A stretch of 64,000 nt of DNA, taken from contig JAENWA010000003.1 in assembly GCA_016650295.1 (NCBI GenBank), forward strand, positions 1-64,000. The letters are read 5' to 3'. The translations under genes and the position numbers were made by a program. Position 1 is the first letter of the stretch; every line of letters begins with the position of its first letter. Shown here piece by piece: positions 1 to 64,000 of the stretch. Under the pieces are notes generated by a model. That model saw nothing but the letters and a program-made list of their open reading frames with translations. It made no database searches and was not told where the DNA came from. Source of the DNA: Desulfuromonadales bacterium. Lineage in GTDB: Bacteria > Desulfobacterota > Desulfuromonadia > Geobacterales > Pseudopelobacteraceae.

Positions 1-160
1 CCTCCGGGCTCCCACTCTCTCTGAAACGGGCTTAACAATACGTACGGCCATAGTCTAAAACCTCCCCGCCTTCTACTCTAATTAAATGGGAGGTAAATGT
101 CTCAGCTATATTGGCACAGAGGGCAGAGGATAGCCGGGTTACCGAAGGGCTTGCGGAGTC
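1..160 (+). promoter_or_regulatory. Candidate GEMM-I-like (c-di-GMP/cGAMP) riboswitch aptamer
   Basis: The 3' part contains TAGCCGGGTTACCGA (131-145), which closely resembles the 3' conserved block of GEMM-I aptamers. Upstream, in the expected order, come a GAAA (22-25), GGGC, GGCC and TCTAAAACC (about 54-62). The outer ends can pair: CTCCG at 2-6 with CGGAG at 154-158. A strong terminator follows at 199-229, as an expression platform would. Against the call, the usual GCAAAGCC block is not recognisable and the P1b stem around GAAA does not pair well. A degenerate or variant aptamer, or another structured leader, is possible. The downstream ATPase has MshEN-like repeats, which fits second-messenger control. 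Confidence 0.42.
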
Positions 161-198
161 AGGCACGTTTGAACATCGAAAGATGTCCAATAAAACTA

Positions 199-240
199 AA
201 CGTCCAACTCTGCTACAGAGTTGGACGTTCGTTTGTTATT
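199..240 (+). terminator. Intrinsic terminator ahead of the first gene
   Basis: A perfect 13-bp inverted repeat (199-211 with 217-229, 5-nt loop) is followed by a T-rich tract. It lies between the candidate aptamer and the first gene. It could be the off-switch of a riboswitch or simply the end of an upstream transcript. Confidence 0.7.
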
Positions 241-309
241 TTACTTGCTCAAACTAACTAATAACCATGTAAATAAAACAGAAAAGCACATCGTTTTAAA
301 AGGTCTTTC

Positions 310-1923
310 ATGGTAAATTTATTATTCATATCCAACTATGCCAAGCTTAACATTATCAAAAGTGAGCTCCAGCCTCTATTGAAGGTCAAGATTGATATTG
401 TTGGAGATTTTGATTACGGTCTCAAGGACGTTTTCGAGAAGCGCCCTGCAACCGTCTTTATTCAAGACCAGATTGCCGGCGTCACAGGTGAAAGTGTTGC
501 CCGTCACATCCAGATGCTTCTGGGTGCCGAGGCCCCCTCATTTATTTATTTACATGAAGGCAATTCCAAGGCAAAACCGGTAAAAGGGCTTTACGAATAC
601 CTGATTGACTTTTCCCAGCCATATACTAAGGTGATGGCGGATATTCAGTCAACACTCAAGTCTATTCTCGGTTCGCAATGGCAAAAGATTTATATACCGT
701 CCAAAGTAAGCAAATCTGATGTAATTGCTGTCAAGGCTGTGCCTGAAACTTCCCGTATTGTTGCCGATCAACTGGTGGATGGTCTCCTATTGGATATGGA
801 AAATGCAGATACAGTCAAACATAATGATTTTAATCCACTGAATGATTTCAATCCGCTGAATGATTTTGTTGTAAAGGAAACGTCACAGGAAGAACCGTTC
901 ATGGTTTTTTCATCACCACACGACCAGTTGAAGGAAGTTATTGCCGAGATTGCCCGACACAAAGAAGAAACGGAATCATCAACTTTAATAAATACTTTCG
1001 AAGTAGATCACACGGATTTATCAGCGGTGTTATCGGTAAATCCTTCTCATCAGGGGGAAGAAACGGCATTGCCCGAACCCACGATACCTGAAGCCTGTGA
1101 GATAGAACCTGTATTAGACAATCCACAAGATACTCCAGCTGTGACTTCGCCTGTGGTCCCTGCTGCGTTAACATCTTCAGTGTCGGTTACTGCACCTGTA
1201 GTCCCTTCTTTATTAACTTCAACTGAGTCAACAGCTGCCCCCACAATCATTAACTTGTCAAAAAAATCAAATGTGAGGCCAAATACACTCGCGGATTTCA
1301 GAATCGAAAAGGAAAGCCAGCCTGTGGACGCAGTTCCTGATGAACTTCTACGGGTCTTTGATGAAAACTACCGCAAGACGCTAGGCTGGCGGCGGTATTG
1401 GGGCATTGCGGTAGTACTGATACTGAGTATTGCAGGCGGCAGTTGGTATCTGGTAAAGCAGAAACCGCAATTGCTGACATTCAGTGCCAAGCCGTCACCT
1501 CAGGCCGGTATGACGTTACCAGTGGTGCTGTCCCCCATTCTCGAGAAACCTGAACCGACACCACAAAAGCCTGAGGTACACCCATTACCTTCATTCATAC
1601 CGCTGGCAGGACAAGACCACTCATTTGCCTCTGTGAAACCAGGTTGGGAACGTTACGTTGGAGCATCGTATGAATTCCGGGTGTTCCGTCCTGCCGGGAA
1701 GCTAAAGGCTGTGCAGATTATGGCTGTTAAAGGTCACGAACTAAGTGAATCTATGCTGAAAACAATCTTGATCGAACTTGTGGATGCCGGCGATTATAGA
1801 GTGACATCGCGAGAACACAAGCATGGGTTTCAAGTTTCACATGCGACGGCTAACCGGAAAGCTGACCTGCTGATCTATCGCAAAAAATCAGTTGTGCAGG
1901 CTGTTGTTATTTCGCTTGATTGA
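310..1923 (+). CDS. Receiver-like N-terminus, single-pass membrane protein of unknown function
   Basis: Not recognised as a named family. The first ~120 residues have the alternating hydrophobic pattern of a response-regulator receiver fold (VNLLFISN, then ATVFIQD), but I see no clear phosphoacceptor arrangement, so it is at best a degenerate receiver. Residues ~165-182 carry a short tandem repeat (NDFNPL twice). A long Pro/Ser/Thr/Val-rich linker follows, then one membrane segment near 365-382 (GIAVVLILSIAGGSWYLV) and a second Pro-rich spacer. A small C-terminal domain (~443-537) ends the protein. It is first in a likely three-gene unit with a LysM protein and a GspE/PilB-type ATPase, suggesting a role in an envelope assembly or secretion machine (inference). 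Confidence 0.7.
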   Translation: MVNLLFISNYAKLNIIKSELQPLLKVKIDIVGDFDYGLKDVFEKRPATVFIQDQIAGVTGESVARHIQMLLGAEAPSFIYLHEGNSKAKPVKGLYEYLIDFSQPYTKVMADIQSTLKSILGSQWQKIYIPSKVSKSDVIAVKAVPETSRIVADQLVDGLLLDMENADTVKHNDFNPLNDFNPLNDFVVKETSQEEPFMVFSSPHDQLKEVIAEIARHKEETESSTLINTFEVDHTDLSAVLSVNPSHQGEETALPEPTIPEACEIEPVLDNPQDTPAVTSPVVPAALTSSVSVTAPVVPSLLTSTESTAAPTIINLSKKSNVRPNTLADFRIEKESQPVDAVPDELLRVFDENYRKTLGWRRYWGIAVVLILSIAGGSWYLVKQKPQLLTFSAKPSPQAGMTLPVVLSPILEKPEPTPQKPEVHPLPSFIPLAGQDHSFASVKPGWERYVGASYEFRVFRPAGKLKAVQIMAVKGHELSESMLKTILIELVDAGDYRVTSREHKHGFQVSHATANRKADLLIYRKKSVVQAVVISLD

Positions 1924-2010
1924 TTATTTGTACCTTCTCGATTTTCTTGGGAATATTATTCGGTGTACAGTGTGCGGCACTAGGTAAATACTATTTCATA
2001 TGGAGTTGCA

Positions 2011-3624
2011 ATGTTTCCTTTAGATCGCATTAGCAGAATCATAACCCTGATATCCAGGATAAGTGCATTAGCGAAGTTATTTTCTGACAAAAACACACAG
2101 AAAGTAACATCTAACTTACTGATATTATTCTTGGGTTTGATTGCTGCTCTTGTGGCATTACCCGCTTATGCGGCAATGGATCCCAATTATGAGCTTGATC
2201 CACAAGCATTGGGCGTGGCTGTGTCTCCTGCAAGGAAGAAATCGAAATCCGACAAACAGTCTGTCGGTTCCCGACCGCTAAAACATACCGACGCCAGAGT
2301 TCCCGGTCCAAATGAATATGTTGTCAAGTCAGGCGATAATCTGTTCAAGATACTTATGCGTGACTACAATCTTAGCAATAATGAAGCCGTGACTTTTATC
2401 GAACTCATTTGTCGTGAAAATAATATTACAGATATCAGGCATCTTAAGGTTGGTAAAAAAATTATCATCCCACCTTTGCAACGCAAAGCGAGTAAGGCGA
2501 GCAAAGGGGGGCAACAACTTCAGGGAGGTACTGCCAGACCCGGATCAGGCGGTCATACTTTCCGGTTGGAGTCTCCGGAAACAACTTTCTCCGAACTGGA
2601 AGCCAACCTCCAGATCAGGAAAACATGGGATAAAATGATGCCACCACCGGCAAGCGGGCAACTGCCTGTGATGATTCAATCACCCCTGTTTTCCCTGGCT
2701 CTTGACCCACACCGCTACCCGGTCTATGCCGCCATGGGTAACGGCAGAATTTTGGTTGACAAGGATGCCTCCATTCCCCCGCTGGTAAAAAATTTGATTG
2801 CTGAAAAAGATCCTTCATTACGGATTGTTACAGAATCCCCACTTAATGGAAGGCGATTCCTGTCAGCCATGCTGGCGTCTGCCGGATTTTATTCTGTTGA
2901 GGAAAACTTCAGCATGGATTTTGGTTCTGATCCAAAGTTGACGGTCCGCTCGGATTTTAAGGTTGAAAAAACCCCGGAAAGTATTATTAAGCAGGATCTC
3001 GTCCTGATAAATTCCGGCCGAACTCAATATCCGAGTGTAATCAGTGAGTTTCTGAAAAAAGAAGGGCTGACGGTCTATGAACCCTTTGCGTCTCACAGGC
3101 CAGTATTGGCCGGTACGTCAGGTCAGGTGTGTCAAATAACCTCTCGTAAACTGTCTGAAATAGTTGATGGCCTGCTGGCATTATTTTCGATTACTCCTGA
3201 TAAGGACAAACGACTGGATGTGTTTGCTAACGATAATAACGGGATATCACTTTCGGTCAAGGCTGAGCGATATTTTGAACGAGGTGGACAGCGCCATGTT
3301 GTAACCCGTTTCGATGGTGACCCCATAACGTATACCCTGTATAGGCTCCTTGAATCCAAGGGATATCAGGTTATAATTCTTGAAGCTCAGGATGATTTTC
3401 GCAAGGTTACCGAAAAATTGCTATCCCGCATACGCATTAATGGTACATATGCCAGCCATCGGCTTGGGCCTGTTGAGGGAGTAAATTACTCGCTCCGTAT
3501 GTCCGGCTTCAAACTGGAAGGTGCCGGTCTGCCGACTGCCGGAATATTTCTCACTAATCTGGAAATGGATCCGGTAATCCGCGATCTATTGACAGAGAAT
3601 GGATACAGCATCACAGTTAGGTGA
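2011..3624 (+). CDS. LysM-domain envelope protein
   Basis: An N-terminal hydrophobic segment (residues ~36-55, ending PAYAA) looks like a signal peptide or anchor placed after a 30-residue cytoplasmic tail. Residues ~103-153 form a LysM domain (YVVKSGDNLFKI ... LKVGKKIIIP), which binds peptidoglycan glycan chains. The remaining ~380 residues match no family I know. It lies between the receiver-like membrane protein and the GspE-type ATPase on the same strand with under 90 bp spacing, so it probably anchors an export or pilus-like apparatus to the wall (inference). No strong Shine-Dalgarno; the preceding sequence is TGGAGTTGCA. Confidence 0.8.
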   Translation: MFPLDRISRIITLISRISALAKLFSDKNTQKVTSNLLILFLGLIAALVALPAYAAMDPNYELDPQALGVAVSPARKKSKSDKQSVGSRPLKHTDARVPGPNEYVVKSGDNLFKILMRDYNLSNNEAVTFIELICRENNITDIRHLKVGKKIIIPPLQRKASKASKGGQQLQGGTARPGSGGHTFRLESPETTFSELEANLQIRKTWDKMMPPPASGQLPVMIQSPLFSLALDPHRYPVYAAMGNGRILVDKDASIPPLVKNLIAEKDPSLRIVTESPLNGRRFLSAMLASAGFYSVEENFSMDFGSDPKLTVRSDFKVEKTPESIIKQDLVLINSGRTQYPSVISEFLKKEGLTVYEPFASHRPVLAGTSGQVCQITSRKLSEIVDGLLALFSITPDKDKRLDVFANDNNGISLSVKAERYFERGGQRHVVTRFDGDPITYTLYRLLESKGYQVIILEAQDDFRKVTEKLLSRIRINGTYASHRLGPVEGVNYSLRMSGFKLEGAGLPTAGIFLTNLEMDPVIRDLLTENGYSITVR

Positions 3625-3719
3625 AACCATTCCATTTTCTGTAAACTCCTGCTATAAACGCTCGTGCTTATGTACGGTCGTTTATAACATCAAGCTGCGC
3701 TAGGATGGAGTTGTGTCGC

Positions 3720-5657
3720 ATGGATGAAAAAAAAGTCGGTGAACTGTTAATTGAGCAGAACCTGATCTCCACGGATCAGTTGCAGGAAGCTCTTGAACTC
3801 CAGAATGTTTTTCCCGATTTACAGATTGGCCAATTGCTGTGCAAGCTTGGTTTTGTCAAAGAGAGTGATCTCGGCTTTGTCCTCGATCAGAAGAACAAGC
3901 GTCGAAAACTGACAGACATTCTCCTCCAAGCAGAACGGATCAATAATCAGCAGCTTTCTCATGCACTTGAAATCAGTAGACAAAATAAGATAACACTTGA
4001 AAAAGCTCTTCTCAAACTCCGCTACGTTGATGAGGAACAGATGGCCCAGGCTCTGGCGAGTCAGTATGATTTGCCCTACGTTTTGATCAACAATATTGAT
4101 CTGGATCTTACCCTTTCTCAATATATCAGCGCTATTTATGCACAGAAACAACGTATAGCCCCTATTTCAAAAATAGGAAATACGATCACGCTGGCGATGG
4201 TTGTGCCTCTTAAAAATAATGTCATCAGGGAATTGGAAGACAGCATCCGTCTTAAAATTTTCCCGGCTATAGCCACGGAAACCGGCATTTACTCGGTTCT
4301 CAGACGTCTCTATAATGTCGATACCGCAGTCGGTTCAACCACTGCAAGCGACGAGGTAAATCTTGACATTTTACCTGACAGCATTGACAAACTGCTTAGC
4401 AGAACGGCTGCCGGCGATGAGCCAGACATTGAGGAAGAGACCAAGAAGGTTACCGAAAAAGACAGCGTTATTGTGAAACTTGTCAACAAGATTGTCTATG
4501 ATGCTTATATGAGCAAGGCATCCGACATTCATATAGAACCCTATCCCGGTAAGAAGGATGTTGTCGTAAGAATCCGCATAGATGGACAGTGCTCTGTTTA
4601 TCAAAGGATTCCTTATAAATATAAATTCGCGATCCCCTCCCGTGTCAAAATTATGGCTGATCTGGATATTGCCGAGCGTCGCAAGCCGCAGGATGGCAAG
4701 ATAGACTTCAAAAAATTTGGACCATTGGATATCGATTTGCGCGTTTCTACCATGCCGACAGTTGGCAACCTCGAGGACGTTGTCATACGAGTGTTTACAA
4801 GTGGAGAGTCGGTTTCATTTGGCCAACTTGGATTGACGGACCGTAATTTACGGGTTTTCGACGAGTCTATCAAGAGTCCGTATGGATTGATACTGGTTGT
4901 CGGTCCGACCGGTTCGGGTAAAACAACGACGCTTCACTCAGGTCTTGCTACCATCAACCAGAACAATCGAAAAATATGGACGGCCGAGGACCCGGTTGAG
5001 ATTACCCAGCCTGGTCTGCGTCAGGTCCAGGTCAATCCACGACTCGGATTAACCTTTGCCGCCGCTCTGCGCTCGTTTTTGCGGCTCGATCCGGATGTCA
5101 TCATGGTTGGTGAGATGCGTGACGAAGAGACAGCCAGTACCGCAGTAGAGGCCTCTCTGACAGGTCATCTGGTGTTCTCAACCCTGCATACCAATTCGGC
5201 GCCTGACACCGTCACGAGACTTCTGGAAATGGGAATTGACCCTTACAGTTTTTCCGACTCGCTGCTCTGTGTCCTGGCTCAACGATTGGCGCGGCGTCTC
5301 TGCGAAGAATGCAAGGATAGCTACCAGCCTGATGAAACGGAGATTGATGCACTGATAGAAGAATATGGTCGTAATTCTTTTGAAAGTGCCGGTCTGAGCA
5401 GAAACGAAATAACCATGTTCCATGCTGCGGGCTGTGACGTTTGCGGCCACAGCGGTTATCGCGGCAGGTTGGGAATCCATGAAATTCTGGAGTGTACCGT
5501 CAAGATCAAGGGACTCATCAAGCGACGAGCAGATACGGACAATATCCGTGAACAGGCTATGCTGGATGGTATGACCACCCTTAAGCAGGACGGAATCCTC
5601 AAGGTCCTCTTGGGGTTGACGGACATACATGAGGTGCGGAGGGTCTGCATCAAGTAA
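3720..5657 (+). CDS. GspE/PilB-family secretion ATPase with MshEN-like N-terminal repeats
   Basis: Cytoplasmic hexameric ATPase of the type II secretion/type IV pilus assembly class. The N-terminus (residues ~5-120) shows four repeats of the MshEN pattern (e.g. IGQLLCKLGFVKESDL...VLDQ), the module that binds c-di-GMP in MshE. The catalytic half has Walker A GPTGSGKTTT (~394-403), an Asp box, Walker B DPDVIMVGEMRD (~457; most homologues have GEIRD) and a tetracysteine zinc site (CEEC ~527, CDVC ~571). The start at 3720 is preferred over 3705 because GGATGGAG then sits 9 nt upstream. No pilC, pilin or secretin gene is adjacent, so the machine it drives cannot be named. Confidence 0.92.
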   Translation: MDEKKVGELLIEQNLISTDQLQEALELQNVFPDLQIGQLLCKLGFVKESDLGFVLDQKNKRRKLTDILLQAERINNQQLSHALEISRQNKITLEKALLKLRYVDEEQMAQALASQYDLPYVLINNIDLDLTLSQYISAIYAQKQRIAPISKIGNTITLAMVVPLKNNVIRELEDSIRLKIFPAIATETGIYSVLRRLYNVDTAVGSTTASDEVNLDILPDSIDKLLSRTAAGDEPDIEEETKKVTEKDSVIVKLVNKIVYDAYMSKASDIHIEPYPGKKDVVVRIRIDGQCSVYQRIPYKYKFAIPSRVKIMADLDIAERRKPQDGKIDFKKFGPLDIDLRVSTMPTVGNLEDVVIRVFTSGESVSFGQLGLTDRNLRVFDESIKSPYGLILVVGPTGSGKTTTLHSGLATINQNNRKIWTAEDPVEITQPGLRQVQVNPRLGLTFAAALRSFLRLDPDVIMVGEMRDEETASTAVEASLTGHLVFSTLHTNSAPDTVTRLLEMGIDPYSFSDSLLCVLAQRLARRLCEECKDSYQPDETEIDALIEEYGRNSFESAGLSRNEITMFHAAGCDVCGHSGYRGRLGIHEILECTVKIKGLIKRRADTDNIREQAMLDGMTTLKQDGILKVLLGLTDIHEVRRVCIK

Positions 5658-5727
5658 CTAATTACTATAATAATGCTTGCATTCAATATGTTGTCGTGCT
5701 ACTTTTTTTAAAATTTATGTTCACATG

Positions 5728-5757
5728 AAAAGTGAGCTCTCAAAGCTCACTTTTTTG
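5728..5757 (+). terminator. Intrinsic terminator after the GspE-type gene
   Basis: Inverted repeat AAAAGTGAGCT (5728-5738) with AGCTCACTTTT (5744-5754), followed by more T. It separates the secretion-type genes from the rimP-nusA operon. Confidence 0.85.
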
Positions 5758-5772
5758 TTTTTGAGAGACACT

Positions 5773-6258
5773 ATGTCAAAAAATAAAAGCGATATTTGCG
5801 AACGAGTAAGCAATTTTACCCAGCCTATTCTTGATTCGATGCAGATTGAGTTGATTGATATCGAGTTTGTCCGGATAGGAAAAGATTTTGTTTTGCGCCT
5901 TTTTATTGATAAGGAAGGCGGCGTTACCCTTGATGACTGCGCAACCGTCAGCCATGAGCTTTCGGCTATTCTGGATGTGGAAGAAGTTATAAGTGACCAC
6001 TATACCATGGAAGTTTCATCCCCGGGTCTCGACCGTCCCCTGAAAAAACTACAGGATTATGAACGCTACTCAGGACGCTTGGTAAAGATCCGCACCTATG
6101 ACCAACTTCTTGATGATTCCGGAAACAAGCGCAAAACGTTTCTGGGTACCCTCGATGGTCTGGTGGATGGCTGCATCCGGATTACGCTGAAAGAAGGGCA
6201 AACCGCAACTATTCCCTTGGACCGGGTTGCCAAGGCAAATCTGGAATTCGAATTTTGA
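5773..6258 (+). CDS. rimP: Ribosome maturation factor RimP
   Basis: Cytoplasmic protein needed for 30S subunit maturation. At 161 residues it has the usual RimP size, with the family motifs DIEFVRIGKDFVLRLFID-type in the N-terminal domain and SSPGLDRPL near residues 80-88, then the C-terminal SH3-like barrel ending in DRVAKANLEFEF. The ATG at 5773 is chosen because upstream in-frame starts fall inside the terminator hairpin. It opens the conserved rimP-nusA-ylxR-infB-rbfA-nrnA-truB-rpsO-pnp cluster. Very secure. Confidence 0.95.
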   Translation: MSKNKSDICERVSNFTQPILDSMQIELIDIEFVRIGKDFVLRLFIDKEGGVTLDDCATVSHELSAILDVEEVISDHYTMEVSSPGLDRPLKKLQDYERYSGRLVKIRTYDQLLDDSGNKRKTFLGTLDGLVDGCIRITLKEGQTATIPLDRVAKANLEFEF

Positions 6259-6293
6259 TCTGATTTAATATACGTCAGCAAGGAGAAGCAACA

Positions 6294-7493
6294 GTGGAAA
6301 CCACTCTCAGTATCAAGCATGCCATAGAACAGATAGTTAAAGAAAAAGGTATTGACCGTAATGTGGTCATAGAGGCCATGGAACAGGCGGTCCTAACGGC
6401 TGCCAATAAGAAATATCGCAACACCCGTGAACTGGAGGCCCGCTACAACAGTGATTCCGGCGAAGTAGAGCTGTTCGAGTTTGTAACGGTAGTCGAAGAA
6501 GTTCAGGACTCATATAAAGAGATTGATATCGAAGAAGCCCGCGAGATTGACTCTGAGGTGGAGATTGGGGATTCACTTGGTGAGAAGCTTGATGCCAGCG
6601 GTTTTACGCGCATTGCTGCTCAGACAGCCAAACAGGTTATTATCCAGAAGGTACGTGAGGCTGAGCGAGAGACTATCTTCAACGAGTACAGCGACCGCCA
6701 GTGGGAAATTATCACCGGTATGGTGCGCCGCTTCGAGAAAGGTGAACTGCTGGTTGACCTGGGCCGGGCTGAAGCGGTTCTGCCATCCAAGGAGCAGATG
6801 CCGCGCGAGGTTTATCGCCCTGGTGACCGTATTCGTGCCATCATAACTGAAATTCGCATGACGACCAAGGGACCGCAGATCATTCTGTCCCGTACGCATC
6901 CCAGTATGCTTGCCAAACTGTTTGCTGCTGAAGTACCCGAGATTGCCGAGGGTATTGTAGAGATCAATGCCGTAGTGCGTGATCCCGGCAGTCGCGCCAA
7001 GGTGGCGGTCTCCTCCAATGATCGTGATATCGATCCGGTCGGGGCCTGTGTTGGTATGCGTGGTGCCAGGGTGCAGAATGTCGTATCCGAACTTCGCGGC
7101 GAGAAGATTGACATAATTCCGTGGTCAGAGGATATTGCCCGATTTGCCTGTAATGCGCTATCGCCGGCACAGGTTTCCAAAGTGTTTGTAGATGAGGATA
7201 ATCGTACATTGGAAATTATTGTAGCCGATGATCAGTTGTCGCTTGCTATCGGTAAACGTGGACAGAATGTCAGCCTGGCGGCTCGCCTGACCGGCTGTCG
7301 TATAGACATCAAGAGCGAATCCAAGGTTGCAGAAGCAGAACTTCAGGGCTTTTCCTCCTATGACGGCACATCTCAGGGCGAGGAAGATCCTGCAGATGGC
7401 GATATGGGAGCGGCGGCAGAAACGGAAACGACTGAGTCTGTTACTTCAGAAACAGTCACTGTTGAAGCACCTGCTGAACAGCAGGCGGAGTAA
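6294..7493 (+). CDS. nusA: Transcription termination/antitermination factor NusA
   Basis: Binds RNA polymerase and nascent RNA, modulating pausing, termination and antitermination. The order is an N-terminal polymerase-binding domain (1-~125), S1 (~135-200, GMVRRFEKGELLVDLGRAEAVLP), then two KH domains (CVGMRGARVQNV and LAIGKRGQNVSLAARLTG). An acidic Glu/Thr-rich tail follows from ~345. Length 399, the short form lacking the C-terminal acidic repeats of E. coli NusA. The start is GTG at 6294 with AAGGAGA 8 nt upstream. It is followed 9 bp later by the ylxR-type gene. Confidence 0.96.
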   Translation: METTLSIKHAIEQIVKEKGIDRNVVIEAMEQAVLTAANKKYRNTRELEARYNSDSGEVELFEFVTVVEEVQDSYKEIDIEEAREIDSEVEIGDSLGEKLDASGFTRIAAQTAKQVIIQKVREAERETIFNEYSDRQWEIITGMVRRFEKGELLVDLGRAEAVLPSKEQMPREVYRPGDRIRAIITEIRMTTKGPQIILSRTHPSMLAKLFAAEVPEIAEGIVEINAVVRDPGSRAKVAVSSNDRDIDPVGACVGMRGARVQNVVSELRGEKIDIIPWSEDIARFACNALSPAQVSKVFVDEDNRTLEIIVADDQLSLAIGKRGQNVSLAARLTGCRIDIKSESKVAEAELQGFSSYDGTSQGEEDPADGDMGAAAETETTESVTSETVTVEAPAEQQAE

Positions 7494-7502
7494 CCTGCGG
7501 GA

Positions 7503-8114
7503 ATGTCCCGACAGAAACAGCAGGAAAAACCGCAGCGCAGCTGCCTGGGATGCCGTCAGAGTAGTGACAGGGACAGGCTGATCCGTTTTGTGCTCTCACC
7601 GCATGCAGAAGTGGTACCTGATATCGAGGCTAAACTGCCCGGTCGGGGTGCTTATACATGTGTCAGTGAGGAATGTCTGCGTGCTGCTTTCAAGCAGCGA
7701 CAATTTAACCGGGCTTTTAAACGTGAAGTCGTCGTTGTCTCGCCGGATGAAATGACGGAAAATGTTATCAGTATCATGCAGAAACGGATCCTGGGATATC
7801 TGGGGTTGGCCAACAGGGCCGGCCAGGTTGTCTCCGGAGGATCCATGGTCAGCGATGCAATCAAGGGCGGACGTAAGCCTGGATTGATTCTGCTGGCAAT
7901 AGATGTATCCGAAGATATTGGTAAAAAAATCGAGATGCTTGCGGCTGTTCACCACATAGTGTGCATGCGTGTCATGAAAAAGGATGATTTTGGCGCAATT
8001 CTTGGCAAAGCGCCCCGTAGTGCAATTGCCATAAAGGCAGGTGGATTTGTTGCGCAACTTACAAATGAAATTGAACGATATAGAAACTTCCTGGGGGAGG
8101 TGCGGAACCTATGA
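7503..8114 (+). CDS. YlxR (DUF448) - L7Ae-type RNA-binding fusion protein
   Basis: Two small RNA-binding modules that are separate genes (ylxR and ylxQ) in Bacillus are joined here. Residues ~10-85 are DUF448/YlxR (RSCLGCRQ...GRGAYTC...[17 protein letters not shown]). Residues ~95-195 are an L7Ae/L30e-like domain ([33 protein letters not shown]). It lies between nusA and infB and its stop overlaps the infB ATG by 4 bp, so translation is coupled. The role is probably RNA or ribosome related, but the substrate cannot be read from the sequence. Confidence 0.9.
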
Positions 8115-10795
8115 GTAAAATACGTATTAGTAACCTGGCTGAGAGGCTGGGGCTGGAAACCCGGGAGGTAATTTCCCGACTTAAAGATATCGGTGTTGAT
8201 GCCAAAACCGCTACTTCGCTCGTTGACGAGGAGGTGGTCAGTAAGTTGGAAGCATCCAAATCAAAGAATAGTGATCCTGATGAAGTCAGGGTGACGACCA
8301 CCATTATCCGACGTCGTGCCAAAGTTGCGCCACTTGAGTCGACTGAACCCTCTGAACCCGCTGTAGAACTTGAACCGCCGGTTCCCGTTCAAATGGTAGA
8401 GAAGACTGAAAAGCCTTCAGCCGCTGAACCACCGGTTGTCATGGATTTTAAGCATGCCGTGAAGGCCCCCAAGGCTGAAGTTGTGACCGATGCTGTCCCC
8501 GTCGAGCCGTCTGTGGCGCCTGTTGAGCCGAACAAGGCCGGGCCGAATCAGGCTCGTATACTTGGGCGGATGGAAATCCCCGGTGTAACCAACCGACCTA
8601 CTCGGGTGGTTGCAAAGGACGCCCCCGCTTCTCCGTCACAACATCCAGCCGGAGCTCGCCCTGCAGCGACACGTCCGGGTGACTCGCGTCCGGCGCCAAC
8701 TCGCACCGGCGACGCTGGTCAGAGAAGGCCCGCAACAGCAGGCGCGGCAACGGAGATGGATCGTTCTCGCATGAAACAGGTACAGGTTGCTCCAGCTGCT
8801 CCCCCAGCTGGCGACAGCCGTCGCCCGGGCGCAAAAAAAGATGGTCCTTCGTTTGGACCTGATGCAGGCAAGGGAGGAAAAAAGAACGCCGCTCCCGCTA
8901 AAAAGAAAGAACAGCCCAGGAAACAGGAAATACTTGAGAAACGTGAACGGGTTTTCGATCCGGTTTATAAAGGATCGAAAAAACGCGGGAAAGAACGGGT
9001 AACAACAAATACCCGCGCTACTGAAATTACTATTCCCAAAGCGATCAAGCGCATCATCAAAATTTCCGAGACGATCAGTGTGGGTGAGTTGGCGAAGCGC
9101 ATGGGCATAAAAGCCAACGACCTGATCAAATCACTTATGAAGATGGGCATGATGGTGACTATCAACCATCCACTCGATTTTGATACTGCGGTGATTCTGG
9201 CCTCTGAATACAGTTATGAAGTTGAAAACGTAGCCGTGGATCTGGACGAAATTATTGAGTCGGTTCCTGATGCACCCGAAACGCTGGAAAAACGTCCTCC
9301 GGTTGTCACGATCATGGGCCATGTTGACCATGGAAAGACATCGCTGCTGGATGCCATCCGCGAAGCGAATGTCATTGCCGGTGAGGCTGGCGGCATCACC
9401 CAGCATATCGGCGCCTACGATGTGGAGCTGAACGGTCGCAAGATTACATTCCTTGATACGCCGGGACATGAGGCCTTTACCGCCATGCGTGCCCGTGGCG
9501 CCAAAGTGACCGATATTGTTGTGCTTGTTGTTGCTGCTGATGACGGGGTCATGCCTCAGACACGCGAGGCCATCAATCACTCCAAGGCGGCCGGGGTTCC
9601 TATAATTGTCGCAGTCAACAAGATTGACAAGCCGGATGCCCGTCCTGAACAGGTCAAGCGTGAACTGATGGAGTTCGGGTTGGTAGCATCGGAGTGGGGC
9701 GGCGATGCCACTATGGTGGAAGTGTCGGCCAAGAAGCGTCTGAACCTGGAAGAACTGCTGGAAATGATCCTGCTGCAGGCTGACGTGATGGAGCTGAAGG
9801 CAAATCCCAACAAGCAGGCCAAGGGAACCGTCGTTGAAGCCAAGTTGGATAAGGGTCGCGGCCCGGTTGCCACGGTTCTGGTTCAGGAAGGCACTCTCAA
9901 AAACGGCGATTACTGTGTAGTTGGCGTTCACTCCGGCCGTGTCCGTGCCATGCAGAATGATCGTGGCGAAAAGGTTCTCGAAGCCGGTCCTTCGATGCCG
10001 GTAGAGCTTGTCGGTCTTTCCGGTGTTCCGGATGCCGGTGATGTTTTCGTTGCAATGAAGGATGAGAAGCAGGCCAAGGAAATTGCAACCTTGCGACAGA
10101 TCAAATATCGTGAGGTCGAGTTGGCCAAGCACACCAAGTTGTCACTGGAAGATCTTTACAAGAAGATCCAGAGCGGCGAGGTCAAAGATCTCAATGTTAT
10201 TGTCAAAGGTGATGTGCATGGTTCAATTGAGGCAGTCAGCGAATCCCTGCGCAAGCTCTCTACCGATGCAGTCCGGCTCAACGTCCTGCATTCGGCGGTT
10301 GGCGCGGTCACCGAGACTGATGTCAACCTGGCAGCGGCATCCAACGCCATTATCATCGGCTTTAATGTCCGTCCGGAGGTCAAGGCCCAGGGAATGGCAG
10401 ATAAGGAAGGGGTTGACATCCGTCTTTACAGCATTATCTATGATGCGGTAGAGGATGTGAAGAAGGCCATGGAAGGTCTGCTGGCGCCGACCCTGAAGGA
10501 GAAATTCCTGGGAAGGGCCGAAATCCGCGAGGTTTTTTCGGTGCCCAAGATCGGAAATGTTGCCGGTTCCTATATCCTGGATGGTAAGGTGCTTCGTAAT
10601 TCGCAGGTACGACTGCTGCGTGACAATGTTGTGGTCTACGAAGGTAAGCTGTCTTCGCTGCGCCGCATCAAGGACGATGTCAAGGAAGTTGCCAGCGGAT
10701 ACGAGTGTGGTATCGGTCTGGAAAATTATAACGATATCAAGATTGGCGATATCATTGAAGCATTTGAAATCGAAAAGTTTGCCACCAAGTTATAG
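8111..10795 (+). CDS. infB: Translation initiation factor IF-2
   Basis: GTPase that brings initiator fMet-tRNA to the 30S subunit and promotes subunit joining. The 894 residues show an IF2_N helix-rich domain at the start ([23 protein letters not shown]), a long Ala/Pro/Arg/Lys-rich low-complexity linker (~70-300), and a second IF2_N (~310-360). The G domain follows (G1 GHVDHGKTS ~400, [16 protein letters not shown]), then domains II-IV. ATG overlaps the stop of the preceding gene (ATGA). A central member of the cluster; secure. Confidence 0.97.
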
Positions 10796-10842
10796 CGGCT
10801 CGGCTATTCAAAACACTGTGCACCCCTGACCCTGGATTTTTT

Positions 10843-11214
10843 ATGAAACATAAACGTTGTGATAAAGTTGCCGAAACTATCCGTGAAACGGTTTCCGCTA
10901 TTCTTTCGCGGGGACTCAATGATCCACGGATCGGTTTTGTCACCATAATAGCGGTTGAAGTGACGGTTGACCTGCGTCTGGCAAAGATATTCTTTACGGT
11001 GATCGGGGATGATCTTGCCAAGAAGAATACCGAAGCCGGCCTCAATAGCGCAAAAGGTCACATCCGTCGTGATCTTGGCAAGGTACTCTCCTTGCGCTTT
11101 CTGCCGGAGATTGTCTTCTGTTATGATCATTCGCAGGAATACGGTAACCGGATCGACACCATCCTCAGGGAGATTGACAAAGAGCATGACGGAGACGATA
11201 CAGAGCATCGTTGA
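10843..11214 (+). CDS. rbfA: 30S ribosome-binding factor RbfA
   Basis: Small KH-like protein assisting 16S rRNA 5'-end maturation and cold adaptation. The 123 residues match the family (RCDKVAETIRETVSAILSR, then DPRIGFVTIIAVEVTVDLRLAKIFFTV, and LSLRFLPEIVFCYD near the end). Its 3' end overlaps the start of nrnA by 29 bp. No good Shine-Dalgarno is visible before the ATG, suggesting dependence on upstream translation. Confidence 0.94.
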   Translation: MKHKRCDKVAETIRETVSAILSRGLNDPRIGFVTIIAVEVTVDLRLAKIFFTVIGDDLAKKNTEAGLNSAKGHIRRDLGKVLSLRFLPEIVFCYDHSQEYGNRIDTILREIDKEHDGDDTEHR

Positions 11215-12145
11215 AGAGATACGCAGCAACAAATCATTTCTACTGACTTCCCATGAAGGACCGGATGGGGATGCGCTTGGCTCTACGCTGGCGCTGGCTT
11301 CCATCCTGCGAAAAACCGGCAAGGACGTTGTGATTCACTTTCGTGATCCGGTTCCTGATTTGTACGGTTTTCTTCCCGGTGCAGACACGGTGCTTGCCCA
11401 TATTCCCGATCGTAATTTTGATATGGCTTTTGTGCTGGACATCGGTGAATTGAGCCGAGCCGGCAATGAATTCTGCAGTTTCAGCCGTAAAGGGAAGATT
11501 GTTAATCTCGACCATCATCTGGGTTGCGGAAACTTTGGAACCCACAATTTGATCGACCCCACCGCAGCAGCTACCGGTGTGCTGGTGTATCGTATCGCCT
11601 GCGCACTGGGATATCGTATCGATGCTGAAACCGCTCTCTGTCTGTACGTCTCCATTATTACCGATACCGGTTCTTTCCGCTATTCCAACGCCAACCGCGA
11701 GGCATTTACCATTGCCGGCGAGATGATCGAGTGCGGTGTGAATGCCTGGGATGTTGCCGAGCAACTTTACGAAAACCAGCCCCGCAAACGTCTTGAACTG
11801 CTGGCCCGCTGTCTTCCGACCCTGGAGGTGATCAAGGGGGGGCTGGCTGCCTCGGTGACTGTCAGCCTGGATATGTATGCCGATACCGGAGCCGATGCAG
11901 AATTGACGGATGGATTTGTGAACTATCCCCGTTCGATCAAGGGAGTGGAGGTCGCGATCTTCTTTCGACAGATTTCCGAGCAGAAGGTCAAGGTAGGATT
12001 CCGCTCCAAGGGCAAGGTTAATGTGGCTGTCTTTTCTGCTGCCTTGGGCGGCGGCGGGCATCATAATGCTGCCGGCTGCACGGTAGATGGAACGCTTGAT
12101 GAAGTAAAGAGCAAGGTCTACACCTTGATGGATGCTGTTCTTTGA
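11186..12145 (+). CDS. nrnA: DHH/DHHA1 phosphoesterase, NrnA-type (oligoribonuclease/pAp phosphatase)
   Basis: Degrades 2-5 nt RNA oligomers and dephosphorylates pAp in the characterised family. Motifs visible: SHEGPDGDALGS (metal-binding DxD), VLDIGEL, NLDHHLG (DHH), ITDTGSFRYSN and the DHHA1 signature GGGGHHNAAG. The start at 11186 gives 319 residues, the normal family length; longer readings would run into rbfA. It lies between rbfA and truB as in many bacteria. The truB start codon overlaps its stop. The dual enzymatic activity is inferred from family membership. Confidence 0.92.
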   Translation: MTETIQSIVEEIRSNKSFLLTSHEGPDGDALGSTLALASILRKTGKDVVIHFRDPVPDLYGFLPGADTVLAHIPDRNFDMAFVLDIGELSRAGNEFCSFSRKGKIVNLDHHLGCGNFGTHNLIDPTAAATGVLVYRIACALGYRIDAETALCLYVSIITDTGSFRYSNANREAFTIAGEMIECGVNAWDVAEQLYENQPRKRLELLARCLPTLEVIKGGLAASVTVSLDMYADTGADAELTDGFVNYPRSIKGVEVAIFFRQISEQKVKVGFRSKGKVNVAVFSAALGGGGHHNAAGCTVDGTLDEVKSKVYTLMDAVL

Positions 12146-13053
12146 TCAACGGATTCGTTGTTATCGACAAGCCGGCCGGCATCACCTCCCATGACGTGGT
12201 CAGCCGCGTTCGCAGGATTCTCGGTACACGCAAGGTCGGTCATACCGGTACCCTTGATCCCTTTGCAACCGGCGTTCTTCCGGTGGCGGTCAACGACGGA
12301 ACCAAGGCTATCCCCTTTCTTGATGAAGGTTCCAAGACTTACGAAGCCGTCATGCAGTTGGGGGTGGCAACCGACACCCTTGATATGACCGGTGCGGTTA
12401 TACGGGAAGCTGAGTGGCAGACGATCACCCGGGCACAGGTTGAATCTGAACTGAAGAAATTTACCGGCCACCTCAGCCAGATACCGCCCATGTATTCAGC
12501 CATCAAACGTGACGGTCAACCGTTGTACAAACTAGCCCGCCAAGGACAGGTGGTTGAACGAACCCCGCGTGAAATCAATATATTCTCCCTTGAACTGCTC
12601 TCATTTACTCCGCCGTTTGTCGGATTCCGGGTTGTCTGTTCACGCGGCACCTATGTCCGGACGCTGGCTGATGATATCGGCAGCAGTCTGGGCTGCTGCG
12701 CCGCTCTCAAGGAACTGCGCAGGACCGCCAGCGGGCCCTTTGATATTTCCAACGCGGTTACGTTGGAAGGGCTTGAGGAAGCCTGCCGGATTGGTACGCA
12801 GGCAGATCTGTCATTGAGCCCTTGTGCCGCGCTTGCTCACCTGCCTGAATTTCCTTTGGATGATACCGGAATTGCGCTTGTCAGGCACGGCAGGGCACCG
12901 GGATGGCATGACCTGGCAGCGTCTTTTGTAACGGGATACAACGATGGAGATCTTGTTCGACTGACGCGGGACCGGGAACTGCTTGCTGTTGCCCAATACC
13001 GCTCTGCCGGCGATGCAGAACCGAGGATAATCTTGAAGCGTGTTTTCATGTAA
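12142..13053 (+). CDS. truB: tRNA pseudouridine(55) synthase TruB
   Basis: Isomerises U55 in the T-loop of tRNAs. The catalytic Asp lies in GHTGTLDPFATGVLP (residues ~34-48). Other family blocks are KTYEAVMQLGVATDT, PPMYSAIKRDGQPLYKLAR and CSRGTYVRTLADDIG, with a C-terminal PUA-like region. Start is TTG at 12142, overlapping the nrnA stop (TTGA), so initiation is probably by translational coupling. Length of 303 residues is typical. Confidence 0.94.
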   Translation: MINGFVVIDKPAGITSHDVVSRVRRILGTRKVGHTGTLDPFATGVLPVAVNDGTKAIPFLDEGSKTYEAVMQLGVATDTLDMTGAVIREAEWQTITRAQVESELKKFTGHLSQIPPMYSAIKRDGQPLYKLARQGQVVERTPREINIFSLELLSFTPPFVGFRVVCSRGTYVRTLADDIGSSLGCCAALKELRRTASGPFDISNAVTLEGLEEACRIGTQADLSLSPCAALAHLPEFPLDDTGIALVRHGRAPGWHDLAASFVTGYNDGDLVRLTRDRELLAVAQYRSAGDAEPRIILKRVFM

Positions 13054-13172
13054 GTTAATGCTTTACATGAGGATGCTGGTGTGGTATCAATTCTGCTTAC
13101 AGTTATGTAAAGTGCATATTCTAAGTGGACTACTAAGTAACGCAGATCGTACATACAAAGGAGGTGTTAGCA

Positions 13173-13439
13173 GTGCTGGCAACCGAAAAGAAGCAGGAAA
13201 TCATCAATACTTTCAAAAAACATGACACAGACACAGGTTCTCCCGAGGTGCAGATCGCCATTCTTACCAACCGGATAACCTATCTCACCGAGCACTTCAA
13301 GATTCACAAGAAGGACCACCACAGCCGCAGAGGGCTGCTGAAGCTTGTCGGCCAGAGGCGTCGTCTTCTGGATTACCTCAAGGGTAAAGAGGTAGACAGG
13401 TACAAAAAGGTGATCGAGCAACTCGGCATACGCAGGTAA
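13173..13439 (+). CDS. rpsO: 30S ribosomal protein S15
   Basis: 88-residue S15, binding the central domain of 16S rRNA. It contains [33 protein letters not shown] and the C-terminal LGIRR. Start is GTG at 13173: the GTG nine bases earlier overlaps the perfect Shine-Dalgarno AAAGGAGG (13158-13165) and would be unusable. A ~100-bp leader between truB and rpsO may carry the autoregulatory structure often found before rpsO, but I could not define it. Confidence 0.95.
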
Positions 13440-13444
13440 TAAAC

Positions 13445-13484
13445 GGGCACTCTTCCGGCTTGGAGCCGTGAGAGTGCCTTTTTA
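13445..13484 (+). terminator. Intrinsic terminator after rpsO
   Basis: GGCACTCT (13446-13453) pairs with AGAGTGCC (13471-13478), with inner pairing CCGGCT/AGCCG, followed by TTTTTA. It probably makes pnp expression partly independent. Confidence 0.85.
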
Positions 13485-13507
13485 TTGTACTGAATGCTGA
13501 AGATGAA

Positions 13508-13535
13508 AAGAGGGCTTTCCGGCCCTTTTTATTTT
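13508..13535 (+). terminator. Second, weaker terminator-like hairpin before pnp
   Basis: AGGGC (13511-13515) with GCCCT (13522-13526) and a T tract. Tandem to the preceding terminator in the rpsO-pnp gap. Confidence 0.5.
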
Positions 13536-13620
13536 TGTTGGGGACGTGGGTAGAGTCCCATGCATCTATTGGCATGGGGTTGTAGCGACGGCCCCAACGC
13601 AACAACGACAGGAGAATATT

Positions 13621-15729
13621 ATGGAACATGTTGTAAACGTTGAGTTCGCCGGCAGGACCGTCAGCATAGCCACCGGCAAGATGGCCAAGCAGGCCAACGG
13701 TGCCGTGATGGTAAGAAGCGGCGACACGATGGTTCTCGTAACCGCCGTGGCCCAAAAGGAAGCCAAAGAGGGGCAGGATTTCTTCCCCTTGACCGTCAAT
13801 TACACCGAAAAAGCCTATGCAGGCGGCAAGATTCCCGGCAGCTTTTTCAAGCGCGAAGCACGCCCCTCAGACCCTGAAACCCTGATCTGCCGTTTGATCG
13901 ACCGTCCGATCCGTCCGCTCTTTCCCGAAAACTTCCTTAATGACACCCAGATCATGGCAACCGTCGTCTCCGCCGACAAGGACAATGATCCCGGTATCCT
14001 TTCCATGCTGGGCGCTTCGGCAGCCCTGATGATCTCCGACATCCCCTTTCAGGGACCAATCGCCGGCGTCAAGGTCGGGCGGGTAGACGGCAAGCTGATC
14101 TGTAACCCCAGCGCCGAAGAACTTCTGAACAGTGATCTGGAAATTGTAGTTGCAGCAAGCCGCGATGCGGTCATCATGGTTGAGGGAGAGGCGAAATTCG
14201 TATCCGAGGCTGACCTGCTGGATGCGGTCTTCTTTGCCAAGGAAGCGATGCTGCCTTTGATCGAGGCTCAGGAAAAGCTTCAGAAATTGGCCGGTGTCGC
14301 CAAGCGCGCAGTTGCAGCAGTGACCGTGAATGAGCCTTTACTGGCCAGGGTGCGTGAACTGGCCTATGACCGCATGGCTGAAGCGGTCAAGATCAAATCC
14401 AAACAGGAACGTCACATCCAGATCGATCTGGTAAAGGCAGAAACCATCGAGTCGCTCAAGGAAGAGTTCGAGGGGAGCTCCAAGCAGATCAAGGGCTTCC
14501 TGGGTGACTTCGAGTATGAGCGCGTCCGTGCCGACGTCCTTGACACCGGTATCCGCATCGATGGCCGTGATACGGTCACCATCCGCCCGATTGCCACGGA
14601 AGCCGGTCTGCTGCCCCGCACCCATGGTTCGGCTCTGTTTACCCGTGGCGAGACCCAGGCACTGGTTACCGCCACACTGGGTACCTCCAGCGACGAACAG
14701 CGCATGGACTCGCTGTATGGCGAGTATCGCAAGCGCTTCCTGCTGCATTACAACTTCCCTCCGTTTTCAGTTGGCGAAACCAGCTTCCGCCTGGGACCGG
14801 GTCGTCGCGAGATCGGTCACGGCATGCTGGCTGAACGTGCTCTTTCGGCTGTTCTGCCCAAGCATGACGACTTCCCTTATACCATCCGTATCGTTTCCGA
14901 GACCCTGGAGAGCAACGGTTCCTCCTCAATGGCTGCGGTCTGTGGCGGCTGTATGTCGCTGATGGATGCCGGAGTCCCGATCATCTCACCGGTGGCTGGT
15001 ATCGCCATGGGCTTGATCAAGGAAGGCGACAAGGTCGCCATCCTGTCCGATATCCTGGGTGACGAAGATCACTTGGGCGATATGGACTTCAAGGTGGCCG
15101 GAACAGTCGATGGTGTTACGGCACTGCAGATGGATATCAAGATCGGCGGAGTAACCAGAGAGATCATGCAGAAGGCCCTCAGCCAGGCTCGTGAAGCTCG
15201 TTTGCACATCCTTGGCAAGATGGCTGAGACACTGGCCGCACCGCGTCCCGAGATGTCACCCTTTGCACCGCGCATTACCACCATCTGGGTCAAGACCGAC
15301 AAGATCCGCGACGTCATCGGCACCGGCGGCAAGAATATCCGCAACATCACCGAGACCACCGGTGTTACGGTCGATATCGATGATACCGGCCGCATCAACA
15401 TCGCCAGCACCAGCAAGGAAGCCTGCGATCTGGCCATCCAGATGATCCGCGGCCTGACGGAGGATGCCGAAGAGGGCCGCCTCTACATGGGTGTCGTCAA
15501 AAAGATCATGGATTTCGGCGCATTCGTAGAGATTATGCCCGGCACCGACGGACTGGTGCATATTTCGGAGCTGGATACCGCCAGGGTCAAGGTTGTAACC
15601 GACGTTCTCAATGAAGGTGACAAGGTTCTGGTTAAATGTATCGGCGTCGATAAAAACGGCAAGATCAAGCTTTCCCGCAAAGAGGCGCTGGGTCTTAATC
15701 TTGATGGGTCAAAGGTGGATCAGGGCTAG
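13621..15729 (+). CDS. pnp: Polyribonucleotide nucleotidyltransferase (PNPase)
   Basis: Phosphorolytic 3'-5' exoribonuclease of the RNA degradosome. Two RNase PH domains (~1-215 and ~310-540) flank an all-helical domain. A KH domain (~555-610, [24 protein letters not shown]) and an S1 domain (~620-690, [30 protein letters not shown]) follow. Start ATG at 13621 with AGGAGA upstream gives 702 residues, the standard size; the upstream in-frame extension holds no conserved sequence. It closes the conserved cluster. Confidence 0.97.
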
Positions 15730-15766
15730 TCCGACTGATTATCCGTAATAAACTGTTGAAGCTTGA

Positions 15767-15798
15767 AAAGGCGGAGCGAAATGCTCCGCCTTTTTTTT
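15767..15798 (+). terminator. Intrinsic terminator after pnp
   Basis: AAAGGCGGAGC (15767-15777) pairs with GCTCCGCCTTT (15783-15793), followed by T residues. It ends the large translation operon. Confidence 0.92.
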
Positions 15799-15963
15799 GT
15801 CTTTGGCCTTCAACAGAGAATCTTGTATCGAGGATTGCTGTTCTCGACATTTTGATATTCTTCATGTAGTTATTCATATAAAATGTCGTTTTATGGATGG
15901 GCTAACGTCATCCATCAGCCTCACATCAATAACCGGCAGGAGTCATAAACAGGAGGAACCATT

Positions 15964-17061
15964 ATGTTTAAGAAAGCATTAGGCTGTTTGTTGATGGTCG
16001 GCGTTGTTCTTGTGTCCCTGCCCAGCACGTGCTTTGCGTGGGGCCGCGCCGAGGTCGACGCGCAATGCAGAGCAAACAACGCTACATACAGCACGAGTAG
16101 CCAGCGGTGTGTTTGCAATTCGGGATACACTGAATCCGGAGGCACTTGTGTGCCATCCGGTGGAAGCTCTGGAAGTTCCGGTGGGGGCTCTGGCAGATCA
16201 ACCTATGACTATGAGGCAGAGCGGCGCGCACAGGAGCAGGCAGAGGCCGCGCGTCGTGCTGAAGAAGAACGCCAGGCTGAGCTTGAACGGCAGCGCAGAG
16301 AAGCTGAAAATAAACGCATCATGGAACAAGCCGAAAGGAATAGAAAATTTCTGGAAGACCGTGATGCCGCCGGCGCCTCCCTGCGCGGCTCAACCGGTGC
16401 CGGTGCCGTTCCGGTAGGGTCGAACGGCACGGGCTTGCGCGGTTCGACGGGCACTGCTGCCGCTTCAGGCGGCTCCGGCTTGCGTGGCAGCAGCGCGGAC
16501 ACCGGTCTCCGTGGCTTGAAAACCGGGGCAACGCCAGAGCCCAACCTCGATCCCATGGTAGTGGATGCGCGTAATGTGCCGTCAGGTTTGCCGGCATCCG
16601 TCGAAAAGGCCATCCCCCAGACGCCGGCCGGAGACCGCGTCCGCAAGGGATTTCAGGCTTTTGTCGAACATGATTGGGCGGTTGCGCTGGCCTGGTTCAA
16701 GGATGCGCTCAACCACGAACCCGGCAGCCCCGGTCTCCAGCGTCTGGTTGATCTGGCACAATTCACTCTGCGAAGACAGGGTGAGCCTGCGGTAAAGCCG
16801 ACTGGTGCCGGGAAGTCGACTTCGAGCGGGGAAAAAGACAAGATGCACAAAACAGGGATCAGCCAAGAACTATTTGAAGCAATGGATGGTTACTATAAAG
16901 CTAACCCGCCAAATTATTTCAAGAGCAGCAAAAAGTTTCAGTCCGATGAGGAATGGTTGAAAGAGAAAGATCCGGCATGGAAGACTTTTTTCCGGATGCT
17001 TACGCCCAAGCTTAAGGTTAAGGAAAATGGAGACGTAATGAGTTCAGGTATTCGAGGATGA
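15964..17061 (+). CDS. Secreted protein with EGF-like start, coiled coil, LRGS repeats and TPR-like region
   Basis: Function unknown. Signal peptide MFKKALGCLLMVGVV...TCFA (cut near residue 23). Residues ~30-70 have four cysteines spaced as in an EGF-like loop (C-x13-C-x-C-x11-C), followed by a Ser/Gly linker. Residues ~82-130 are an Ala/Glu/Arg-rich coiled coil. Residues ~138-185 carry repeats of LRGSTG/LRGS type, and ~220-265 a TPR-like segment (GFQAFVEHDWAVALAWFKDALNHEPGSPG). Start ATG has AGGAGGAACC upstream. It heads a small group of exported proteins that includes a truncated and a frameshifted ankyrin gene. Confidence 0.82.
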   Translation: MFKKALGCLLMVGVVLVSLPSTCFAWGRAEVDAQCRANNATYSTSSQRCVCNSGYTESGGTCVPSGGSSGSSGGGSGRSTYDYEAERRAQEQAEAARRAEEERQAELERQRREAENKRIMEQAERNRKFLEDRDAAGASLRGSTGAGAVPVGSNGTGLRGSTGTAAASGGSGLRGSSADTGLRGLKTGATPEPNLDPMVVDARNVPSGLPASVEKAIPQTPAGDRVRKGFQAFVEHDWAVALAWFKDALNHEPGSPGLQRLVDLAQFTLRRQGEPAVKPTGAGKSTSSGEKDKMHKTGISQELFEAMDGYYKANPPNYFKSSKKFQSDEEWLKEKDPAWKTFFRMLTPKLKVKENGDVMSSGIRG

Positions 17062-17124
17062 GATTCTGATGGTCACCGCCATCCAACATTCTTTTGAAAA
17101 TTCATTCCTAAAATGGAGGTTATC

Positions 17125-17316
17125 ATGTTGAAACAGATTGTTTTGGGAATAGTGCTGCTTGCGGGTTTGCAGGTCGGGACGGATTGGGCGGACGAAGCGT
17201 TGAACAATGCCCTGTTTGAGGCGATCTTCGCTGGCAATTATCAGGAAGTACAGTCGCTGCTTTCGCGCGGCGCCAACCCGAATGTGGCATTGAGTGAAAT
17301 TAAAGGGAAGGTATGA
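17125..17316 (+). CDS. Short exported protein, truncated ankyrin-repeat paralogue
   Basis: 63 residues: a signal peptide (MLKQIVLGIVLLAGLQVGTDWA) followed by DEALNNALFEAIFAGNYQEVQSLLSRGANPNVA, a single first ankyrin-type repeat. The same ADEALN...LL-GA-N opening occurs in the neighbouring frameshifted ankyrin gene, so this looks like the remaining 5' end of a duplicated gene. ATG at 17125 has TGGAGG 8 nt upstream. It may be expressed but is probably a relic. Confidence 0.55.
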   Translation: MLKQIVLGIVLLAGLQVGTDWADEALNNALFEAIFAGNYQEVQSLLSRGANPNVALSEIKGKV

Positions 17317-17318
17317 CC

Positions 17319-18600
17319 ATGAGACAAAGCATTGTATTATTGGGTATTCTTGCGCTGGCTGCGCCGCTTGTTGCCCTAGCTGCTGAGCCCGCATGGTGGA
17401 CACAGCAAAAAAAGCAAGTGTGGGCTATCTTCGAGTTTGGCTTATAACATATGGGTGTCGCAGGGATCGCCGTGCAATTCCGGGACAACATCTTCGAGTT
17501 CGACATCGAGTGGCGGTTCGATCGGCACGATTTCTCGGGCGGATGAAGCGTTGAACAAAACTCTGTTTCTTGAATTGCTGGGATGTAATAAAGATAATAA
17601 AGAAAAAGTTGAGGCACTGCTAGCTAAAGGTGCGGATGTGAATGCAAGGGAAGGTAGAGGCTATACGCCGCTGCTTCTTGCAGCTAGTCATAAGAATTGT
17701 TATGAAGTTGTCGAGCTTCTCATCGTCAAAGGAGCGGATGTGAATGCCAAGCATAATAAAGACAATTTTATTGAAAGTGGCAATACCCCGCTGCTAAATG
17801 CGGCCCGTGAGGGCAGTAAGGAAATCGTTGAGCTTCTCATCACCAAGGGCGCGGATGTGAATGCGAAAAATGATGACCAAGGCTGGACTCCGCTGCACAG
17901 GGCAGCCCAAGAGGGTAATAAGGAGGTCGCTGAGTTTCTAATATCTAGAGGTGCGGATGTGAATGCAAAATCTAAATATGGCTCTACCCCGCTGCACAGT
18001 GCGGCCAAAGAGGGCCACAAGAAAGTCGTTGAGCTTCTCATCTCCAGAGGCGCGGACCTGAATGCAACAGAAGCTAAAGTTGGCTCTACCCCGCTGCGTG
18101 TAGCGGACAAAAAGGGCAAGAAGGAAGTCGTTGTACTTCTTCAGGCCGCTATGCAGAAGCAGGAGGAACTGACGACGCTTCTTCAGTCCGGCAATCAGCG
18201 CGAAACCTTCAACCAGGTGATGGCGGACTACAAGGGCCGCGTCATGAGTGACTCTATCCGCCGCCCGTTCATTACCCTTTCCGCAAAGATCAAACCCGCG
18301 CCCGAAGTGCCTGAAGAGGCCCGCAAATACCTGGTTCGCGGGAATGCCCTGTTGGGAGATGCCAAGAATACGGGTGAGGCCCGCGCCGCGATAACGGAAT
18401 ATCAAAACGCCCTGTTGGCCGCGCCGTGGTGGGGGGATGCCTATTATAATCTTTCCAAGGCGCAGGAACTGGCGGGTGACCTGGACGGCACCATCTCCTC
18501 CATGCAGTATTACCTCCTTACCGAGCCGCAGGACAAGCGTGAGGCACAGGACAGGCTCTATGCCATCGAGGCCAAGCGCGACAAGGTGAGAGGGAAGTGA
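17319..18600 (+). pseudogene. Secreted ankyrin-repeat/TPR protein gene with a +1 frameshift near its start
   Basis: ATG at 17319 opens a signal peptide (MRQSIVLLGILALAAPLVALA, then EPAWWTQQKK) that runs into a stop after 42 codons. The rest continues without interruption in the +1 frame (...GLSSSLAYNIWVSQGSPCNSG), with no credible start of its own. The shift falls at or just after an A7 run (17407-17413); removing one base restores one protein of ~425 residues. The body has about six ankyrin repeats (GADVNAK...TPLHRAAQEGNKEV), then a helical TPR-like tail (~290-380). A real mutation, phase variation or a sequencing error are all possible. Confidence 0.75.
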
Positions 18601-18624
18601 GGCGGGTTAGAGGGAGACGTAAGG

Positions 18625-19652
18625 GTCAGGTCTACATTCTACACAAATATACAATTCTTTGATACAATAGAGGAAGCTCTATCACTCAAAGGAGATAATC
18701 ATGTCGCGGCCATTACGCATCGAATATCCGGGTGCATTTTACCATGTAACATCAAGAGGCAATGAGCAGAAGGATGTCTTCAAGAGTCAACGGGACAGAG
18801 AGAAGTTTCTTGAATATCTGGCATCTGCTACAGAACGATACGGGGCGGTCATTCATGCGTATTGCCTGATGAGCAATCACTTTCACCTTCTTATGGAAAC
18901 GCCCGAGGGGAATCTGTCGCAGATTATGAGGCACATAAACGGCGCATACACAATTTACTTCAATATCAAGAGAAAGAGAGCTGGACACCTGTTCCAGGGT
19001 AGATTCAAAGCAATTCTCGTCGAAGCCGATGAATACCTTACGGAACTATCCCGTTATATACATCTGAATCCGGTTCGTATCGGAATTGTCGAGAAACCGG
19101 AAGAATATCAATGGTCAAGCTATCGGAGTTACACAGGCCACAACAACCCACCGGAATGGCTGAGAACCGGTTTCATTCTCGGTTGTTTTGCACAACAGGC
19201 AACTGATGCACAGAAAAAATACCGGACTTTTGTCGAAGATCGGCTTGGCAAGGAATACGAAAGCCCGCTAAATGGAACCATTGGCGCTTCAATACTTGGG
19301 AGTGCTACTTTCATTGAAGAAATATCTGCGACATATCTCCAGGAGAAAGTAGATGGTAACATACCAGCGTTGCGGCAACTTACCAAGCGACCGACTCCGG
19401 CAGAGATCATCAAGGAAGTAATAGCTGGATTTGCTGATGATGAGAAACTCGCGCGGCGGGTAAGCATCCATCTTTGTCATAAACACAGTGGGCAAAGACT
19501 TCGGGAGCTGGGCGAACAATTCGAAGTGCGTGATACTGCAATAAGTGAAGCGAGTAGAAGGTTTGCCAGAGAACTGGAGTCGGACGAGAAGCTGAGGGGA
19601 ATGGTGTCAAGATTAAAGGGTAGGCTGAAAATATGTGGAATGTAGACCTGAC
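18625..19652 (+). mobile_element. REP-associated (Y1/HUH) transposase element with ~19-bp inverted ends
   Basis: The transposase gene is flanked by GTCAGGTCTACATTCTACA at 18625-18643 and its inverted copy TGTGGAATGTAGACCTGAC at 19634-19652 (18 of 19 positions match). The right end overlaps the last codons of the transposase. Y1 transposases usually act on subterminal hairpins rather than classical inverted repeats, so these ends may be recognition structures for a RAYT-type enzyme. The element lies just after the frameshifted ankyrin gene. Confidence 0.7.
18701..19645 (+). CDS. REP-associated tyrosine transposase (RAYT, IS200/Y1 superfamily) with C-terminal HTH
   Basis: HUH single-strand transposase. 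N-terminal Y1 domain (1-~150) with PLRIEYPGAFYHVTSRGNEQ, the HUH motif in NHFHLLMET (~64-72), FQGRFKAILVE and RYIHLNPVRIGIVEKP. Residues ~200-314 form an extra domain with a DnaA domain-IV-like helix-turn-helix (HKHSGQRLRELGEQFEVRDTAISEASRRFA). ATG at 18701 has AAAGGAG upstream. The last ~100 codons are duplicated immediately downstream. Confidence 0.9.
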   Translation: MSRPLRIEYPGAFYHVTSRGNEQKDVFKSQRDREKFLEYLASATERYGAVIHAYCLMSNHFHLLMETPEGNLSQIMRHINGAYTIYFNIKRKRAGHLFQGRFKAILVEADEYLTELSRYIHLNPVRIGIVEKPEEYQWSSYRSYTGHNNPPEWLRTGFILGCFAQQATDAQKKYRTFVEDRLGKEYESPLNGTIGASILGSATFIEEISATYLQEKVDGNIPALRQLTKRPTPAEIIKEVIAGFADDEKLARRVSIHLCHKHSGQRLRELGEQFEVRDTAISEASRRFARELESDEKLRGMVSRLKGRLKICGM

Positions 19653-19990
19653 ACTTAATGGGTGCCCAGGAGAAAGTAGATGGTAACATACCAGCGTTGC
19701 GGCAACTTACCAAGCGACCGACTCCGGCAGAGATCATCAAGGAAGCAATAGCTGAATTTGCTGATGATGAGAAACTCGCGCGGCGGGTAAGCATTCATCT
19801 TTGTCATAAACACAGTGGGCAAAGACTTCGGGAGCTGGGCGAACAATTCGACGTGCGTGATACTGCGATAAGTGAAGCGAGTAGAAGGTTTGCCAGAGAA
19901 CTGGAGTCGGACGAGAAGCTGAGGGGGATGGTGTCTAGATTAAAGGGTAGGCTGAAAATATGTGGAATGTAGACCTGACACTTAATGGGT
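19339..19990 (+). repeat. 325-bp tandem duplication of the transposase 3' end
   Basis: Bases 19339-19663 are repeated almost exactly at 19666-19990 (period 327 bp, only a handful of substitutions, no frame change). The unit covers the C-terminal HTH domain of the transposase, its stop codon and the right inverted end. The second copy is followed by three tandem CTTAATGGGTA units (19981-20013). Confidence 0.93.
19667..19972 (+). pseudogene. Duplicated C-terminal fragment of the RAYT transposase
   Basis: Second copy of the last ~100 codons of the transposase, open and in register to the same stop, but without the catalytic Y1 domain and without a ribosome-binding site. It differs from the first copy at a few residues (VIAGF/AIAEF, EVRD/DVRD). 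If expressed it would be a stand-alone HTH fragment; more likely it is a by-product of transposition or recombination. Confidence 0.8.
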
Positions 19991-20021
19991 ACTTAATGGG
20001 TACTTAATGGGTACCCGAGGA

Positions 20022-20055
20022 AAGGGCGGAGCATCATATGTTCCGCCCTTTTTTC
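20022..20055 (+). terminator. Intrinsic terminator downstream of the transposase repeats
   Basis: AAGGGCGGA (20022-20030) pairs with TCCGCCCTT (20042-20050), then TTTT. It may be the original terminator of the ankyrin gene, displaced by the insertion (inference). Confidence 0.85.
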
Positions 20056-20093
20056 ATTGGTGCGCTGATCCTCACTGGTTTTGATTTATTCGC

Positions 20094-20130
20094 TTGTCAT
20101 GACAATGTACGTACAGTATACTGTATTCAT
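20094..20130 (+). promoter_or_regulatory. Cluster of palindromes, probable operator of the TacA/TacT-like operon
   Basis: TTGTCATGACAA (20094-20105), GTACGTAC (20107-20114) and TACAGTATACTGTA (20112-20125) are perfect palindromes just upstream of the antitoxin gene. This is the expected layout for binding by a ribbon-helix-helix antitoxin and its complex with toxin. Confidence 0.6.
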
Positions 20131-20150
20131 TCCTGATGGAGGAGAAATTT

Positions 20151-20432
20151 ATGTCTACTGTAGCCATTTCAAAAACTGAGCGGATTGATGTCCGCGCCAA
20201 TGTGACGGTGAAGCAGTTGTTACAGGATGCCGCACGTACCTGCCACAAGAGCGTCAGCGAGTTCCTGCTGGATGCGGGGATAACGGCTGCAAATCAGACT
20301 CTCGCGGATCGTCGCCGTTTTGAGTTGGATGAAACTCAATGGCTGTCATTCCAGCAAGCGCTTGACCGGCCGGTGCAGGCCCCTCATCCCCGGATGAAAA
20401 CTCTGCTGACCGAACCGGGGGTGCTGGATTGA
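20151..20432 (+). CDS. DUF1778 ribbon-helix-helix antitoxin (TacA-like)
   Basis: 93 residues. RHH DNA-binding N-terminus (KTERIDVRANVTVKQLLQDAARTCHKSVSEFLLDAGITAA) and a C-terminal tail that neutralises the toxin in the family (ELDETQWLSFQQALDRP). ATG at 20151 has GGAGGAG 7 nt upstream. It overlaps the toxin start (TTGA), as expected for a type II pair. It is probably an autorepressor through the palindromes just upstream. Confidence 0.92.
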   Translation: MSTVAISKTERIDVRANVTVKQLLQDAARTCHKSVSEFLLDAGITAANQTLADRRRFELDETQWLSFQQALDRPVQAPHPRMKTLLTEPGVLD

Positions 20433-20947
20433 ATCCTGTCCCACGTTATGAACCGGTTCGCAAGATGGCGCCAGAGGATAACGTTGCATCGTTTGACTGC
20501 GACCATCCGGCATTAAACCAGTTTCTACAGCGTTTTGCTCTGGTGAATCAAAAGGCCAACAGCGCCCAAACCTATGTGTGCTGTGAACATGGAACCAGCA
20601 CAGTGGCCGGATTTTACAGTCTGGTGGTTGGCAGCGTCGAACCGTCATCCGCCGCAAGTCGCGTTGTCAAAGGTCTGGCCCGACATCCGGTGCCGGTGAT
20701 GATTTTAGCGCGGATTGCAATTGATCGGAAGCATCAAAGCGCCGGCCTTGGCCGCGCATTACTCAAAGATGCCCTGCTGCGGACAACCCAGGCGGCCGGC
20801 ATTGCAGGTATTCGTGCTGTGCTGGTACATGCCAAGGATGATGCTGCCCGCAATTGGTATCTACACTGGGGATTTGAGCCGAGTCCGACGGACCCTTACC
20901 ACCTCTTTCTGCTACTAAAGGATCTGGTCAAACTCGTTAAGTCTTAG
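20429..20947 (+). CDS. GNAT acetyltransferase toxin (TacT/AtaT-like)
   Basis: 172 residues of the GNAT fold. In characterised relatives it acetylates aminoacyl-tRNA and stops translation. The family blocks are present: FDCDHPALNQFLQ near the start, TVAGFYSL, VPVMILARIAIDRKHQSAGLGRALLKDAL (acetyl-CoA loop Q-x-x-G-x-G/A type) and NWYLHWGFEPSPTDP. Start TTG at 20429 overlaps the antitoxin stop; an ATG at 20465 is an alternative that would remove conserved residues. The specific tRNA target cannot be told. Confidence 0.9.
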   Translation: MNPVPRYEPVRKMAPEDNVASFDCDHPALNQFLQRFALVNQKANSAQTYVCCEHGTSTVAGFYSLVVGSVEPSSAASRVVKGLARHPVPVMILARIAIDRKHQSAGLGRALLKDALLRTTQAAGIAGIRAVLVHAKDDAARNWYLHWGFEPSPTDPYHLFLLLKDLVKLVKS

Positions 20948-21031
20948 CACTCCTTCCGCAACCACAATTAACAACGAAATGCAGCCAATACTGAAAAGCC
21001 GTTGTCCACGAAAGGCACGAAAGGTACGAAC

Positions 21032-21178
21032 AATGATTACCGCACGTACCGTGCAAAAGGAATCACGCTTTCACCGATTGACTGCCTGATTGCGGCAACC
21101 GCTTTAGCCAAGGGTTACAAGGTGGCGACGCGGAATGTGAAACATTATCCCGAGAAGGGGATAATCCTGGATTTCTAA
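21032..21178 (+). pseudogene. C-terminal remnant of a VapC-type PIN toxin
   Basis: The frame ending at TAA 21176-21178 reads ...YRAKGITLSPIDCLIAATALAKGYKVATRNVKHYP...ILDF, the last ~45 residues of a PIN-domain VapC (SPIDCLIAATAL and TRNVKHY are family signatures). The upstream part is replaced by a repetitive GGCACGAAAGG-type sequence and no start or antitoxin is present, so it is dead. The rest of the gap 20948-21299 shows nothing else I can name. Confidence 0.8.
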
Positions 21179-21299
21179 GGGTTCGTGAGCACTGGTATCC
21201 TCTCTGTTTTCTCTATGTTGAGACAACCCGGCTTCTGAATTGCGGCAAAAACAACTTGACTTGAGTGCCTGTTTGGGCTATTTAGATATTCCTCTTTAT

Positions 21300-21376
21300 G
21301 GTGGCCATGGTGAAGCGGTTAACACTTACGACTGTGACTCGTACATTCGAGGGTTCAATCCCCTCTGGCCACCCCA
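21300..21376 (+). tRNA. tRNA-His (anticodon GTG)
   Basis: Acceptor GTGGCCA pairs with TGGCCAC. The extra 5' G (21300) opposite C73 is the hallmark of tRNA-His. Anticodon loop CTGTGAC sits between TACGA and TCGTA. The 3' CCA is encoded (21374-21376). Confidence 0.95.
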
Positions 21377-21384
21377 AATAATTC

Positions 21385-21417
21385 AAAAGCCGCGTCGATT
21401 GACGCGGCTTTTTTTCT
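21385..21417 (+). terminator. Intrinsic terminator after tRNA-His
   Basis: AAAAGCCGCGTC (21385-21396) pairs with GACGCGGCTTTT (21401-21412), then T residues. Confidence 0.9.
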
Positions 21418-21445
21418 TCAGCAAAGTAATCTCGCCGCCATTCAG

Positions 21446-21488
21446 CCGACCTCGGCATACTCCCTGTCACGAAACCCGGAGACCCGAC
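21446..21488 (-). repeat. Degenerate copy of the 3' end of the tatD/radical-SAM gene
   Basis: On the minus strand this codes for ...GFRDREYAEVG followed by a stop, matching the last residues (EFRVREYAEVG, stop) of the TatD/radical-SAM gene at 22825. The DNA is about 85% identical by eye over ~35 bp (compare 22841-22875 region). The two copies bracket the histidine-kinase genes. Confidence 0.6.
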
Positions 21489-21532
21489 CAAGCCTGGGGC
21501 ACCGCTCGGCCTGGTCCAGGGAGTTACATACT

Positions 21533-22678
21533 TCACAGTGAAAAGTAGAAGGTCGCTCCCCGGCCTTTTTCTCCATCGGCCCATATTCTTCCGCCATGGC
21601 GCTGGATGATTCTGCTGGCGGTTGCCAGTCCGATGCCAAAGCCTTCAAACTCCTTGTTGCATTGCAACCGCTGAAACGGGACAAAGAGATTTTCCGACTC
21701 CTGATGGTCGAATCCCACTCCATTATCACGGACAAAATAGACGAGTTCCTCTTCCAGGTTGGTAGAACCGAATTCAATACAGGCCGCATCGTTTTTTGCG
21801 GAATATTTCCAGGCATTGCCGAGCAGGTTTTCGAGGACAACATCTAAAAGGGTCGGATCAGCAAAACCTCGAACTCCCTCCGCTATGGTAAAGGTAACCT
21901 GGCGCTGCGGTTCCCGAAGTTTCAGATTGCGCGCAATTTTGTTGGCAATGCTGCTTATATCGGTCCACTGCTTTGCAATGCTCTTGCGGGTAAAACGGGA
22001 AAAATTGAGCAGGGCCTCTATGATCTTGTTCATATGCATGGTTTCTTTATAGATCACCTGAAGGCACTCGATGCTTTGTTCATCAATGTCAGCCGCAAGC
22101 TTTTTGAGAAGGATCTGAGAGCAGCCGCAGATACTGAACATGGGGGAACGCAGGTCATGGGCCACGGTATAATTGAAAGCCTCAAGTTCCACGTTTAAGG
22201 ATTCCAGTTCCTGGGTCCTCGTAGTGAGCGCGGTATTAAGCGTAATGATCTGATCGTGCTGATCCCGGAGTTGTTCTTTAATCCTGACAGTTTCTATTGA
22301 TTGATCTATCACACAACAGAACCGCTCATAATCAACCGGTTTCATTACGTAATGATTAATGCCGATCTCAATGGCCTGAAGCAGATTCCTGGTCTCGGAA
22401 TGAGCCGTGACCGCGATGATAATCGTTTCCGGTGCAATCTCCCTGATCCCGGATGCCATGCTGATTCCGTCCATTTCCGGCATGCTGATATCGGTGATTA
22501 TGATTTCCGGCCGCAGTTCCTGGAACCTGTCCAGCCCTTGCAGGCCATTGTCGGCTGTAAAGAAGGAATGCTCGGGATATCTTAGAACGAGCATCGAGAG
22601 CAGAAGATCCCTGACATCCTGATCGTCCTCCACATACAGAATCGAAATTGCTGCTGATTTAAGCAAAGTTTGGTCCAT
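21533..22678 (-). CDS. Response-regulator receiver / histidine kinase hybrid
   Basis: 381 residues. N-terminal receiver (1-~125): ISILYVEDDQDVRD acidic pair, phosphoacceptor Asp in IIITDISMPEMDG, Lys in YVMKPVD. A coiled-coil linker (QLRDQHDQIITLNTALTTRTQELESLN) leads to a HisKA domain with FNYTVAHDLRSPMF (phosphoacceptor His) and an HATPase domain (VLENLLGNAWKYS, VRDNGVGFD, FEGFGIGLATASRIIQRHGG). No membrane segment, so it is a soluble signalling protein. One base separates its ATG from the stop of an upstream kinase fragment, so both were once one operon. No output partner is adjacent. Confidence 0.93.
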   Translation of the reverse strand: MDQTLLKSAAISILYVEDDQDVRDLLLSMLVLRYPEHSFFTADNGLQGLDRFQELRPEIIITDISMPEMDGISMASGIREIAPETIIIAVTAHSETRNLLQAIEIGINHYVMKPVDYERFCCVIDQSIETVRIKEQLRDQHDQIITLNTALTTRTQELESLNVELEAFNYTVAHDLRSPMFSICGCSQILLKKLAADIDEQSIECLQVIYKETMHMNKIIEALLNFSRFTRKSIAKQWTDISSIANKIARNLKLREPQRQVTFTIAEGVRGFADPTLLDVVLENLLGNAWKYSAKNDAACIEFGSTNLEEELVYFVRDNGVGFDHQESENLFVPFQRLQCNKEFEGFGIGLATASRIIQRHGGRIWADGEKGRGATFYFSL

Positions 22679-22679
22679 C

Positions 22680-22822
22680 TCAAACCTCTATTCTGAATTC
22701 TGCTCCATGGGAGTTGTTACGGACCGTGATTCTGCCGCTCATGTTTTTTTCAATGATGATTTTCGACATGTACAGACCGATACCCGTTCCCGCTAACACT
22801 TTGGTGCTGAAAAGCAGATCCT
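22680..22822 (-). pseudogene. C-terminal fragment of a second histidine kinase
   Basis: The frame ending at 22680 reads FSTKVLAGTGIGLYMSKIIIEKNM...HGAEFRIEV, the G2 box and last strands of an HATPase domain. Everything upstream of this is missing. The fragment starts directly at the stop codon of the TatD/radical-SAM gene, so its 5' end was lost at that junction. It sits TGAGATG-close to the receiver/kinase gene. Confidence 0.82.
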
Positions 22823-22824
22823 TT

Positions 22825-24207
22825 TCACCCGACCTCTGCGTATTCCCTGACACGAAACTCGGCGCCCAGTGACTCGGCCAGCCTGCGGCAGGCATCTATA
22901 TCGATCTCCGGCAAGGTCACGGCACTGGCTGCAACCTGGGGGATGTGCTGCAGCGCCAAACGGATGAAGTCGCATACGGCGGTGAAACCCGCCGCACCAT
23001 AGGGGGTGTTGCATATCCGGCCGTAGGTGGCTGCATCGGGGGCGTTCAGGCTGACGGAGATGCTGTCCACCAATCCGGCCAGCTCCGGCAGGATGTTGCG
23101 ACCATGAACCAGATTGGCCTGGCCGTCGGTATTGATACGGATACGATAGCCGCGTCCCTTGAGTTCTCGGGCCACCTGCTTGACCAGCTCCAGCCTGATG
23201 AGCGGTTCGCCATATCCGCAGAAGACGATTTCGTCAATACCTTCCGGCTGCCCGACCGCCTTCAGAATCTCTTCCAGTGAAGGTTCGCCATCCAGCAGCA
23301 GGTTGTGTCCCTTGACCGTGAAATCATCGAATTTTGCGCAAAAACTGCAGCGGTTTGAACACTGATTTGTAATATTAAGGTAGAGGGAGTTCCGGATCTT
23401 GTAGGCAATTTTTGTGGACTGGTCCCACAGGCGAATGCCGAACAGGTCGCGCACATTCTTGGTGGTGATGCGGGCAACATCATCCAGGGTCAGCCCCTTT
23501 ACCTCGGCCATGCGTTCGGCCGCCAGACGCACGTAGGCCGGTTCGTTACGCTTGCCGCGATACGGGACGGGCGACAAGTAGGGGCAATCGGTTTCCACCA
23601 GCATGCGATCAATGCTTGTGGCGTGCACCACATCCCGCAGCGCCTGGTTGGCAGGGTAGGTGATGGTGCCCGGAATTGAGATGTAGAATCCCATGGCAAT
23701 GGCTTCGGCCGCCATGGCGGCATCTCCGGAAAAGCAGTGCAGTACCCCCCGGCGCGTACCTTCCTCCCGCAAGCAGTTCAGGACCTGTTGATGGGCATCA
23801 CGGTCGTGGATAATGACCGGTTTGTCCAGCTCGTGCGACATGCGTAGAAATTTGCGAAAGACCCGTTCCTGATCCTCGCGCGGTGACCGGTCGCGATAGA
23901 AATCCAGACCGATCTCTCCGATGGCTACAACCTTGGCGCTGGAGAGCGCCAGGTCACGGATCACGTCATAGCATGAGTCAGTCACACGTCCGGCATCGTG
24001 GGGATGGATGCCGACCGCGGCGTAGAGCTGGGGGTACTTTTCGGCCAGTTCCACGGATTCGCGGCTGGATTCGAGATCGGTTCCGACCACCAGCATGGCG
24101 GCAACTCCGGCATCGGCAGCGCGCTGCAGCATTTCTGCAAAATCGCCGGCATACTCGCGATAATAGATATGGGCATGGGAATCGATCAGTGGTGTATTGT
24201 TGTTCAT
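22825..24207 (-). CDS. TatD-family hydrolase fused to a radical-SAM domain
   Basis: 460 residues. Residues 1-~255 are a TatD-type metal-dependent DNase/hydrolase (LIDSHAHIYY, VGIHPHDA, IGEIGLDFYRD, VIIHDRDAH, GVLHCFSGD, LVETDCPYLSP). Residues ~265-460 are a radical-SAM domain with the 4Fe-4S motif CSNRCSFC (~285-292) and GYGEPLIRLE, belonging to the TatD-associated radical-SAM group. The two are adjacent genes or fusions in related bacteria. The reaction of the SAM half is unknown. It probably shares a transcript with the upstream TPR gene (54 bp gap). Confidence 0.93.
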   Translation of the reverse strand: MNNNTPLIDSHAHIYYREYAGDFAEMLQRAADAGVAAMLVVGTDLESSRESVELAEKYPQLYAAVGIHPHDAGRVTDSCYDVIRDLALSSAKVVAIGEIGLDFYRDRSPREDQERVFRKFLRMSHELDKPVIIHDRDAHQQVLNCLREEGTRRGVLHCFSGDAAMAAEAIAMGFYISIPGTITYPANQALRDVVHATSIDRMLVETDCPYLSPVPYRGKRNEPAYVRLAAERMAEVKGLTLDDVARITTKNVRDLFGIRLWDQSTKIAYKIRNSLYLNITNQCSNRCSFCAKFDDFTVKGHNLLLDGEPSLEEILKAVGQPEGIDEIVFCGYGEPLIRLELVKQVARELKGRGYRIRINTDGQANLVHGRNILPELAGLVDSISVSLNAPDAATYGRICNTPYGAAGFTAVCDFIRLALQHIPQVAASAVTLPEIDIDACRRLAESLGAEFRVREYAEVG

Positions 24208-24261
24208 AGCGGTCCGTATATAGTTTTATGTTTTGAAAAGCAGTGACCCAAAGCGCATCGA

Positions 24262-25059
24262 TCAGCTTTTCAGTTCTTCCTTGAGCCCCTCAATGACCGC
24301 TTTGACTTCAATCACCATGTCGCGTGCCTGGGGTGATGTTTCATAGGTGAGATACTGCTCGAAGTAGGCAATGGCGTCCTGGGTCCTGTCCTGGTCCATG
24401 CAGATCCCTCCCAGGGTCAGGTAGGCCATGCCATAGGTCGGATCGAGGCGAACCGCTTCGCAGCATTCTTCTTCGGCCTCTTCCAACTCTTCCATGTCAT
24501 ACAGTAACTCACCCAGGTTGAAGTGGGCAGCAGGGTCTTTCGGATCGATTTCAATACCTTTCTGGAAGGCATCCACGGCGCCTTGAGCGTCCCCCTGGCC
24601 GTACAGGGCGTCGCCCAGCGCATTCCAGGCAAAGACGTTTTCCGGTTCCTGTTCCAGCGCTTCGCGGTAGGCACGGATGGCATCGTCGCTGCGATCCTGG
24701 CTGTTATAGACCAGGCCGATGCTGACCAGGGAATCAGCGTCTTTTGGATCGAGTTCCCGCACACGACTGTAACTGGCGATGGCCTCCTTGTGTTTACCGG
24801 TTTCAAAAAGCAGGTCACCAAGAGTCGTCAGGGCATCCAGGTCTTCGGGTGCCCGTTTTAGCCCCTCCCGGTAGCGCTCAATGGCTTCTTCAATGCGGCC
24901 ATCCTCGGCCAAGGCGTCTCCCAGATAAAACCAGCTGTCTGCGTCGTCCTGGTGTGACCGGCAGTAGTCCTGAAGGGTCGCGATGGCCGCCTTCGTATTA
25001 CCGGTATCAAGCTGTTCAATACCTGTGCGCAGTGTCTCATCAAGCAATTTGTCAGTCAT
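24262..25059 (-). CDS. TPR repeat protein
   Basis: 265 residues containing six or seven tetratricopeptide repeats (e.g. DSWFYLGDALAEDGRIEEAIERYREGLKRAPED, VFAWNALGDALYGQGDAQGAVDAFQKGIEIDP). No signal peptide, so cytoplasmic scaffold. Start chosen at 25059 (MTDKLLDETL) because GGAGGAATACCC lies directly upstream. Divergent from ptsP with about 150 bp between starts. Confidence 0.88.
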   Translation of the reverse strand: MTDKLLDETLRTGIEQLDTGNTKAAIATLQDYCRSHQDDADSWFYLGDALAEDGRIEEAIERYREGLKRAPEDLDALTTLGDLLFETGKHKEAIASYSRVRELDPKDADSLVSIGLVYNSQDRSDDAIRAYREALEQEPENVFAWNALGDALYGQGDAQGAVDAFQKGIEIDPKDPAAHFNLGELLYDMEELEEAEEECCEAVRLDPTYGMAYLTLGGICMDQDRTQDAIAYFEQYLTYETSPQARDMVIEVKAVIEGLKEELKS

Positions 25060-25211
25060 GGGTATTCCTCCACAGTTAAGGTTCGTAAGATATCGAGTTA
25101 AAATAGCAGACCTGCAGCCGCTTTTCCAGAGTATATCCAAATATGAAAGGCTTTTACTTTTTTATCATACTTCGCTATATTCCTTCCACTACGCGATACG
25201 GGGCCGGAACC

Positions 25212-27557
25212 ATGAAAGAAAGTCACCACTCCATTGGATTGCGGACGCTTGAGGACATCAGTTCCGTAATTTTGCATTCCCATGATCTGCATGAAACGCT
25301 CGACAATATTGTCGCAATCGTGGCCAAACGCATGAAGACCGACGTCTGCTCGATCTATCTGCTGGAAAAGGATGGCGAGACCTTGATGCTGAAGGCCACC
25401 AAAGGTCTTTCAAAGGCATCGGTTGACCGTATTTCCATGAAGGTCAATGAAGGTCTTTCCGGTCTGGTTGTGGAGAGCCGCGGCATGGTCATGACCGATA
25501 ATGCCCCCTCGCACCCCCGCTACAAGTATTTCAAGGAAACCAGGGAAGAAAAGTTTCTCTCGTTCCTCGGTCTGCCGCTGTTCGAACACAAGGCTCCCAT
25601 GGGAGTGATCGTCATCCAGACCCGCGAGGCACGCCGCTTCAGCGAGGATGAGATCAGCGCCCTGCGCACCATTACCTTTCAGATCGGCAGCATCGTTCAC
25701 AACGCCCGTCTGCTGGACTCCATCCAGCACAAGGAACAGGAGCGGGCCTGGTTCGAACAGGAACTTGCCAAGGTAAAAAATGGTGATGACAGCAGCGCAT
25801 CAAAGCCGAAAAAAGCCGCCAGGCGGGCCGGCGTGTCCGTCATGCTGACCGGAACGGCGGCTTCGGCGGGTTTCAGCAGGGGCAAGGTCTACATCCTTGA
25901 CCGGTTCAGTGATAAGGTCATCAAGCTCGCCAAGGTCGGCACAAAGTCGGAAGAACACAAAAAATTCAGTAACGCCCTGGAAAAGGCCAAGATTCAAACC
26001 ATCTACATGGAAAAGCGCGTCAGCGAAACGCTCTCCGCGGATGATGCCGCCATCTTCCACACCCACCTGATGATTCTGGAGGATCGAGGTTTTTCTAACA
26101 AAGTCACTGATCTGGTTGAGCAGGGTGTCGGGGCTACCCGTGCGGTACATGAGATCGTGCAGCATTATGTCCAGGCCTTTTCCGCCATGGCGGACCCTTA
26201 TCTGCGGGAACGCTCGGCCGATATGGAAGACATCGGCCGGCGTATCATTGATGTCATGGAGGGCAACGACACGTCATCCGTGACGTTGAAGGAAAAACGG
26301 GTAATTGTCGCTGCCGAAATTTTCCCTTCGGATCTGGCCATGCTGGACCACGACAAGATCCTGGGGATTGTTACCGAAAAGGGCAATGTCTATTCACATG
26401 CCGCAATCATGGCAAAATCGCTCGGTATTCCGGCGGTGCTGGGGGTCGGCGGACTGATCCGGGCGTCCAATGTCAAGGACGAGATCATCGTGGACGGTAC
26501 CTCCGGGCACGTGTACCTCAATCCGGACAGTGCCGTAAAAGAGGAGTACGCCCGGCTGGAACAGGATCATGCCGGACGCATGAAGGAACTGGAGGGGCTG
26601 CGTGATCTCCCGGCTATGACCAGCGACGGGACCGTGATAGTTCTGAGCGCCAACATCGGACTGATCTCGGATGTCAGGGTGGCGAACATGCATGGCGCCG
26701 ACGGGGTTGGCCTCTATCGCACCGAATTCCCGTACATGGCCCGCGCGGCCTTTCCAAATCGTATCGATCAGGCCGCCATTTACAGCAAGATTCTGGAGGG
26801 TTTCCCCGGCCGGAACGTCAATATCCGTACCCTGGATATCGGCGGCGACAAAGGGCTGCCGTACTTCAGCTACCCCCATGAAGACAACCCGTTTCTCGGT
26901 TGGCGTTCAATCCGCGTGTCGCTGGAGCGGCAGGACATCTTTCGGGAACAGCTGGCCGGAATTTTGCTGTCAAAAGGAGCGGGGGTTGCGACGATCATGT
27001 TCCCGCTCATCACCAGTCTGGATGAAATTCGCCTGATCAAGGAGATCCTGGCGTCGGTCAGGGAAGAGCTGATCAAGGAAGGGCATGAAGTGCCCGGAAG
27101 TCTGACATTGGGGATCATGATAGAGGTGCCGGCCGCAGTTCAGATAGTTGAGTTTCTGGTGCGCGAGGTGGATTATGTCAGTATCGGTACCAATGACCTG
27201 ATTCAGTACACGCTGGCGGCCGACCGCAATAACCCGCAGGTCAGGCAGTATTACGACCCGCACCACCCGGCGGTGCTGCATTCCATCAAACGGGTGGCTG
27301 ATGCCGCTGCCAAGGCCGGGAAAAAAGCCTCGGTCTGCGGCGAGATGGCTGCTGACCCGCTCAACGCCCTGCTGCTGCTGGGAATGGGTATTCGTGAATT
27401 CAGTCTTTCAGCTCCCAGCATTCCGGTCGTGAAACAGGCCATCCGGGCACATAGCCTGAAGGAATGCCGTAAACTGGCCCGGGATGTATTGAAGTGCTGT
27501 TGCGGCGCAGATGTCAAACAGTGTCTGTCGGATGCACGTATTCGACTGCGTATCTGA
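25212..27557 (+). CDS. ptsP: GAF-domain phosphoenolpyruvate-protein phosphotransferase (PtsP, EI-Ntr)
   Basis: Enzyme I of the nitrogen-type PTS: autophosphorylates from PEP and passes phosphate to NPr. GAF sensor domain at ~15-160. The PEP-utilising N-domain has SAGFSRGKVYIL and the swivelling His motif GNVYSHAAIMAKSLGIPAVLG. A TIM-barrel PEP-binding domain follows (GADGVGLYRTEF, NIRTLDIGGDKGLPYF, SIGTNDLIQYTLAADR, SVCGEMAADP). Start at 25212 gives 781 residues; an earlier ATG (25143) adds 23 unconserved residues. No NPr or EIIA-Ntr gene is in the window. Confidence 0.94.
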   Translation: MKESHHSIGLRTLEDISSVILHSHDLHETLDNIVAIVAKRMKTDVCSIYLLEKDGETLMLKATKGLSKASVDRISMKVNEGLSGLVVESRGMVMTDNAPSHPRYKYFKETREEKFLSFLGLPLFEHKAPMGVIVIQTREARRFSEDEISALRTITFQIGSIVHNARLLDSIQHKEQERAWFEQELAKVKNGDDSSASKPKKAARRAGVSVMLTGTAASAGFSRGKVYILDRFSDKVIKLAKVGTKSEEHKKFSNALEKAKIQTIYMEKRVSETLSADDAAIFHTHLMILEDRGFSNKVTDLVEQGVGATRAVHEIVQHYVQAFSAMADPYLRERSADMEDIGRRIIDVMEGNDTSSVTLKEKRVIVAAEIFPSDLAMLDHDKILGIVTEKGNVYSHAAIMAKSLGIPAVLGVGGLIRASNVKDEIIVDGTSGHVYLNPDSAVKEEYARLEQDHAGRMKELEGLRDLPAMTSDGTVIVLSANIGLISDVRVANMHGADGVGLYRTEFPYMARAAFPNRIDQAAIYSKILEGFPGRNVNIRTLDIGGDKGLPYFSYPHEDNPFLGWRSIRVSLERQDIFREQLAGILLSKGAGVATIMFPLITSLDEIRLIKEILASVREELIKEGHEVPGSLTLGIMIEVPAAVQIVEFLVREVDYVSIGTNDLIQYTLAADRNNPQVRQYYDPHHPAVLHSIKRVADAAAKAGKKASVCGEMAADPLNALLLLGMGIREFSLSAPSIPVVKQAIRAHSLKECRKLARDVLKCCCGADVKQCLSDARIRLRI

Positions 27558-27564
27558 TTTAGGT

Positions 27565-27745
27565 CGTTAGACTGAAGACTGAAGGCTGAAGGAAAACAAG
27601 GCATAAAGCAGGAAAAGAAAAAATAAAGCAGGTAGAGCTTTCTTGTTTGATCAATAGCGCAAAAAAATGTTGACAATGCCTAATCCAGTTGAGATTTTCT
27701 TCAGCCTTCAGCCTTCAGCCTTCAGCCTTCAGCCTTCAGCCTTAT
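27565..27745. repeat. Heptad repeats (CAGCCTT) in inverted orientation between convergent genes
   Basis: A run of about six CAGCCTT units (27700-27742) and two or three inverted units (GACTGAAGACTGAAGGCTGAAGG near 27570-27592) lie between the convergent ends of ptsP and the HAD gene. The copies can pair into a large stem. The run enters the last codons of the HAD gene (DKAEG). Possibly a bidirectional terminator or a simple-repeat hot spot. Confidence 0.8.
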
Positions 27746-28433
27746 CAACAAAAATAATCTCAGCCGTATCAAGCGTGGTCACGATATAGTCGGCCCCGGA
27801 CAGATGTGTGGCGGGATAGCTGTTGGTGACTGCGATGACGCGCAGTCCGGCGCCCTTTGCCGAGCTGATTCCAGCGGGCGTGTCTTCAATGGCAAGCACC
27901 TGTTCAGGCAGCAGATCGAGTGACCGGAACTCATTCAGTCTGGCATACGCCAGTGTATAACTTTCGGGATCCGGCTTGCTTTTGACCACATCCTCTGCTG
28001 TAACTATGATGTCAAAACAGTCTGTGATGCCCAGGGTTTCTAATATCGGCGTAATGTCGGACCGCAGTGCGCCGCTACTGATGGCAAGAGGGATGTGATG
28101 TTCCCGGATCGATCGTATCAGGCTGACGACCCCGGGGTAGGCGCTGATTCCATCACGAATGACCTCCTGAAATACGGCAGCTTTGGCGTCGATCAACTCC
28201 TGAAGCTGTGCGGGATTCAAGCCGTTTTGTGACCTCTTGAAGGCCTCGACAAAGGCGTCACGATCATCGAATCCCATATATATTGCAACATAGTCCTCCC
28301 ATGAGAAACCCAGCCCGAGCGGTTCGAGCAGTCGCTGGAAGGCTGCGTAGTGAAGCGGTTCGGTATCGACGATAACTCCGTCAAAATCAAAGATAACCGC
28401 TTCCACGGATACTTCACCCGGAAATTTTACCAT
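27729..28433 (-). CDS. HAD-superfamily hydrolase, beta-phosphoglucomutase-like
   Basis: 234 residues with HAD motif I DFDGVIVDTEPLH (nucleophile Asp), a helical cap (~25-95), motif II LAISSGA, motif III KSKPDPESY and motif IV IEDTPAGISSAKGAG. This fits subfamily IA phosphatases or sugar-phosphate mutases; substrate unknown. Start chosen at 28433 (MVKFPG), overlapping the PAP2 gene stop by 7 bp. Its 3' end is made of the heptad repeat, which may have replaced the native C-terminus. Confidence 0.88.
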   Translation of the reverse strand: MVKFPGEVSVEAVIFDFDGVIVDTEPLHYAAFQRLLEPLGLGFSWEDYVAIYMGFDDRDAFVEAFKRSQNGLNPAQLQELIDAKAAVFQEVIRDGISAYPGVVSLIRSIREHHIPLAISSGALRSDITPILETLGITDCFDIIVTAEDVVKSKPDPESYTLAYARLNEFRSLDLLPEQVLAIEDTPAGISSAKGAGLRVIAVTNSYPATHLSGADYIVTTLDTAEIIFVDKAEG

Positions 28434-29239
28434 GTTCCCACCATTGCCAGACCGGCGCCGTTTTCGTATGTTGCAGGAGTCAGAGCCAGCTTGCTTTTGT
28501 TGGCATGAAAACTGGTAACAACCCTGCCGCACAGTTCTCCCAGCGCTGCCCCCAGAATGACATCACTTGCCCAATGTTTGTTTTGATATACGCGAGATAA
28601 ACCGACAAATGTTGCCGCACTGTAATAGGCTGCCTTCATGGTGATGCTTTCTGAAGTTGCAGCCAGCACAGATGCCAGAGCAAAGGAGCTTGAGGTGTGC
28701 ATGGAGGGCAATGAGTCGTAATACGTTCTGAAACCGAACGGTTTGAAATCATCCTTTGTCGCGGAAACAGCCGGTCTCCCGCGACCGCTGGCCTCCTTGA
28801 TGATGAATGTGGACGCATCAGCGAGGATCAATGCTTCAGCCATCATCTCGCCGGTTTCTTTCCACGTGGCGGAATCGGCCAGCAGGGCACCTCCGTAGAC
28901 CATGGCTGCCAAACCCAGATGCAGGAAGGGATCGCCCATCAGGGAGCCGACATCGGCGGCCTTATTGAGTGAACGGTCGCGTCTGGCGTTCAGCTTTTCA
29001 TTGATCTGCTTGTCAAACGTGTAGGTCAGGCCGACTGCTCCCGCAACACCAACCGTAATAAATATGTTGCCATTTTCAACCTGGAATGGGGTTACAACCA
29101 TGTCTACGGTTTCGTTAGCCAACCGTTTAACTCCGTTGGCAATTTCACCTTTAAATGTCAGGTCGTTGATTTCAGACGGAAAGGCTTGGGTTGATGACAG
29201 CAGCAGGAAGGCCAGTAAGCTTAGTACAGGTAGCTTCAA
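28427..29239 (-). CDS. PAP2-family membrane-associated phosphatase
   Basis: Vanadium-haloperoxidase/PAP2 fold phosphatase acting on lipid phosphates in the family. Signal peptide near the start (LPVLSLLAFLLLSSTQAFPSE). Catalytic blocks KEASGRGRP, PSMHTSSSFA (Met instead of the common Gly in PSGH) and SRVYQNKHWASDVILG. I prefer the TTG at 29239 because AAGGA lies 7 nt upstream; a GTG at 29287 would add 16 residues. Followed with overlap by the HAD gene, so the two probably form an operon. Confidence 0.87.
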   Translation of the reverse strand: MKLPVLSLLAFLLLSSTQAFPSEINDLTFKGEIANGVKRLANETVDMVVTPFQVENGNIFITVGVAGAVGLTYTFDKQINEKLNARRDRSLNKAADVGSLMGDPFLHLGLAAMVYGGALLADSATWKETGEMMAEALILADASTFIIKEASGRGRPAVSATKDDFKPFGFRTYYDSLPSMHTSSSFALASVLAATSESITMKAAYYSAATFVGLSRVYQNKHWASDVILGAALGELCGRVVTSFHANKSKLALTPATYENGAGLAMVGTW

Positions 29240-29449
29240 AAGAGATCCTTGGATACATGGATAACGACTGATATTTTCTTTTATCACATTCAGAGTAAAG
29301 AAAAAGCATTTTTTATGTTGCCGGCATTGTCAAACACACTGTGAAAAATTGTAAATTATTGTTGACGATTTTATTAAATGTTCTATTATTCGAAAGCTTT
29401 TCGGAAGAAGAGAAGGCACGATCACACACATCCACACGAGGAGGGTTTC

Positions 29450-30454
29450 ATGGCGTTACGGGTAGCAATCAATGGTTTCGGCAGAATCGGCAGGATGGTT
29501 CTGAGGGCGGCAAGTAAAGACAAGAATATCGAGTTCGTTGCAATCAATGATCTGACCGATGCAGCAACTCTGGCCCATCTCTTCAAGTATGATTCCGTTC
29601 ACGGCATCTTTCCCGGCAAGGTTGAACATACCGCCGACAGTCTGATCATCAATGGCAAGACCATCAAGATCTACGCCGTCAGGAACCCGGCCGAACTGCC
29701 CTGGAAAAAGGACAAGATTGATGTGGTCCTTGAATCAACCGGCCTGTTCACCTCTCGCGACAAGGCCGAGTTGCATATACAGGCCGGCGCCAAGAAGGTT
29801 GTCATATCTGCCCCCGCCACAAACGAGGACATCACTATCGTCATGGGGGTCAATGACCACCTGTATGACGCAAAGAAACACAGCATCATCTCCAATGCGT
29901 CGTGTACCACCAATTGCCTGGCGCCGGTTGCCATGGTTCTGCATGAGACCTTCGGCATAGAGAAAGGGCTGGTAACAACGGTTCACTCCTACACCAATGA
30001 CCAGAATATCCTCGATCTGCCTCATAAGGACCTGCGTCGCGCCCGCGCCGCGTCCGTATCCATGATTCCCACCACTACCGGGGCCGCCAAAGCGGTTTCA
30101 CTGGTATTGCCCGAGTTGAAAGGCAAGCTGGACGGTATGGCCATCCGTGTGCCGACCCCCAACGTATCGGTGGTGGATCTGGTCGTTACACTCAAAAAGA
30201 AGACCGATGCAGCCAAGGTCAATGCTGCCCTTAAAAAAGCCTCCAGAGGCGCTCTCAAGGGGATTCTCGGGTATTGCGAAGAGCCGCTGGTCTCCATCGA
30301 CTTCAACGGCAATCCGCTCTCCTCGATAGTCGATGCCTCCTGCACCAAGGTGATCGGTGAGTCGATGGTCAAGGTTCTCTCCTGGTATGACAACGAAGCC
30401 GGATTTTCCAACCGGGTTGTTGATCTGTTCCGACTGATCGCATCAAAAAAATAG
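29450..30454 (+). CDS. gap: Glyceraldehyde-3-phosphate dehydrogenase, type I
   Basis: Glycolytic/gluconeogenic enzyme. NAD-binding N-terminus [17 protein letters not shown], catalytic Cys in [12 protein letters not shown] (~148-159), HSYTNDQ, and the C-terminal [16 protein letters not shown]. Start at 29450 with GAGGAGGG upstream gives 334 residues, the family norm. First of gap-pgk-tpiA; a terminator lies between gap and pgk. Confidence 0.97.
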
Positions 30455-30475
30455 CCACACAGCTGAATTATTAAT

Positions 30476-30506
30476 GAGGGGGAAATCGTTTCCCCCTCTT
30501 TTTTTT
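30476..30506 (+). terminator. Intrinsic terminator between gap and pgk
   Basis: GAGGGGGAAA (30476-30485) pairs with TTTCCCCCTC (30489-30498), followed by eight T residues. It would lower pgk-tpiA expression relative to gap unless pgk has its own promoter. Confidence 0.9.
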
Positions 30507-30540
30507 CGAATAATCAAAATTCTTAGTGGAGGAGACACAG

Positions 30541-31740
30541 ATGCCGATTCGCTATATCGATCAGATCAAGGACCTGAAAGATAAAAAGGTATTCATACGG
30601 GTGGATTTTAATGTCCCCCAGGACGATAAAGGTAACATTACCGAGGACACTCGTATTGCCGGCGCCGTGCCGACCATTAAATATGTCATTGAACAGGGGG
30701 CCAAGGTTATTCTGGCCTCTCATCTGGGGCGACCCAAAGGGGAGAAAAAGGCCAAATACACCATGGCTCCGGCCTCCAGGCGTCTCGGTGAACTGCTAGG
30801 CAAGAAGATCAAACAGGCACCGGATTGCTTCGGCCCTGAGGTTGACAAGCTGATTGCCGGCATGAAGGGAGGCGAGATCGTCATGCTGGAAAACGTCCGC
30901 TTTTACCCCGGCGAAGAAAAAAATGACGCCGCGTTTGCAGAACAGCTGGCCAATGGCTGCGAAATCTATGTCAATGATGCTTTTGCCGTATCCCACCGTG
31001 CTCATGCCTCGGTCGAAGCCATTACCAAAATAATTCCGGTTATCGCGGCCGGATTTCTGATGCGTAACGAGATGACCTTCTTCGACAAGGCCATGACAAA
31101 CCCGGTCCGTCCGCTGGTTGCCATTCTGGGGGGAGCCAAGGTCTCCGGCAAGCTGGAGGTGTTGGAGAAGCTGGTCAACAAGGTCGACAAGATTGTTATC
31201 GGCGGCGGCATGGCCTTCACCTTCCTCAAGGCCATGGGCTATTCGGTCGGAAAATCCCTGGTTGAGGACGACCTGATCGTCACGGCCAAAAAGGTCATGG
31301 ACAAGGCCCAAAAACGGGGGGTAACCTTCTACCTGCCGGTGGACTGTGTGGTTGCCAATGCCTTCGAGGCTACCGCCACCAACTTCATCACCACGGTCCA
31401 GGAGATCCCCGAAGGGTGGATGGCGCTGGATATCGGACCGGCCTCGGCGACGCTCTTCGCCGAAACCCTGCGGGACGCCAAGACCGTCATTTGGAACGGC
31501 CCCATGGGTGTTTTCGAAATGGATGCCTTTGCTCGCGGCACCTTCTCGTTGGCTGAAGCGGTCGGAAACTGTTATGCCACCACCATTATCGGCGGCGGCG
31601 ACACAGATTCCGCCGTCCGCAAGGCCGGGGTTGACGGCAAGGTCAGTTATATTTCCACCGGCGGCGGAGCGTTTCTGGAACTGCTGGAAGGAAAGAGTCT
31701 ACCGGGTGTCAAAGCCCTTGAAATCAAAGCAAAAAAATAG
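30541..31740 (+). CDS. pgk: Phosphoglycerate kinase
   Basis: Transfers phosphate between 1,3-bisphosphoglycerate and ADP. 399 residues with [52 protein letters not shown]-type ([13 protein letters not shown]) and the nucleotide loop [13 protein letters not shown]. Start ATG at 30541 sits 7 nt after GGAGGAG; the GTG at 30526 overlaps that site and is unlikely. tpiA follows 8 bp later. Confidence 0.97.
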
Positions 31741-31748
31741 GGGGGACT

Positions 31749-32504
31749 ATGCGTACACCGGTTATTGCAGGAAACTGGAAACTGTTCAAGACCATCGCCG
31801 AAGCAACTGGCATGGTCAATGAACTCAAACCGCTTGTGGCGAATGCCTCGGGTGTAGAGATCGTTGTGGCGCCGGTATTCACGGCGCTCAGCCGGGTGTC
31901 CGAGGCGTTGTCAGGTTCCAATGTCAGGCTGGCGGCCCAGGATTGTTACTGGGAAGAAGAGGGGGCCTATACCGGTGAAGTGGCACCGAAGCTGCTGGCC
32001 GATGCCGGCTGCAGTCACGTCATCATCGGCCATTCCGAACGCCGCCAGTATTTCGGAGAAACGGATGCCACCGTTAACAAGAAAGGCAAGGCCGCCCTTG
32101 CAGCCGGCTTGACCGCGATTGTCTGCGTGGGAGAAACACTGGCCGAGCGCGAAGCAGACAAAACATTTTCCGTCATTGAGACCCAGCTGAAGGGTGGCCT
32201 GACCGGTTTTTCCTCTGACATGCTGGCACACAGCATCATCGCATATGAGCCGGTCTGGGCGATTGGTACCGGAAAAACAGCCAGCGATCAGCAGGCGCAG
32301 GACGTTCATGTCTTCATCCGTTCACTGCTTGCACAGATGTTTGATCAGGCAACGGCCAACGCCATCCGCATTCTGTACGGCGGCAGCGTCAAGCCTGACA
32401 ACGTCAAGGGCTTGATGTCGCAGCCGGATATTGACGGGGCTCTGGTCGGGGGCGCCAGTCTCAAGGCCGACTCCTTTGCCGCAATCGCCAACTTTGCTGC
32501 ATAA
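31749..32504 (+). CDS. tpiA: Triosephosphate isomerase
   Basis: Interconverts dihydroxyacetone phosphate and glyceraldehyde 3-phosphate. 251 residues with AGNWKLFK, HSERRQYFGE (catalytic His region), YEPVWAIGTGKTA (catalytic Glu) and the phosphate loop YGGSVKPDN. RBS GGGGGG precedes the ATG. Part of the pgk-tpiA-secG group. Confidence 0.97.
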   Translation: MRTPVIAGNWKLFKTIAEATGMVNELKPLVANASGVEIVVAPVFTALSRVSEALSGSNVRLAAQDCYWEEEGAYTGEVAPKLLADAGCSHVIIGHSERRQYFGETDATVNKKGKAALAAGLTAIVCVGETLAEREADKTFSVIETQLKGGLTGFSSDMLAHSIIAYEPVWAIGTGKTASDQQAQDVHVFIRSLLAQMFDQATANAIRILYGGSVKPDNVKGLMSQPDIDGALVGGASLKADSFAAIANFAA

Positions 32505-32617
32505 CGTGTTGCTTTGAATTTATGTGGCGAACTGCAAAATCTTGCAAAAATGCTTTACAAACCAGTAAATACTGTGATAAATATCTCGTTCTTAATTTAC
32601 CAGTCAGGGGAAATTGA

Positions 32618-32989
32618 ATGACGATCGCACTTACCATGTTGCACATAATTGTAAGCATATTCATGATTGCTGTTGTACTGTTGCAGTCCGGCAAAGGCGC
32701 AGAAATGGGCGCTTCGTTCGGAAGCAGCGGCAGCCAGTCTGTGTTCGGCGCCGGCGGCGGAACTACGTTTCTCAGCAAGATGACGACGGCGGCAGCGGTA
32801 ATTTTCATGTTGACGTCCCTGACACTTGCATACATATCAGGACAGCCGTCTTCATCCTCGATGATGTCCGGCAAGAGCAAGCCTGCAGCGGCAGTGCCGG
32901 CGGGGCCTGCTCCTGCGGCACTGCCTGCTGCACCGTCAGCGCCAGTTGTGCCTGCAACACCGGTTGCACCTGTTCAGCAGAAAAAGTAA
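32618..32989 (+). CDS. secG: Protein-export membrane protein SecG
   Basis: Small subunit of the SecYEG translocon. Two membrane helices (TMLHIIVSIFMIAVVLLQ and MTTAAAVIFMLTSLTLAYI) flank the conserved loop GKGAEMGASFG...SVFGAGGGTTFLSK. The C-terminal ~40 residues are Ala/Pro-rich, ending in Lys, as in other members. ATG has AGGGGAAATTG upstream. The link tpiA-secG-tRNA-Leu is widely conserved. Confidence 0.95.
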   Translation: MTIALTMLHIIVSIFMIAVVLLQSGKGAEMGASFGSSGSQSVFGAGGGTTFLSKMTTAAAVIFMLTSLTLAYISGQPSSSSMMSGKSKPAAAVPAGPAPAALPAAPSAPVVPATPVAPVQQKK

Positions 32990-33096
32990 AATTTAGTCTT
33001 GATAACACGAGTAAGGTGTGTTAGAAAAACTACCCGGTTTCTGAAGTAACTAAACAGTAAAAAATAGAAGGTGTGCAGTTATTTTGCACGCTGCTT

Positions 33097-33183
33097 GCGG
33101 TGGTGGCGGAACTGGTAGACGCACCAGCTTGAGGGGCTGGCGGGGGCAACTCCGTGATGGTTCGATTCCATTCCACCGCACCA
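33097..33183 (+). tRNA. tRNA-Leu (anticodon GAG)
   Basis: Class II tRNA with long variable arm (GGGGGCAACTCC). Acceptor GCGGTGG with CCACCGC. Anticodon loop TTGAGGG between CCAGC and GCTGG. CCA encoded at the 3' end. Confidence 0.96.
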
Positions 33184-33190
33184 GTAAAAT

Positions 33191-33222
33191 AAAGGTACCT
33201 CAGAAATGGGGTGCCTTTTTTT
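33191..33222 (+). terminator. Intrinsic terminator after tRNA-Leu
   Basis: GGTACCTC (33194-33201) pairs with GGGGTGCC (33208-33215, with G-U pairs), extended by AA/TT, then T7. Confidence 0.8.
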
Positions 33223-33273
33223 GTATCTGTCAGGAGCGTCGGGCTAAGTCCGACAGACTCCTGAAAGGCGAAT

Positions 33274-34041
33274 ATGATGCTGAAAAACATCTGGCGGTTC
33301 TGCGTATCAATTGAGTTGTGCCTTGGGCTGCTTCTCTGCATATGTGTCGCCATGGCGGTAGGGTCCTTTTCGCTCAAGGGCGACTATGCCGCGGCCATCA
33401 ATGCCGTGCCGCTGCTGATCTGGTTACGCGAAGTACCTGTCGGGACATCCTGGTGGCTCTGGCTGACCGTGGTGTTGCTGGCTTTGCTGGTACTGAATAC
33501 GATACTCTGCTCGGTTGAAACACTCCGGTTCCGCTGGAGGCGTGCCGGAATGATGTCTCTGTTTGCACCGCAGTTGATTCACGCCGGCTTTCTGCTGATT
33601 GTCCTGGCGCATCTGCAGAGCGCCTCTGGCGGATATATGCAGCAGCTTGAGGTTGTGGAGGGTATGCTGGCGCGGCTGCCCGACGGAAGGCCGTTTGGTG
33701 TGGCTGGGCTGGATGTGGTCATGTCCCCGATGGGGATGCCGATCAGGTTCAGCGGCGAGCTGGCGACAAATCCGAGTAATCCGGCCGAGCGGGTCACAAT
33801 CAGTCCAAACCATCCCTGGTTCTCCGGTGGCTACGGGGTGTATATCAAGCAGGCCGAGGGGTATCCTTCAAAGAGGGCTCTGCTGGAGATACATCGTGAA
33901 CCGGGTGCCGGTATGGCATTGGCAGGGGTATTGATTTTCACACTGGGTAACATACTGCTGGTCTATCTCCGGTCGCGTTCGAAAGAAAATGGTTGTATGG
34001 ATGTTGAGGGTGAACAGGCCGCTGGTCAGGATTTTCGGTGA
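33274..34041 (+). CDS. ResB-like cytochrome c biogenesis membrane protein
   Basis: 255 residues. Early membrane helices at ~10-32 and ~58-80, one near 95-112, a periplasmic-type domain (~115-215) with IRFSGELATNPSNPAERVTISPNHPWFSGGYGVYIKQAEGYP, and a last helix (~225-245, LAGVLIFTLGNILLVYL). Layout and the short length fit ResB/CcsB-like proteins that work with CcsA in system II haem attachment. No ccsA gene is adjacent. Function inferred from family resemblance. ATG at 33274 follows a REP-like motif and AAAGG. Confidence 0.75.
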   Translation: MMLKNIWRFCVSIELCLGLLLCICVAMAVGSFSLKGDYAAAINAVPLLIWLREVPVGTSWWLWLTVVLLALLVLNTILCSVETLRFRWRRAGMMSLFAPQLIHAGFLLIVLAHLQSASGGYMQQLEVVEGMLARLPDGRPFGVAGLDVVMSPMGMPIRFSGELATNPSNPAERVTISPNHPWFSGGYGVYIKQAEGYPSKRALLEIHREPGAGMALAGVLIFTLGNILLVYLRSRSKENGCMDVEGEQAAGQDFR

Positions 34042-34268
34042 ATAGAAGAGGTTTGTCAATATCATCTCTTTGGAAATGACTGCCGGAATCCTGACAAATG
34101 CTGAGTTTTTCCAAGCTTAATCAGGTTTGCCAAGTTTTTTAAACCGCTTTTTTATATTTTTCACACCTGTCCGAACTCCCCGATCAATACCCGCTGCTTG
34201 ACGGTTATGCCTCTGACTACCACCCTGCTGAAACACCTATATAAAATCACGTTGTCAAACAAAACAAG

Positions 34269-34294
34269 TTAGCTATAATGTATATATTAGCTAG
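34269..34294 (+). promoter_or_regulatory. Probable promoter/operator of the Phd-type toxin-antitoxin operon
   Basis: Two TAGCTA palindromes (34270-34275 and 34288-34293) flank the AT-rich TAATGTATATAT, including a -10-like TATAAT (34275-34280). They lie 16 bp before the antitoxin ATG, the typical place for autorepression by Phd/YefM. Confidence 0.55.
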
Positions 34295-34309
34295 TTCAGA
34301 GGTGAGATC

Positions 34310-34582
34310 ATGAAAACAATGACTTCAGTAGAGGCCCAGAACCATTTCGGATTGCTTCTGGACAGTGCCCAGCGTGAGCCGATTACTATCACACGGCGTG
34401 GCCGGCCGGTGGCGTATCTGTTTTCTCCGCAGGAATACGAGACGCTTATGCAAGGCAATGCCGACACAACCGCGCAGTCGTCCACCGCTGAATTGCTGGC
34501 GGCATTCCGCGGCAGCGGCACGGGCGGTGGTGCTGCACGATTGGTGGCTGAACGTGAAGCAGACCGGCAGCGCGAGTCATGA
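34310..34582 (+). CDS. Phd/YefM-family antitoxin
   Basis: 90 residues. The N-terminus KTMTSVEAQNHFGLLLDSAQREPITITRRGRPVAYLFSPQEYE is the Phd/YefM DNA-binding fold; the C-terminal Ala/Arg-rich tail would wrap the toxin. GAGGTGAG lies 6 nt upstream of the ATG. The stop overlaps the toxin ATG (ATGAG). Confidence 0.92.
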   Translation: MKTMTSVEAQNHFGLLLDSAQREPITITRRGRPVAYLFSPQEYETLMQGNADTTAQSSTAELLAAFRGSGTGGGAARLVAEREADRQRES

Positions 34583-34986
34583 GCGGTTATCTGCTGGATA
34601 CATCCGCCCTGTTGGCGCTACGGGATGACGAGCCCGGAGCCGAAAGGGTGGCCGCTCTGCTTGAGGGTGCCGGACGAGGTGAACTTTCCTGTCACGGATG
34701 CTTCATGTCGCAGATGGAGTTGATGTACCGGGTCTGGAAGGATGAAGGGGAGGAAGCCGGGCGCACGGCATATTCACTCTGCCTGCGCCTGCCGATCACC
34801 TGGCTGCACGAATCACCCGAACTTCTGGAACGGGCCGCGGCGATCAAGGCGTGTTTCCCACTTTCTCTGGCTGATGCCTGGATTGCCGCAGCGGCATTGC
34901 AGATGGATGCGGTACTTGTTCATAAGGATCCGGAATTCGAGAAGGTGAGGGATTTGAAGCAGGAGAGTCTGCCGTACAAAATTTAA
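34579..34986 (+). CDS. PIN-domain toxin (VapC family)
   Basis: 135 residues. PIN ribonuclease with acidic residues in YLLDTSALLAL (Asp), MSQMELMYRV (Glu), LSLADAWIAAAAL (Asp) and LVHKDPEFE (Asp). In the family it cleaves tRNA or rRNA when freed from the antitoxin. Paired with a Phd-type antitoxin by overlap. Confidence 0.93.
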   Translation: MSGYLLDTSALLALRDDEPGAERVAALLEGAGRGELSCHGCFMSQMELMYRVWKDEGEEAGRTAYSLCLRLPITWLHESPELLERAAAIKACFPLSLADAWIAAAALQMDAVLVHKDPEFEKVRDLKQESLPYKI

Positions 34987-34998
34987 GGAAAAAACACC

Positions 34999-35088
34999 AT
35001 GGATATCAAACCGATAATAATTGAAGAAGATTATATAGCTACGCTTTCCGAGGTCGAGCGCTTGTTCGATGCCGCACCGGATACCTGA
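34999..35088 (+). pseudogene. 5' remnant of a HigA-type antitoxin gene
   Basis: 29 codons, MDIKPIIIEEDYIATLSEVE...LFDAAPDT then stop, match the start of HigA-like antitoxins (the family continues ...P-E-G-D...). The helix-turn-helix part and any HigB toxin are absent. It starts 13 bp after the PIN toxin gene. Confidence 0.75.
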
Positions 35089-35136
35089 TTGGTCAGTCCG
35101 AACTTCATTTGAAAAGCCACTTGTTTAACCGGAAAA

Positions 35137-35170
35137 AATGATATACTTTGTTGGTGAAAACGATATCATT
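35137..35170 (+). promoter_or_regulatory. Inverted repeat, possible VapBC operator
   Basis: AATGATAT (35137-35144) and ATATCATT (35163-35170) form an inverted repeat ending 14 bp before the VapB-like ATG. Confidence 0.5.
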
Positions 35171-35184
35171 ATTGGAGGTCAGAT

Positions 35185-35394
35185 ATGGCACGAACGGTAG
35201 TGAACATTGATGATTCGCTGTATGAACAGGCAAGGGAGTTCACTGGTCTGAAAAAAAAGGTGGATGTGGTCAACTATGCCTTGAAACATCTGATCGAACA
35301 GCGGGACATGGAAAAAATACTTGAGCTGCGGGGCAAAGTGATTTGGGAAGGAAATCTGGATGAGATGAGGCAAGGGCGCTATGGTTCTCGTTGA
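35185..35394 (+). CDS. VapB-type antitoxin (DUF2191-like)
   Basis: 69 residues: RTVVNIDDSLYEQAREFTGLKKKVDVVNYALKHLIE is the ribbon-helix-helix DNA-binding region, and the tail KILELRGKVIWEGNLDEMR is typical for this VapB group. TTGGAGG lies upstream. It overlaps the toxin gene by 14 bp. Confidence 0.92.
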   Translation: MARTVVNIDDSLYEQAREFTGLKKKVDVVNYALKHLIEQRDMEKILELRGKVIWEGNLDEMRQGRYGSR

Positions 35395-35773
35395 CACCTC
35401 GATCTGGATTGACTTTTTACAGGCTCCGGAGAGCGAAACAGCAACCGCGCTTGAATCACTCATCAAGGATCATAACCGTGTAGCATTGTGCGGCATAGTA
35501 CTGCAGGAGGTTCTGCAGGGCATTCGAAATCAGAAGAATTATGAACTTGTCCGCGAACGATTGTTAAAATTTCCCTTTGTCGAAACAAATCGGGATTCCT
35601 GGTTGCTGGCGGCATCGCTGTACCGCGACCTGCGAGCAAAAGGGATTACCCTGCCGCCGGTTGATGTGACTATTGCTGCGGTCGCACTACAAAATGATAT
35701 GACGCTGTTTAGCAGGGATGCACATTTTGAGGAAGTTGCGAAGGTTACCGGGTTGAGATTGTATGGGATATAG
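35381..35773 (+). CDS. VapC toxin (PIN-domain ribonuclease)
   Basis: 130 residues with VLVDTSIWIDFL (Asp), GIVLQEVLQGIRN (Glu), LPPVDVTIAAVAL (Asp) and LFSRDAHFEEVAK (Asp), the four acidic residues of the PIN active site. Second complete PIN module in this block; sequence clearly different from the one at 34579, so not a recent duplicate. Confidence 0.94.
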   Translation: MVLVDTSIWIDFLQAPESETATALESLIKDHNRVALCGIVLQEVLQGIRNQKNYELVRERLLKFPFVETNRDSWLLAASLYRDLRAKGITLPPVDVTIAAVALQNDMTLFSRDAHFEEVAKVTGLRLYGI

Positions 35774-36017
35774 TCAGTGTTCCGGGGGGGCTTTTACGGG
35801 GTGAAGGATATGTCTCCCCGGAATTTCAGTCGTGTCGCCCAAGTATTAAGCAAGCAGAATATTCTTTGACAGGGCAAAGGTGCTGACATATGGTGCGGAA
35901 TAATTTTGTTATTTTCATGATCACAGGATAAATATCCATTTTGGGAAGATGAGCGGTTCACGCGCGCGGGGGGCTGCTGAATAACATGTTATCCCCCTAC
36001 AAAGGAGACGGAAAAAG

Positions 36018-36425
36018 ATGAATAAAATATTGGTTGCGACAATAGCATTGTCCTTACTTGTCGGATGCTCAGGCCCGTTGATAAGCATTAACACGATCAA
36101 TGCGGGCATGACAAAACAGGAAGTTACCCAGCGGATTGGAGAGCCGGAAAGCGCCAGGATAGAAAATGGCTTCTCATATCTCTACTTCAAAATACACGAC
36201 CATGCCTTCGGCAGAGACAAAAATCATTATATCTTTGCCTTTAAGGACGAGAAGCTTGTCGAGTTCGCCCCACTACCTATCGAGTATCAGGAAGAAGGAC
36301 CAATCGACAAAGCCCTTAGAATGAAAAGACAAAATCAGAATCAGCTAGGCATCACTCCTAACGCCTATGGTCCCGGAATTCATATGGATCAGTACGGGAG
36401 ACCTGTTCAGCTTGTCCCTCGTTAG
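36018..36425 (+). CDS. Small lipoprotein with SmpA/OmlA-like region
   Basis: 135 residues. Lipobox LLVGC (Cys at ~18) marks an exported lipoprotein. Residues ~28-80 (INTINAGMTKQEVTQRIGEPESARIENGFSYLYF) resemble the BamE/SmpA/OmlA pattern. The C-terminal part is polar. AAAGGAGA precedes the ATG. More AT-rich than the core genes. Its last ~20 codons can fold into an attC-like hairpin (CTAACG at 36358 with CGTTAG at 36420), so it might be part of the neighbouring cassette array. Function unknown. Confidence 0.75.
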   Translation: MNKILVATIALSLLVGCSGPLISINTINAGMTKQEVTQRIGEPESARIENGFSYLYFKIHDHAFGRDKNHYIFAFKDEKLVEFAPLPIEYQEEGPIDKALRMKRQNQNQLGITPNAYGPGIHMDQYGRPVQLVPR

Positions 36426-36505
36426 CCATATCTATTAATAATCATAATAAAGGCGAACAAACCTGAAACAGCCCCAGCAAGACTCATAAATGCGGAGCGA
36501 TTATT

Positions 36506-36970
36506 ATGTCGAGTAATTTCGGAGATAGCGGTATCAACTACATTTTTAATTTCCTGTTTACAGGCGTCGGCGCTTTGATTGGCTACATCGTCTCCGTACG
36601 CGTTTCGGACAGAAAAGAATTTCAAAAAGCTGCAACCAATTTTCAAGAATCCTTCATCGAAGTTATAATGACGCTCGACAAGAGATATAAATGCATTGAT
36701 AGGGGAGATCGAACCGAATACAACATTATTAGAGACAATTTCCCTCGACAAATGAAAGCTATGATGAGTTTTCGGCTTCATCTCCCCGACGATAAACAAG
36801 AATCCTTCGATAAAACATGGGCTGAGTATTGCTGTTACAAGACAAAACAAGACCAGTACGCACCCTTTCTTGAGCAGTACCACGGGACTGATTGTCAACT
36901 TGCACTTACTCGTATTTATAACCTTTTGAAATTTTCTGAGATAGCGCATAAATCCCCCTTTGAGGTATAA
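36506..36970 (+). CDS. Hypothetical membrane-anchored protein in a likely integron cassette
   Basis: 154 residues. One N-terminal membrane segment (~11-32, YIFNFLFTGVGALIGYIVSV) followed by a soluble, charged helical domain. Not recognised. GGAG lies 10 nt before the ATG. Low GC and AT-rich codons contrast with the core genome. An attC-like hairpin begins 7 bp after the stop, the usual arrangement of an integron gene cassette. A slightly longer opposite-strand frame (36422-36985) exists but lacks protein-like features. Confidence 0.65.
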   Translation: MSSNFGDSGINYIFNFLFTGVGALIGYIVSVRVSDRKEFQKAATNFQESFIEVIMTLDKRYKCIDRGDRTEYNIIRDNFPRQMKAMMSFRLHLPDDKQESFDKTWAEYCCYKTKQDQYAPFLEQYHGTDCQLALTRIYNLLKFSEIAHKSPFEV

Positions 36971-36976
36971 AAAAAT

Positions 36977-37042
36977 GGCTAACACGGCTTACGACCTGGC
37001 CGGGATGCCCCCCCCGGCAGGTCAAAGCCAACCACGTTGGTC
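36977..37042 (+). repeat. attC-like recombination site 1
   Basis: 66 bp bounded by GGCTAAC (R''-like) and GTTGGTC (R'-like). Inside, GGCTT pairs with AAGCC and GACCTG-GCCGGG pairs with CCCGGC-AGGTC with one unpaired base, giving the imperfect long hairpin with extrahelical bases typical of attC. It lies directly after a short AT-rich gene and just before the DMT transporter gene. Confidence 0.6.
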
Positions 37043-37077
37043 CCCAATAACCAGCAAAAGTGTCTCCAGGTAATTTA

Positions 37078-37947
37078 ATGTCATCATCGCGAATTTGTTT
37101 CCTAACGCTTCTAACTATGATCGCGTTTGCCGCAAATTCGGTGCTATGCCGCATCGCGCTCAAACATACCGGCATCGACGCTGCCAGCTTTACCTCCATC
37201 CGACTGGTTTCCGGCGCCGTGGTGCTATGGGCGATCGCAAGTTTCTTTCGCGGTAACAGTACAGGAAGAGGCAACTGGATATCGGCATTTGCCTTGTTTA
37301 CCTATGCAGCCGGTTTCTCATTCGCTTACATAAGTCTTACGGCAGCAACTGGCGCTCTGCTACTCTTTGGTGCAGTACAGGCAACGATGATAGGTCATGG
37401 ATTGTGGGCTGGAGAGAGGCTTGCCAAGCAGCAACTTGTGGGACTCATGCTGGCGTTTGGAGGGCTGGTTGGTTTGTTGCTCCCCGGCCTGTCTGCACCT
37501 CCGCTGGTTGGCTCGGTGTTGATGTTGATCGCCGGCGTTGCCTGGGGCACCTATTCATTGCGCGGGAAAGGAGCCGGGAATCCTACAAGAATTACGGCCG
37601 GAAATTTCCTTCGTGCGATGCTGTTCGCAATTCTACTTAGCGTGCTGCTCCAGTCAAGCGCCAGCCTGGAAAACGTCGGCGTTTGGTACGCCATAGTTTC
37701 GGGTGCAGTAGCTTCCGGATTAGGTTACGCTATCTGGTATTCCGTGCTGCCTGCGCTGAAGGCAACCACCGCTGCGACTGTCCAGCTTAGCGTTCCTGTC
37801 ATCGCTGCATTGGGAGGCATCATTGTTCTCGGGGAGTCCCTGACCGTACGTTTCGTGTTGGCATCCCTGGCCATTCTTGGTGGCATAGCATTGGTGATTT
37901 TGAACAAGTCGCTCCGAAATAACGCCCAACCAAGTCGCCAGACCTGA
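37078..37947 (+). CDS. DMT-superfamily (EamA) transporter, probable gene cassette
   Basis: 289 residues, ten predicted membrane helices in two EamA halves (e.g. LLTMIAFAANSVLCRIAL, GALLLFGAVQATMIG, LVGLLLPGL; then AVASGLGYAIWYSVLPALKATTAATVQLSVPVIAALGGIIVLGE). Metabolite or drug exporter, substrate unknown. The C-terminus (NNAQPSRQT) is encoded by the start of an attC-like site, a common feature of cassette genes. ATG at 37078 lacks a good ribosome-binding site. Confidence 0.88.
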   Translation: MSSSRICFLTLLTMIAFAANSVLCRIALKHTGIDAASFTSIRLVSGAVVLWAIASFFRGNSTGRGNWISAFALFTYAAGFSFAYISLTAATGALLLFGAVQATMIGHGLWAGERLAKQQLVGLMLAFGGLVGLLLPGLSAPPLVGSVLMLIAGVAWGTYSLRGKGAGNPTRITAGNFLRAMLFAILLSVLLQSSASLENVGVWYAIVSGAVASGLGYAIWYSVLPALKATTAATVQLSVPVIAALGGIIVLGESLTVRFVLASLAILGGIALVILNKSLRNNAQPSRQT

Positions 37948-37985
37948 CCGATAAAGCCGTCAGGTCAGCGCCCACAACGTTATCG
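37917..37985 (+). repeat. attC-like recombination site 2
   Basis: AATAACG (37918-37924) pairs with CGTTAT (37978-37983) and the inner GACCTGAC (37941-37948) pairs with GTCAGGTC (37959-37966), spacing and size (~68 bp) fitting attC. The intermediate L boxes are less clear than in site 1. It overlaps the 3' end of the transporter gene. Confidence 0.5.
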
Positions 37986-38040
37986 CGCCGAGCGAGGTTT
38001 GGCGATTCTAGTCGGGTAGGTCGCGTTGAACGGTTTTTTC

Positions 38041-38090
38041 GTGAAACGCGACATTTCAATGCTGCGGGTGCCTGAAATGTTGCGTTTCAC
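38041..38090. repeat. Strong isolated inverted repeat
   Basis: GTGAAACGCGACATTTCA (38041-38058) and TGAAATGTTGCGTTTCAC (38073-38090) form an 18-bp stem with one mismatch and a 14-nt loop, without a T tract. Lies in the 388-bp gap between the cassette block and the DUF559 unit. The rest of that gap holds the left DUF559-flanking repeat. Confidence 0.85.
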
Positions 38091-38163
38091 GGTGAGGCTG
38101 TTCCGGCGGGTCATCACGGTCAGTTTGGAGACGATGAAGATTATCAGGAGTTTGCCGGGGTTG

Positions 38164-38312
38164 GAGATTTGAAGTCAAAATCGTAACCCCACCTGTCCTC
38201 CCCTTACGTAAGGGGAGGGACTCCTAGATGTTGCATTTATGGTGAGGGGTTTGACTTTGCCGTTAAGCTCCCCTCTTAAGAATAAGAGGGGGCTGGGGGG
38301 CGTTATGAGCCT
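38164..38312 (+). repeat. Left flanking repeat of the DUF559 unit
   Basis: Begins with GAGATTTGAAGTCAAAATC (38164-38182), then a palindrome CTCCCCTTACGTAAGGGGAG (about 38198-38217), TTGACTTTGCCGTTAAGCTC and a second stem (CCCCTCTTAAG/AATAAGAGGGG), ending GTTATGAGCC. The same blocks in the same order recur after the gene. Confidence 0.85.
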
Positions 38313-38335
38313 TTGACTTTTATGTCGGGAGAGTT

Positions 38336-38728
38336 ATGAGCTTTTTAAAGAACGACCCCTTTTTGAAAGACAGGCGAAGGGATTTACGCCGAAATCAGAC
38401 CGACGCCGAAAGGGCTTTCTGGGCAAAAATCCGAAACAAGCAGTTTTGTGGGATGAAGTTTTTTCGTCAGTACAGCTTTGGCTCCTACATCCTGGATTTT
38501 TACTGTCCGGAGAAAAAATTGGCGGTTGAGCTGGATGGCGGACAACATAATGAATCCGAGAGCAGAGAATATGATGCGATTCGTACGAATTATTTGAATG
38601 CTCACGGTGTTGAAGTGGTGCGGTTTTGGAATAACGAGGTGTTAGGTGAGATGGATGGAGTTCTTGCTTGTTTGGAGCTGAAGGTTGTAAGTCAAAATCG
38701 TAACTCCTCCTGTCCTCCCCTTACATAA
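38336..38728 (+). CDS. DUF559 endonuclease-fold protein (Vsr-like)
   Basis: 130 residues. DUF559 proteins share the restriction-endonuclease/Vsr fold. Visible: LRRNQTDAERAFWAKIRNKQFCGMKFFRQYSFGSYILDFYCPEKKLAVELDGGQH, giving the acidic D...E-x-D core, and a C-terminal VVRFWNNEVL. The last ~12 codons (SQNRNSSCPPLT) are made of the right flanking repeat. The gene is embedded between two copies of a ~140-bp repeat, suggesting a small mobile unit. Biochemical activity of this family is poorly known. Confidence 0.88.
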   Translation: MSFLKNDPFLKDRRRDLRRNQTDAERAFWAKIRNKQFCGMKFFRQYSFGSYILDFYCPEKKLAVELDGGQHNESESREYDAIRTNYLNAHGVEVVRFWNNEVLGEMDGVLACLELKVVSQNRNSSCPPLT

Positions 38729-38872
38729 GGTGAGGGACGCGAAGATTTAGCAGAGTGGAGAGGGTTTTGACTTTGCCGTTAAGCTCCCCTCTTAAGATTA
38801 AGAGGGGTTGGGGGAGTTATGAGCCTTTCGGTGCAGGTGGTGTTATGCGACATGAGATTTGAAGTCAAAATC
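38690..38872 (+). repeat. Right flanking repeat of the DUF559 unit
   Basis: Repeats the left copy: GTCAAAATCGTAAC, CTCCCCTTACATAAGG, TTGACTTTGCCGTTAAGCTC, CCCCTCTTAAG and GTTATGAGCC, and ends with a second GAGATTTGAAGTCAAAATC (38854-38872). The 19-bp sequence is thus a perfect direct repeat 690 bp apart enclosing the gene. It stops two bases before the mtaB stop codon. Confidence 0.85.
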
Positions 38873-38874
38873 AA

Positions 38875-40158
38875 CTACACACCCACTCCGATGACATGTT
38901 CACCTGCAACCCCGGTCACCTTCACTACTTGTTCGGTCTTATCCATCCCTGAATTACCCGAAAACCGCACCATGGCGTAGTTTCTTGAAATGCCGTTGCA
39001 CAGGGAACTCTTATCGTCAAATCCCTGAACCAATACTCGCAACTCTCTCCCCACCTGTCTCTTAAGAAACTCCGCTTTTTTCCTGATCGCGCTGTCACGC
39101 AGCAACTCCGCCCGCTTTTTGATAACCTGTGACGGAACCTGCCCGGTCATCCCGGCCGCCTTTGTGCCCGGACGGCTGGAGTAGGGGAAGACGTGCAGAT
39201 CGGAGAAGGGCAGCTCCTCAATCAACCGCAAGGTCTCGCTGAACTCATCCTCGCTTTCGCCGGGAAAACCGGCGATCACATCGGCGCCGATGAAGGCCTG
39301 CGGGACAGCTGCGGTGATTTTTGCCACCAACTCACGGAAGAGCGAGCTCGTGTAACGCCGGCCCATGCGCTGAAGTACCGTGTCGCAGCCACTTTGCAGG
39401 GGCAGGTGCAGGTGCGGGCAGATGATCTTCGATTTCGCCATCAGAGATAACAGATCATCCGTCAGTTCATTGGGCTCAACCGAACCGATGCGCAGGCGCG
39501 GAACCAGCTGTTCCGCGTCGATCCGCCGGACAAGTTCAGTCAAAGATTCACCGGAATGGAGGTCGAGCCCGTAAGCTCCCAGGTGGATACCGGTCAGCAC
39601 CACCTCCCGGTAGCCGTTGGCGGCCAGGTTGCGTACCCCGTGCAGCACATCCTCCAGCGGTACACTGCGGCTTCTTCCTCGTGCATAGGGGACGATGCAG
39701 TAGGTACAGAAGGAGTTACAGCCGTTCTGGGCCTGGAGAAAGGCGCGAGTGTGTTCGGCAAAGCTTTCCAGCTTGAGTGTCCCGGCCGTCTGCTCGGCGG
39801 AAATGTCCGAAATGCGATTCTCCCCTGATTCCACCATGCTGATGATGTCCTGCTTTTCACGGTTGCCCAGGACACTATCCACCTCCGGCATCCGTTCCAG
39901 ATCACCCGGCGCAACCTGGGCGTAGCAGCCGGTGGCTACGATGCGGGCTTCAGGGTTCAGACGCCGCGCGCGGCGAATCAGGCGGCGGGTTTCGGCATCG
40001 GTTTTTGAGGTAACCGTACAGGAGTTGACAACATAGATATCGGCCGGTTGTGTGAACGGCACCATGCGGTAGCCGCTCTGTTCAAACTGCTCGATCATGG
40101 ATGCCGATTCGAACTGGTTGGTCTTGCATCCCAATGTGGCTATGGCAACGCGTTTCAT
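38875..40158 (-). CDS. mtaB: tRNA t6A37 methylthiotransferase MtaB
   Basis: Radical-SAM enzyme converting t6A37 to ms2t6A37 in tRNA. 427 residues. N-terminal UPF0004 domain (ATLGCKTNQFESASM, VVNSCTVTSKTD, VATGCYAQ) with three Cys for the auxiliary cluster. Radical-SAM motif CNSFCTYCIVP (C-x3-C-x2-C). Then ADVIAGFPGE, FPYSSRPGTKA and a C-terminal TRAM-like region. Start at 40158; it overlaps the MATE gene stop by 4 bp (translational coupling). The TRAM end abuts the DUF559 repeat unit. Confidence 0.94.
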   Translation of the reverse strand: MKRVAIATLGCKTNQFESASMIEQFEQSGYRMVPFTQPADIYVVNSCTVTSKTDAETRRLIRRARRLNPEARIVATGCYAQVAPGDLERMPEVDSVLGNREKQDIISMVESGENRISDISAEQTAGTLKLESFAEHTRAFLQAQNGCNSFCTYCIVPYARGRSRSVPLEDVLHGVRNLAANGYREVVLTGIHLGAYGLDLHSGESLTELVRRIDAEQLVPRLRIGSVEPNELTDDLLSLMAKSKIICPHLHLPLQSGCDTVLQRMGRRYTSSLFRELVAKITAAVPQAFIGADVIAGFPGESEDEFSETLRLIEELPFSDLHVFPYSSRPGTKAAGMTGQVPSQVIKKRAELLRDSAIRKKAEFLKRQVGRELRVLVQGFDDKSSLCNGISRNYAMVRFSGNSGMDKTEQVVKVTGVAGEHVIGVGV

Positions 40159-41513
40159 GGGTTTATGGTGTCCTCGTGCAGTTTTTTCATTATCCAGGTG
40201 ACATATACGACGGCAATGGCGGCGGCCGACCAGGTTGCCGCAAAGATGCCCCACCAGATCCCCATGATGCCCCACCCCAGTGTGGTTGTCAAAATATGAA
40301 ACAGCAGAAAGGGGCCGGCGATCTGCCGGTACAGTCCGATCCAGAGTGCGAAGGCGGGCAGCTTGATGCCCTGCATGGCGGATGTGCAGATATACAGCAG
40401 CACATAGGCCGGGAAAACGAAGGCCTCGATCCGCAGAAAGCGTATGCCGACCGCCACGACCGCCGGGTCGCTGCTGAAAAAGCGCATCAGTTCACCGGTG
40501 AAGAGCAGGGCCGCCAGAGTACCGCTGATGGCCAGGGTAAAGCCGTAGCGCAGGGAGACTGCCAACACCGTGCGGATGCGGTCAATCCGGCCAGCCCCGT
40601 AATTCTGGGCGGTCAGGGCCAGGGTGGATATGTTGAGTCCCATCACCGGCAGCAGGGCGATCTGCTCGACGCGGGTGGCAATGCCGTAGGCCGCCACCGC
40701 TTCATGGCCGAATCTGCCCACAAACCAGGTAATGATAAAGACACCCAGAGAGACCGTCATCATGTTCATGGCGGCCGGAAGGCCCTGGCCGAACAGTTCA
40801 CGGTAATACACCCAGCACGGGAACAGTTCATGCAGCTTGAAGACTGTAATGGCGCCGTTGCGGGAGAGTTGGCTGAAAAGGTAGAAATTGCCCATACACT
40901 GGATTGCGATGGTTGCCAGGGCAATACCGGTCAGGCCCATGGCCGGCAGTCCCAGGCCTCCGTACATGAACCAGGGATCCAGCACCAGGTTGAGGAAAAA
41001 GCCGGTAATCATGAAGTTGCGGTAGGTTGATGTATTGCCGTGGGAATTCAGGATGGCGCTCATCACGAAGTTCAACAGAAAAAACGATGCTCCGACATAG
41101 ATGACGTTCATGTAGCTCAATGCCAGCTCAAGGTATTCTCCCTGGGCACCCATGAAAATGAAGATGCGCGGCAGGAACAGCAGGCCCAGTGCGGTCAGGG
41201 CCAGGGCATGCAGCAGGGCGAATGAGAGCGCCTGATGCACATAGCGACGGGCTTCGTCGCGCTCACCCCGGCCCAGGGCGTTGCCGATCAGGGCGGTTGC
41301 GCCGGTGGAGACTCCGGTGCCGATAGCCAGAAGGATGAAAAACACCGGGAAGGACAGCGACATGGCTGCCAGGGCCGTGGTGGAAAGCCGCCCGCCATAC
41401 CAGACATCCACGACATTGAACATGGTCGTGAAGAAGAAGCCGGTGCCGGCCGGGATGGCCAGGCGGCGGATCAGAACCGGCAGCGGGGCTGTTGTCAGAT
41501 CGGATGATATCAT
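40155..41513 (-). CDS. MATE-family multidrug/toxin efflux transporter
   Basis: 452 residues with about twelve membrane helices in two bundles (GRLSTTALAAMSLSFPVFFILLAIGTGVSTGATALIGNALGRGERDEA in the first; GQGLPAAMNMMTVSLGVFIITWFVGRFGHEAVAAYGIATRVEQ in the second). Such proteins export cationic compounds with Na+ or H+. Substrate unknown. It ends overlapping mtaB and starts next to the stop of the DUF748 gene, so it sits in a minus-strand unit. Confidence 0.93.
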   Translation of the reverse strand: MISSDLTTAPLPVLIRRLAIPAGTGFFFTTMFNVVDVWYGGRLSTTALAAMSLSFPVFFILLAIGTGVSTGATALIGNALGRGERDEARRYVHQALSFALLHALALTALGLLFLPRIFIFMGAQGEYLELALSYMNVIYVGASFFLLNFVMSAILNSHGNTSTYRNFMITGFFLNLVLDPWFMYGGLGLPAMGLTGIALATIAIQCMGNFYLFSQLSRNGAITVFKLHELFPCWVYYRELFGQGLPAAMNMMTVSLGVFIITWFVGRFGHEAVAAYGIATRVEQIALLPVMGLNISTLALTAQNYGAGRIDRIRTVLAVSLRYGFTLAISGTLAALLFTGELMRFFSSDPAVVAVGIRFLRIEAFVFPAYVLLYICTSAMQGIKLPAFALWIGLYRQIAGPFLLFHILTTTLGWGIMGIWWGIFAATWSAAAIAVVYVTWIMKKLHEDTINP

Positions 41514-44500
41514 TTATTGCGCGATGGCACCCAGCTCTACCCGGCTTTTGGCTGCATCACCCTTTTCCGGGGCTTTGAATATATCGTCATTCTTCTGGAA
41601 AATCCGCTCGGCCGGTACTTTGCCCTGTGTGACCAGATAGTCGATGATGGCTGCGACCCGATCCCGCGTCAGAGTCTGCAGTTCCGGCTCTCCGATGACA
41701 GTGTTGGTGATGATCAGTTTTTTCATTTCATCAGGGGGTAACGTCTTGACCAGGCCGACGACATTACGCGGTTTCGGAAACTTCTCCTTCTTGTAGACCA
41801 CTGCCAGATAGGTGGTCTGCTCTTCGGGCAGCACCTTGATGGAGTCGACTTTCTCTCCCTCTTTCAGGGTGCCGGCCTTGCTCAGCGCAAGAAATTTTTC
41901 ATTGCGGATTTTGCGGTTCAGCAGTTCGAGGCGGTAGGCTTCGGTGTCCTTTTCACGGTCCACGTAGCCCTTGAGTTCCATTTTCAGAGCCGGCCGCTCG
42001 TTCAATGCCGTGGACAGGGTTGCCAGTTTCTGCACTTCGCCGGGCTGGAGCACGCTTGTTCCGTAACCGAACTGGATGGAACTGAAGTCTTCGCCGCCGC
42101 CGAACATGGACGAGATCAGCGAGAAGGGTGAGGTGACCGCCTTGACCAGCAGGTTCTGCAGAACCTGGAAGACGAGTTTCCAGATGCTGAATTCCGGGTC
42201 GTCGGTGCGTCCGGTAACCGGCACGTCCAGGTGGATCTCGCCCTTGCGGTCCTTGAGCAGGGCCAGGCCCAGTTTGACCGGCAGCTTGGTGGCCTTGTCG
42301 CTGTCCACTTTATCGCCAAAGGTAAACTGGTCGATAAAGATCCTGTTTTCAGAAACAAGCTGTTTTTTGTCTATTTTGTACTTCAGCTCCAGGGAGAGTT
42401 TGCCCTTTTCGACCGTGTACCCCAGGAAGGTGCCGGAGTAGGGCGTCACCGGCGACAGCTCGATGTCCTGGAAGGCGACCTTCAGATCCACGAACAGATC
42501 ATCACGTAAGGGATTGATCTGGCCGGTGATCTGGAGCGGAGAGTGATTCTCAAGGTTGCCGCGCAGGTCCACGTCGGCAAACTTCGCATCTTCCGATGAC
42601 AGGCCGCTGACCTTGCCCCCCAGATTGTAAAAGGTTGTGGAGAAGCGCTGCGGCAGGTGGTTGTCGGTGAAGGCCAGGGTTCCATCCTGTATCGTTACCG
42701 CATCGATCCGGATCTGTTTCCTGGCGGCTGCGGACTGCTGCGGGGCAGGAGCGGGCGGCTGTACGGCAGGTTTTGCTGCCGCAGGAACCGGTATCTGGGG
42801 GATATCCGGCTTCGTCTCTTCATCCTTCTGCACCAGGTTCTGCAGGTTCAGGGTGCCATCCTTGCGAATGATGATGCGTGAGTAGACACCGTTGAGGGCT
42901 ATTTCTCGCAGGGCCAGGCTGAACGGTTCCAGGTTGCCCTGAATCTCGTCCAATTGCAGGCTTTCCCACTTGAGCAGATCCTCCTCCTCAAAAGAGTCGA
43001 TAGCGTGAAAGGAGCGCACCCCGGCGCTGCCCTTGAATGTTCCGGTCGGCTTGCCCTCTTTGAGGGCAATGTCCACATTCATGCTGGTATCGGCGGTACC
43101 GCCCAGGATAAAGACGTTTATGTTTTCGGGGAAATAGGCCTCGAAGTCACGCAACGGCATATGCCCGATGTTCACGCTCCCCTTGTAGCGGAAGGGGGCC
43201 GGGGTGATGTCGCCACTGGCTTTGAGCGGGGTGTCTTTGTTGAAGGTAGAGGCAAAGCGCAGCGCCGCCGGGGTAAACCTGGGCCCGTTCAGGTTTGACA
43301 GGCTCAGACTGGTGTTTCTGAGCGTAAAGCGCGGATTGTCTTCCATGGTTTTGTCGGTAAATGATGTGGTAAATTTGTCGATCAGGATCTTTTTGAAGCG
43401 GAATGAAAAGTCCTTGGCAGCCTGCTGACCCTTCGCTGAAGCGGTCTTGATTGCGGCGGGCTTTGCCGCCGATGTTTCAGGTGCCGGCTTGTTTTTCTTC
43501 AACAGCGACAGGATCGAAATACTGCCATCCTCCTCGCGGGAAAGGGAGAGTGTTCCCTTGGAGAGTTTGACCTCGTCGATAGCTATGGAGTTGTTTTTCT
43601 GGCTGTAGCCGGAGCCGTTCACCTCGAAACGGGCCACGTCAAAACCTTCCTTGTCGCCGTAGCGGGCCGAGAGTCTACTGGCCAGGAATTTCCCGTCTGT
43701 CACTGCCAAGCCGTCTTCATTGTTGTAGGTTGCAACGGAGGAGACATCGACCGTCCCCTTGACCGGTGACGTCAGCAGCGGCGAAAGATAGGGCCAGCCG
43801 CGCTCCAGTTTCAGGCCGTCCAGTTCAGTGGAGACGGTTGCGGTCATCGGGGTAAGCGAGAAGCTGCCGTCGGCGTTGAAGCTGGCCTGCTGGTCAAGTA
43901 GCATTGACAGGTCGAAGTCAGCTGTTTTGCCCGTTTCGGTAGTGAAATTTGTTACCGTTGCATCTATGTCGGTGACAGTACCTTTGAAACCGCCTGCCGG
44001 CTGAGCATCGTTGAAGTGTACGATAGCGTCCGTCAGGTTGAATGAAGCAACCTGTACCAGTGTCTGCTGCTTCTTGCCGTCATCGGACTTCTTTGCCGGT
44101 TCCGGTTCAGGAGTTTTTTCCTTTTTTGCCGCCTGCGGGAGCAGCTGGCTGTACATCCATTCCCCTTTGGCGCTGCGGCTGACGAACAGTTCCAGTCCTT
44201 CGACCGTAATTGCATCAAACAGGAAACGCTGGGCAAAGACCTCCAGTTCCGTGGCTTTCACCTGGAGTGAGGGGAGCTTGAACAGTGGTTGGCCACCCCT
44301 CAGGTTCACGGCGATATCATCCAGCCTGAAGCCGCCCTTGACGCCCAGCTCAGGTTTCCTGTCGCTGGAAATCCGATAACTGACATCGCAGTTGATGGTC
44401 AGCCGGCCAGCAGCCAGATTGACCGGTGGTTTGACCGGTGAGTAGGCTGCATATTCCGGCAGGGCCAAGCCTTTGAGATCAATATGTACTGAGGTTTCCA

Positions 44501-45137
44501 TGGATTTACTGAGCGGTTTGGTCTTGCCGGAAAAGCCGAACGGCGCACCATTCACCAGGGCCGAAATGCGCGGGTCGGTGTATTTTTCCACCAGGTAGGG
44601 GATGTTGCTGATAAACGGAATGGCAATCTCAAGATTGCGTATCGTGTGTTTCCTGCCCCCTTCCACGGCCCGGTCATCGAAGTCCGCCGAACCGTTTTTA
44701 AGAATGATGTTGTTGACGGAAAACTGGAACTCACTCTTGGGTTTCTTGGGTTTGGCATTCTGGCGTTCGATGATATCGTTGAAGTTGTAGCTGTTGGCAG
44801 CCAGCCGCGCAATTGAGACCGCCGGGCTCTCCACAGTTATCTCCGGGATGATCAATGCCCATTTGAAAATCGAGGCCAGTCCGATGGATGCGCGCAGGTT
44901 GGCGATGGAGACAAACGGGCCGCCGTCTTTGGCCTGGATGGCGAAGCCGCTGACCGTGACGGTCAGGGTAAAGGGGTTGATGGCAACCTTCTCGATCCGG
45001 ACCTTTCTTCCGGTCTCATCCGCTATGGCCGCTATGGCCTTGTTCCTGACAATGATCGGTAACATGGCGGCAACAAAGAGTACGAGTGCCAGTGCTGAAG
45101 CAAGACATATCAGCGCTATTTTTTTTCTTTTAGCCAT
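41514..45137 (-). CDS. Very large DUF748/AsmA-like envelope protein with OmpA-like C-terminus
   Basis: About 1207 residues. One N-terminal membrane anchor (IALICLASALALVLFVAAMLPIIV), then repeats of DUF748/AsmA-type beta-rich units (VRIEKVAINPFTLTVTVSGFAIQAKDGGPFVSIANL; LSLANL-type segments) separated by Pro/Ala linkers (~385, ~590, ~815). The last ~150 residues show an OmpA-like pattern (LQPGEVQKLATLSTALNERPALKMELKGYVDREKDTEAYR). Proteins of this type span the periplasm and relatives move lipids or assist outer-membrane assembly; function here is inferred. The start at 45137 is preferred; an ATG at 45185 adds 16 residues. Neither has a good ribosome-binding site. Confidence 0.85.
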   Translation of the reverse strand: MAKRKKIALICLASALALVLFVAAMLPIIVRNKAIAAIADETGRKVRIEKVAINPFTLTVTVSGFAIQAKDGGPFVSIANLRASIGLASIFKWALIIPEITVESPAVSIARLAANSYNFNDIIERQNAKPKKPKSEFQFSVNNIILKNGSADFDDRAVEGGRKHTIRNLEIAIPFISNIPYLVEKYTDPRISALVNGAPFGFSGKTKPLSKSMETSVHIDLKGLALPEYAAYSPVKPPVNLAAGRLTINCDVSYRISSDRKPELGVKGGFRLDDIAVNLRGGQPLFKLPSLQVKATELEVFAQRFLFDAITVEGLELFVSRSAKGEWMYSQLLPQAAKKEKTPEPEPAKKSDDGKKQQTLVQVASFNLTDAIVHFNDAQPAGGFKGTVTDIDATVTNFTTETGKTADFDLSMLLDQQASFNADGSFSLTPMTATVSTELDGLKLERGWPYLSPLLTSPVKGTVDVSSVATYNNEDGLAVTDGKFLASRLSARYGDKEGFDVARFEVNGSGYSQKNNSIAIDEVKLSKGTLSLSREEDGSISILSLLKKNKPAPETSAAKPAAIKTASAKGQQAAKDFSFRFKKILIDKFTTSFTDKTMEDNPRFTLRNTSLSLSNLNGPRFTPAALRFASTFNKDTPLKASGDITPAPFRYKGSVNIGHMPLRDFEAYFPENINVFILGGTADTSMNVDIALKEGKPTGTFKGSAGVRSFHAIDSFEEEDLLKWESLQLDEIQGNLEPFSLALREIALNGVYSRIIIRKDGTLNLQNLVQKDEETKPDIPQIPVPAAAKPAVQPPAPAPQQSAAARKQIRIDAVTIQDGTLAFTDNHLPQRFSTTFYNLGGKVSGLSSEDAKFADVDLRGNLENHSPLQITGQINPLRDDLFVDLKVAFQDIELSPVTPYSGTFLGYTVEKGKLSLELKYKIDKKQLVSENRIFIDQFTFGDKVDSDKATKLPVKLGLALLKDRKGEIHLDVPVTGRTDDPEFSIWKLVFQVLQNLLVKAVTSPFSLISSMFGGGEDFSSIQFGYGTSVLQPGEVQKLATLSTALNERPALKMELKGYVDREKDTEAYRLELLNRKIRNEKFLALSKAGTLKEGEKVDSIKVLPEEQTTYLAVVYKKEKFPKPRNVVGLVKTLPPDEMKKLIITNTVIGEPELQTLTRDRVAAIIDYLVTQGKVPAERIFQKNDDIFKAPEKGDAAKSRVELGAIAQ

Positions 45138-45329
45138 GGCATGAATCCGTTGGAGGAAGGTTTTATTAAACAGTTTATACCACACATTCTACGCAATGTG
45201 ATTTCATAGTTACCGTTTTTGGCAGGTTTCACAGCAAGATCTTGCGGTTTTTGTTGAAAAATAAACCTAAAGCGGCTACAAGAGAAAACGTTTTCATTTC
45301 AGCATGAAGCATACTTTCGGGAGGTAACG

Positions 45330-46898
45330 ATGAGCCTTGTTAAATTGTATGACACAACCCTGCGTGACGGGACACAGGCCGAGGATATCTCATTTCTGGT
45401 TGAGGATAAAATCCGGATTGCCCGACGTCTGGACGAGATTGGGGTGCATTATATCGAAGGCGGCTGGCCGGGAAGCAATCCCAAGGACGTCAGCTTTTTC
45501 AAGGATATCAAGAAAGAAAAGCTTTCCCAGGCCAGGATAGCTGCCTTCGGTTCCACGCGCCGGGCCAAGGTAACACCCGACAAGGACAGTAACATCATCA
45601 CCCTGGTCAAGGCCGAGGCTGATGCTATCACCATCTTCGGCAAGACCTGGGACTTCCATGTACGTGAGGCGCTGCGAATCTCGCTGGAGGAAAACCTGGA
45701 GCTGATCTTTGATTCGCTGGAGTATCTCAAGAAACATGCCCCGGAAGTATTCTACGACGCCGAGCATTTCTTCGACGGTTACAAGGCCAATCCCGAATAT
45801 GCCCTCAAGACCCTCAAGGCAGCCGAAGATGCCAACGCCGACTGCATCATCCTCTGTGACACCAACGGCGGCACCATGCCGTTCGAGATGGCCGAGATCA
45901 TCAAGGCGGTCAAGAAACATATCAAGACCCCTCTGGGTATACACACCCATAACGACGGTGATTGCGCGGTGGCCAACTCGATGATTGCCGTCGAGCAGGG
46001 CATCGTTCAGGTGCAGGGCACCATCAACGGCTTCGGTGAGCGTTGCGGCAATGCCAACCTCTGCTCGATCATTCCGGCTCTCAAGGTCAAGATGAAGAAG
46101 GAGTGCATCACCGATGAACAGATGCGCCACCTGCGCGATCTTTCCCGCTATGTCTACGAACTGGCCAACCTTTCCCCCAACAAGCATCAGGCCTATGTGG
46201 GCAACTCGGCCTTCGCCCACAAGGGTGGCGTGCATGTCAGCGCCATTCAGCGCCATCCAGAAACCTATGAGCACATGCGACCCGAACTGGTCGGTAACTG
46301 TACCCGCGTACTGATCTCCGATTTGTCCGGCCGCGCCAACATCCTGGCCAAGGCCGAGGAGTTCAATATTAACCTGGACAGCAAAGACCCGGTTACCCTG
46401 GAGATCCTGGAGAACATCAAGGAGATGGAGAACCGCGGCTACCAGTTCGAAGGGGCCGAGGCTTCCTTTGAGCTGTTGATGAAGAAGGCCCTGGGAACCC
46501 ATAAAAAGTTTTTTACCGTTCTCGGATTTCGCGTAATTGATGAAAAGCGGGGCGAAGAGCAGAAGCCGATGGCAGAGGCCACGATCAGGGTCAAGGTTGG
46601 CGGCAAGGTTGAGCATACCGCTGCCGAGGGGAGCGGTCCGGTCAATGCGCTGGACAATGCCCTGCGCAAGGCTCTGGAAAAGTTCTATCCCAAGCTGAAA
46701 GAACTCAAACTGCTGGATTACAAGGTGCGCGTCCTGCCTGCCGGACTCGGGACCGCTTCAGCCATCCGTGTTCTGATCGAATCCGGTGACAAGCATTCCC
46801 GCTGGGGAACGGTCGGTGTTTCCGACAATATCATCGATGCGTCCTATCAGGCGCTGATCGACAGCATCGACTACAAGCTGCACAAGACCGAAGAGTAA
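45330..46898 (+). CDS. cimA: (R)-citramalate synthase
   Basis: Condenses pyruvate and acetyl-CoA to citramalate, the threonine-independent entry to isoleucine synthesis known in Geobacter. 522 residues. HMGL-like barrel with [17 protein letters not shown] (general base Arg/Asp), [34 protein letters not shown] and [15 protein letters not shown]; LeuA-type regulatory domain at ~390-515 ([14 protein letters not shown]). GGGAGG precedes the ATG. Divergent from the DUF748 gene. No leader-peptide attenuator is visible in the 140-bp upstream region. Confidence 0.95.
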
Positions 46899-46913
46899 GA
46901 CCGTTCAAGCCGT

Positions 46914-47471
46914 ATGGAGCGTTACCAGCGCCTCATGATCCTTCTGCTGGCTGTCGCTGTTGCCATTCCTGTTGTTGTCAGAAGTCGCCCGGGTGCAGTT
47001 CAACACACTCCGGCGGCTTTTTCCGTGCTGACGGCTGCCCAGGGATATGTTCAAGTATCCGGTGACGTCAGGCATCCCGGAATATATCCGCTAACCGCCA
47101 AAATAATGACGACTGCTGTCATTGAAATGGCGGTGCCTGCGCATCCAATTATTTCCATGGAACCGTCCGCTGCCGGGACTGATCCGGTTGTCAACGGGGA
47201 GGCGCTTCAGGTGAGCATTTCCGGCGTAGGAAAGGCTAAGGTGACCAGAGGGAGCATCGCCGTTGCGGAACGGCTTGTTCTGGGTATCCCTCTGGATCTG
47301 AACACAATCAACGAAACGGACCTGGACAAAGTCCCCGGTATCGGGCCGGCCATGGCCAGCAGAATTGTCATGCATCGTCAAAATAATGGCGGACGCATGT
47401 CGGTTCAGGATCTGCTCATGGTCGAAGGCATCGGTGAAAAGAAATTTTCAATATTGCGTAACTATTTCTAA
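46914..47471 (+). CDS. ComEA-like helix-hairpin-helix protein
   Basis: 185 residues. N-terminal membrane anchor (LMILLLAVAVAIPVVV), an SLBB-like stretch (YVQVSGDVRHPGIYPL), and a C-terminal tandem helix-hairpin-helix domain (IPLDLNTINETDLDKVPGIGPAMASRIVMHRQNNGG...VQDLLMVEGIGEKKFSILRNYF). ComEA binds DNA at the cell surface for uptake in competent bacteria; this gene has the same order of parts but no other com genes are near. It starts 15 bp after cimA. Confidence 0.88.
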   Translation: MERYQRLMILLLAVAVAIPVVVRSRPGAVQHTPAAFSVLTAAQGYVQVSGDVRHPGIYPLTAKIMTTAVIEMAVPAHPIISMEPSAAGTDPVVNGEALQVSISGVGKAKVTRGSIAVAERLVLGIPLDLNTINETDLDKVPGIGPAMASRIVMHRQNNGGRMSVQDLLMVEGIGEKKFSILRNYF

Positions 47472-47603
47472 CTATTCGGTTTTTTAGTTATTTATCAGAA
47501 GTACCTGAATAATCTGCTCCATGGTTTACCATCTTGGCACGTATGGTGTATTACCCATTGATATTGAAAGCACAATTGCTATCACATCAATGGGAGGATT
47601 GTT

Positions 47604-47759
47604 ATGCAATGTCCACGCTGCAAAGGCCGCATGTTTGCCGAGAAATTTTATGATTTTGTTCGTTCCTTTGATGCCTGGAAATGCACCTGCTGTGGTGAGG
47701 TGCTGGATTCGACGATCCTGGCCAACCGGGCTCGCAGCAACAACACGCACCTCGGCTGA
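47604..47759 (+). CDS. 51-residue zinc-ribbon protein
   Basis: MQCPRCKGRMFAEKFYDF...WKCTCCGEVLD: two CxxC knuckles 19 residues apart form a zinc ribbon. TGGGAGGATT lies 5-13 nt upstream of the ATG, a strong ribosome-binding site. Not part of a named family that I recognise; small stand-alone ribbons of this kind usually bind nucleic acid or protein. A terminator follows about 40 bp downstream. Confidence 0.78.
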   Translation: MQCPRCKGRMFAEKFYDFVRSFDAWKCTCCGEVLDSTILANRARSNNTHLG

Positions 47760-47797
47760 CAGCACGATACAACGCCGCTATAACTGGTCACAATCAA

Positions 47798-47828
47798 GGG
47801 GAATCCGGTAACGGGTTTCCCTTTTTGT
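47798..47828 (+). terminator. Intrinsic terminator after the zinc-ribbon gene
   Basis: GGGGAATCCG pairs with CGGGTTTCCC (G-U pairs included), then TTTTTG. Confidence 0.7.
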
Positions 47829-47924
47829 TTGACAGGAACCGCACGGAAGGGCTATTGAATTTAACTCTTCTGCGGAGCGATTTGGTTCGTGGGGCGCTGA
47901 ATATAGAATGTCTACGGGGTTGAT

Positions 47925-48641
47925 ATGAGAAATGACGGCAGAAACAATAATGTATTGCGGCAGGTCCGCATTACCAGAAATTTTACGAAACACGCCGAAG
48001 GCTCCGTGCTGGTTGAATTCGGTGATACCCGGGTGATCTGCACCGCCTCGGTCGAAGAATCGGTTCCTCCGTTTCTGCGGGGCAAGGGCACCGGCTGGGT
48101 GACGGCCGAGTATTCCATGCTGCCGCGGGCAACTCATACCCGTTCCTCCCGCGAGGCGGCCAGAGGCAAGCAGAGCGGCCGTACGCTGGAGATCCAGCGC
48201 CTGATCGGCCGCTCACTGCGGGCGGTAACAGATCTGGCGGCGCTGGGAGAACGCTCCATAACTATCGATTGCGATGTAATCCAGGCAGATGGCGGGACCC
48301 GCACCGCTTCCATTACCGGGGCCTACGTTGCCCTGCATGATGCCTTATCGACCTTGCGGGACAAGGGGCTGCTTGCACAGCTTCCACTCAGGGAGGCTGT
48401 TGCTGCCGTCAGCGTAGGTATCGTCGGCGGCGAAGCAGTGCTGGATCTCAACTATCTGGAAGATTCTTCGGCTGAGGTGGACATGAATTTCGTCATGACT
48501 TCCAGCAACCGTTTTGTGGAGGTGCAGGGTACGGCCGAGGCGGAACCCTTTACCGTCGCCCAGATGGATGCCATGCGGGTTCTGGCCGAAGAGGGTATCC
48601 GCACGCTTTTCACCATCCAGCGTGGGGCGCTGGGAGAATGA
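47925..48641 (+). CDS. rph: Ribonuclease PH
   Basis: Phosphorolytic exonuclease trimming tRNA 3' ends. 238 residues with [75 protein letters not shown] and VDMNFVMT. Its stop overlaps the rdgB start (ATGA), a common rph-rdgB arrangement. Confidence 0.96.
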
Positions 48642-49234
48642 ATGAGCTGGTGATCGCCACCCGCAACCGGGGCAAGCTGAAAGAGATTCAGGCACTTCTG
48701 GACGGGGTTGTTGGTACGGTGCGCTGTGCCGCCGATTTTCCCGAATTCCCCGAGACGGTCGAAGACGGCGCTACCTTCCGGGAAAATGCCCTCAAAAAGG
48801 CCCGCGAGGCGATGCTCTTTACCGGTCTGGCGGCTCTGGCCGATGATTCGGGGCTGGTGGTGGATGTGCTGGATGGCCGCCCCGGGGTTTATTCCGCTCG
48901 TTTTGCGGGAGAAGGCGCCGGAGATTCCGCCAATAATCGGCGGCTCCTGGAAGAGTTGGTCGAATTCCCCGCTGCCCAACGTCAGGCAGCCTTTGTCTGC
49001 GTACTCGCTTTTGTGACCCCTGCCGGTGACGAGCAGGTGTTTACGGGCAGGGTAGGGGGCGTTATCCTTACGGAGGAGCGAGGTGCGGATGGTTTTGGTT
49101 ATGACCCGCTTTTTCTGGTGGATGGTTTTGATCGCACTATGGCGGAACTCTCCCTGCGGGAGAAGAACAGTATCAGCCACCGTGGCCAGGCGCTGAGGGG
49201 CTTTCGGGCATTCTTAGGAGCCTGCCGGACTTAG
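48638..49234 (+). CDS. rdgB: dITP/XTP pyrophosphatase (RdgB/HAM1)
   Basis: House-cleaning nucleotide hydrolase that removes non-canonical purine triphosphates. 198 residues with [14 protein letters not shown] (substrate loop), [42 protein letters not shown] and [12 protein letters not shown]. The C-terminal residues (GACRT) are encoded by an inverted copy of a REP-like motif. Confidence 0.96.
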
Positions 49235-49384
49235 GATAAATCTACTGCAAATCCGCCTGGGCGGTCCATATTTCACCGCTTTCTTGGTCAATAGAACGCC
49301 TATTGACCTGCAAAATCGGCAAAAGCTGTCCTCGCCCAGTCGAATTTTCGCTACGATTTCCTAAGTCCGACAGACTCCTCAAAC
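49211..49384. repeat. Pair of inverted REP-like motifs
   Basis: TAGGAGCCTGCCGGACTTAGG at 49215-49235 (21 bases, listed here as TAGGAGCCTG plus CCGGACTTAGG) and its inverse CCTAAGTCCGACAGACTCCT (49360-49379) bracket the rdgB-rlmD gap. A third copy (CTAAGTCCGACAGACTCCTG) lies at 33245-33264 before the ResB-like gene. The region between shows no gene. Confidence 0.75.
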
Positions 49385-49395
49385 AAGGGTAATAC

Positions 49396-50868
49396 ATGAA
49401 AAAAGAAAGCAGTAACAAACCGAAGAGAAAGCCCGTCAGGGCTGCAACCGACAAGCCCTCTGCCGTTGTTGCGCCGCTGGAAGTGCAGCAGCGGCCACGG
49501 CTGGCACGTAATATGATCGTGGAGGCCTCTGTCTCGGCCATTGATGATGATGGCTACGGAACCGCACGCATTGACGGGATGTCGTTCAAAATAGGGGGCG
49601 CCCTGCCGGGAGACGTGGTGCTGGCCAAGATTGACCACGTATCATTCGGTAATGTCACCGCACACCTGCACAAGCTGCTGCAGCCGTCTTCCCTGCGGAG
49701 CAAACGCCCCCCCTGCAAGGTCAGCAGCGAGTGTCTCGGCTGTCCGTTGATCTCCATGCGTTATGTGGATCAGAAGGTCTGGAAACGCGGGATGATCCTG
49801 AATGAACTGGCCGTCTATCCGGAACTGGCCGACATCACCGTCCACCCGCTGATGTCGCCTGACCGGCTGATCCATTACCGCAACTCCGCCAAGCTGATCG
49901 TGGCCGGTAAATACTCCGAACCGTACCTTGGTATCTACCGTCGCGCCAGTCATGATGTATTTGATCTGGATGAGTGCCCGATCCATCACCCGCTGATCAA
50001 CCGCGTCATGGAGGTGGTGCGCCGCGGCATCATCAAGATGAAGGTGCAGATCTACAACCCCCGCAGCAAGATGGGGCTGTTGCGCTATCTGGTGGTCAGG
50101 GTCTCCGAGTTCGAGCAGAAGGCCATGGTGGTGCTGATAACGGCGGATAAAGGCTACAATGAGATTCATCACCTGTCCCGTTTTATTCGCGAGGCGCTGC
50201 CGGAAGTGGAGGTGCTTGCCAGCAATGTCAACAACTCCGAAGGCAATGTCATCTTCGGGCAGAAGGACACCTTTATCACCAAAAAACAGTATCTGACCGA
50301 GCAGGTTGGAGATGTGTACCTGCAGATTTCCCCCCGTTCATTTTTTCAGGTCAACAGCAGCGGTGCACGCCTGATATACGATAAAGTAAAGGAATTTGCC
50401 GCTCTTGACCGGAATTCGACCGTTCTAGACCTGTACTGCGGAATCGGCGGTATCGGACTGTTCCTGGCGGGCCAGGCCAAAAAGGTCATCGGGATAGAAG
50501 TAGTGGAAGAGGCGGTGGCCGATGCCCGCAAAAATGCCCGGCTTAACGGTTTCACTAACTGCCGATTCGAGGCAGGTGATGCGGCTGAGTTGCTGGATGA
50601 GCTGGCCGATGAAGGCGAGCAGATCGATGCGGTCGTGTTGAACCCGCCCCGCAAGGGGTGTGACGAGCAGGTACTGCATGGAGTTGCCGGGCTTTCACCG
50701 CGTACGATCGTTTACGTCTCCTGCTCGCCCCAGAGCCTGATGCGGGATCTTGCTGTGCTAAAAAAACTGGGTTATACATGCCGTGAAATCCAGCCGATTG
50801 ATATGTTTCCCCAGACGGTGCATGTGGAGAATGTCGCCCGCCTGGAAAAAAGTGATAAATCTGCTTGA
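49396..50868 (+). CDS. rlmD: 23S rRNA (uracil-C5)-methyltransferase, RlmD/RumA family
   Basis: 490 residues. Lys/Arg-rich tail, TRAM domain (~45-105, MIVEASVSAIDDDGYGTARIDGMSFKIGGALPGD), iron-sulfur Cys motif (C-KVSSEC-LGC region, ~115-125) and a SAM methyltransferase domain (VLDLYCGIGGIGLFLAG, VVLNPPRKGCDEQV, catalytic Cys in YVSCSPQSLMRDL). RlmD in E. coli methylates U1939; target in this species is inferred. Confidence 0.92.
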   Translation: MKKESSNKPKRKPVRAATDKPSAVVAPLEVQQRPRLARNMIVEASVSAIDDDGYGTARIDGMSFKIGGALPGDVVLAKIDHVSFGNVTAHLHKLLQPSSLRSKRPPCKVSSECLGCPLISMRYVDQKVWKRGMILNELAVYPELADITVHPLMSPDRLIHYRNSAKLIVAGKYSEPYLGIYRRASHDVFDLDECPIHHPLINRVMEVVRRGIIKMKVQIYNPRSKMGLLRYLVVRVSEFEQKAMVVLITADKGYNEIHHLSRFIREALPEVEVLASNVNNSEGNVIFGQKDTFITKKQYLTEQVGDVYLQISPRSFFQVNSSGARLIYDKVKEFAALDRNSTVLDLYCGIGGIGLFLAGQAKKVIGIEVVEEAVADARKNARLNGFTNCRFEAGDAAELLDELADEGEQIDAVVLNPPRKGCDEQVLHGVAGLSPRTIVYVSCSPQSLMRDLAVLKKLGYTCREIQPIDMFPQTVHVENVARLEKSDKSA

Positions 50869-50910
50869 CTTGAACGGCACTTACTGATAAACATCTTTAT
50901 CTTGTGATGC

Positions 50911-50985
50911 AGGCGCGTAGCTCAGGGGTAGAGCACTAGCTCGACACGCTAGGGGTCGACGGTTCGAGACCGTCCGCGCCTACCA
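50911..50985 (+). tRNA. tRNA-Val (anticodon GAC) with C at position 33
   Basis: Acceptor AGGCGCG with CGCGCCT, D arm GCTC/GAGC, anticodon arm CTAGC-TCGACAC-GCTAG, T arm GACGG/CCGTC, CCA encoded. The loop reads T32 C33 G34 A35 C36, so the nearly universal U33 before the anticodon is C. All stems are intact. Confidence 0.93.
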
Positions 50986-51002
50986 TTAACAGCAGCAGTC
51001 TA

Positions 51003-51030
51003 GGGGCATCGATGGGTTCGATGCCTTTTC
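51003..51030 (+). terminator. Intrinsic terminator between tRNA-Val and thrS
   Basis: GGCATCGA (51005-51012) pairs with TCGATGCC (51018-51025), then TTTTCTG. Confidence 0.8.
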
Positions 51031-51065
51031 TGTTTCACTTTTTCACCTGTTCAGAGGAATTCTAA

Positions 51066-52976
51066 ATGGCCGACATACATGTGATACTCCCTGATGGTTC
51101 GACCAGGGCTCTGCCCGAGGGTGCGACCGTTGCCGATCTGGCTGCCTCAATCGGCGCCGGGCTTGCCAAGGCTGCCATTGCCGGCAGGATTGACGGTGAA
51201 TTGGTTGATGTTGCCGGTGTTCTGCATGAAGGCGCCCGGGTAGAGATCATAACCGAGAAGAGTCCGGAAGCGCTGGAGATTATCCGCCATTCGACTTCGC
51301 ACCTGATGGCTCAGGCGGTCAAGGAACTTTTCCCGACTGCTAAAGTCACCATTGGACCTGCCATTGAAAGCGGCTTCTACTATGATTTTGATGTAGACCA
51401 GCCTTTTACGCCTGAAGACCTTGGGCGCATAGAAGCAAAAATGGCCGAACTGGCCAAGGCCGATTTCAAGCTTGAGCGTTCGGTGCTTTCCAGCACTGAT
51501 GCTATCAGCATGTTCGAGGCCATGGGTGAGCCCTACAAGAAGGAATTGATAGAAGGAATCGGTGCCGAGACGGTCTCTATTTATACCCAGGGCGGTTTTG
51601 CCGACCTCTGCCGCGGGCCGCATGTTCCCTCGACCTCGCGCATCAAGGCTTTCAAGCTGCTTTCCATCGCCGGCGCATACTGGCGCGGAGACGAAAAGAA
51701 CCGCATGCTCCAGCGCATCTATGGCACAGCCTTTATTGATAAAAAAGAACTGGAAGCCTACCTGAACCGCCTGGAAGAGGCCAAGCGCCGCGACCACCGC
51801 AAGCTGGGCAAGGAACTGGATCTGTTCTCCTTCTCCGACGAAGTCGGGGCAGGCTTTGCCATCTGGCACCCGAAGGGGGCCATGTTGCGCACGGTTCTGG
51901 AAGATTTCGAACGTCGCGAACACCTCAAGCGCGGCTATGACATCGTGGTAGGTCCGCAGATACTTAAAACCGAACTGTGGCAGCGTTCCGGCCACTATGA
52001 GAATTACCGCGAGAACATGTATTTCACCGAAGTGGACGAACAGAGTTTCGGCGTCAAGCCGATGAACTGCCTGGCCCACATGATGATTTACAAGTCCCAG
52101 CTGCGCAGTTATCGTGACCTGCCGCTGCGCTATTTCGAGCTGGGTACGGTTCACCGCCATGAGCGGGCAGGGGTTCTGCACGGGCTGATGCGGGTGCGCT
52201 GCTTTACCCAGGACGATGCCCACATTTTGTGTACACCTGATCAACTGGATGCCGAGATCAAGGGCGTCCTGAAATTTGTCAGCGACGTGATGGGTATCTT
52301 CGGTTTCGATTACGAGATGGAGTTGTCCACACGCCCGGAGAAGTCCATCGGTGATGATGCATCCTGGGAGCTGGCTACAAATGCATTGCAATCCGCGCTC
52401 AAGGATACTGGACGTCCCTACGAGATCAATGAAGGGGACGGAGCCTTCTACGGCCCGAAAATCGACATAAAATTACGTGATTGTCTTGACAGGCGGTGGC
52501 AGTGTGCTACTATCCAGTGCGATTTTACCCTGCCGGAGCGCTTTGATCTGCATTACATCGCTTCTGACGGGGAAAAGAAACGCCCTGTTATGGTGCACCG
52601 GGTTATACTCGGTTCCATCGAACGTTTCATCGGTGTTTTGATTGAGCACTTTGCCGGAAGTTTTCCGCTCTGGCTCGCACCGGTTCAGGCAATTGTCCTC
52701 ACGGTTACCGACAGTCAGATTCCCTATGGCCAGGAAGTTCAGGCCCATCTGCGTGCGGCGGGGGTCAGGGTTCAGGGGGATTTCCGCAACGAAAAGCTGA
52801 GTTTCAAGATCCGTGAAGCGCAACTGCAGAAAATCCCTTATATGCTGGTCATCGGCGACAAAGAGGTTGAACAGGTAACCGTGACGCCGCGCTACCGCGA
52901 CGGTAAGAATCTGGACGCCATGAAGGTCGAAGATTTTGTGGCGTTTGTTGAGCAGGAATCAAAGCACTACAAATAG
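51066..52976 (+). CDS. thrS: Threonyl-tRNA synthetase
   Basis: 636 residues. TGS domain (1-~62), editing/SAD domain (~65-225, with [16 protein letters not shown] and the HxxxH zinc-type site), class II catalytic core (motif 2 [23 protein letters not shown], motif 3 [19 protein letters not shown]) and anticodon-binding domain (~540-636). GAGGAATTC precedes the ATG. First gene of the thrS-infC-rpmI-rplT block. Confidence 0.97.
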
Positions 52977-53030
52977 CACATGTGATACAGGAGACGGTCT
53001 TTTGAGCCGTTCCATCCAGGAGGTGCAGTC

Positions 53031-53549
53031 ATAGCAAAGCCGACCGTGAATATCAACAACACTATCCGTGCCACAGAGATTCGTGTGATCGGAGCAGACG
53101 GAGAGGCGCTCGGCGTCATTCCGACATCCCAGGCCCTTGCGCTGGCAGAACAGTTGCAGCTTGACCTGGTTGAGGTGTCACCCAGCGCGGTGCCGCCGGT
53201 CTGTCGAATCATGGATTACGGAAAGTTCAAGTACCAGCAGAGCAAGAAGCTGCAGGAAGCACGGAAAAAACAGGTACATGTCGAGGTCAAGGAGATCAAA
53301 CTCCGCCCCAAGACCGATGATCACGACCTGATGTTCAAGGTCAAGCATGTACGGCGCTTTCTGGAAGAGGGCAATAAAGCCAAGGTCACCCTGGTATTCC
53401 GCGGTCGGGAAATCACCCACATGGATATCGGACGGGCCGTTATCGAGAGATTTGCCGCAGAACTTGCCGATATTGCTGTTATCGAGTCACATCCCCGCAT
53501 GGACGGCCGTCAGATGTTCATGATCGTAGCTCCCAAGGTTAAAAAATAA
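53031..53549 (+). CDS. infC: Translation initiation factor IF-3, with an ATA start codon
   Basis: Prevents premature subunit joining and checks start codons. N-domain (TIRATEIRVIGADGEALGVIPTSQALALAE), linker and C-domain (VKEIKLRPKTDDHDLMFKVKHVRRFLEEGNKAKVTLVFRGREITH). The strong Shine-Dalgarno AGGAGGTG (53018-53025) is ideally spaced only to the ATA at 53031 (ATA GCA AAG CCG, i.e. MAKPTVNINNTIR). The GTG at 53046 is 20 nt from it. Non-canonical AUU/AUA/AUC starts are known for infC, where they give autoregulation. 172 residues. Confidence 0.93.
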   Translation: MAKPTVNINNTIRATEIRVIGADGEALGVIPTSQALALAEQLQLDLVEVSPSAVPPVCRIMDYGKFKYQQSKKLQEARKKQVHVEVKEIKLRPKTDDHDLMFKVKHVRRFLEEGNKAKVTLVFRGREITHMDIGRAVIERFAAELADIAVIESHPRMDGRQMFMIVAPKVKK

Positions 53550-53596
53550 GTGGATAGATTCCATATCAATTAATTGCCCATAGAAGGAGAATACCA

Positions 53597-53794
53597 ATGC
53601 CGAAAATCAAAACCAATCGGGGCGCTGCCAAGCGTTTCAGAAAATCAGCTTCAGGACGTATCAAGCGCGGCGGCGCTTTTACCAGCCATATCCTGACTCA
53701 CAAGAGCCGCAAACAGAAGCGTAACCTGCGTGCGGGCGGCATGGTTGCCGATGTCGATCAAAAAAACATTTCCAAGCTCATCCCGTACAAGTAA
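53597..53794 (+). CDS. rpmI: 50S ribosomal protein L35
   Basis: 65 residues: [44 protein letters not shown], typical L35. AGAAGGAGA precedes the ATG. It is in the conserved infC-rpmI-rplT operon. Confidence 0.96.
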
Positions 53795-53870
53795 CGGACC
53801 AATGCCAAGAACCGTGAGGAAACTGTCTCCCCTTGCGGATCTGGCGAAATAAATCACGAAGGAGTAGAAC

Positions 53871-54224
53871 ATGCCACGCGTTAAAAGAGGTTTTAAAGCG
53901 AGACGCAGACGTAACAAGGTGTTGAAACTTGCCAAGGGTTACCGGGGCGCACGGAGCAAACTGTTCCGCAGCGCTACCGAAGCGGTTGACAGGGCTCTTA
54001 ATTATGCCTTCCGTGATCGTCGCGTCAAAAAACGTGACTTCCGCAGTCTGTGGATTACACGTATCAATGCAGCATCACGTTTGAGCGGCCTGTCGTACAG
54101 CAAATTCATTTTTGGTCTTAAAAAAGCCAATGTCGAAATCGACCGCAAGGTCTTGGCTGACATTGCCGTTTCCGACCCGAAAGGATTTGCGGAGATAGCC
54201 AACCTGGCAAAAGCCGGTATCTAA
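53871..54224 (+). CDS. rplT: 50S ribosomal protein L20
   Basis: 117 residues: [34 protein letters not shown], and [27 protein letters not shown]. Early 50S assembly protein and, in E. coli, repressor of its own operon. GAAGGAGT precedes the ATG. A terminator follows 28 bp after the stop. Confidence 0.97.
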
Positions 54225-54251
54225 AACAGCGTACGCTGTATTTCAATCACG

Positions 54252-54287
54252 GGGAATGGGATGAAACACTCCCATTCCCTTTTTTTA
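54252..54287 (+). terminator. Intrinsic terminator between rplT and pheS
   Basis: GGGAATGGG (54252-54260) pairs with CCCATTCCC (54271-54279), then TTTTTTT. No Phe-rich leader peptide like E. coli pheM is visible in the 75-bp gap, so it looks like a simple terminator or a leaky internal one. Confidence 0.9.
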
Positions 54288-54299
54288 AAGGTAACGAGT

Positions 54300-55316
54300 A
54301 TGCGGGAACAACTTCAACGAATGAGAGACGCTGCCCTGCAGAGTATTGAGCAGGCTGACGGAGAAAGCTCCCTTCAGGATGTGCGGGTCAGATTTCTGGG
54401 TCGCAAGGGTGAACTCACCGGACTGATGAAAGGGCTGGGAGCGCTTTCGCCGGAGGAACGCCCAATTGTTGGGCAGCTGGTCAATACCATAAAGGACGAG
54501 ATTGAATCCTGTCTTGAGAGCGCCTTAACGTCGGCTCGTGAACAAGAAATCAATCGGCGGTTGCAGACGGAGCGTATCGACGTTACCCTGCCGGGCCGTC
54601 GTCTGCCCTGTGGTACCAGGCATCCCATTACCTTGGTAATTGAAGAGGTCTGCGATATCTTTGCCGGCCTCGGGTTCTCGGTAGCCGAAGGTCCGGAGAT
54701 TGAACACGACTGGTACAATTTCGAGGCGCTCAACTTTCCTCCCGAGCATCCTGCCCGCGATATGCAGGATACCTTTTTTGTCGATAACAATCTCCTGCTG
54801 CGTACCCATACCTCACCGGTTCAGATACGTACCATGCTCAAGCAGAAACCCCCGGTGCGTATTATCGCTCCAGGCACGGTTTATCGTTGCGATTCCGATG
54901 CAACCCATTCACCCATGTTCCACCAGATTGAAGGCCTGATGGTGGACAAGGGGGTCACATTCGGGGATCTGAAGGGCATGCTGACGGTGTTTACCAACCA
55001 GCTGTTCGGTCAGAAAACCGGCGTACGCCTGCGCCCCAGTTTTTTCCCCTTCACCGAGCCGTCGGCCGAGGTTGATATCGCCTGCGTGATCTGCGGCGGC
55101 AAAGGGTGCCGGGTCTGCAAACAGAGCGGCTGGCTGGAGATACTGGGGGCCGGCATGGTTGACCCCGAGGTCTATCGCCATGTCAATTACGATGCCGAAG
55201 AGATTTCAGGATTTGCCTTCGGCATGGGAATCGAGCGCATTGCAATGTTGAAGTATGGCATTAACGATATGCGCCTGCTGTTTGAAAATGATGTACGTTT
55301 TCTGCGACAATTCTAA
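54300..55316 (+). CDS. pheS: Phenylalanyl-tRNA synthetase alpha subunit
   Basis: 338 residues. N-terminal coiled coil ([16 protein letters not shown]...), class II core with [22 protein letters not shown], motif 2 region [23 protein letters not shown] and motif 3 [19 protein letters not shown] cysteine cluster ([12 protein letters not shown]) near 265-276 is seen in many members. Start ATG at 54300 is used because earlier frames begin inside the terminator. pheT follows. Confidence 0.95.
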
Positions 55317-55340
55317 TTACGAGATTACTGGTGTTCTGAT

Positions 55341-57743
55341 ATGAAAGTTACCTATAACTGGCTCAAGGAATTCGTTGATTTCGATCTTTCACCCGAACAG
55401 TTGGCTGATGTACTGACCATGCTGGGCTTGGAAGTCGAGGGTATGGAGAAGCAGGGCTGCGGGATGGATGATGTGGTTGTGGCCCTGGTCGAGGAAAAAC
55501 GCCAGCATCCCAATGCCGACAAACTCTCGCTCTGCCGGGTGAACAACGGCAAAGAGGTGCTGGATGTGGTCTGTGGTGCCCAGAACTTCAAACAGGGTGA
55601 TACGGTCGTCCTGGCACAGATCGGTGCGGTCCTGCCCGGCGACTTCAAAATCAAGCGTTCCAAGATCCGCGGTGAAGAGTCCTTTGGCATGCTCTGCTCC
55701 GAGAAGGAGTTGGGACTGGCCGAGGAGAGCGCCGGCATCATGGTGCTGCCCCAGGGACTGACTCTCGGAACCCCCGTGTTCGAAGCCTTGGGCCTCAAGG
55801 ATACGCTGCTGGAGATCGGACTGACCCCGAACCGCGCCGATTGTTTGAGTGTTGCCGGGATTGCCCGCGAGATCGCCGCCAAGCTCGGCACACAGATCCG
55901 CTATCCTGATATGCCGATTGCCGAGAGCGCTGCCCCGGCAGATGCCACAATTGGTGTTACTGTCGAGGCTGCCGACCTGTGTCCCCGCTACGCCGCACGC
56001 TACATTTCCGGCTGCCGGATCGCACCTTCTCCCCAATGGCTGGTCAAGCGGCTCAACGCGGTCGGTATGCGTTCCATCAACAATGTCGTCGATGTCACCA
56101 ATCTGGTGATGATGGAGCTCGGTCACCCGCTGCACGCCTTTGATTGCGACCAGCTGGAAGGACATAGAATCGTGGTCCGCAGGGCAGGCGAGGGAGAGCT
56201 GTTTACCACGCTTGATGATCAGCAGCGCACGCTTACGGCCGATGATCTGGTCATCTGTGATGCCGCACGGCCGGTGGCCTTGGCCGGGGTCATGGGTGGA
56301 CTCTATTCGGAAATCGCCGATACAACCACCAACATTCTGCTGGAGAGCGCCTGGTTCAGGCCTGCTGCCGTACGTCGCACCAGTAAGCGCCTTGGCCTGC
56401 ACACCGAATCATCCCACCGTTTCGAGCGTGGTGCAGACATCGGCATGGTACCGCGAGCACTCGACCGGGCTGCGTCGTTGATTGCAGAATTGTCGGGAGG
56501 TGCGGTTGCTGGTGGTGTCGTGGATGTTTACCCTGGTAAAATGAACCCGCCTGCTATCCGCATGCGTCCAGAACGTGCCGCTGCAATATTGGGTATCGAA
56601 CTGTCACGTCAGGAAGTGGCGGATATCCTTGTCCGTCTCGAATGCAGCGTTCGTGAGACCAATGAGGGGGCTCTCGAGGTTGTACCGCCCACATATCGCA
56701 TAGATCTGGAACGTGAAATAGATCTGGTGGAAGAGGTCGCGCGGATGAAAGGTTTTGATGCGATACCGGCCACCATGCCGATTGCCCGCGTCATATCCGA
56801 TCGCCCCACGCAGCACCAGCGCCTGGAGCGATCTGTTCGGGATATCCTCGTGGGTCATGGCATGAACGAGATCATCAATTTCAGTTTTATATCGCCGGAT
56901 GCGGCCGACAAGCTGTTGCTGTCTGATGATGATATCCGCAGGACGGCTATAAAGCTTGCCAATCCTCTGGTGGCTGAGCAGTCCGTCATGCGGACCAGCC
57001 TCATGCCCGGTGTGCTGGAAGCCGTTGCCCGCAATACCAGTTTCCGTACCATGGACCTCAAGCTGTTCGAAATCCGGCGTCGCTATCTGCCGACTGCGGA
57101 AGAGATGCCCCATGAACCGCTCTGCATTGCGGGAGCGCTTACCGGTTCACGAGCTCAGACCAGTTGGTGTTCTGCTCCTGATGCAGTTGATTTTTATGAC
57201 GTGAAGGGGATTATTGAGAATCTGCTGGAACTCCTGCATATCAGGGGTGTTACTTGGGTTACAGATCAGCCGGAGCCATACTACCATCCCGGAAAATCAT
57301 GCAGTGTCATGGCAGGAAGAGAACGGGTGGGATCATTTGGCGAAATTCACCCGACTGTACAGGCGAACTTCGAGATCGAGAAACCGGTCTATGCCTTTGA
57401 ACTCGATTTTGCTAAACTGGTGACACTTTCAAAGCCAACCCCCAATATTACGGCACCTTCCCGCTTTCCAGACAGCACCAGAGACAGTGCCTTGCTTGTT
57501 TCGGACGACGTCCCGGCAGAACGTATTCTGGAGTGTGTCAGGTCGGTCAAGGCGCGGGAGATCGAGCAGGTCGAAATATTCGACCTGTACCGTGGAGTCG
57601 GCATTCAGGATGGGTTCAAGAGCATTGCCATCCGCATCCGCTACCGTTCCTACGAGCGTACGCTTACCGATGATGAAATCGGTGCCATTCATGCCAAGGT
57701 TGTAGCAAATTTAATAAATAAACTAAATGTATCAATAAGATAA
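55341..57743 (+). CDS. pheT: Phenylalanyl-tRNA synthetase beta subunit
   Basis: 800 residues. tRNA-binding OB fold (~40-150, NADKLSLCRVNNGKEVLDVVCGAQNF), B3/4 editing domain (~210-385), B5 (~400-470), a pseudo-catalytic core (~480-700) and the ferredoxin-fold anticodon-binding domain (~705-800, PTPNITAPSRFPDSTRDSALLV). Standard length. It forms the alpha2beta2 enzyme with PheS. Confidence 0.97.
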   Translation: MKVTYNWLKEFVDFDLSPEQLADVLTMLGLEVEGMEKQGCGMDDVVVALVEEKRQHPNADKLSLCRVNNGKEVLDVVCGAQNFKQGDTVVLAQIGAVLPGDFKIKRSKIRGEESFGMLCSEKELGLAEESAGIMVLPQGLTLGTPVFEALGLKDTLLEIGLTPNRADCLSVAGIAREIAAKLGTQIRYPDMPIAESAAPADATIGVTVEAADLCPRYAARYISGCRIAPSPQWLVKRLNAVGMRSINNVVDVTNLVMMELGHPLHAFDCDQLEGHRIVVRRAGEGELFTTLDDQQRTLTADDLVICDAARPVALAGVMGGLYSEIADTTTNILLESAWFRPAAVRRTSKRLGLHTESSHRFERGADIGMVPRALDRAASLIAELSGGAVAGGVVDVYPGKMNPPAIRMRPERAAAILGIELSRQEVADILVRLECSVRETNEGALEVVPPTYRIDLEREIDLVEEVARMKGFDAIPATMPIARVISDRPTQHQRLERSVRDILVGHGMNEIINFSFISPDAADKLLLSDDDIRRTAIKLANPLVAEQSVMRTSLMPGVLEAVARNTSFRTMDLKLFEIRRRYLPTAEEMPHEPLCIAGALTGSRAQTSWCSAPDAVDFYDVKGIIENLLELLHIRGVTWVTDQPEPYYHPGKSCSVMAGRERVGSFGEIHPTVQANFEIEKPVYAFELDFAKLVTLSKPTPNITAPSRFPDSTRDSALLVSDDVPAERILECVRSVKAREIEQVEIFDLYRGVGIQDGFKSIAIRIRYRSYERTLTDDEIGAIHAKVVANLINKLNVSIR

Positions 57744-57826
57744 AAACCTGTTGCGAAATAGATTCCCCTGTGTTATAAAAATTGCCCTTCGTTTTTAATA
57801 AGTAAATCGTACACATAGAGGTTGTT

Positions 57827-58120
57827 ATGACCAAAGCTGACATCGTAGAGCGGATACATCAGAAAATTGGATTTTCTAAAAAAGAATCGTCTGAAATGGT
57901 TGAGTCGGTATTTAGTATTCTGAAAAATACACTTGAAGCGGGTGAGAAAATCAAAATTGCGGGTTTTGGCAATTTTGTAGTCAAGCAGAAAACTGACCGC
58001 CGTGGGCGCAACCCGCAAACCGGCGATACCATCACCATTGCAGCACGTCGTATTCTCACGTTCAAGCCGAGCCAGGTGCTCAAAAACTCTATTAACATTC
58101 CTATGAAAGAGGCCAAATAA
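57827..58120 (+). CDS. ihfA: Integration host factor alpha subunit
   Basis: 97 residues of the HU/IHF family: TKADIVERIHQKIGFSKKESSEMVESVFSILKNTL, KIKIAGFGNFVVKQKTDRRGRNPQTGDTI (GFGNF and RNPQTG with the DNA-intercalating Pro) and RRILTFKPSQVLK. Its place right after pheT supports IHF alpha over HU. Small merR-type gene follows 12 bp later. Confidence 0.95.
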   Translation: MTKADIVERIHQKIGFSKKESSEMVESVFSILKNTLEAGEKIKIAGFGNFVVKQKTDRRGRNPQTGDTITIAARRILTFKPSQVLKNSINIPMKEAK

Positions 58121-58132
58121 GGGCATTGACCC

Positions 58133-58486
58133 ATGGGCACAACCTTTCCCGACAAACTGTATTATAAGATCGGCGAGGTAGCCCAGATGGCAGGCGTAAG
58201 AACCTCGGTACTCCGGTTCTGGGAGACCGAGTTCGAGTTTTTGCGGCCGGAAAAAAGTTCAAAAGGTCAGCGTCTTTATTCAAAACAGGAAATTGATCTT
58301 GTTTTGCAGGTCCGGCGGCTTCTCTATGATGAAAAATTCACCATAGAGGGCGTCAAAAAAAGAATTTCTTCCAAAGGCAGGCTCATCAATTCTGATGATT
58401 TTCTGCCGACAGAACCGGTTGTTGATTACACGGTTTTGTTGAAGGAGATCAAATCCGCTTTGCAGATATTGCGGAGTCACTTGTAG
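58133..58486 (+). CDS. MerR-family transcriptional regulator
   Basis: 117 residues. Winged helix-turn-helix at the start ([69 protein letters not shown]), a short coiled tail and no effector domain or Cys cluster. Small MerR proteins follow ihfA in many Proteobacteria and Desulfobacterota. Target genes unknown. Confidence 0.92.
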
Positions 58487-58497
58487 CAAAAGGTTTT

Positions 58498-58576
<79 letters not shown>

Positions 58577-58582
58577 AATACA

Positions 58583-58622
58583 ACAGGGACTTAGCCGAAT
58601 CGGTTGAGTCCCTGTTTCTGTT
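58583..58622 (+). terminator. Intrinsic terminator after tRNA-Pro
   Basis: ACAGGGACT (58583-58591) pairs with AGTCCCTGT (58607-58615), followed by TTCTGTTTTT. Confidence 0.85.
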
Positions 58623-58684
58623 TTTATCCTGATCAAGTGGCATATGTAGTGAATGTGATCAACGAGAAGGGTAATTGATGAGGG

Positions 58685-59224
58685 ATGCCAATACAATTAT
58701 TTCCTGATATTCCCGCATGGTGGCATGCCTGCGGTGCGACACTTGCAATTGTTCTGTTCCTGCTCAACAGGCGTGCCTGCTCAGCGAACATTGTCATAGT
58801 GTGCATCACGCAGTTGCCGGGTGTCGTCTTGCACGAGACAACGCACCTGCTGGCCGGCGTCCTGTTCAGGGCTGCCCCGTACAGTTTCAGCCTCAGACCC
58901 GAGCGAAACCGCGTGGATGGCGGCTGGATTCTTGGTTCGGTCGTTTTCGGGCGGGTAACGGCCTTTAATGCCGTACCGATCGCCTTGGCCCCGCTCAGTC
59001 TGCTTCCGCTGGCATACTGCGTTTACCGTTACTGGTTCGACTGGCTCTCCCCCACGCTCCCAAATACATTGGTACTCTACGCCGTTGTCTTCATACTCAT
59101 CTACAACGCACTCCCCAGCCGGCAGGACATTCGAGTCGCCTGTAACTGGAAGAGTCTGCTGCTGTATGGAACGGTTACAGCGGTGTGCGGTTTTTTCCTC
59201 GGACGAATGTTCAAAGGAATTTGA
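58685..59224 (+). CDS. Membrane protein with HExxH motif, possible M50-like metalloprotease
   Basis: 179 residues, about five membrane helices (~12-27, ~35-60, ~95-118, ~130-145, ~157-173). The second carries [11 protein letters not shown], an HExxH zinc-ligand motif inside a helix as in site-2-type (M50) proteases; [16 protein letters not shown] follows as a candidate second core helix. No third ligand motif (NxxPxxxLDG) is clear, so catalytic activity is uncertain. Not a named family to me. Neighbours give no hint of a substrate. Confidence 0.7.
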
Positions 59225-59358
59225 CGCCGTATCGCGCGACAAAACAGAGCGGAACTACGGGATATCCCAATTTGTATGCCTACTATGCTATTATATACCT
59301 GCACGTGATGTGCAGTTGTTTGAACTCAAAGCATTCCGTTTGAAATGGGGGTGTTGGT

Positions 59359-59556
59359 ATGGCACGATTTTACGATTGCGTGAGTGACTCCGACCTGAGC
59401 CGGGTAGAAGGGCTTCTGAATAGCGGTGGAATCGAGTATTCACTCCGGATACTGGAAGGCGGGTCTGCACTGAAAGAGATCCTGGTGGCTGAAGAAGATC
59501 TGGCATGTGCTGAAGGTTTATTGTGCAGAAACGCACAATCGAAAATGAAAAAATGA
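59359..59556 (+). CDS. DUF2007-like small protein
   Basis: 65 residues: ARFYDCVSDSDLSRVEGLLNSGGIEYSLRILEGGSALKEILVAEEDLACAEGLL. The pattern (short ferredoxin-like fold, EILV-EED-A-A--LL end) resembles DUF2007, a small predicted signal-transducing protein often encoded alone. GGGGGTGTTGGT precedes the ATG. The following gene overlaps its 3' end in sequence only if an early start is used. Confidence 0.7.
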   Translation: MARFYDCVSDSDLSRVEGLLNSGGIEYSLRILEGGSALKEILVAEEDLACAEGLLCRNAQSKMKK

Positions 59557-59615
59557 GTGGGATGGCTGATGGTGTCGGACCGGCGTGTTCGGCAGTAATG
59601 AAGAGGGTATCTGCC

Positions 59616-59939
59616 ATGGGACATTCTTGGATGTTGAACATTAAACGAGTATTTCTGCTGTTTTCTGTCGTTGCAGTAACTCTGCTGTTCACCTCCGGGT
59701 CAGTTTATTCGGATGAAACGGGTGCGACGGAGTCGTCGGTACAGAGGCAACAGAAAGACGAGTGCCTTCTTTTGGCCATAAAGTGCGGCACGTCGATTGT
59801 TTCAATTCAGGATAAAATAGAAAAGCTGAAAGACGAGATAGCAAAAGGGAAAACAGCATATACAGCTGAAGAGTTGAATAAGCTGAAAAAACAGTTGGAA
59901 GACGTCAGCAAGACCCTGGATTATCTGCTGGAAAGATGA
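59616..59939 (+). CDS. Small exported coiled-coil protein, unknown
   Basis: About 107 residues. N-terminal signal peptide or anchor (KRVFLLFSVVAVTLLFTSGSVYS). A CLLLAIKCGTS segment with two Cys follows, then a coiled coil (VSIQDKIEKLKDEIAKGKTAYTAEELNKLKKQLEDVSKTLDYLLE). Start 59616 is chosen for GAGGGT upstream; other in-frame ATGs lie at 59598 and 59631. No family recognised. Confidence 0.65.
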   Translation: MGHSWMLNIKRVFLLFSVVAVTLLFTSGSVYSDETGATESSVQRQQKDECLLLAIKCGTSIVSIQDKIEKLKDEIAKGKTAYTAEELNKLKKQLEDVSKTLDYLLER

Positions 59940-59967
59940 TTGCGAATGCCGATACATAACACCCCCT

Positions 59968-60030
59968 GTCCCCTTTAGGCCCTATGGGTCCTTTTAACTT
60001 AAGAGGACCCACAGGGCCTAAAGGGGGACG
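59968..60030. repeat. Long inverted repeat (~27-bp arms)
   Basis: CCCTTTAGGCCCTATGGGTC (59971-59990) plus CTTTT pairs with AAGAGGACCCACAGGGCC (60001-60018) plus TAAAGGG, leaving a 6-nt loop and about three mismatches. It may act as a terminator for the gene pair upstream or be a mobile repeat; no T tract. Confidence 0.85.
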
Positions 60031-60073
60031 CGGATTGCAACCTCGGCGGCTCAATTGACAGTCGCATCGGAGC

Positions 60074-60114
60074 GTCCCTCCCCTTAATTAAGGGGAGGAC
60101 AGGTGGGGTTATGA
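60074..60114 (-). repeat. Third copy of the DUF559-flanking palindrome
   Basis: CTCCCCTTAATTAAGGGGAG with the neighbouring ACAGGTGGGGTTATGA is the inverted version of the block that starts the repeats around the DUF559 gene (38190-38220). No DUF559 gene is nearby here. Confidence 0.8.
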
Positions 60115-60151
60115 ATTCGTGGCAGAGCATGATGAATAGTTGCAAAAACGA

Positions 60152-61627
60152 TTACTCCAGGCCCTGTTCGGCCAGCTCGATGGCTTTCATTACCGCCATG
60201 CCTTTGTTGACGGTTTCCTGCCATTCCGCAGCCGGGTCGGAGTCGGCCACGATCCCCGCACCTGCCTGAAGGTGAACCTTGCCGTCCTTGATCACCAGGG
60301 TGCGGATGGTGATGGCCAGATCCATGTTGCCGGAGAAGGAAAAATATCCTACCGCGCCGCCGTATACCTCACGCCGGACCGGCTCCAACTCATCGATGAT
60401 CTGCATGGCCCGGACCTTGGGGGCGCCGGAAAGCGTCCCGGCCGGAAAGGTTGCCCGTACCAGGTCAAAGGCATCACGGTTGCCGCCGAGTTCACCCTGC
60501 ACGTTGGAAACAATGTGCATGACGTGGGAGTAGCGTTCAATGACCATAAGTTCCGAAACCTTTACCGAAGCGGTTGTGCAGACCCGCCCCAAGTCATTTC
60601 TCCCCAGATCCACCAGCATGACGTGCTCGGCCCGCTCCTTGGGATCAGCCAGCAGTTCTTCCGCCAGACGGGCATCCTCTTCGGGTGTGCACCCGCGGGG
60701 ACGTGTGCCGGCAATCGGGCGCAACTCGACGTGGCGGCCCTCCTTGCGAACCATGACCTCCGGTGAGGCACCGGCAATGACAGTATCGTCCAGGCGCAGG
60801 AAAAACATGTAGGGGGACGGGTTGAGGGTACGCAGCACGCGATAGATGTCGAGCGGGTCGGCGGAGAGTTCACCGCTGAAACGCTGGGAAAGTACGACCT
60901 GGATGATGTCTCCGGAGCGAACGTATTCCTTGGCTTTTTCCACGGAGGTCTCGAAGTCCGTGCGTGAGACGTTGGACCGGAATTTGACCTGCCTGCCGGT
61001 GTCCGGCTGTGCTTGTGCCGGTAACTGAGCCCGCAGCCGTCTTATGATTGCATCAATCTTTTCCGTGGCCTGACGATAGGCCGCTTCCGGTTCAAGAGAG
61101 CCGTCCAGATGGGCGTTGGAAACAACCTTGATCTTTTGTCGCATGGTATCGAAAATTACGATGGTATCGGTGACCAGGAAATAGGAGTCATAGGCATCCA
61201 GCAGTGCCGGATTGTCCGTTGGCAGATGCTCAAAGTGACGCACCATGTCGTAGCCGAGATAGCCGACGGCGCCACCGAAGAAACGTGGCAATCCTTCAAC
61301 CTCTACCGGTGTAAAGCGCGCCAGGATGTCGCGGATTGTCGTCAGGGGGTCGGTTACGGTCAGTGTTGTCGTTATGCCTGCCTCAATAATCTCGACGGTA
61401 GTGCCCTTTGAACGAATGACCAGTGAGGGACTGGAGCCGAGGAAGCTGTAGCGGGCCCATTTTTCACCCCCCTCGATACTTTCGAGAAGAAAGGAAAAAC
61501 GTCCGTCATCCAGCTTTTTAAAGGCGGTGACCGGTGTGTCCATATCAGCCATGATCTCGCGATACACCGGGATCAGATTGCCCTGGCGGGAGAGGTCAAG
61601 AAATGCGGGGATATCGGGAAAGAACAT
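60152..61627 (-). CDS. trpE: Anthranilate synthase component I
   Basis: Makes anthranilate from chorismate, first step of tryptophan synthesis. 491 residues. N-terminal regulatory domain with the Trp-binding LLES-type segment (FSFLLESIEGGEKWARYSFLG), then the chorismate-binding domain (VLSQRFSGELSADPLDIYRVLRTLNPSPYMFFL, PIAGTRPRG, HVMLVDLGRNDLGRV, PAGTLSGAPKVRAMQIIDELEP, QAGAGIVADSDP). Divergent from aroF. No trpG or other trp gene lies within the 8 kb downstream. Confidence 0.95.
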   Translation of the reverse strand: MFFPDIPAFLDLSRQGNLIPVYREIMADMDTPVTAFKKLDDGRFSFLLESIEGGEKWARYSFLGSSPSLVIRSKGTTVEIIEAGITTTLTVTDPLTTIRDILARFTPVEVEGLPRFFGGAVGYLGYDMVRHFEHLPTDNPALLDAYDSYFLVTDTIVIFDTMRQKIKVVSNAHLDGSLEPEAAYRQATEKIDAIIRRLRAQLPAQAQPDTGRQVKFRSNVSRTDFETSVEKAKEYVRSGDIIQVVLSQRFSGELSADPLDIYRVLRTLNPSPYMFFLRLDDTVIAGASPEVMVRKEGRHVELRPIAGTRPRGCTPEEDARLAEELLADPKERAEHVMLVDLGRNDLGRVCTTASVKVSELMVIERYSHVMHIVSNVQGELGGNRDAFDLVRATFPAGTLSGAPKVRAMQIIDELEPVRREVYGGAVGYFSFSGNMDLAITIRTLVIKDGKVHLQAGAGIVADSDPAAEWQETVNKGMAVMKAIELAEQGLE

Positions 61628-61666
61628 GTGCCGGCTCCGTGTGCGTACCTGCGCTGGGAATGCGAA

Positions 61667-61696
61667 AAACTAGCACAGATACCGGAAGGGAGTCAA
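61667..61696 (-). promoter_or_regulatory. Candidate promoter for trpE
   Basis: On the minus strand, TTGACT (61696-61691) and TAGTTT (61672-61667) with an 18-bp spacer, 40 bp before the trpE ATG. A reasonable sigma-70 type match, not proven. Confidence 0.4.
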
Positions 61697-61748
61697 GTTA
61701 AGCGGGACGCGGGGTGTGGTCACATTCTTATGTACAGAATATTTAAAC

Positions 61749-61777
61749 TTGACATCATCACGTTCGATATGATTTAT
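61749..61777 (+). promoter_or_regulatory. Candidate promoter of the aroF leader
   Basis: A perfect -35 TTGACA (61749-61754) followed 17-18 bp later by a poor -10 (ATTTAT/TTTATT, 61772-61778). This places transcription start at or near the leader-peptide ATG (61786), which has no Shine-Dalgarno; the leader might be leaderless, or another promoter lies further upstream. Confidence 0.4.
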
Positions 61778-61785
61778 TCGACCAC

Positions 61786-61869
61786 ATGAAATCCAACAGC
61801 TTCTTTAGCGCATTTTATTTTTACTTCTGGTTCGGCTTTATCAAGCCGTCTGCCCGGGTAGAGGTGTAA
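61786..61869 (+). CDS. Aromatic amino-acid leader peptide of aroF
   Basis: 27 codons: MKSNS, then [13 protein letters not shown], then IKPSARVEV and stop. Ten of the 13 central residues are Phe (7), Tyr (2) or Trp (1), like the Phe run in the E. coli pheA leader peptide. Directly after the aromatic run, CCGTCTGCCC (61846-61855) can pair perfectly with GGGCAGACGG (61907-61916), which overlaps the upstream arm of the terminator at 61901. Stalling at aromatic codons would leave the first segment free to form an antiterminator; finishing the peptide would cover it and allow termination. The ATG lacks a Shine-Dalgarno. Function inferred but the logic is complete. Confidence 0.85.
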
Positions 61870-61900
61870 GCGCACGGAAGCGACCACATCACACACCACA

Positions 61901-61938
61901 AAGTCGGGGCAGACGGAAGTCTACCCCGGCTTTTTTTG
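61901..61938 (+). terminator. Attenuator terminator of the aroF leader
   Basis: AAGTCGGGGCAGAC (61901-61914) pairs with GTCTACCCCGGCTT (61919-61932), loop GGAA, then T7. Its left arm is shared with the antiterminator pairing to the leader-peptide region. Confidence 0.93.
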
Positions 61939-61961
61939 TTGCCGCGCTATCTGCGGCGGCC

Positions 61962-61992
61962 AAGGCCGGGGGACATCTTCCGGCCTTTTTTG
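61962..61992 (+). terminator. Second terminator-like hairpin just before aroF
   Basis: AAGGCCGG (61962-61969) pairs with CCGGCCTT (61980-61987), then TTTT; a small stem GCCGC/GCGGC (61941-61957) precedes it. It ends a few bases before the Shine-Dalgarno AAAGGAG, so it could add a second control point. Confidence 0.8.
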
Positions 61993-62009
61993 TGGGAAAG
62001 GAGCAGGGC

Positions 62010-63029
62010 ATGATTATTGTCATGAAGGCAGGTGCGGCAAAGAAGGACAAGGATGAGGTGTTGAGACGCATCAGGGAAATGGGCTATAAGCCGCATGTGA
62101 TCCACGGGGAGACCAGGGATGTCATTGGCGCCATCGGAGATGAGCGGGGCAAGGCTATGTTGCAATCGCTGGAGTCGCTGCATGGGGTGGAAAACGTGGT
62201 TCCGATCCTGCAGCCGTATAAGCTGGCATCCAAAGAGGTAAAAAAAGAGGCAAGTATGGTACGGATCAGCGATGATGTTGTGATCGGCGGAAGTCAGGTT
62301 ATCATGATGGCCGGCCCCTGTTCGGTAGAGAGTGAACAGCAGATCATCGCCTCCGCGTTGGCTGTCAAGAAGGCCGGGGCACACATTCTGCGCGGCGGAG
62401 CTTTCAAACCGCGCACCTCACCCTATTCATTCCAGGGCCTGGAGGAGGAGGGCTTGAAGCTATTGGCCAAGGCCCGCGAACTGACCGGACTGCCGTTCGT
62501 GACCGAGGTCATTGAGTCGGAAACAGCCGAACTGGTGGCCGGGTACGCCGACATTCTCCAGATCGGTGCCCGCAACTCCCAGAACTTTGCCCTGCTGAAA
62601 AAAGTCGGCCAGTTGAAGAAACCGGTTCTGCTCAAACGCGGCATGTCCATGACGATCCAGGAGTTCCTGATGAGCGCCGAATACATCATGAGCGAGGGCA
62701 ACCAGGCTGTTATCCTCTGCGAGCGCGGGATCCGCACCTTTGAGACCGCTACCCGCAACACGCTGGACCTTTCGGCGATTCCGGTCCTGAAGGGAAAGAC
62801 CCATCTGCCGGTGGTCATCGATCCGTCGCACGGGACCGGCAATCACCACTATGTGGCTCCCATGTGTTATGCAGCAGTGGCTGCAGGCGCTGACGGGCTG
62901 ATTGTGGAGGTACACCCCGATCCCGAGCATGCCTCCAGCGATGGGCCGCAATCTCTTAAGCCGGCCAAATTTGAAGCTATGATGGAGAAATTGAGGCTGT
63001 TTGCCGAGGCTGACGGAAGGACGTTGTAG
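62010..63029 (+). CDS. aroF: 3-deoxy-7-phosphoheptulonate synthase (DAHP synthase), Bacillus/Thermotoga type
   Basis: First enzyme of the shikimate pathway, joining PEP and erythrose 4-phosphate. 339 residues. N-terminal ferredoxin-like regulatory domain (~1-75, [20 protein letters not shown]) and catalytic barrel with [59 protein letters not shown] and [12 protein letters not shown]. In enzymes of this type the N-terminal domain binds Phe/Tyr. Start ATG 62010 with AAAGGAG upstream. Probably controlled also by the leader-peptide attenuator upstream. Confidence 0.95.
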
Positions 63030-63045
63030 CGGCGAGTGTTGCGAG

Positions 63046-63080
63046 TACCGGGCAGGGTTGAGGCCTTGCCCGGTATTTTG
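63046..63080. terminator. Bidirectional terminator between aroF and the HD-GYP gene
   Basis: TACCGGGCA (63046-63054) pairs with TGCCCGGTA (63067-63075), then TTTTG; it lies between convergent genes. Confidence 0.75.
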
Positions 63081-63099
63081 ATGTCATACCGGTTTAAAA

Positions 63100-64000
63100 T
63101 TATTCGTGTTCGTCGGGATAAAGCTTCTCGATCTGCTTGAATGAATCAACACATTCCAGAAATACCTCCACCAATTGCGGGTCAAACTGCTTGCCGGCCT
63201 CTTCACGGATATTGTTCAGTACCTCGCTTTCATCCCAGGCTTCCTTGTAACAGCGCCGGCAAGAGAGCGCATCATAGACGTCAGCCAGTGCCACGATTCG
63301 GCCGAAGAGCGGAATTTCTTCGCCCTGTTTGCCGCGGGCCGTGCCGGTTTCGGTTTCGTAACCGGGCAGCGGCAGTTGGGTCTGCTGATCAATATAACCG
63401 GGGTAGCCCTTGCCGTCCCAGCGCTCGTGATGGTTGAGCGCCACAATGCCGGCCGATTCGTCGAAATCCGAATAGATGTCCGAAAAAAGGTGGGCGCCGT
63501 AGAGCGTATGCAGCTTCATAACCTGGAACTCTTCCGGGGTGAAACGTCCCGGTTTTTTGAGGATCGTGTCCGATATGGCCACCTTGCCCACGTCATGCAG
63601 CATGGCCGACATACGCAACACGTCGCGGTTCTTGTCGATCTCTCCCTGCGAGAGCCCTTGCTTTTTGGCCCAGGCTTCGTAGAGTGTGACCGAGTAGGCC
63701 GCCACCCGATTGACGTGCGGACCGGTCTCTTTCGGATCACGCATCTCAGCCATCTTGTTCATGCGCAGGATGATCTCACGGGTCATTTTGGCCCGCTCCA
63801 TGGCATTGGCCGCGGTATTGGCAAAATAGGTAATGATTTCCCGGTCGTCATCGGCAAAGGGGATGACCTCGCCCGGGCTGTCCATGGCATTGATCAGCTG
63901 CAGGACCCCGATGACCTCATTGCGAAAGTTATTGAGCGGGATGGTCAGCATGGAACAGGTACGGAAGCCGGTTATGTCGTCGTAGGAGCGGTTGAACGAA
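63100..64000 (-). CDS. GAF/HD-GYP-domain phosphodiesterase, 5' end outside the window
   Basis: The frame is open to the window edge, so the N-terminus is missing. The visible part starts in a GAF domain (SFNRSYDDITGFRTCSMLTIP...NEVIGVLQLINA), a linker with RDPKETGPHVNRVA, and an HD-GYP domain with HD motif LHDVGKVAISD, the GYP motif HHERWDGKGYPG, and IVALADVYDALSCRRCYKEAW. HD-GYP enzymes degrade c-di-GMP (or cGAMP in some). The effector sensed by GAF is unknown. Confidence 0.93.
   Translation of the reverse strand, partial: SFNRSYDDITGFRTCSMLTIPLNNFRNEVIGVLQLINAMDSPGEVIPFADDDREIITYFANTAANAMERAKMTREIILRMNKMAEMRDPKETGPHVNRVAAYSVTLYEAWAKKQGLSQGEIDKNRDVLRMSAMLHDVGKVAISDTILKKPGRFTPEEFQVMKLHTLYGAHLFSDIYSDFDESAGIVALNHHERWDGKGYPGYIDQQTQLPLPGYETETGTARGKQGEEIPLFGRIVALADVYDALSCRRCYKEAWDESEVLNNIREEAGKQFDPQLVEVFLECVDSFKQIEKLYPDEHE

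Follow-up and report, generated by a model that had tools for sequence, protein, structure and literature searches.

In the six-segment model of the enteric his operon, the leader RNA pairs either as 1:2, 3:4 and 5:6 or as 2:3 and 4:5, and 5:6 is the sole terminator. The choice between structures in such attenuators is usually assumed to be kinetic. For the entry step of aromatic amino-acid synthesis, an aroR–aroF attenuator of Corynebacterium glutamicum was reportedly described by Neshat et al. in 2014. In this bacterium aroR (Phe-Tyr-Phe) lies before aroF, and limitation of Phe alone raises transcription, whereas Tyr availability has no effect (PMC11802643); aroR–aroF attenuation of DAHP synthase is also treated in PMC4046766. 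Furthermore, the uORFC-13-1 motif of Acholeplasma, known from 24 sequences, places a predicted uORF with a Phe codon and a terminator before aroF (PMC8632094), and the trpL leader transcript of S. meliloti begins at its own ATG (PMC7298713).

In this study, the region upstream of a DAHP synthase gene was analyzed in a window of 64,000 nucleotides from a Desulfuromonadales bacterium. Very likely the element in this region attenuates transcription of the DAHP synthase gene by a ribosome-mediated mechanism; this reading is based on sequence anatomy, conservation, covariation, codon placement and folding logic. A first-pass annotation had proposed such an attenuator and knew of no description in the group. 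No description from Geobacterales was found, in agreement with that statement, but attenuation before DAHP synthase as such has a precedent in C. glutamicum and has been predicted in Acholeplasma. A literature search, with many subscription papers outside its scope, returned no direct report of attenuation in Geobacter or its relatives, of leaderless starts in Geobacter or of tandem-terminator attenuators, and Rfam held no family matching the window region or eight relatives. The core mechanism is therefore of a known kind; what is new is the relay with two terminators, together with a start that is probably leaderless, the wide conservation and the additional target genes. For Geobacter and its relatives, which are environmentally important anaerobes, the element is a concrete candidate regulator of the entry step of aromatic synthesis.

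Leader ORF, promoter and target gene

The leader ORF (Table 1) contains ten aromatic codons among its 27, namely seven Phe, two Tyr and one Trp, so that codons for the end products of the pathway are abundant in a short ORF 5' of a biosynthetic gene. When all six frames of the 64-kb window were scanned for at least nine aromatic residues in 12, the leader was the sole stretch found, and 20 first-order Markov resamples of the window contained none. In addition, the fold energy of the leader RNA lies 4.7 s.d. below that of dinucleotide shuffles. The 27-codon aromatic peptide of the first-pass annotation was thus recovered at 61786–61869 with its stop at 61867, as was its terminator at 61901–61932, for which we find a stem at 61900–61933 followed by a T run. 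Codon content would predict a response to all three amino acids; which of them matter, like the start of transcription, translation, stalling and termination, is something that we infer.

Table 1. Features of the leader region and the regulated gene, in window coordinates.
Feature	Position	Strand	Remarks
-35 of leader promoter, TTGACA	61749–61754	+	ends 31 nt before leader ATG
-10 of leader promoter (ATTTATT)	probably inside 61772–61778	+	
Leader ORF	61786–61869	+	27 codons; stop 61867–61869; no Shine–Dalgarno sequence
Small hairpin, CGGCTT-TATC-AAGCCG	61833–61848	+	core of 1:2 (anti-antiterminator); within minimum-energy fold
Segment 2, antiterminator strand, CCGTCTGCCC	61846–61855	+	inside leader ORF; pairs with 61907–61916
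Outer helix P0, 5' strand, CCACAAA	61896–61902	+	pairs with 61989–61995
Terminator 1 (3:4)	61900–61937	+	stem 61900–61933 and U-tract; -22.5 kcal/mol
Segment 3, GGGCAGACGG	61907–61916	+	part of terminator 1 left arm; partner of segment 2
Segment 4, CCCCGGCTTT	61924–61933	+	terminator 1 right arm
Terminator 2 (5:6), terminator-like hairpin	61962–61991	+	AAGGCCGGGGG-ACAT-CTTCCGGCCTT (61962–61987) and TTTT
Segment 5, AAGGCCGGGG	61962–61971	+	terminator 2 left arm; complements segment 4 over 10 bp with one G-U
Outer helix P0, 3' strand, TTTGTGG	61989–61995	+	immediately 5' of ribosome-binding site
Shine–Dalgarno AAAGGAG of DAHP synthase gene	61997–62003	+	before ATG at 62010
DAHP synthase gene, type with FXD ferredoxin-like domain, regulated gene	62010–63029	+	profile matches

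The upstream neighbour is trpE, which lies on the opposite strand (60152–61627) and is divergent, so the intergenic region has its own promoter. The distance from the end of the -35 element to the leader ATG is 31 nt in the window and 29–32 nt in 73 of 91 relatives; this fixed distance, together with the usual 17–18-nt spacer, places the start of transcription at or beside the leader ATG. Leader ORFs of the relatives mostly have no convincing Shine–Dalgarno sequence, whereas one precedes every DAHP synthase gene (a match of at least four bases in 91/91 loci). On these sequence features the leader mRNA is probably leaderless, with a predicted start at the ATG or within a few nucleotides of it. 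Desulfuromonas- and Pelobacter-type relatives have Shine–Dalgarno-like sequences before the leader instead.

The identity of the downstream gene as a DAHP synthase, as claimed earlier, is borne out by matches to NF006421 (511 bits, cut-off 335) and TIGR01361 (398 bits, cut-off 268), by Pfam PF00793 and by the N-terminal FXD domain PF18152. The same genome carries a paralogous DAHP synthase (G000:C47:10777-11751) that is 52% identical; no aromatic leader was found upstream of it, and the two isozymes are probably regulated differently. A second FWYGF-type match in the same genome (L140), as well as a match in G003 (L197), proved to have no aromatic leader ORF. A tandem pair of DAHP synthase genes was observed at L047, L072 (Rokubacteria) and L178, and in L047 and L072 the matched gene has the second copy directly 5' in place of a leader.

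Conservation, covariation and codon placement

Homologous DAHP synthase genes were taken from public genomes. Nearly all genes above about 68% protein identity have an aromatic-rich short ORF that ends 130–215 nt upstream, and an aromatic leader was found 5' of DAHP synthase in about 105 loci. The consensus of the peptide in relatives is ..F.FYFWYGFYFRPSARVxV*, in which the Trp is invariant (81/81 aligned class loci) and the most conserved Phe codon, that before the Trp, is TTT in 64 cases, TTC in 17 and TTA or TTG in none. Judged from the aligned codons, the leader ORF is under selection at the amino-acid level. A covariance model built from 49 relatives detected the element in 242 of 277 class genomes, in 172 of the 187 that are well assembled and in 78 of 82 genera, almost always as a single copy per genome.

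The perfect 10-bp alternative pairing claimed between 61846–61855 and 61907–61916 is exactly as described, segment 2 being the perfect reverse complement of segment 3. Among relatives the 2:3 helix is mostly 8–13 bp long, compared with 10 bp in the window; the prevailing sequences are GTCTGCCC for segment 2 and GGGCAGAC for segment 3. Departures from these sequences are compensated, as in GTCCACCC/GGGTGGAC and GTCGCCCCGG/CCGGGGTGGC, and diverged versions still pair (CATCGACCCG/CGGGTTGATG in L035/L039 and GCCTGCCC/GGGTAGGC in L043). Changes on both sides were found at four of the ten antiterminator pairs. In a 53-sequence alignment, the 2:3 pairing, its both-side-changed cells and its covariation score exceeded nearly all shuffles; none of 500 shuffles reached the covariation score, and all slid registers scored far worse. 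Permuting antiterminator partners among diverged loci gave equal strength in 4 of 20000 trials, and in 0 of 20000 when phylum loci were included, although such permutation tests lower rather than fully remove the effect of relatedness. Furthermore, the RNAalifold consensus structure of 49 aligned relatives is the antiterminator helix. The first-pass annotation had suggested aligning the upstream regions and looking for covarying stems; the ORF and the alternative pairing are indeed kept across Geobacterales and the wider class, and the mutually exclusive antiterminator is maintained with compensatory changes. The small hairpin at 61833–61848 is conserved as CGGCTTTTATTTTAGGCCG, and its variants keep the pairing (CGGT..ACCG in L028/L029; alignment inspected by eye).

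In Rokubacteria and Methylomirabilota, the GTCTGCCC motif is translated in a different frame, as Val-Cys-Pro rather than Pro-Ser-Ala-Arg, which points to selection on the RNA there. The primary sequence of this motif (61848–61855 in the window, and present in most related loci) is kept across phyla and before unrelated genes. This constancy exceeds what pairing alone needs, and common descent or an extra sequence-specific role would account for it equally well.

At one locus of the same genus (L083, genome G003), nothing of the promoter, the leader or the two hairpins is present upstream of DAHP synthase. The gene there lies within about 45 nt of the preceding gene, the end of which resembles a response-regulator-like gene found upstream in L085 and L091. 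G003 is a natural comparison strain without the leader. A Geobacterales-like leader and DAHP synthase (77–78% identity) also occur on contigs labelled Thermodesulfovibrionales and Nitrospiraceae (L033 and L034), by either transfer or misbinning; some of the MAG names may be wrong.

Of all the evidence, codon placement argues most strongly for the attenuation mechanism. The RNA outside the ribosome was folded for a stall at each codon, with 12 nt taken as covered beyond the first A-site nucleotide. With segment 3 already emerged and segment 4 not yet made, the probability of the antiterminator in the window is near 1.0 for A-site codons 2–18 and at most 0.01 from codon 19 onward; codon 18 is the last aromatic codon of the leader. 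Across 84 loci (seven loci with a misassigned antiterminator were excluded), 806 of 1574 permissive codons are aromatic (51%), compared with 56 of 805 others (7%), and in 68 of the 84 the last aromatic codon lies at most one codon from the last permissive one. In many relatives the last Phe codons mark the edge of the zone in which a stall is permissive. This codon placement would leave the antiterminator strand exposed during a stall and occluded when translation runs to completion, and the scan reproduces the logic of the first-pass annotation, in which stalling favours the antiterminator and completion covers its segment. In the equilibrium ensemble, terminator 1 outcompetes the antiterminator even under a stall (P 0.73–0.85 at codons 14–16), so that a kinetic switch, like that of trp, would be required.

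Probable relay between two hairpins and rival explanations

An intrinsic terminator lies between the leader ORF and the DAHP synthase gene, and at least six T in the 8 nt past the terminator 1 stem are found in most class loci. Most class members also keep terminator 2. Because the left arms of the two terminators are alike, segment 4 is able to pair with segment 5 as well. The 4:5 complementarity persists as both sides vary, through GCCGGGG, GCCACGG (L044), GCCATGG (L068) and CCGCGGGC (Rokubacteria), and no permutation of partners was as good (0/20000 with n = 23, and 0/20000 with n = 21 including phylum loci). Pairing potential and covariation thus provide, as in his, a 4:5 alternative that could dismantle the terminal hairpin. 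Hairpin 3:4 of the window carries a U-tract as well, whereas termination by 5:6 alone holds in Rokubacteria, a group in which the spread of the element rests on eight loci: in seven Rokubacteria loci, 3:4 has no U-tract (0–3 T of 8) and 5:6 has one (5–7), so that the signal could reach the terminator only via 4:5. The simplest reading, and a probable one, is a his-type relay of six segments in which 3:4, 5:6 or both act as terminators. The 4:5 pairing was not seen in the full-length equilibrium ensemble, because terminator 1 dominates at equilibrium.

In the proposed scheme, a leaderless transcript would start at or beside the leader ATG. With ample Phe-, Tyr- and Trp-tRNA, the ribosome would reach the Pro-Ser-Ala-Arg codons or the stop and cover segment 2, upon which the two terminators would form in succession, 3:4 first and 5:6 next, and transcription would stop before DAHP synthase. 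Under a shortage of an aromatic aminoacyl-tRNA, the ribosome would stall at codons 6–18 and leave segment 2 free to pair with the emerging segment 3, blocking terminator 1; the freed segment 4 would then pair with segment 5 and remove terminator 2 as well. By such a relay (2:3 and 4:5 against 1:2, 3:4 and 5:6), a single stall would defeat two terminators. The earlier description of the attenuator as complete holds for the core; the second hairpin with its possible 4:5 relay, the probable leaderless start, the outer helix P0 and the relatives across the phylum were missed.

P0 varies with compensation within Geobacterales (CCGAAA/TTTCGG, CCGGAA/TTCCGG and CATACGC/GCGTATG), and its permutation test was significant at n = 30 (0/20000) and marginal at n = 12 (835/20000). 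This helix cannot act on termination, because its 3' strand is transcribed after both terminators. Its role may instead concern the structure of the full-length mRNA at its 5' end, where the helix might, as a guess, hold the ribosome-binding site accessible.

The main rival for the relay part accepts the same attenuator and takes the second hairpin as a back-up terminator or an mRNA stabiliser, with 4:5 having no role and the likeness of segments 3 and 5 being due to duplication of a terminator. Duplication alone would yield the 4:5 similarity; furthermore, the U-tract of the second hairpin is weak in many class loci, some Pelobacter/Desulfuromonas-type loci manage without this hairpin, and in the full-length RNA both hairpins lie within P0. 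However, segments 4 and 5 co-vary and stay complementary across distant clades, and the Rokubacteria leaders, in which 3:4 is not a terminator, would need 4:5 to reach 5:6. A second hairpin of this kind is possible but rather unlikely. A nascent-chain arrest peptide of the TnaC type, which would sense a free amino acid or another ligand instead of tRNA shortage, would explain why the core FWYGFYFRPSAR is conserved more than a codon count requires, with W and G nearly invariant. This is a very unlikely reading: the PSAR part is accounted for by RNA pairing, because other frames encode VCP over the same motif; the peptides of distant members differ (FFFFFYF, GYYYYGY) and have the aromatic codons alone in common; and the aromatic codons stop where tRNA-type stalling loses its use.

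Other explanations would make the short ORF incidental. The structured 5' region, the alternative pairings and the conserved P0 would suit a T-box or metabolite riboswitch, but the window region has no Rfam match above chance (best E 0.32), eight relatives likewise have none, and the ORF is selected at the amino-acid level; such a switch is highly improbable here. In the window region and the eight relatives, the weak Rfam matches to BSR0739 and ncS54 fell below gathering scores, and the Rfam model recognised no T-box with its stem, specifier loop and conserved T-box sequence. Two good hairpins in succession could also be a plain tandem terminator that shields DAHP synthase from upstream transcription, beside a coincidental aromatic ORF. 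Yet the region has its own promoter at a fixed spacing to the ORF, the ORF and the antiterminator are conserved, and the upstream trpE is divergent, which leaves shielding with hardly any credibility. Returning to the attenuator with a relay, the comparative set offers an attenuator with two terminators that a single stalled ribosome would still release, and indicates that the terminator can shift between hairpins in evolution.

Related leaders elsewhere and comparison with known systems

A phylum-wide search of 297 genomes gave matches at E of at most 0.01 in 92, most of them outside the class and weak. All 20 phylum loci that were fetched have an aromatic-rich ORF where expected, and most have a GTCTGCCC-type antiterminator and one or two terminators. 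The genes downstream, recognised by eye at several of these loci, encode DAHP synthase, an ADTH-synthase-like aldolase, phenylacetate-CoA ligase and Liv-type periplasmic binding proteins. That related elements stand before further gene families linked to aromatic compounds speaks for the attenuator. In L182 and L193, an aromatic leader attenuator precedes an archaeal-type aldolase that scores above the ADTH synthase cut-off, followed in L182 by a DHQ-synthase-II-like ORF; the same control would here be placed on a different shikimate entry enzyme. Aromatic leaders also stand before phenylacetate-CoA ligase, Liv-type transporters and IorAB outside the class (L176, L183, L194, L199, L201 and others). 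A Tyr-rich leader, GYYYYGYLRRSAL, heads an operon of a Liv-type transporter, a PaaK-like ligase, IorA (which exceeds its cut-off) and IorB (which narrowly misses one cut-off), and this gene content would fit arylacetate uptake and reductive carboxylation to aromatic amino acids. Leaders before PaaK, Liv and IorAB genes suggest that a route of arylacetate salvage leading to aromatic amino acids is under attenuation control.

Taking these loci together, we lean slightly towards an undescribed, phylum-spanning family of six-segment attenuators that are leaderless, often have two terminators, share a conserved GUCUGCCC antiterminator and sense aromatic aminoacyl-tRNAs. Such a family would control both shikimate entries (DAHP synthase, or the archaeal-type aldolase with DHQ synthase II) as well as arylacetate uptake and salvage (Liv-type transporter, phenylacetate-CoA ligase and indolepyruvate:ferredoxin oxidoreductase), and the bias of each leader would indicate the product. 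If this is true, Phe- or Tyr-biased leaders reveal the likely product of each operon. Because related leaders precede other operons, leader codons can be read as a functional label, by which certain Liv-type transporters, PaaK ligases and IOR enzymes of anaerobes are predicted to contribute to aromatic amino-acid supply.

Among the described systems, C. glutamicum aroR–aroF shares the aromatic-codon leader peptide before a DAHP synthase gene. Compared with the actinobacterial aroR, as described, the window element has Phe/Tyr runs, an invariant Trp, two terminators and a class-wide core. The Acholeplasma uORFC-13-1 motif is similar in its layout of uORF and terminator, a likeness of layout in an unrelated group. 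With S. meliloti trpL/rnTrpL (PMC7298713), the window shares, by prediction, the start of the attenuator transcript at the leader ATG; rnTrpL, however, concerns Trp only and another target, and has known trans-acting roles (PMC7298713). Neither Rfam Trp_leader nor Phe_leader matched the window region up to E = 1. The element resembles the enteric trpL and pheL in its leader peptide, its antiterminator/terminator logic and its presumably kinetic choice of structure, and differs from them in that the target is the first common step rather than a terminal branch and that a leaderless start is predicted. Finally, the proposed relay layout is shared with the his operon; unlike in his, 3:4 of the window also has a U-tract, whereas the Rokubacteria relatives match the his layout.
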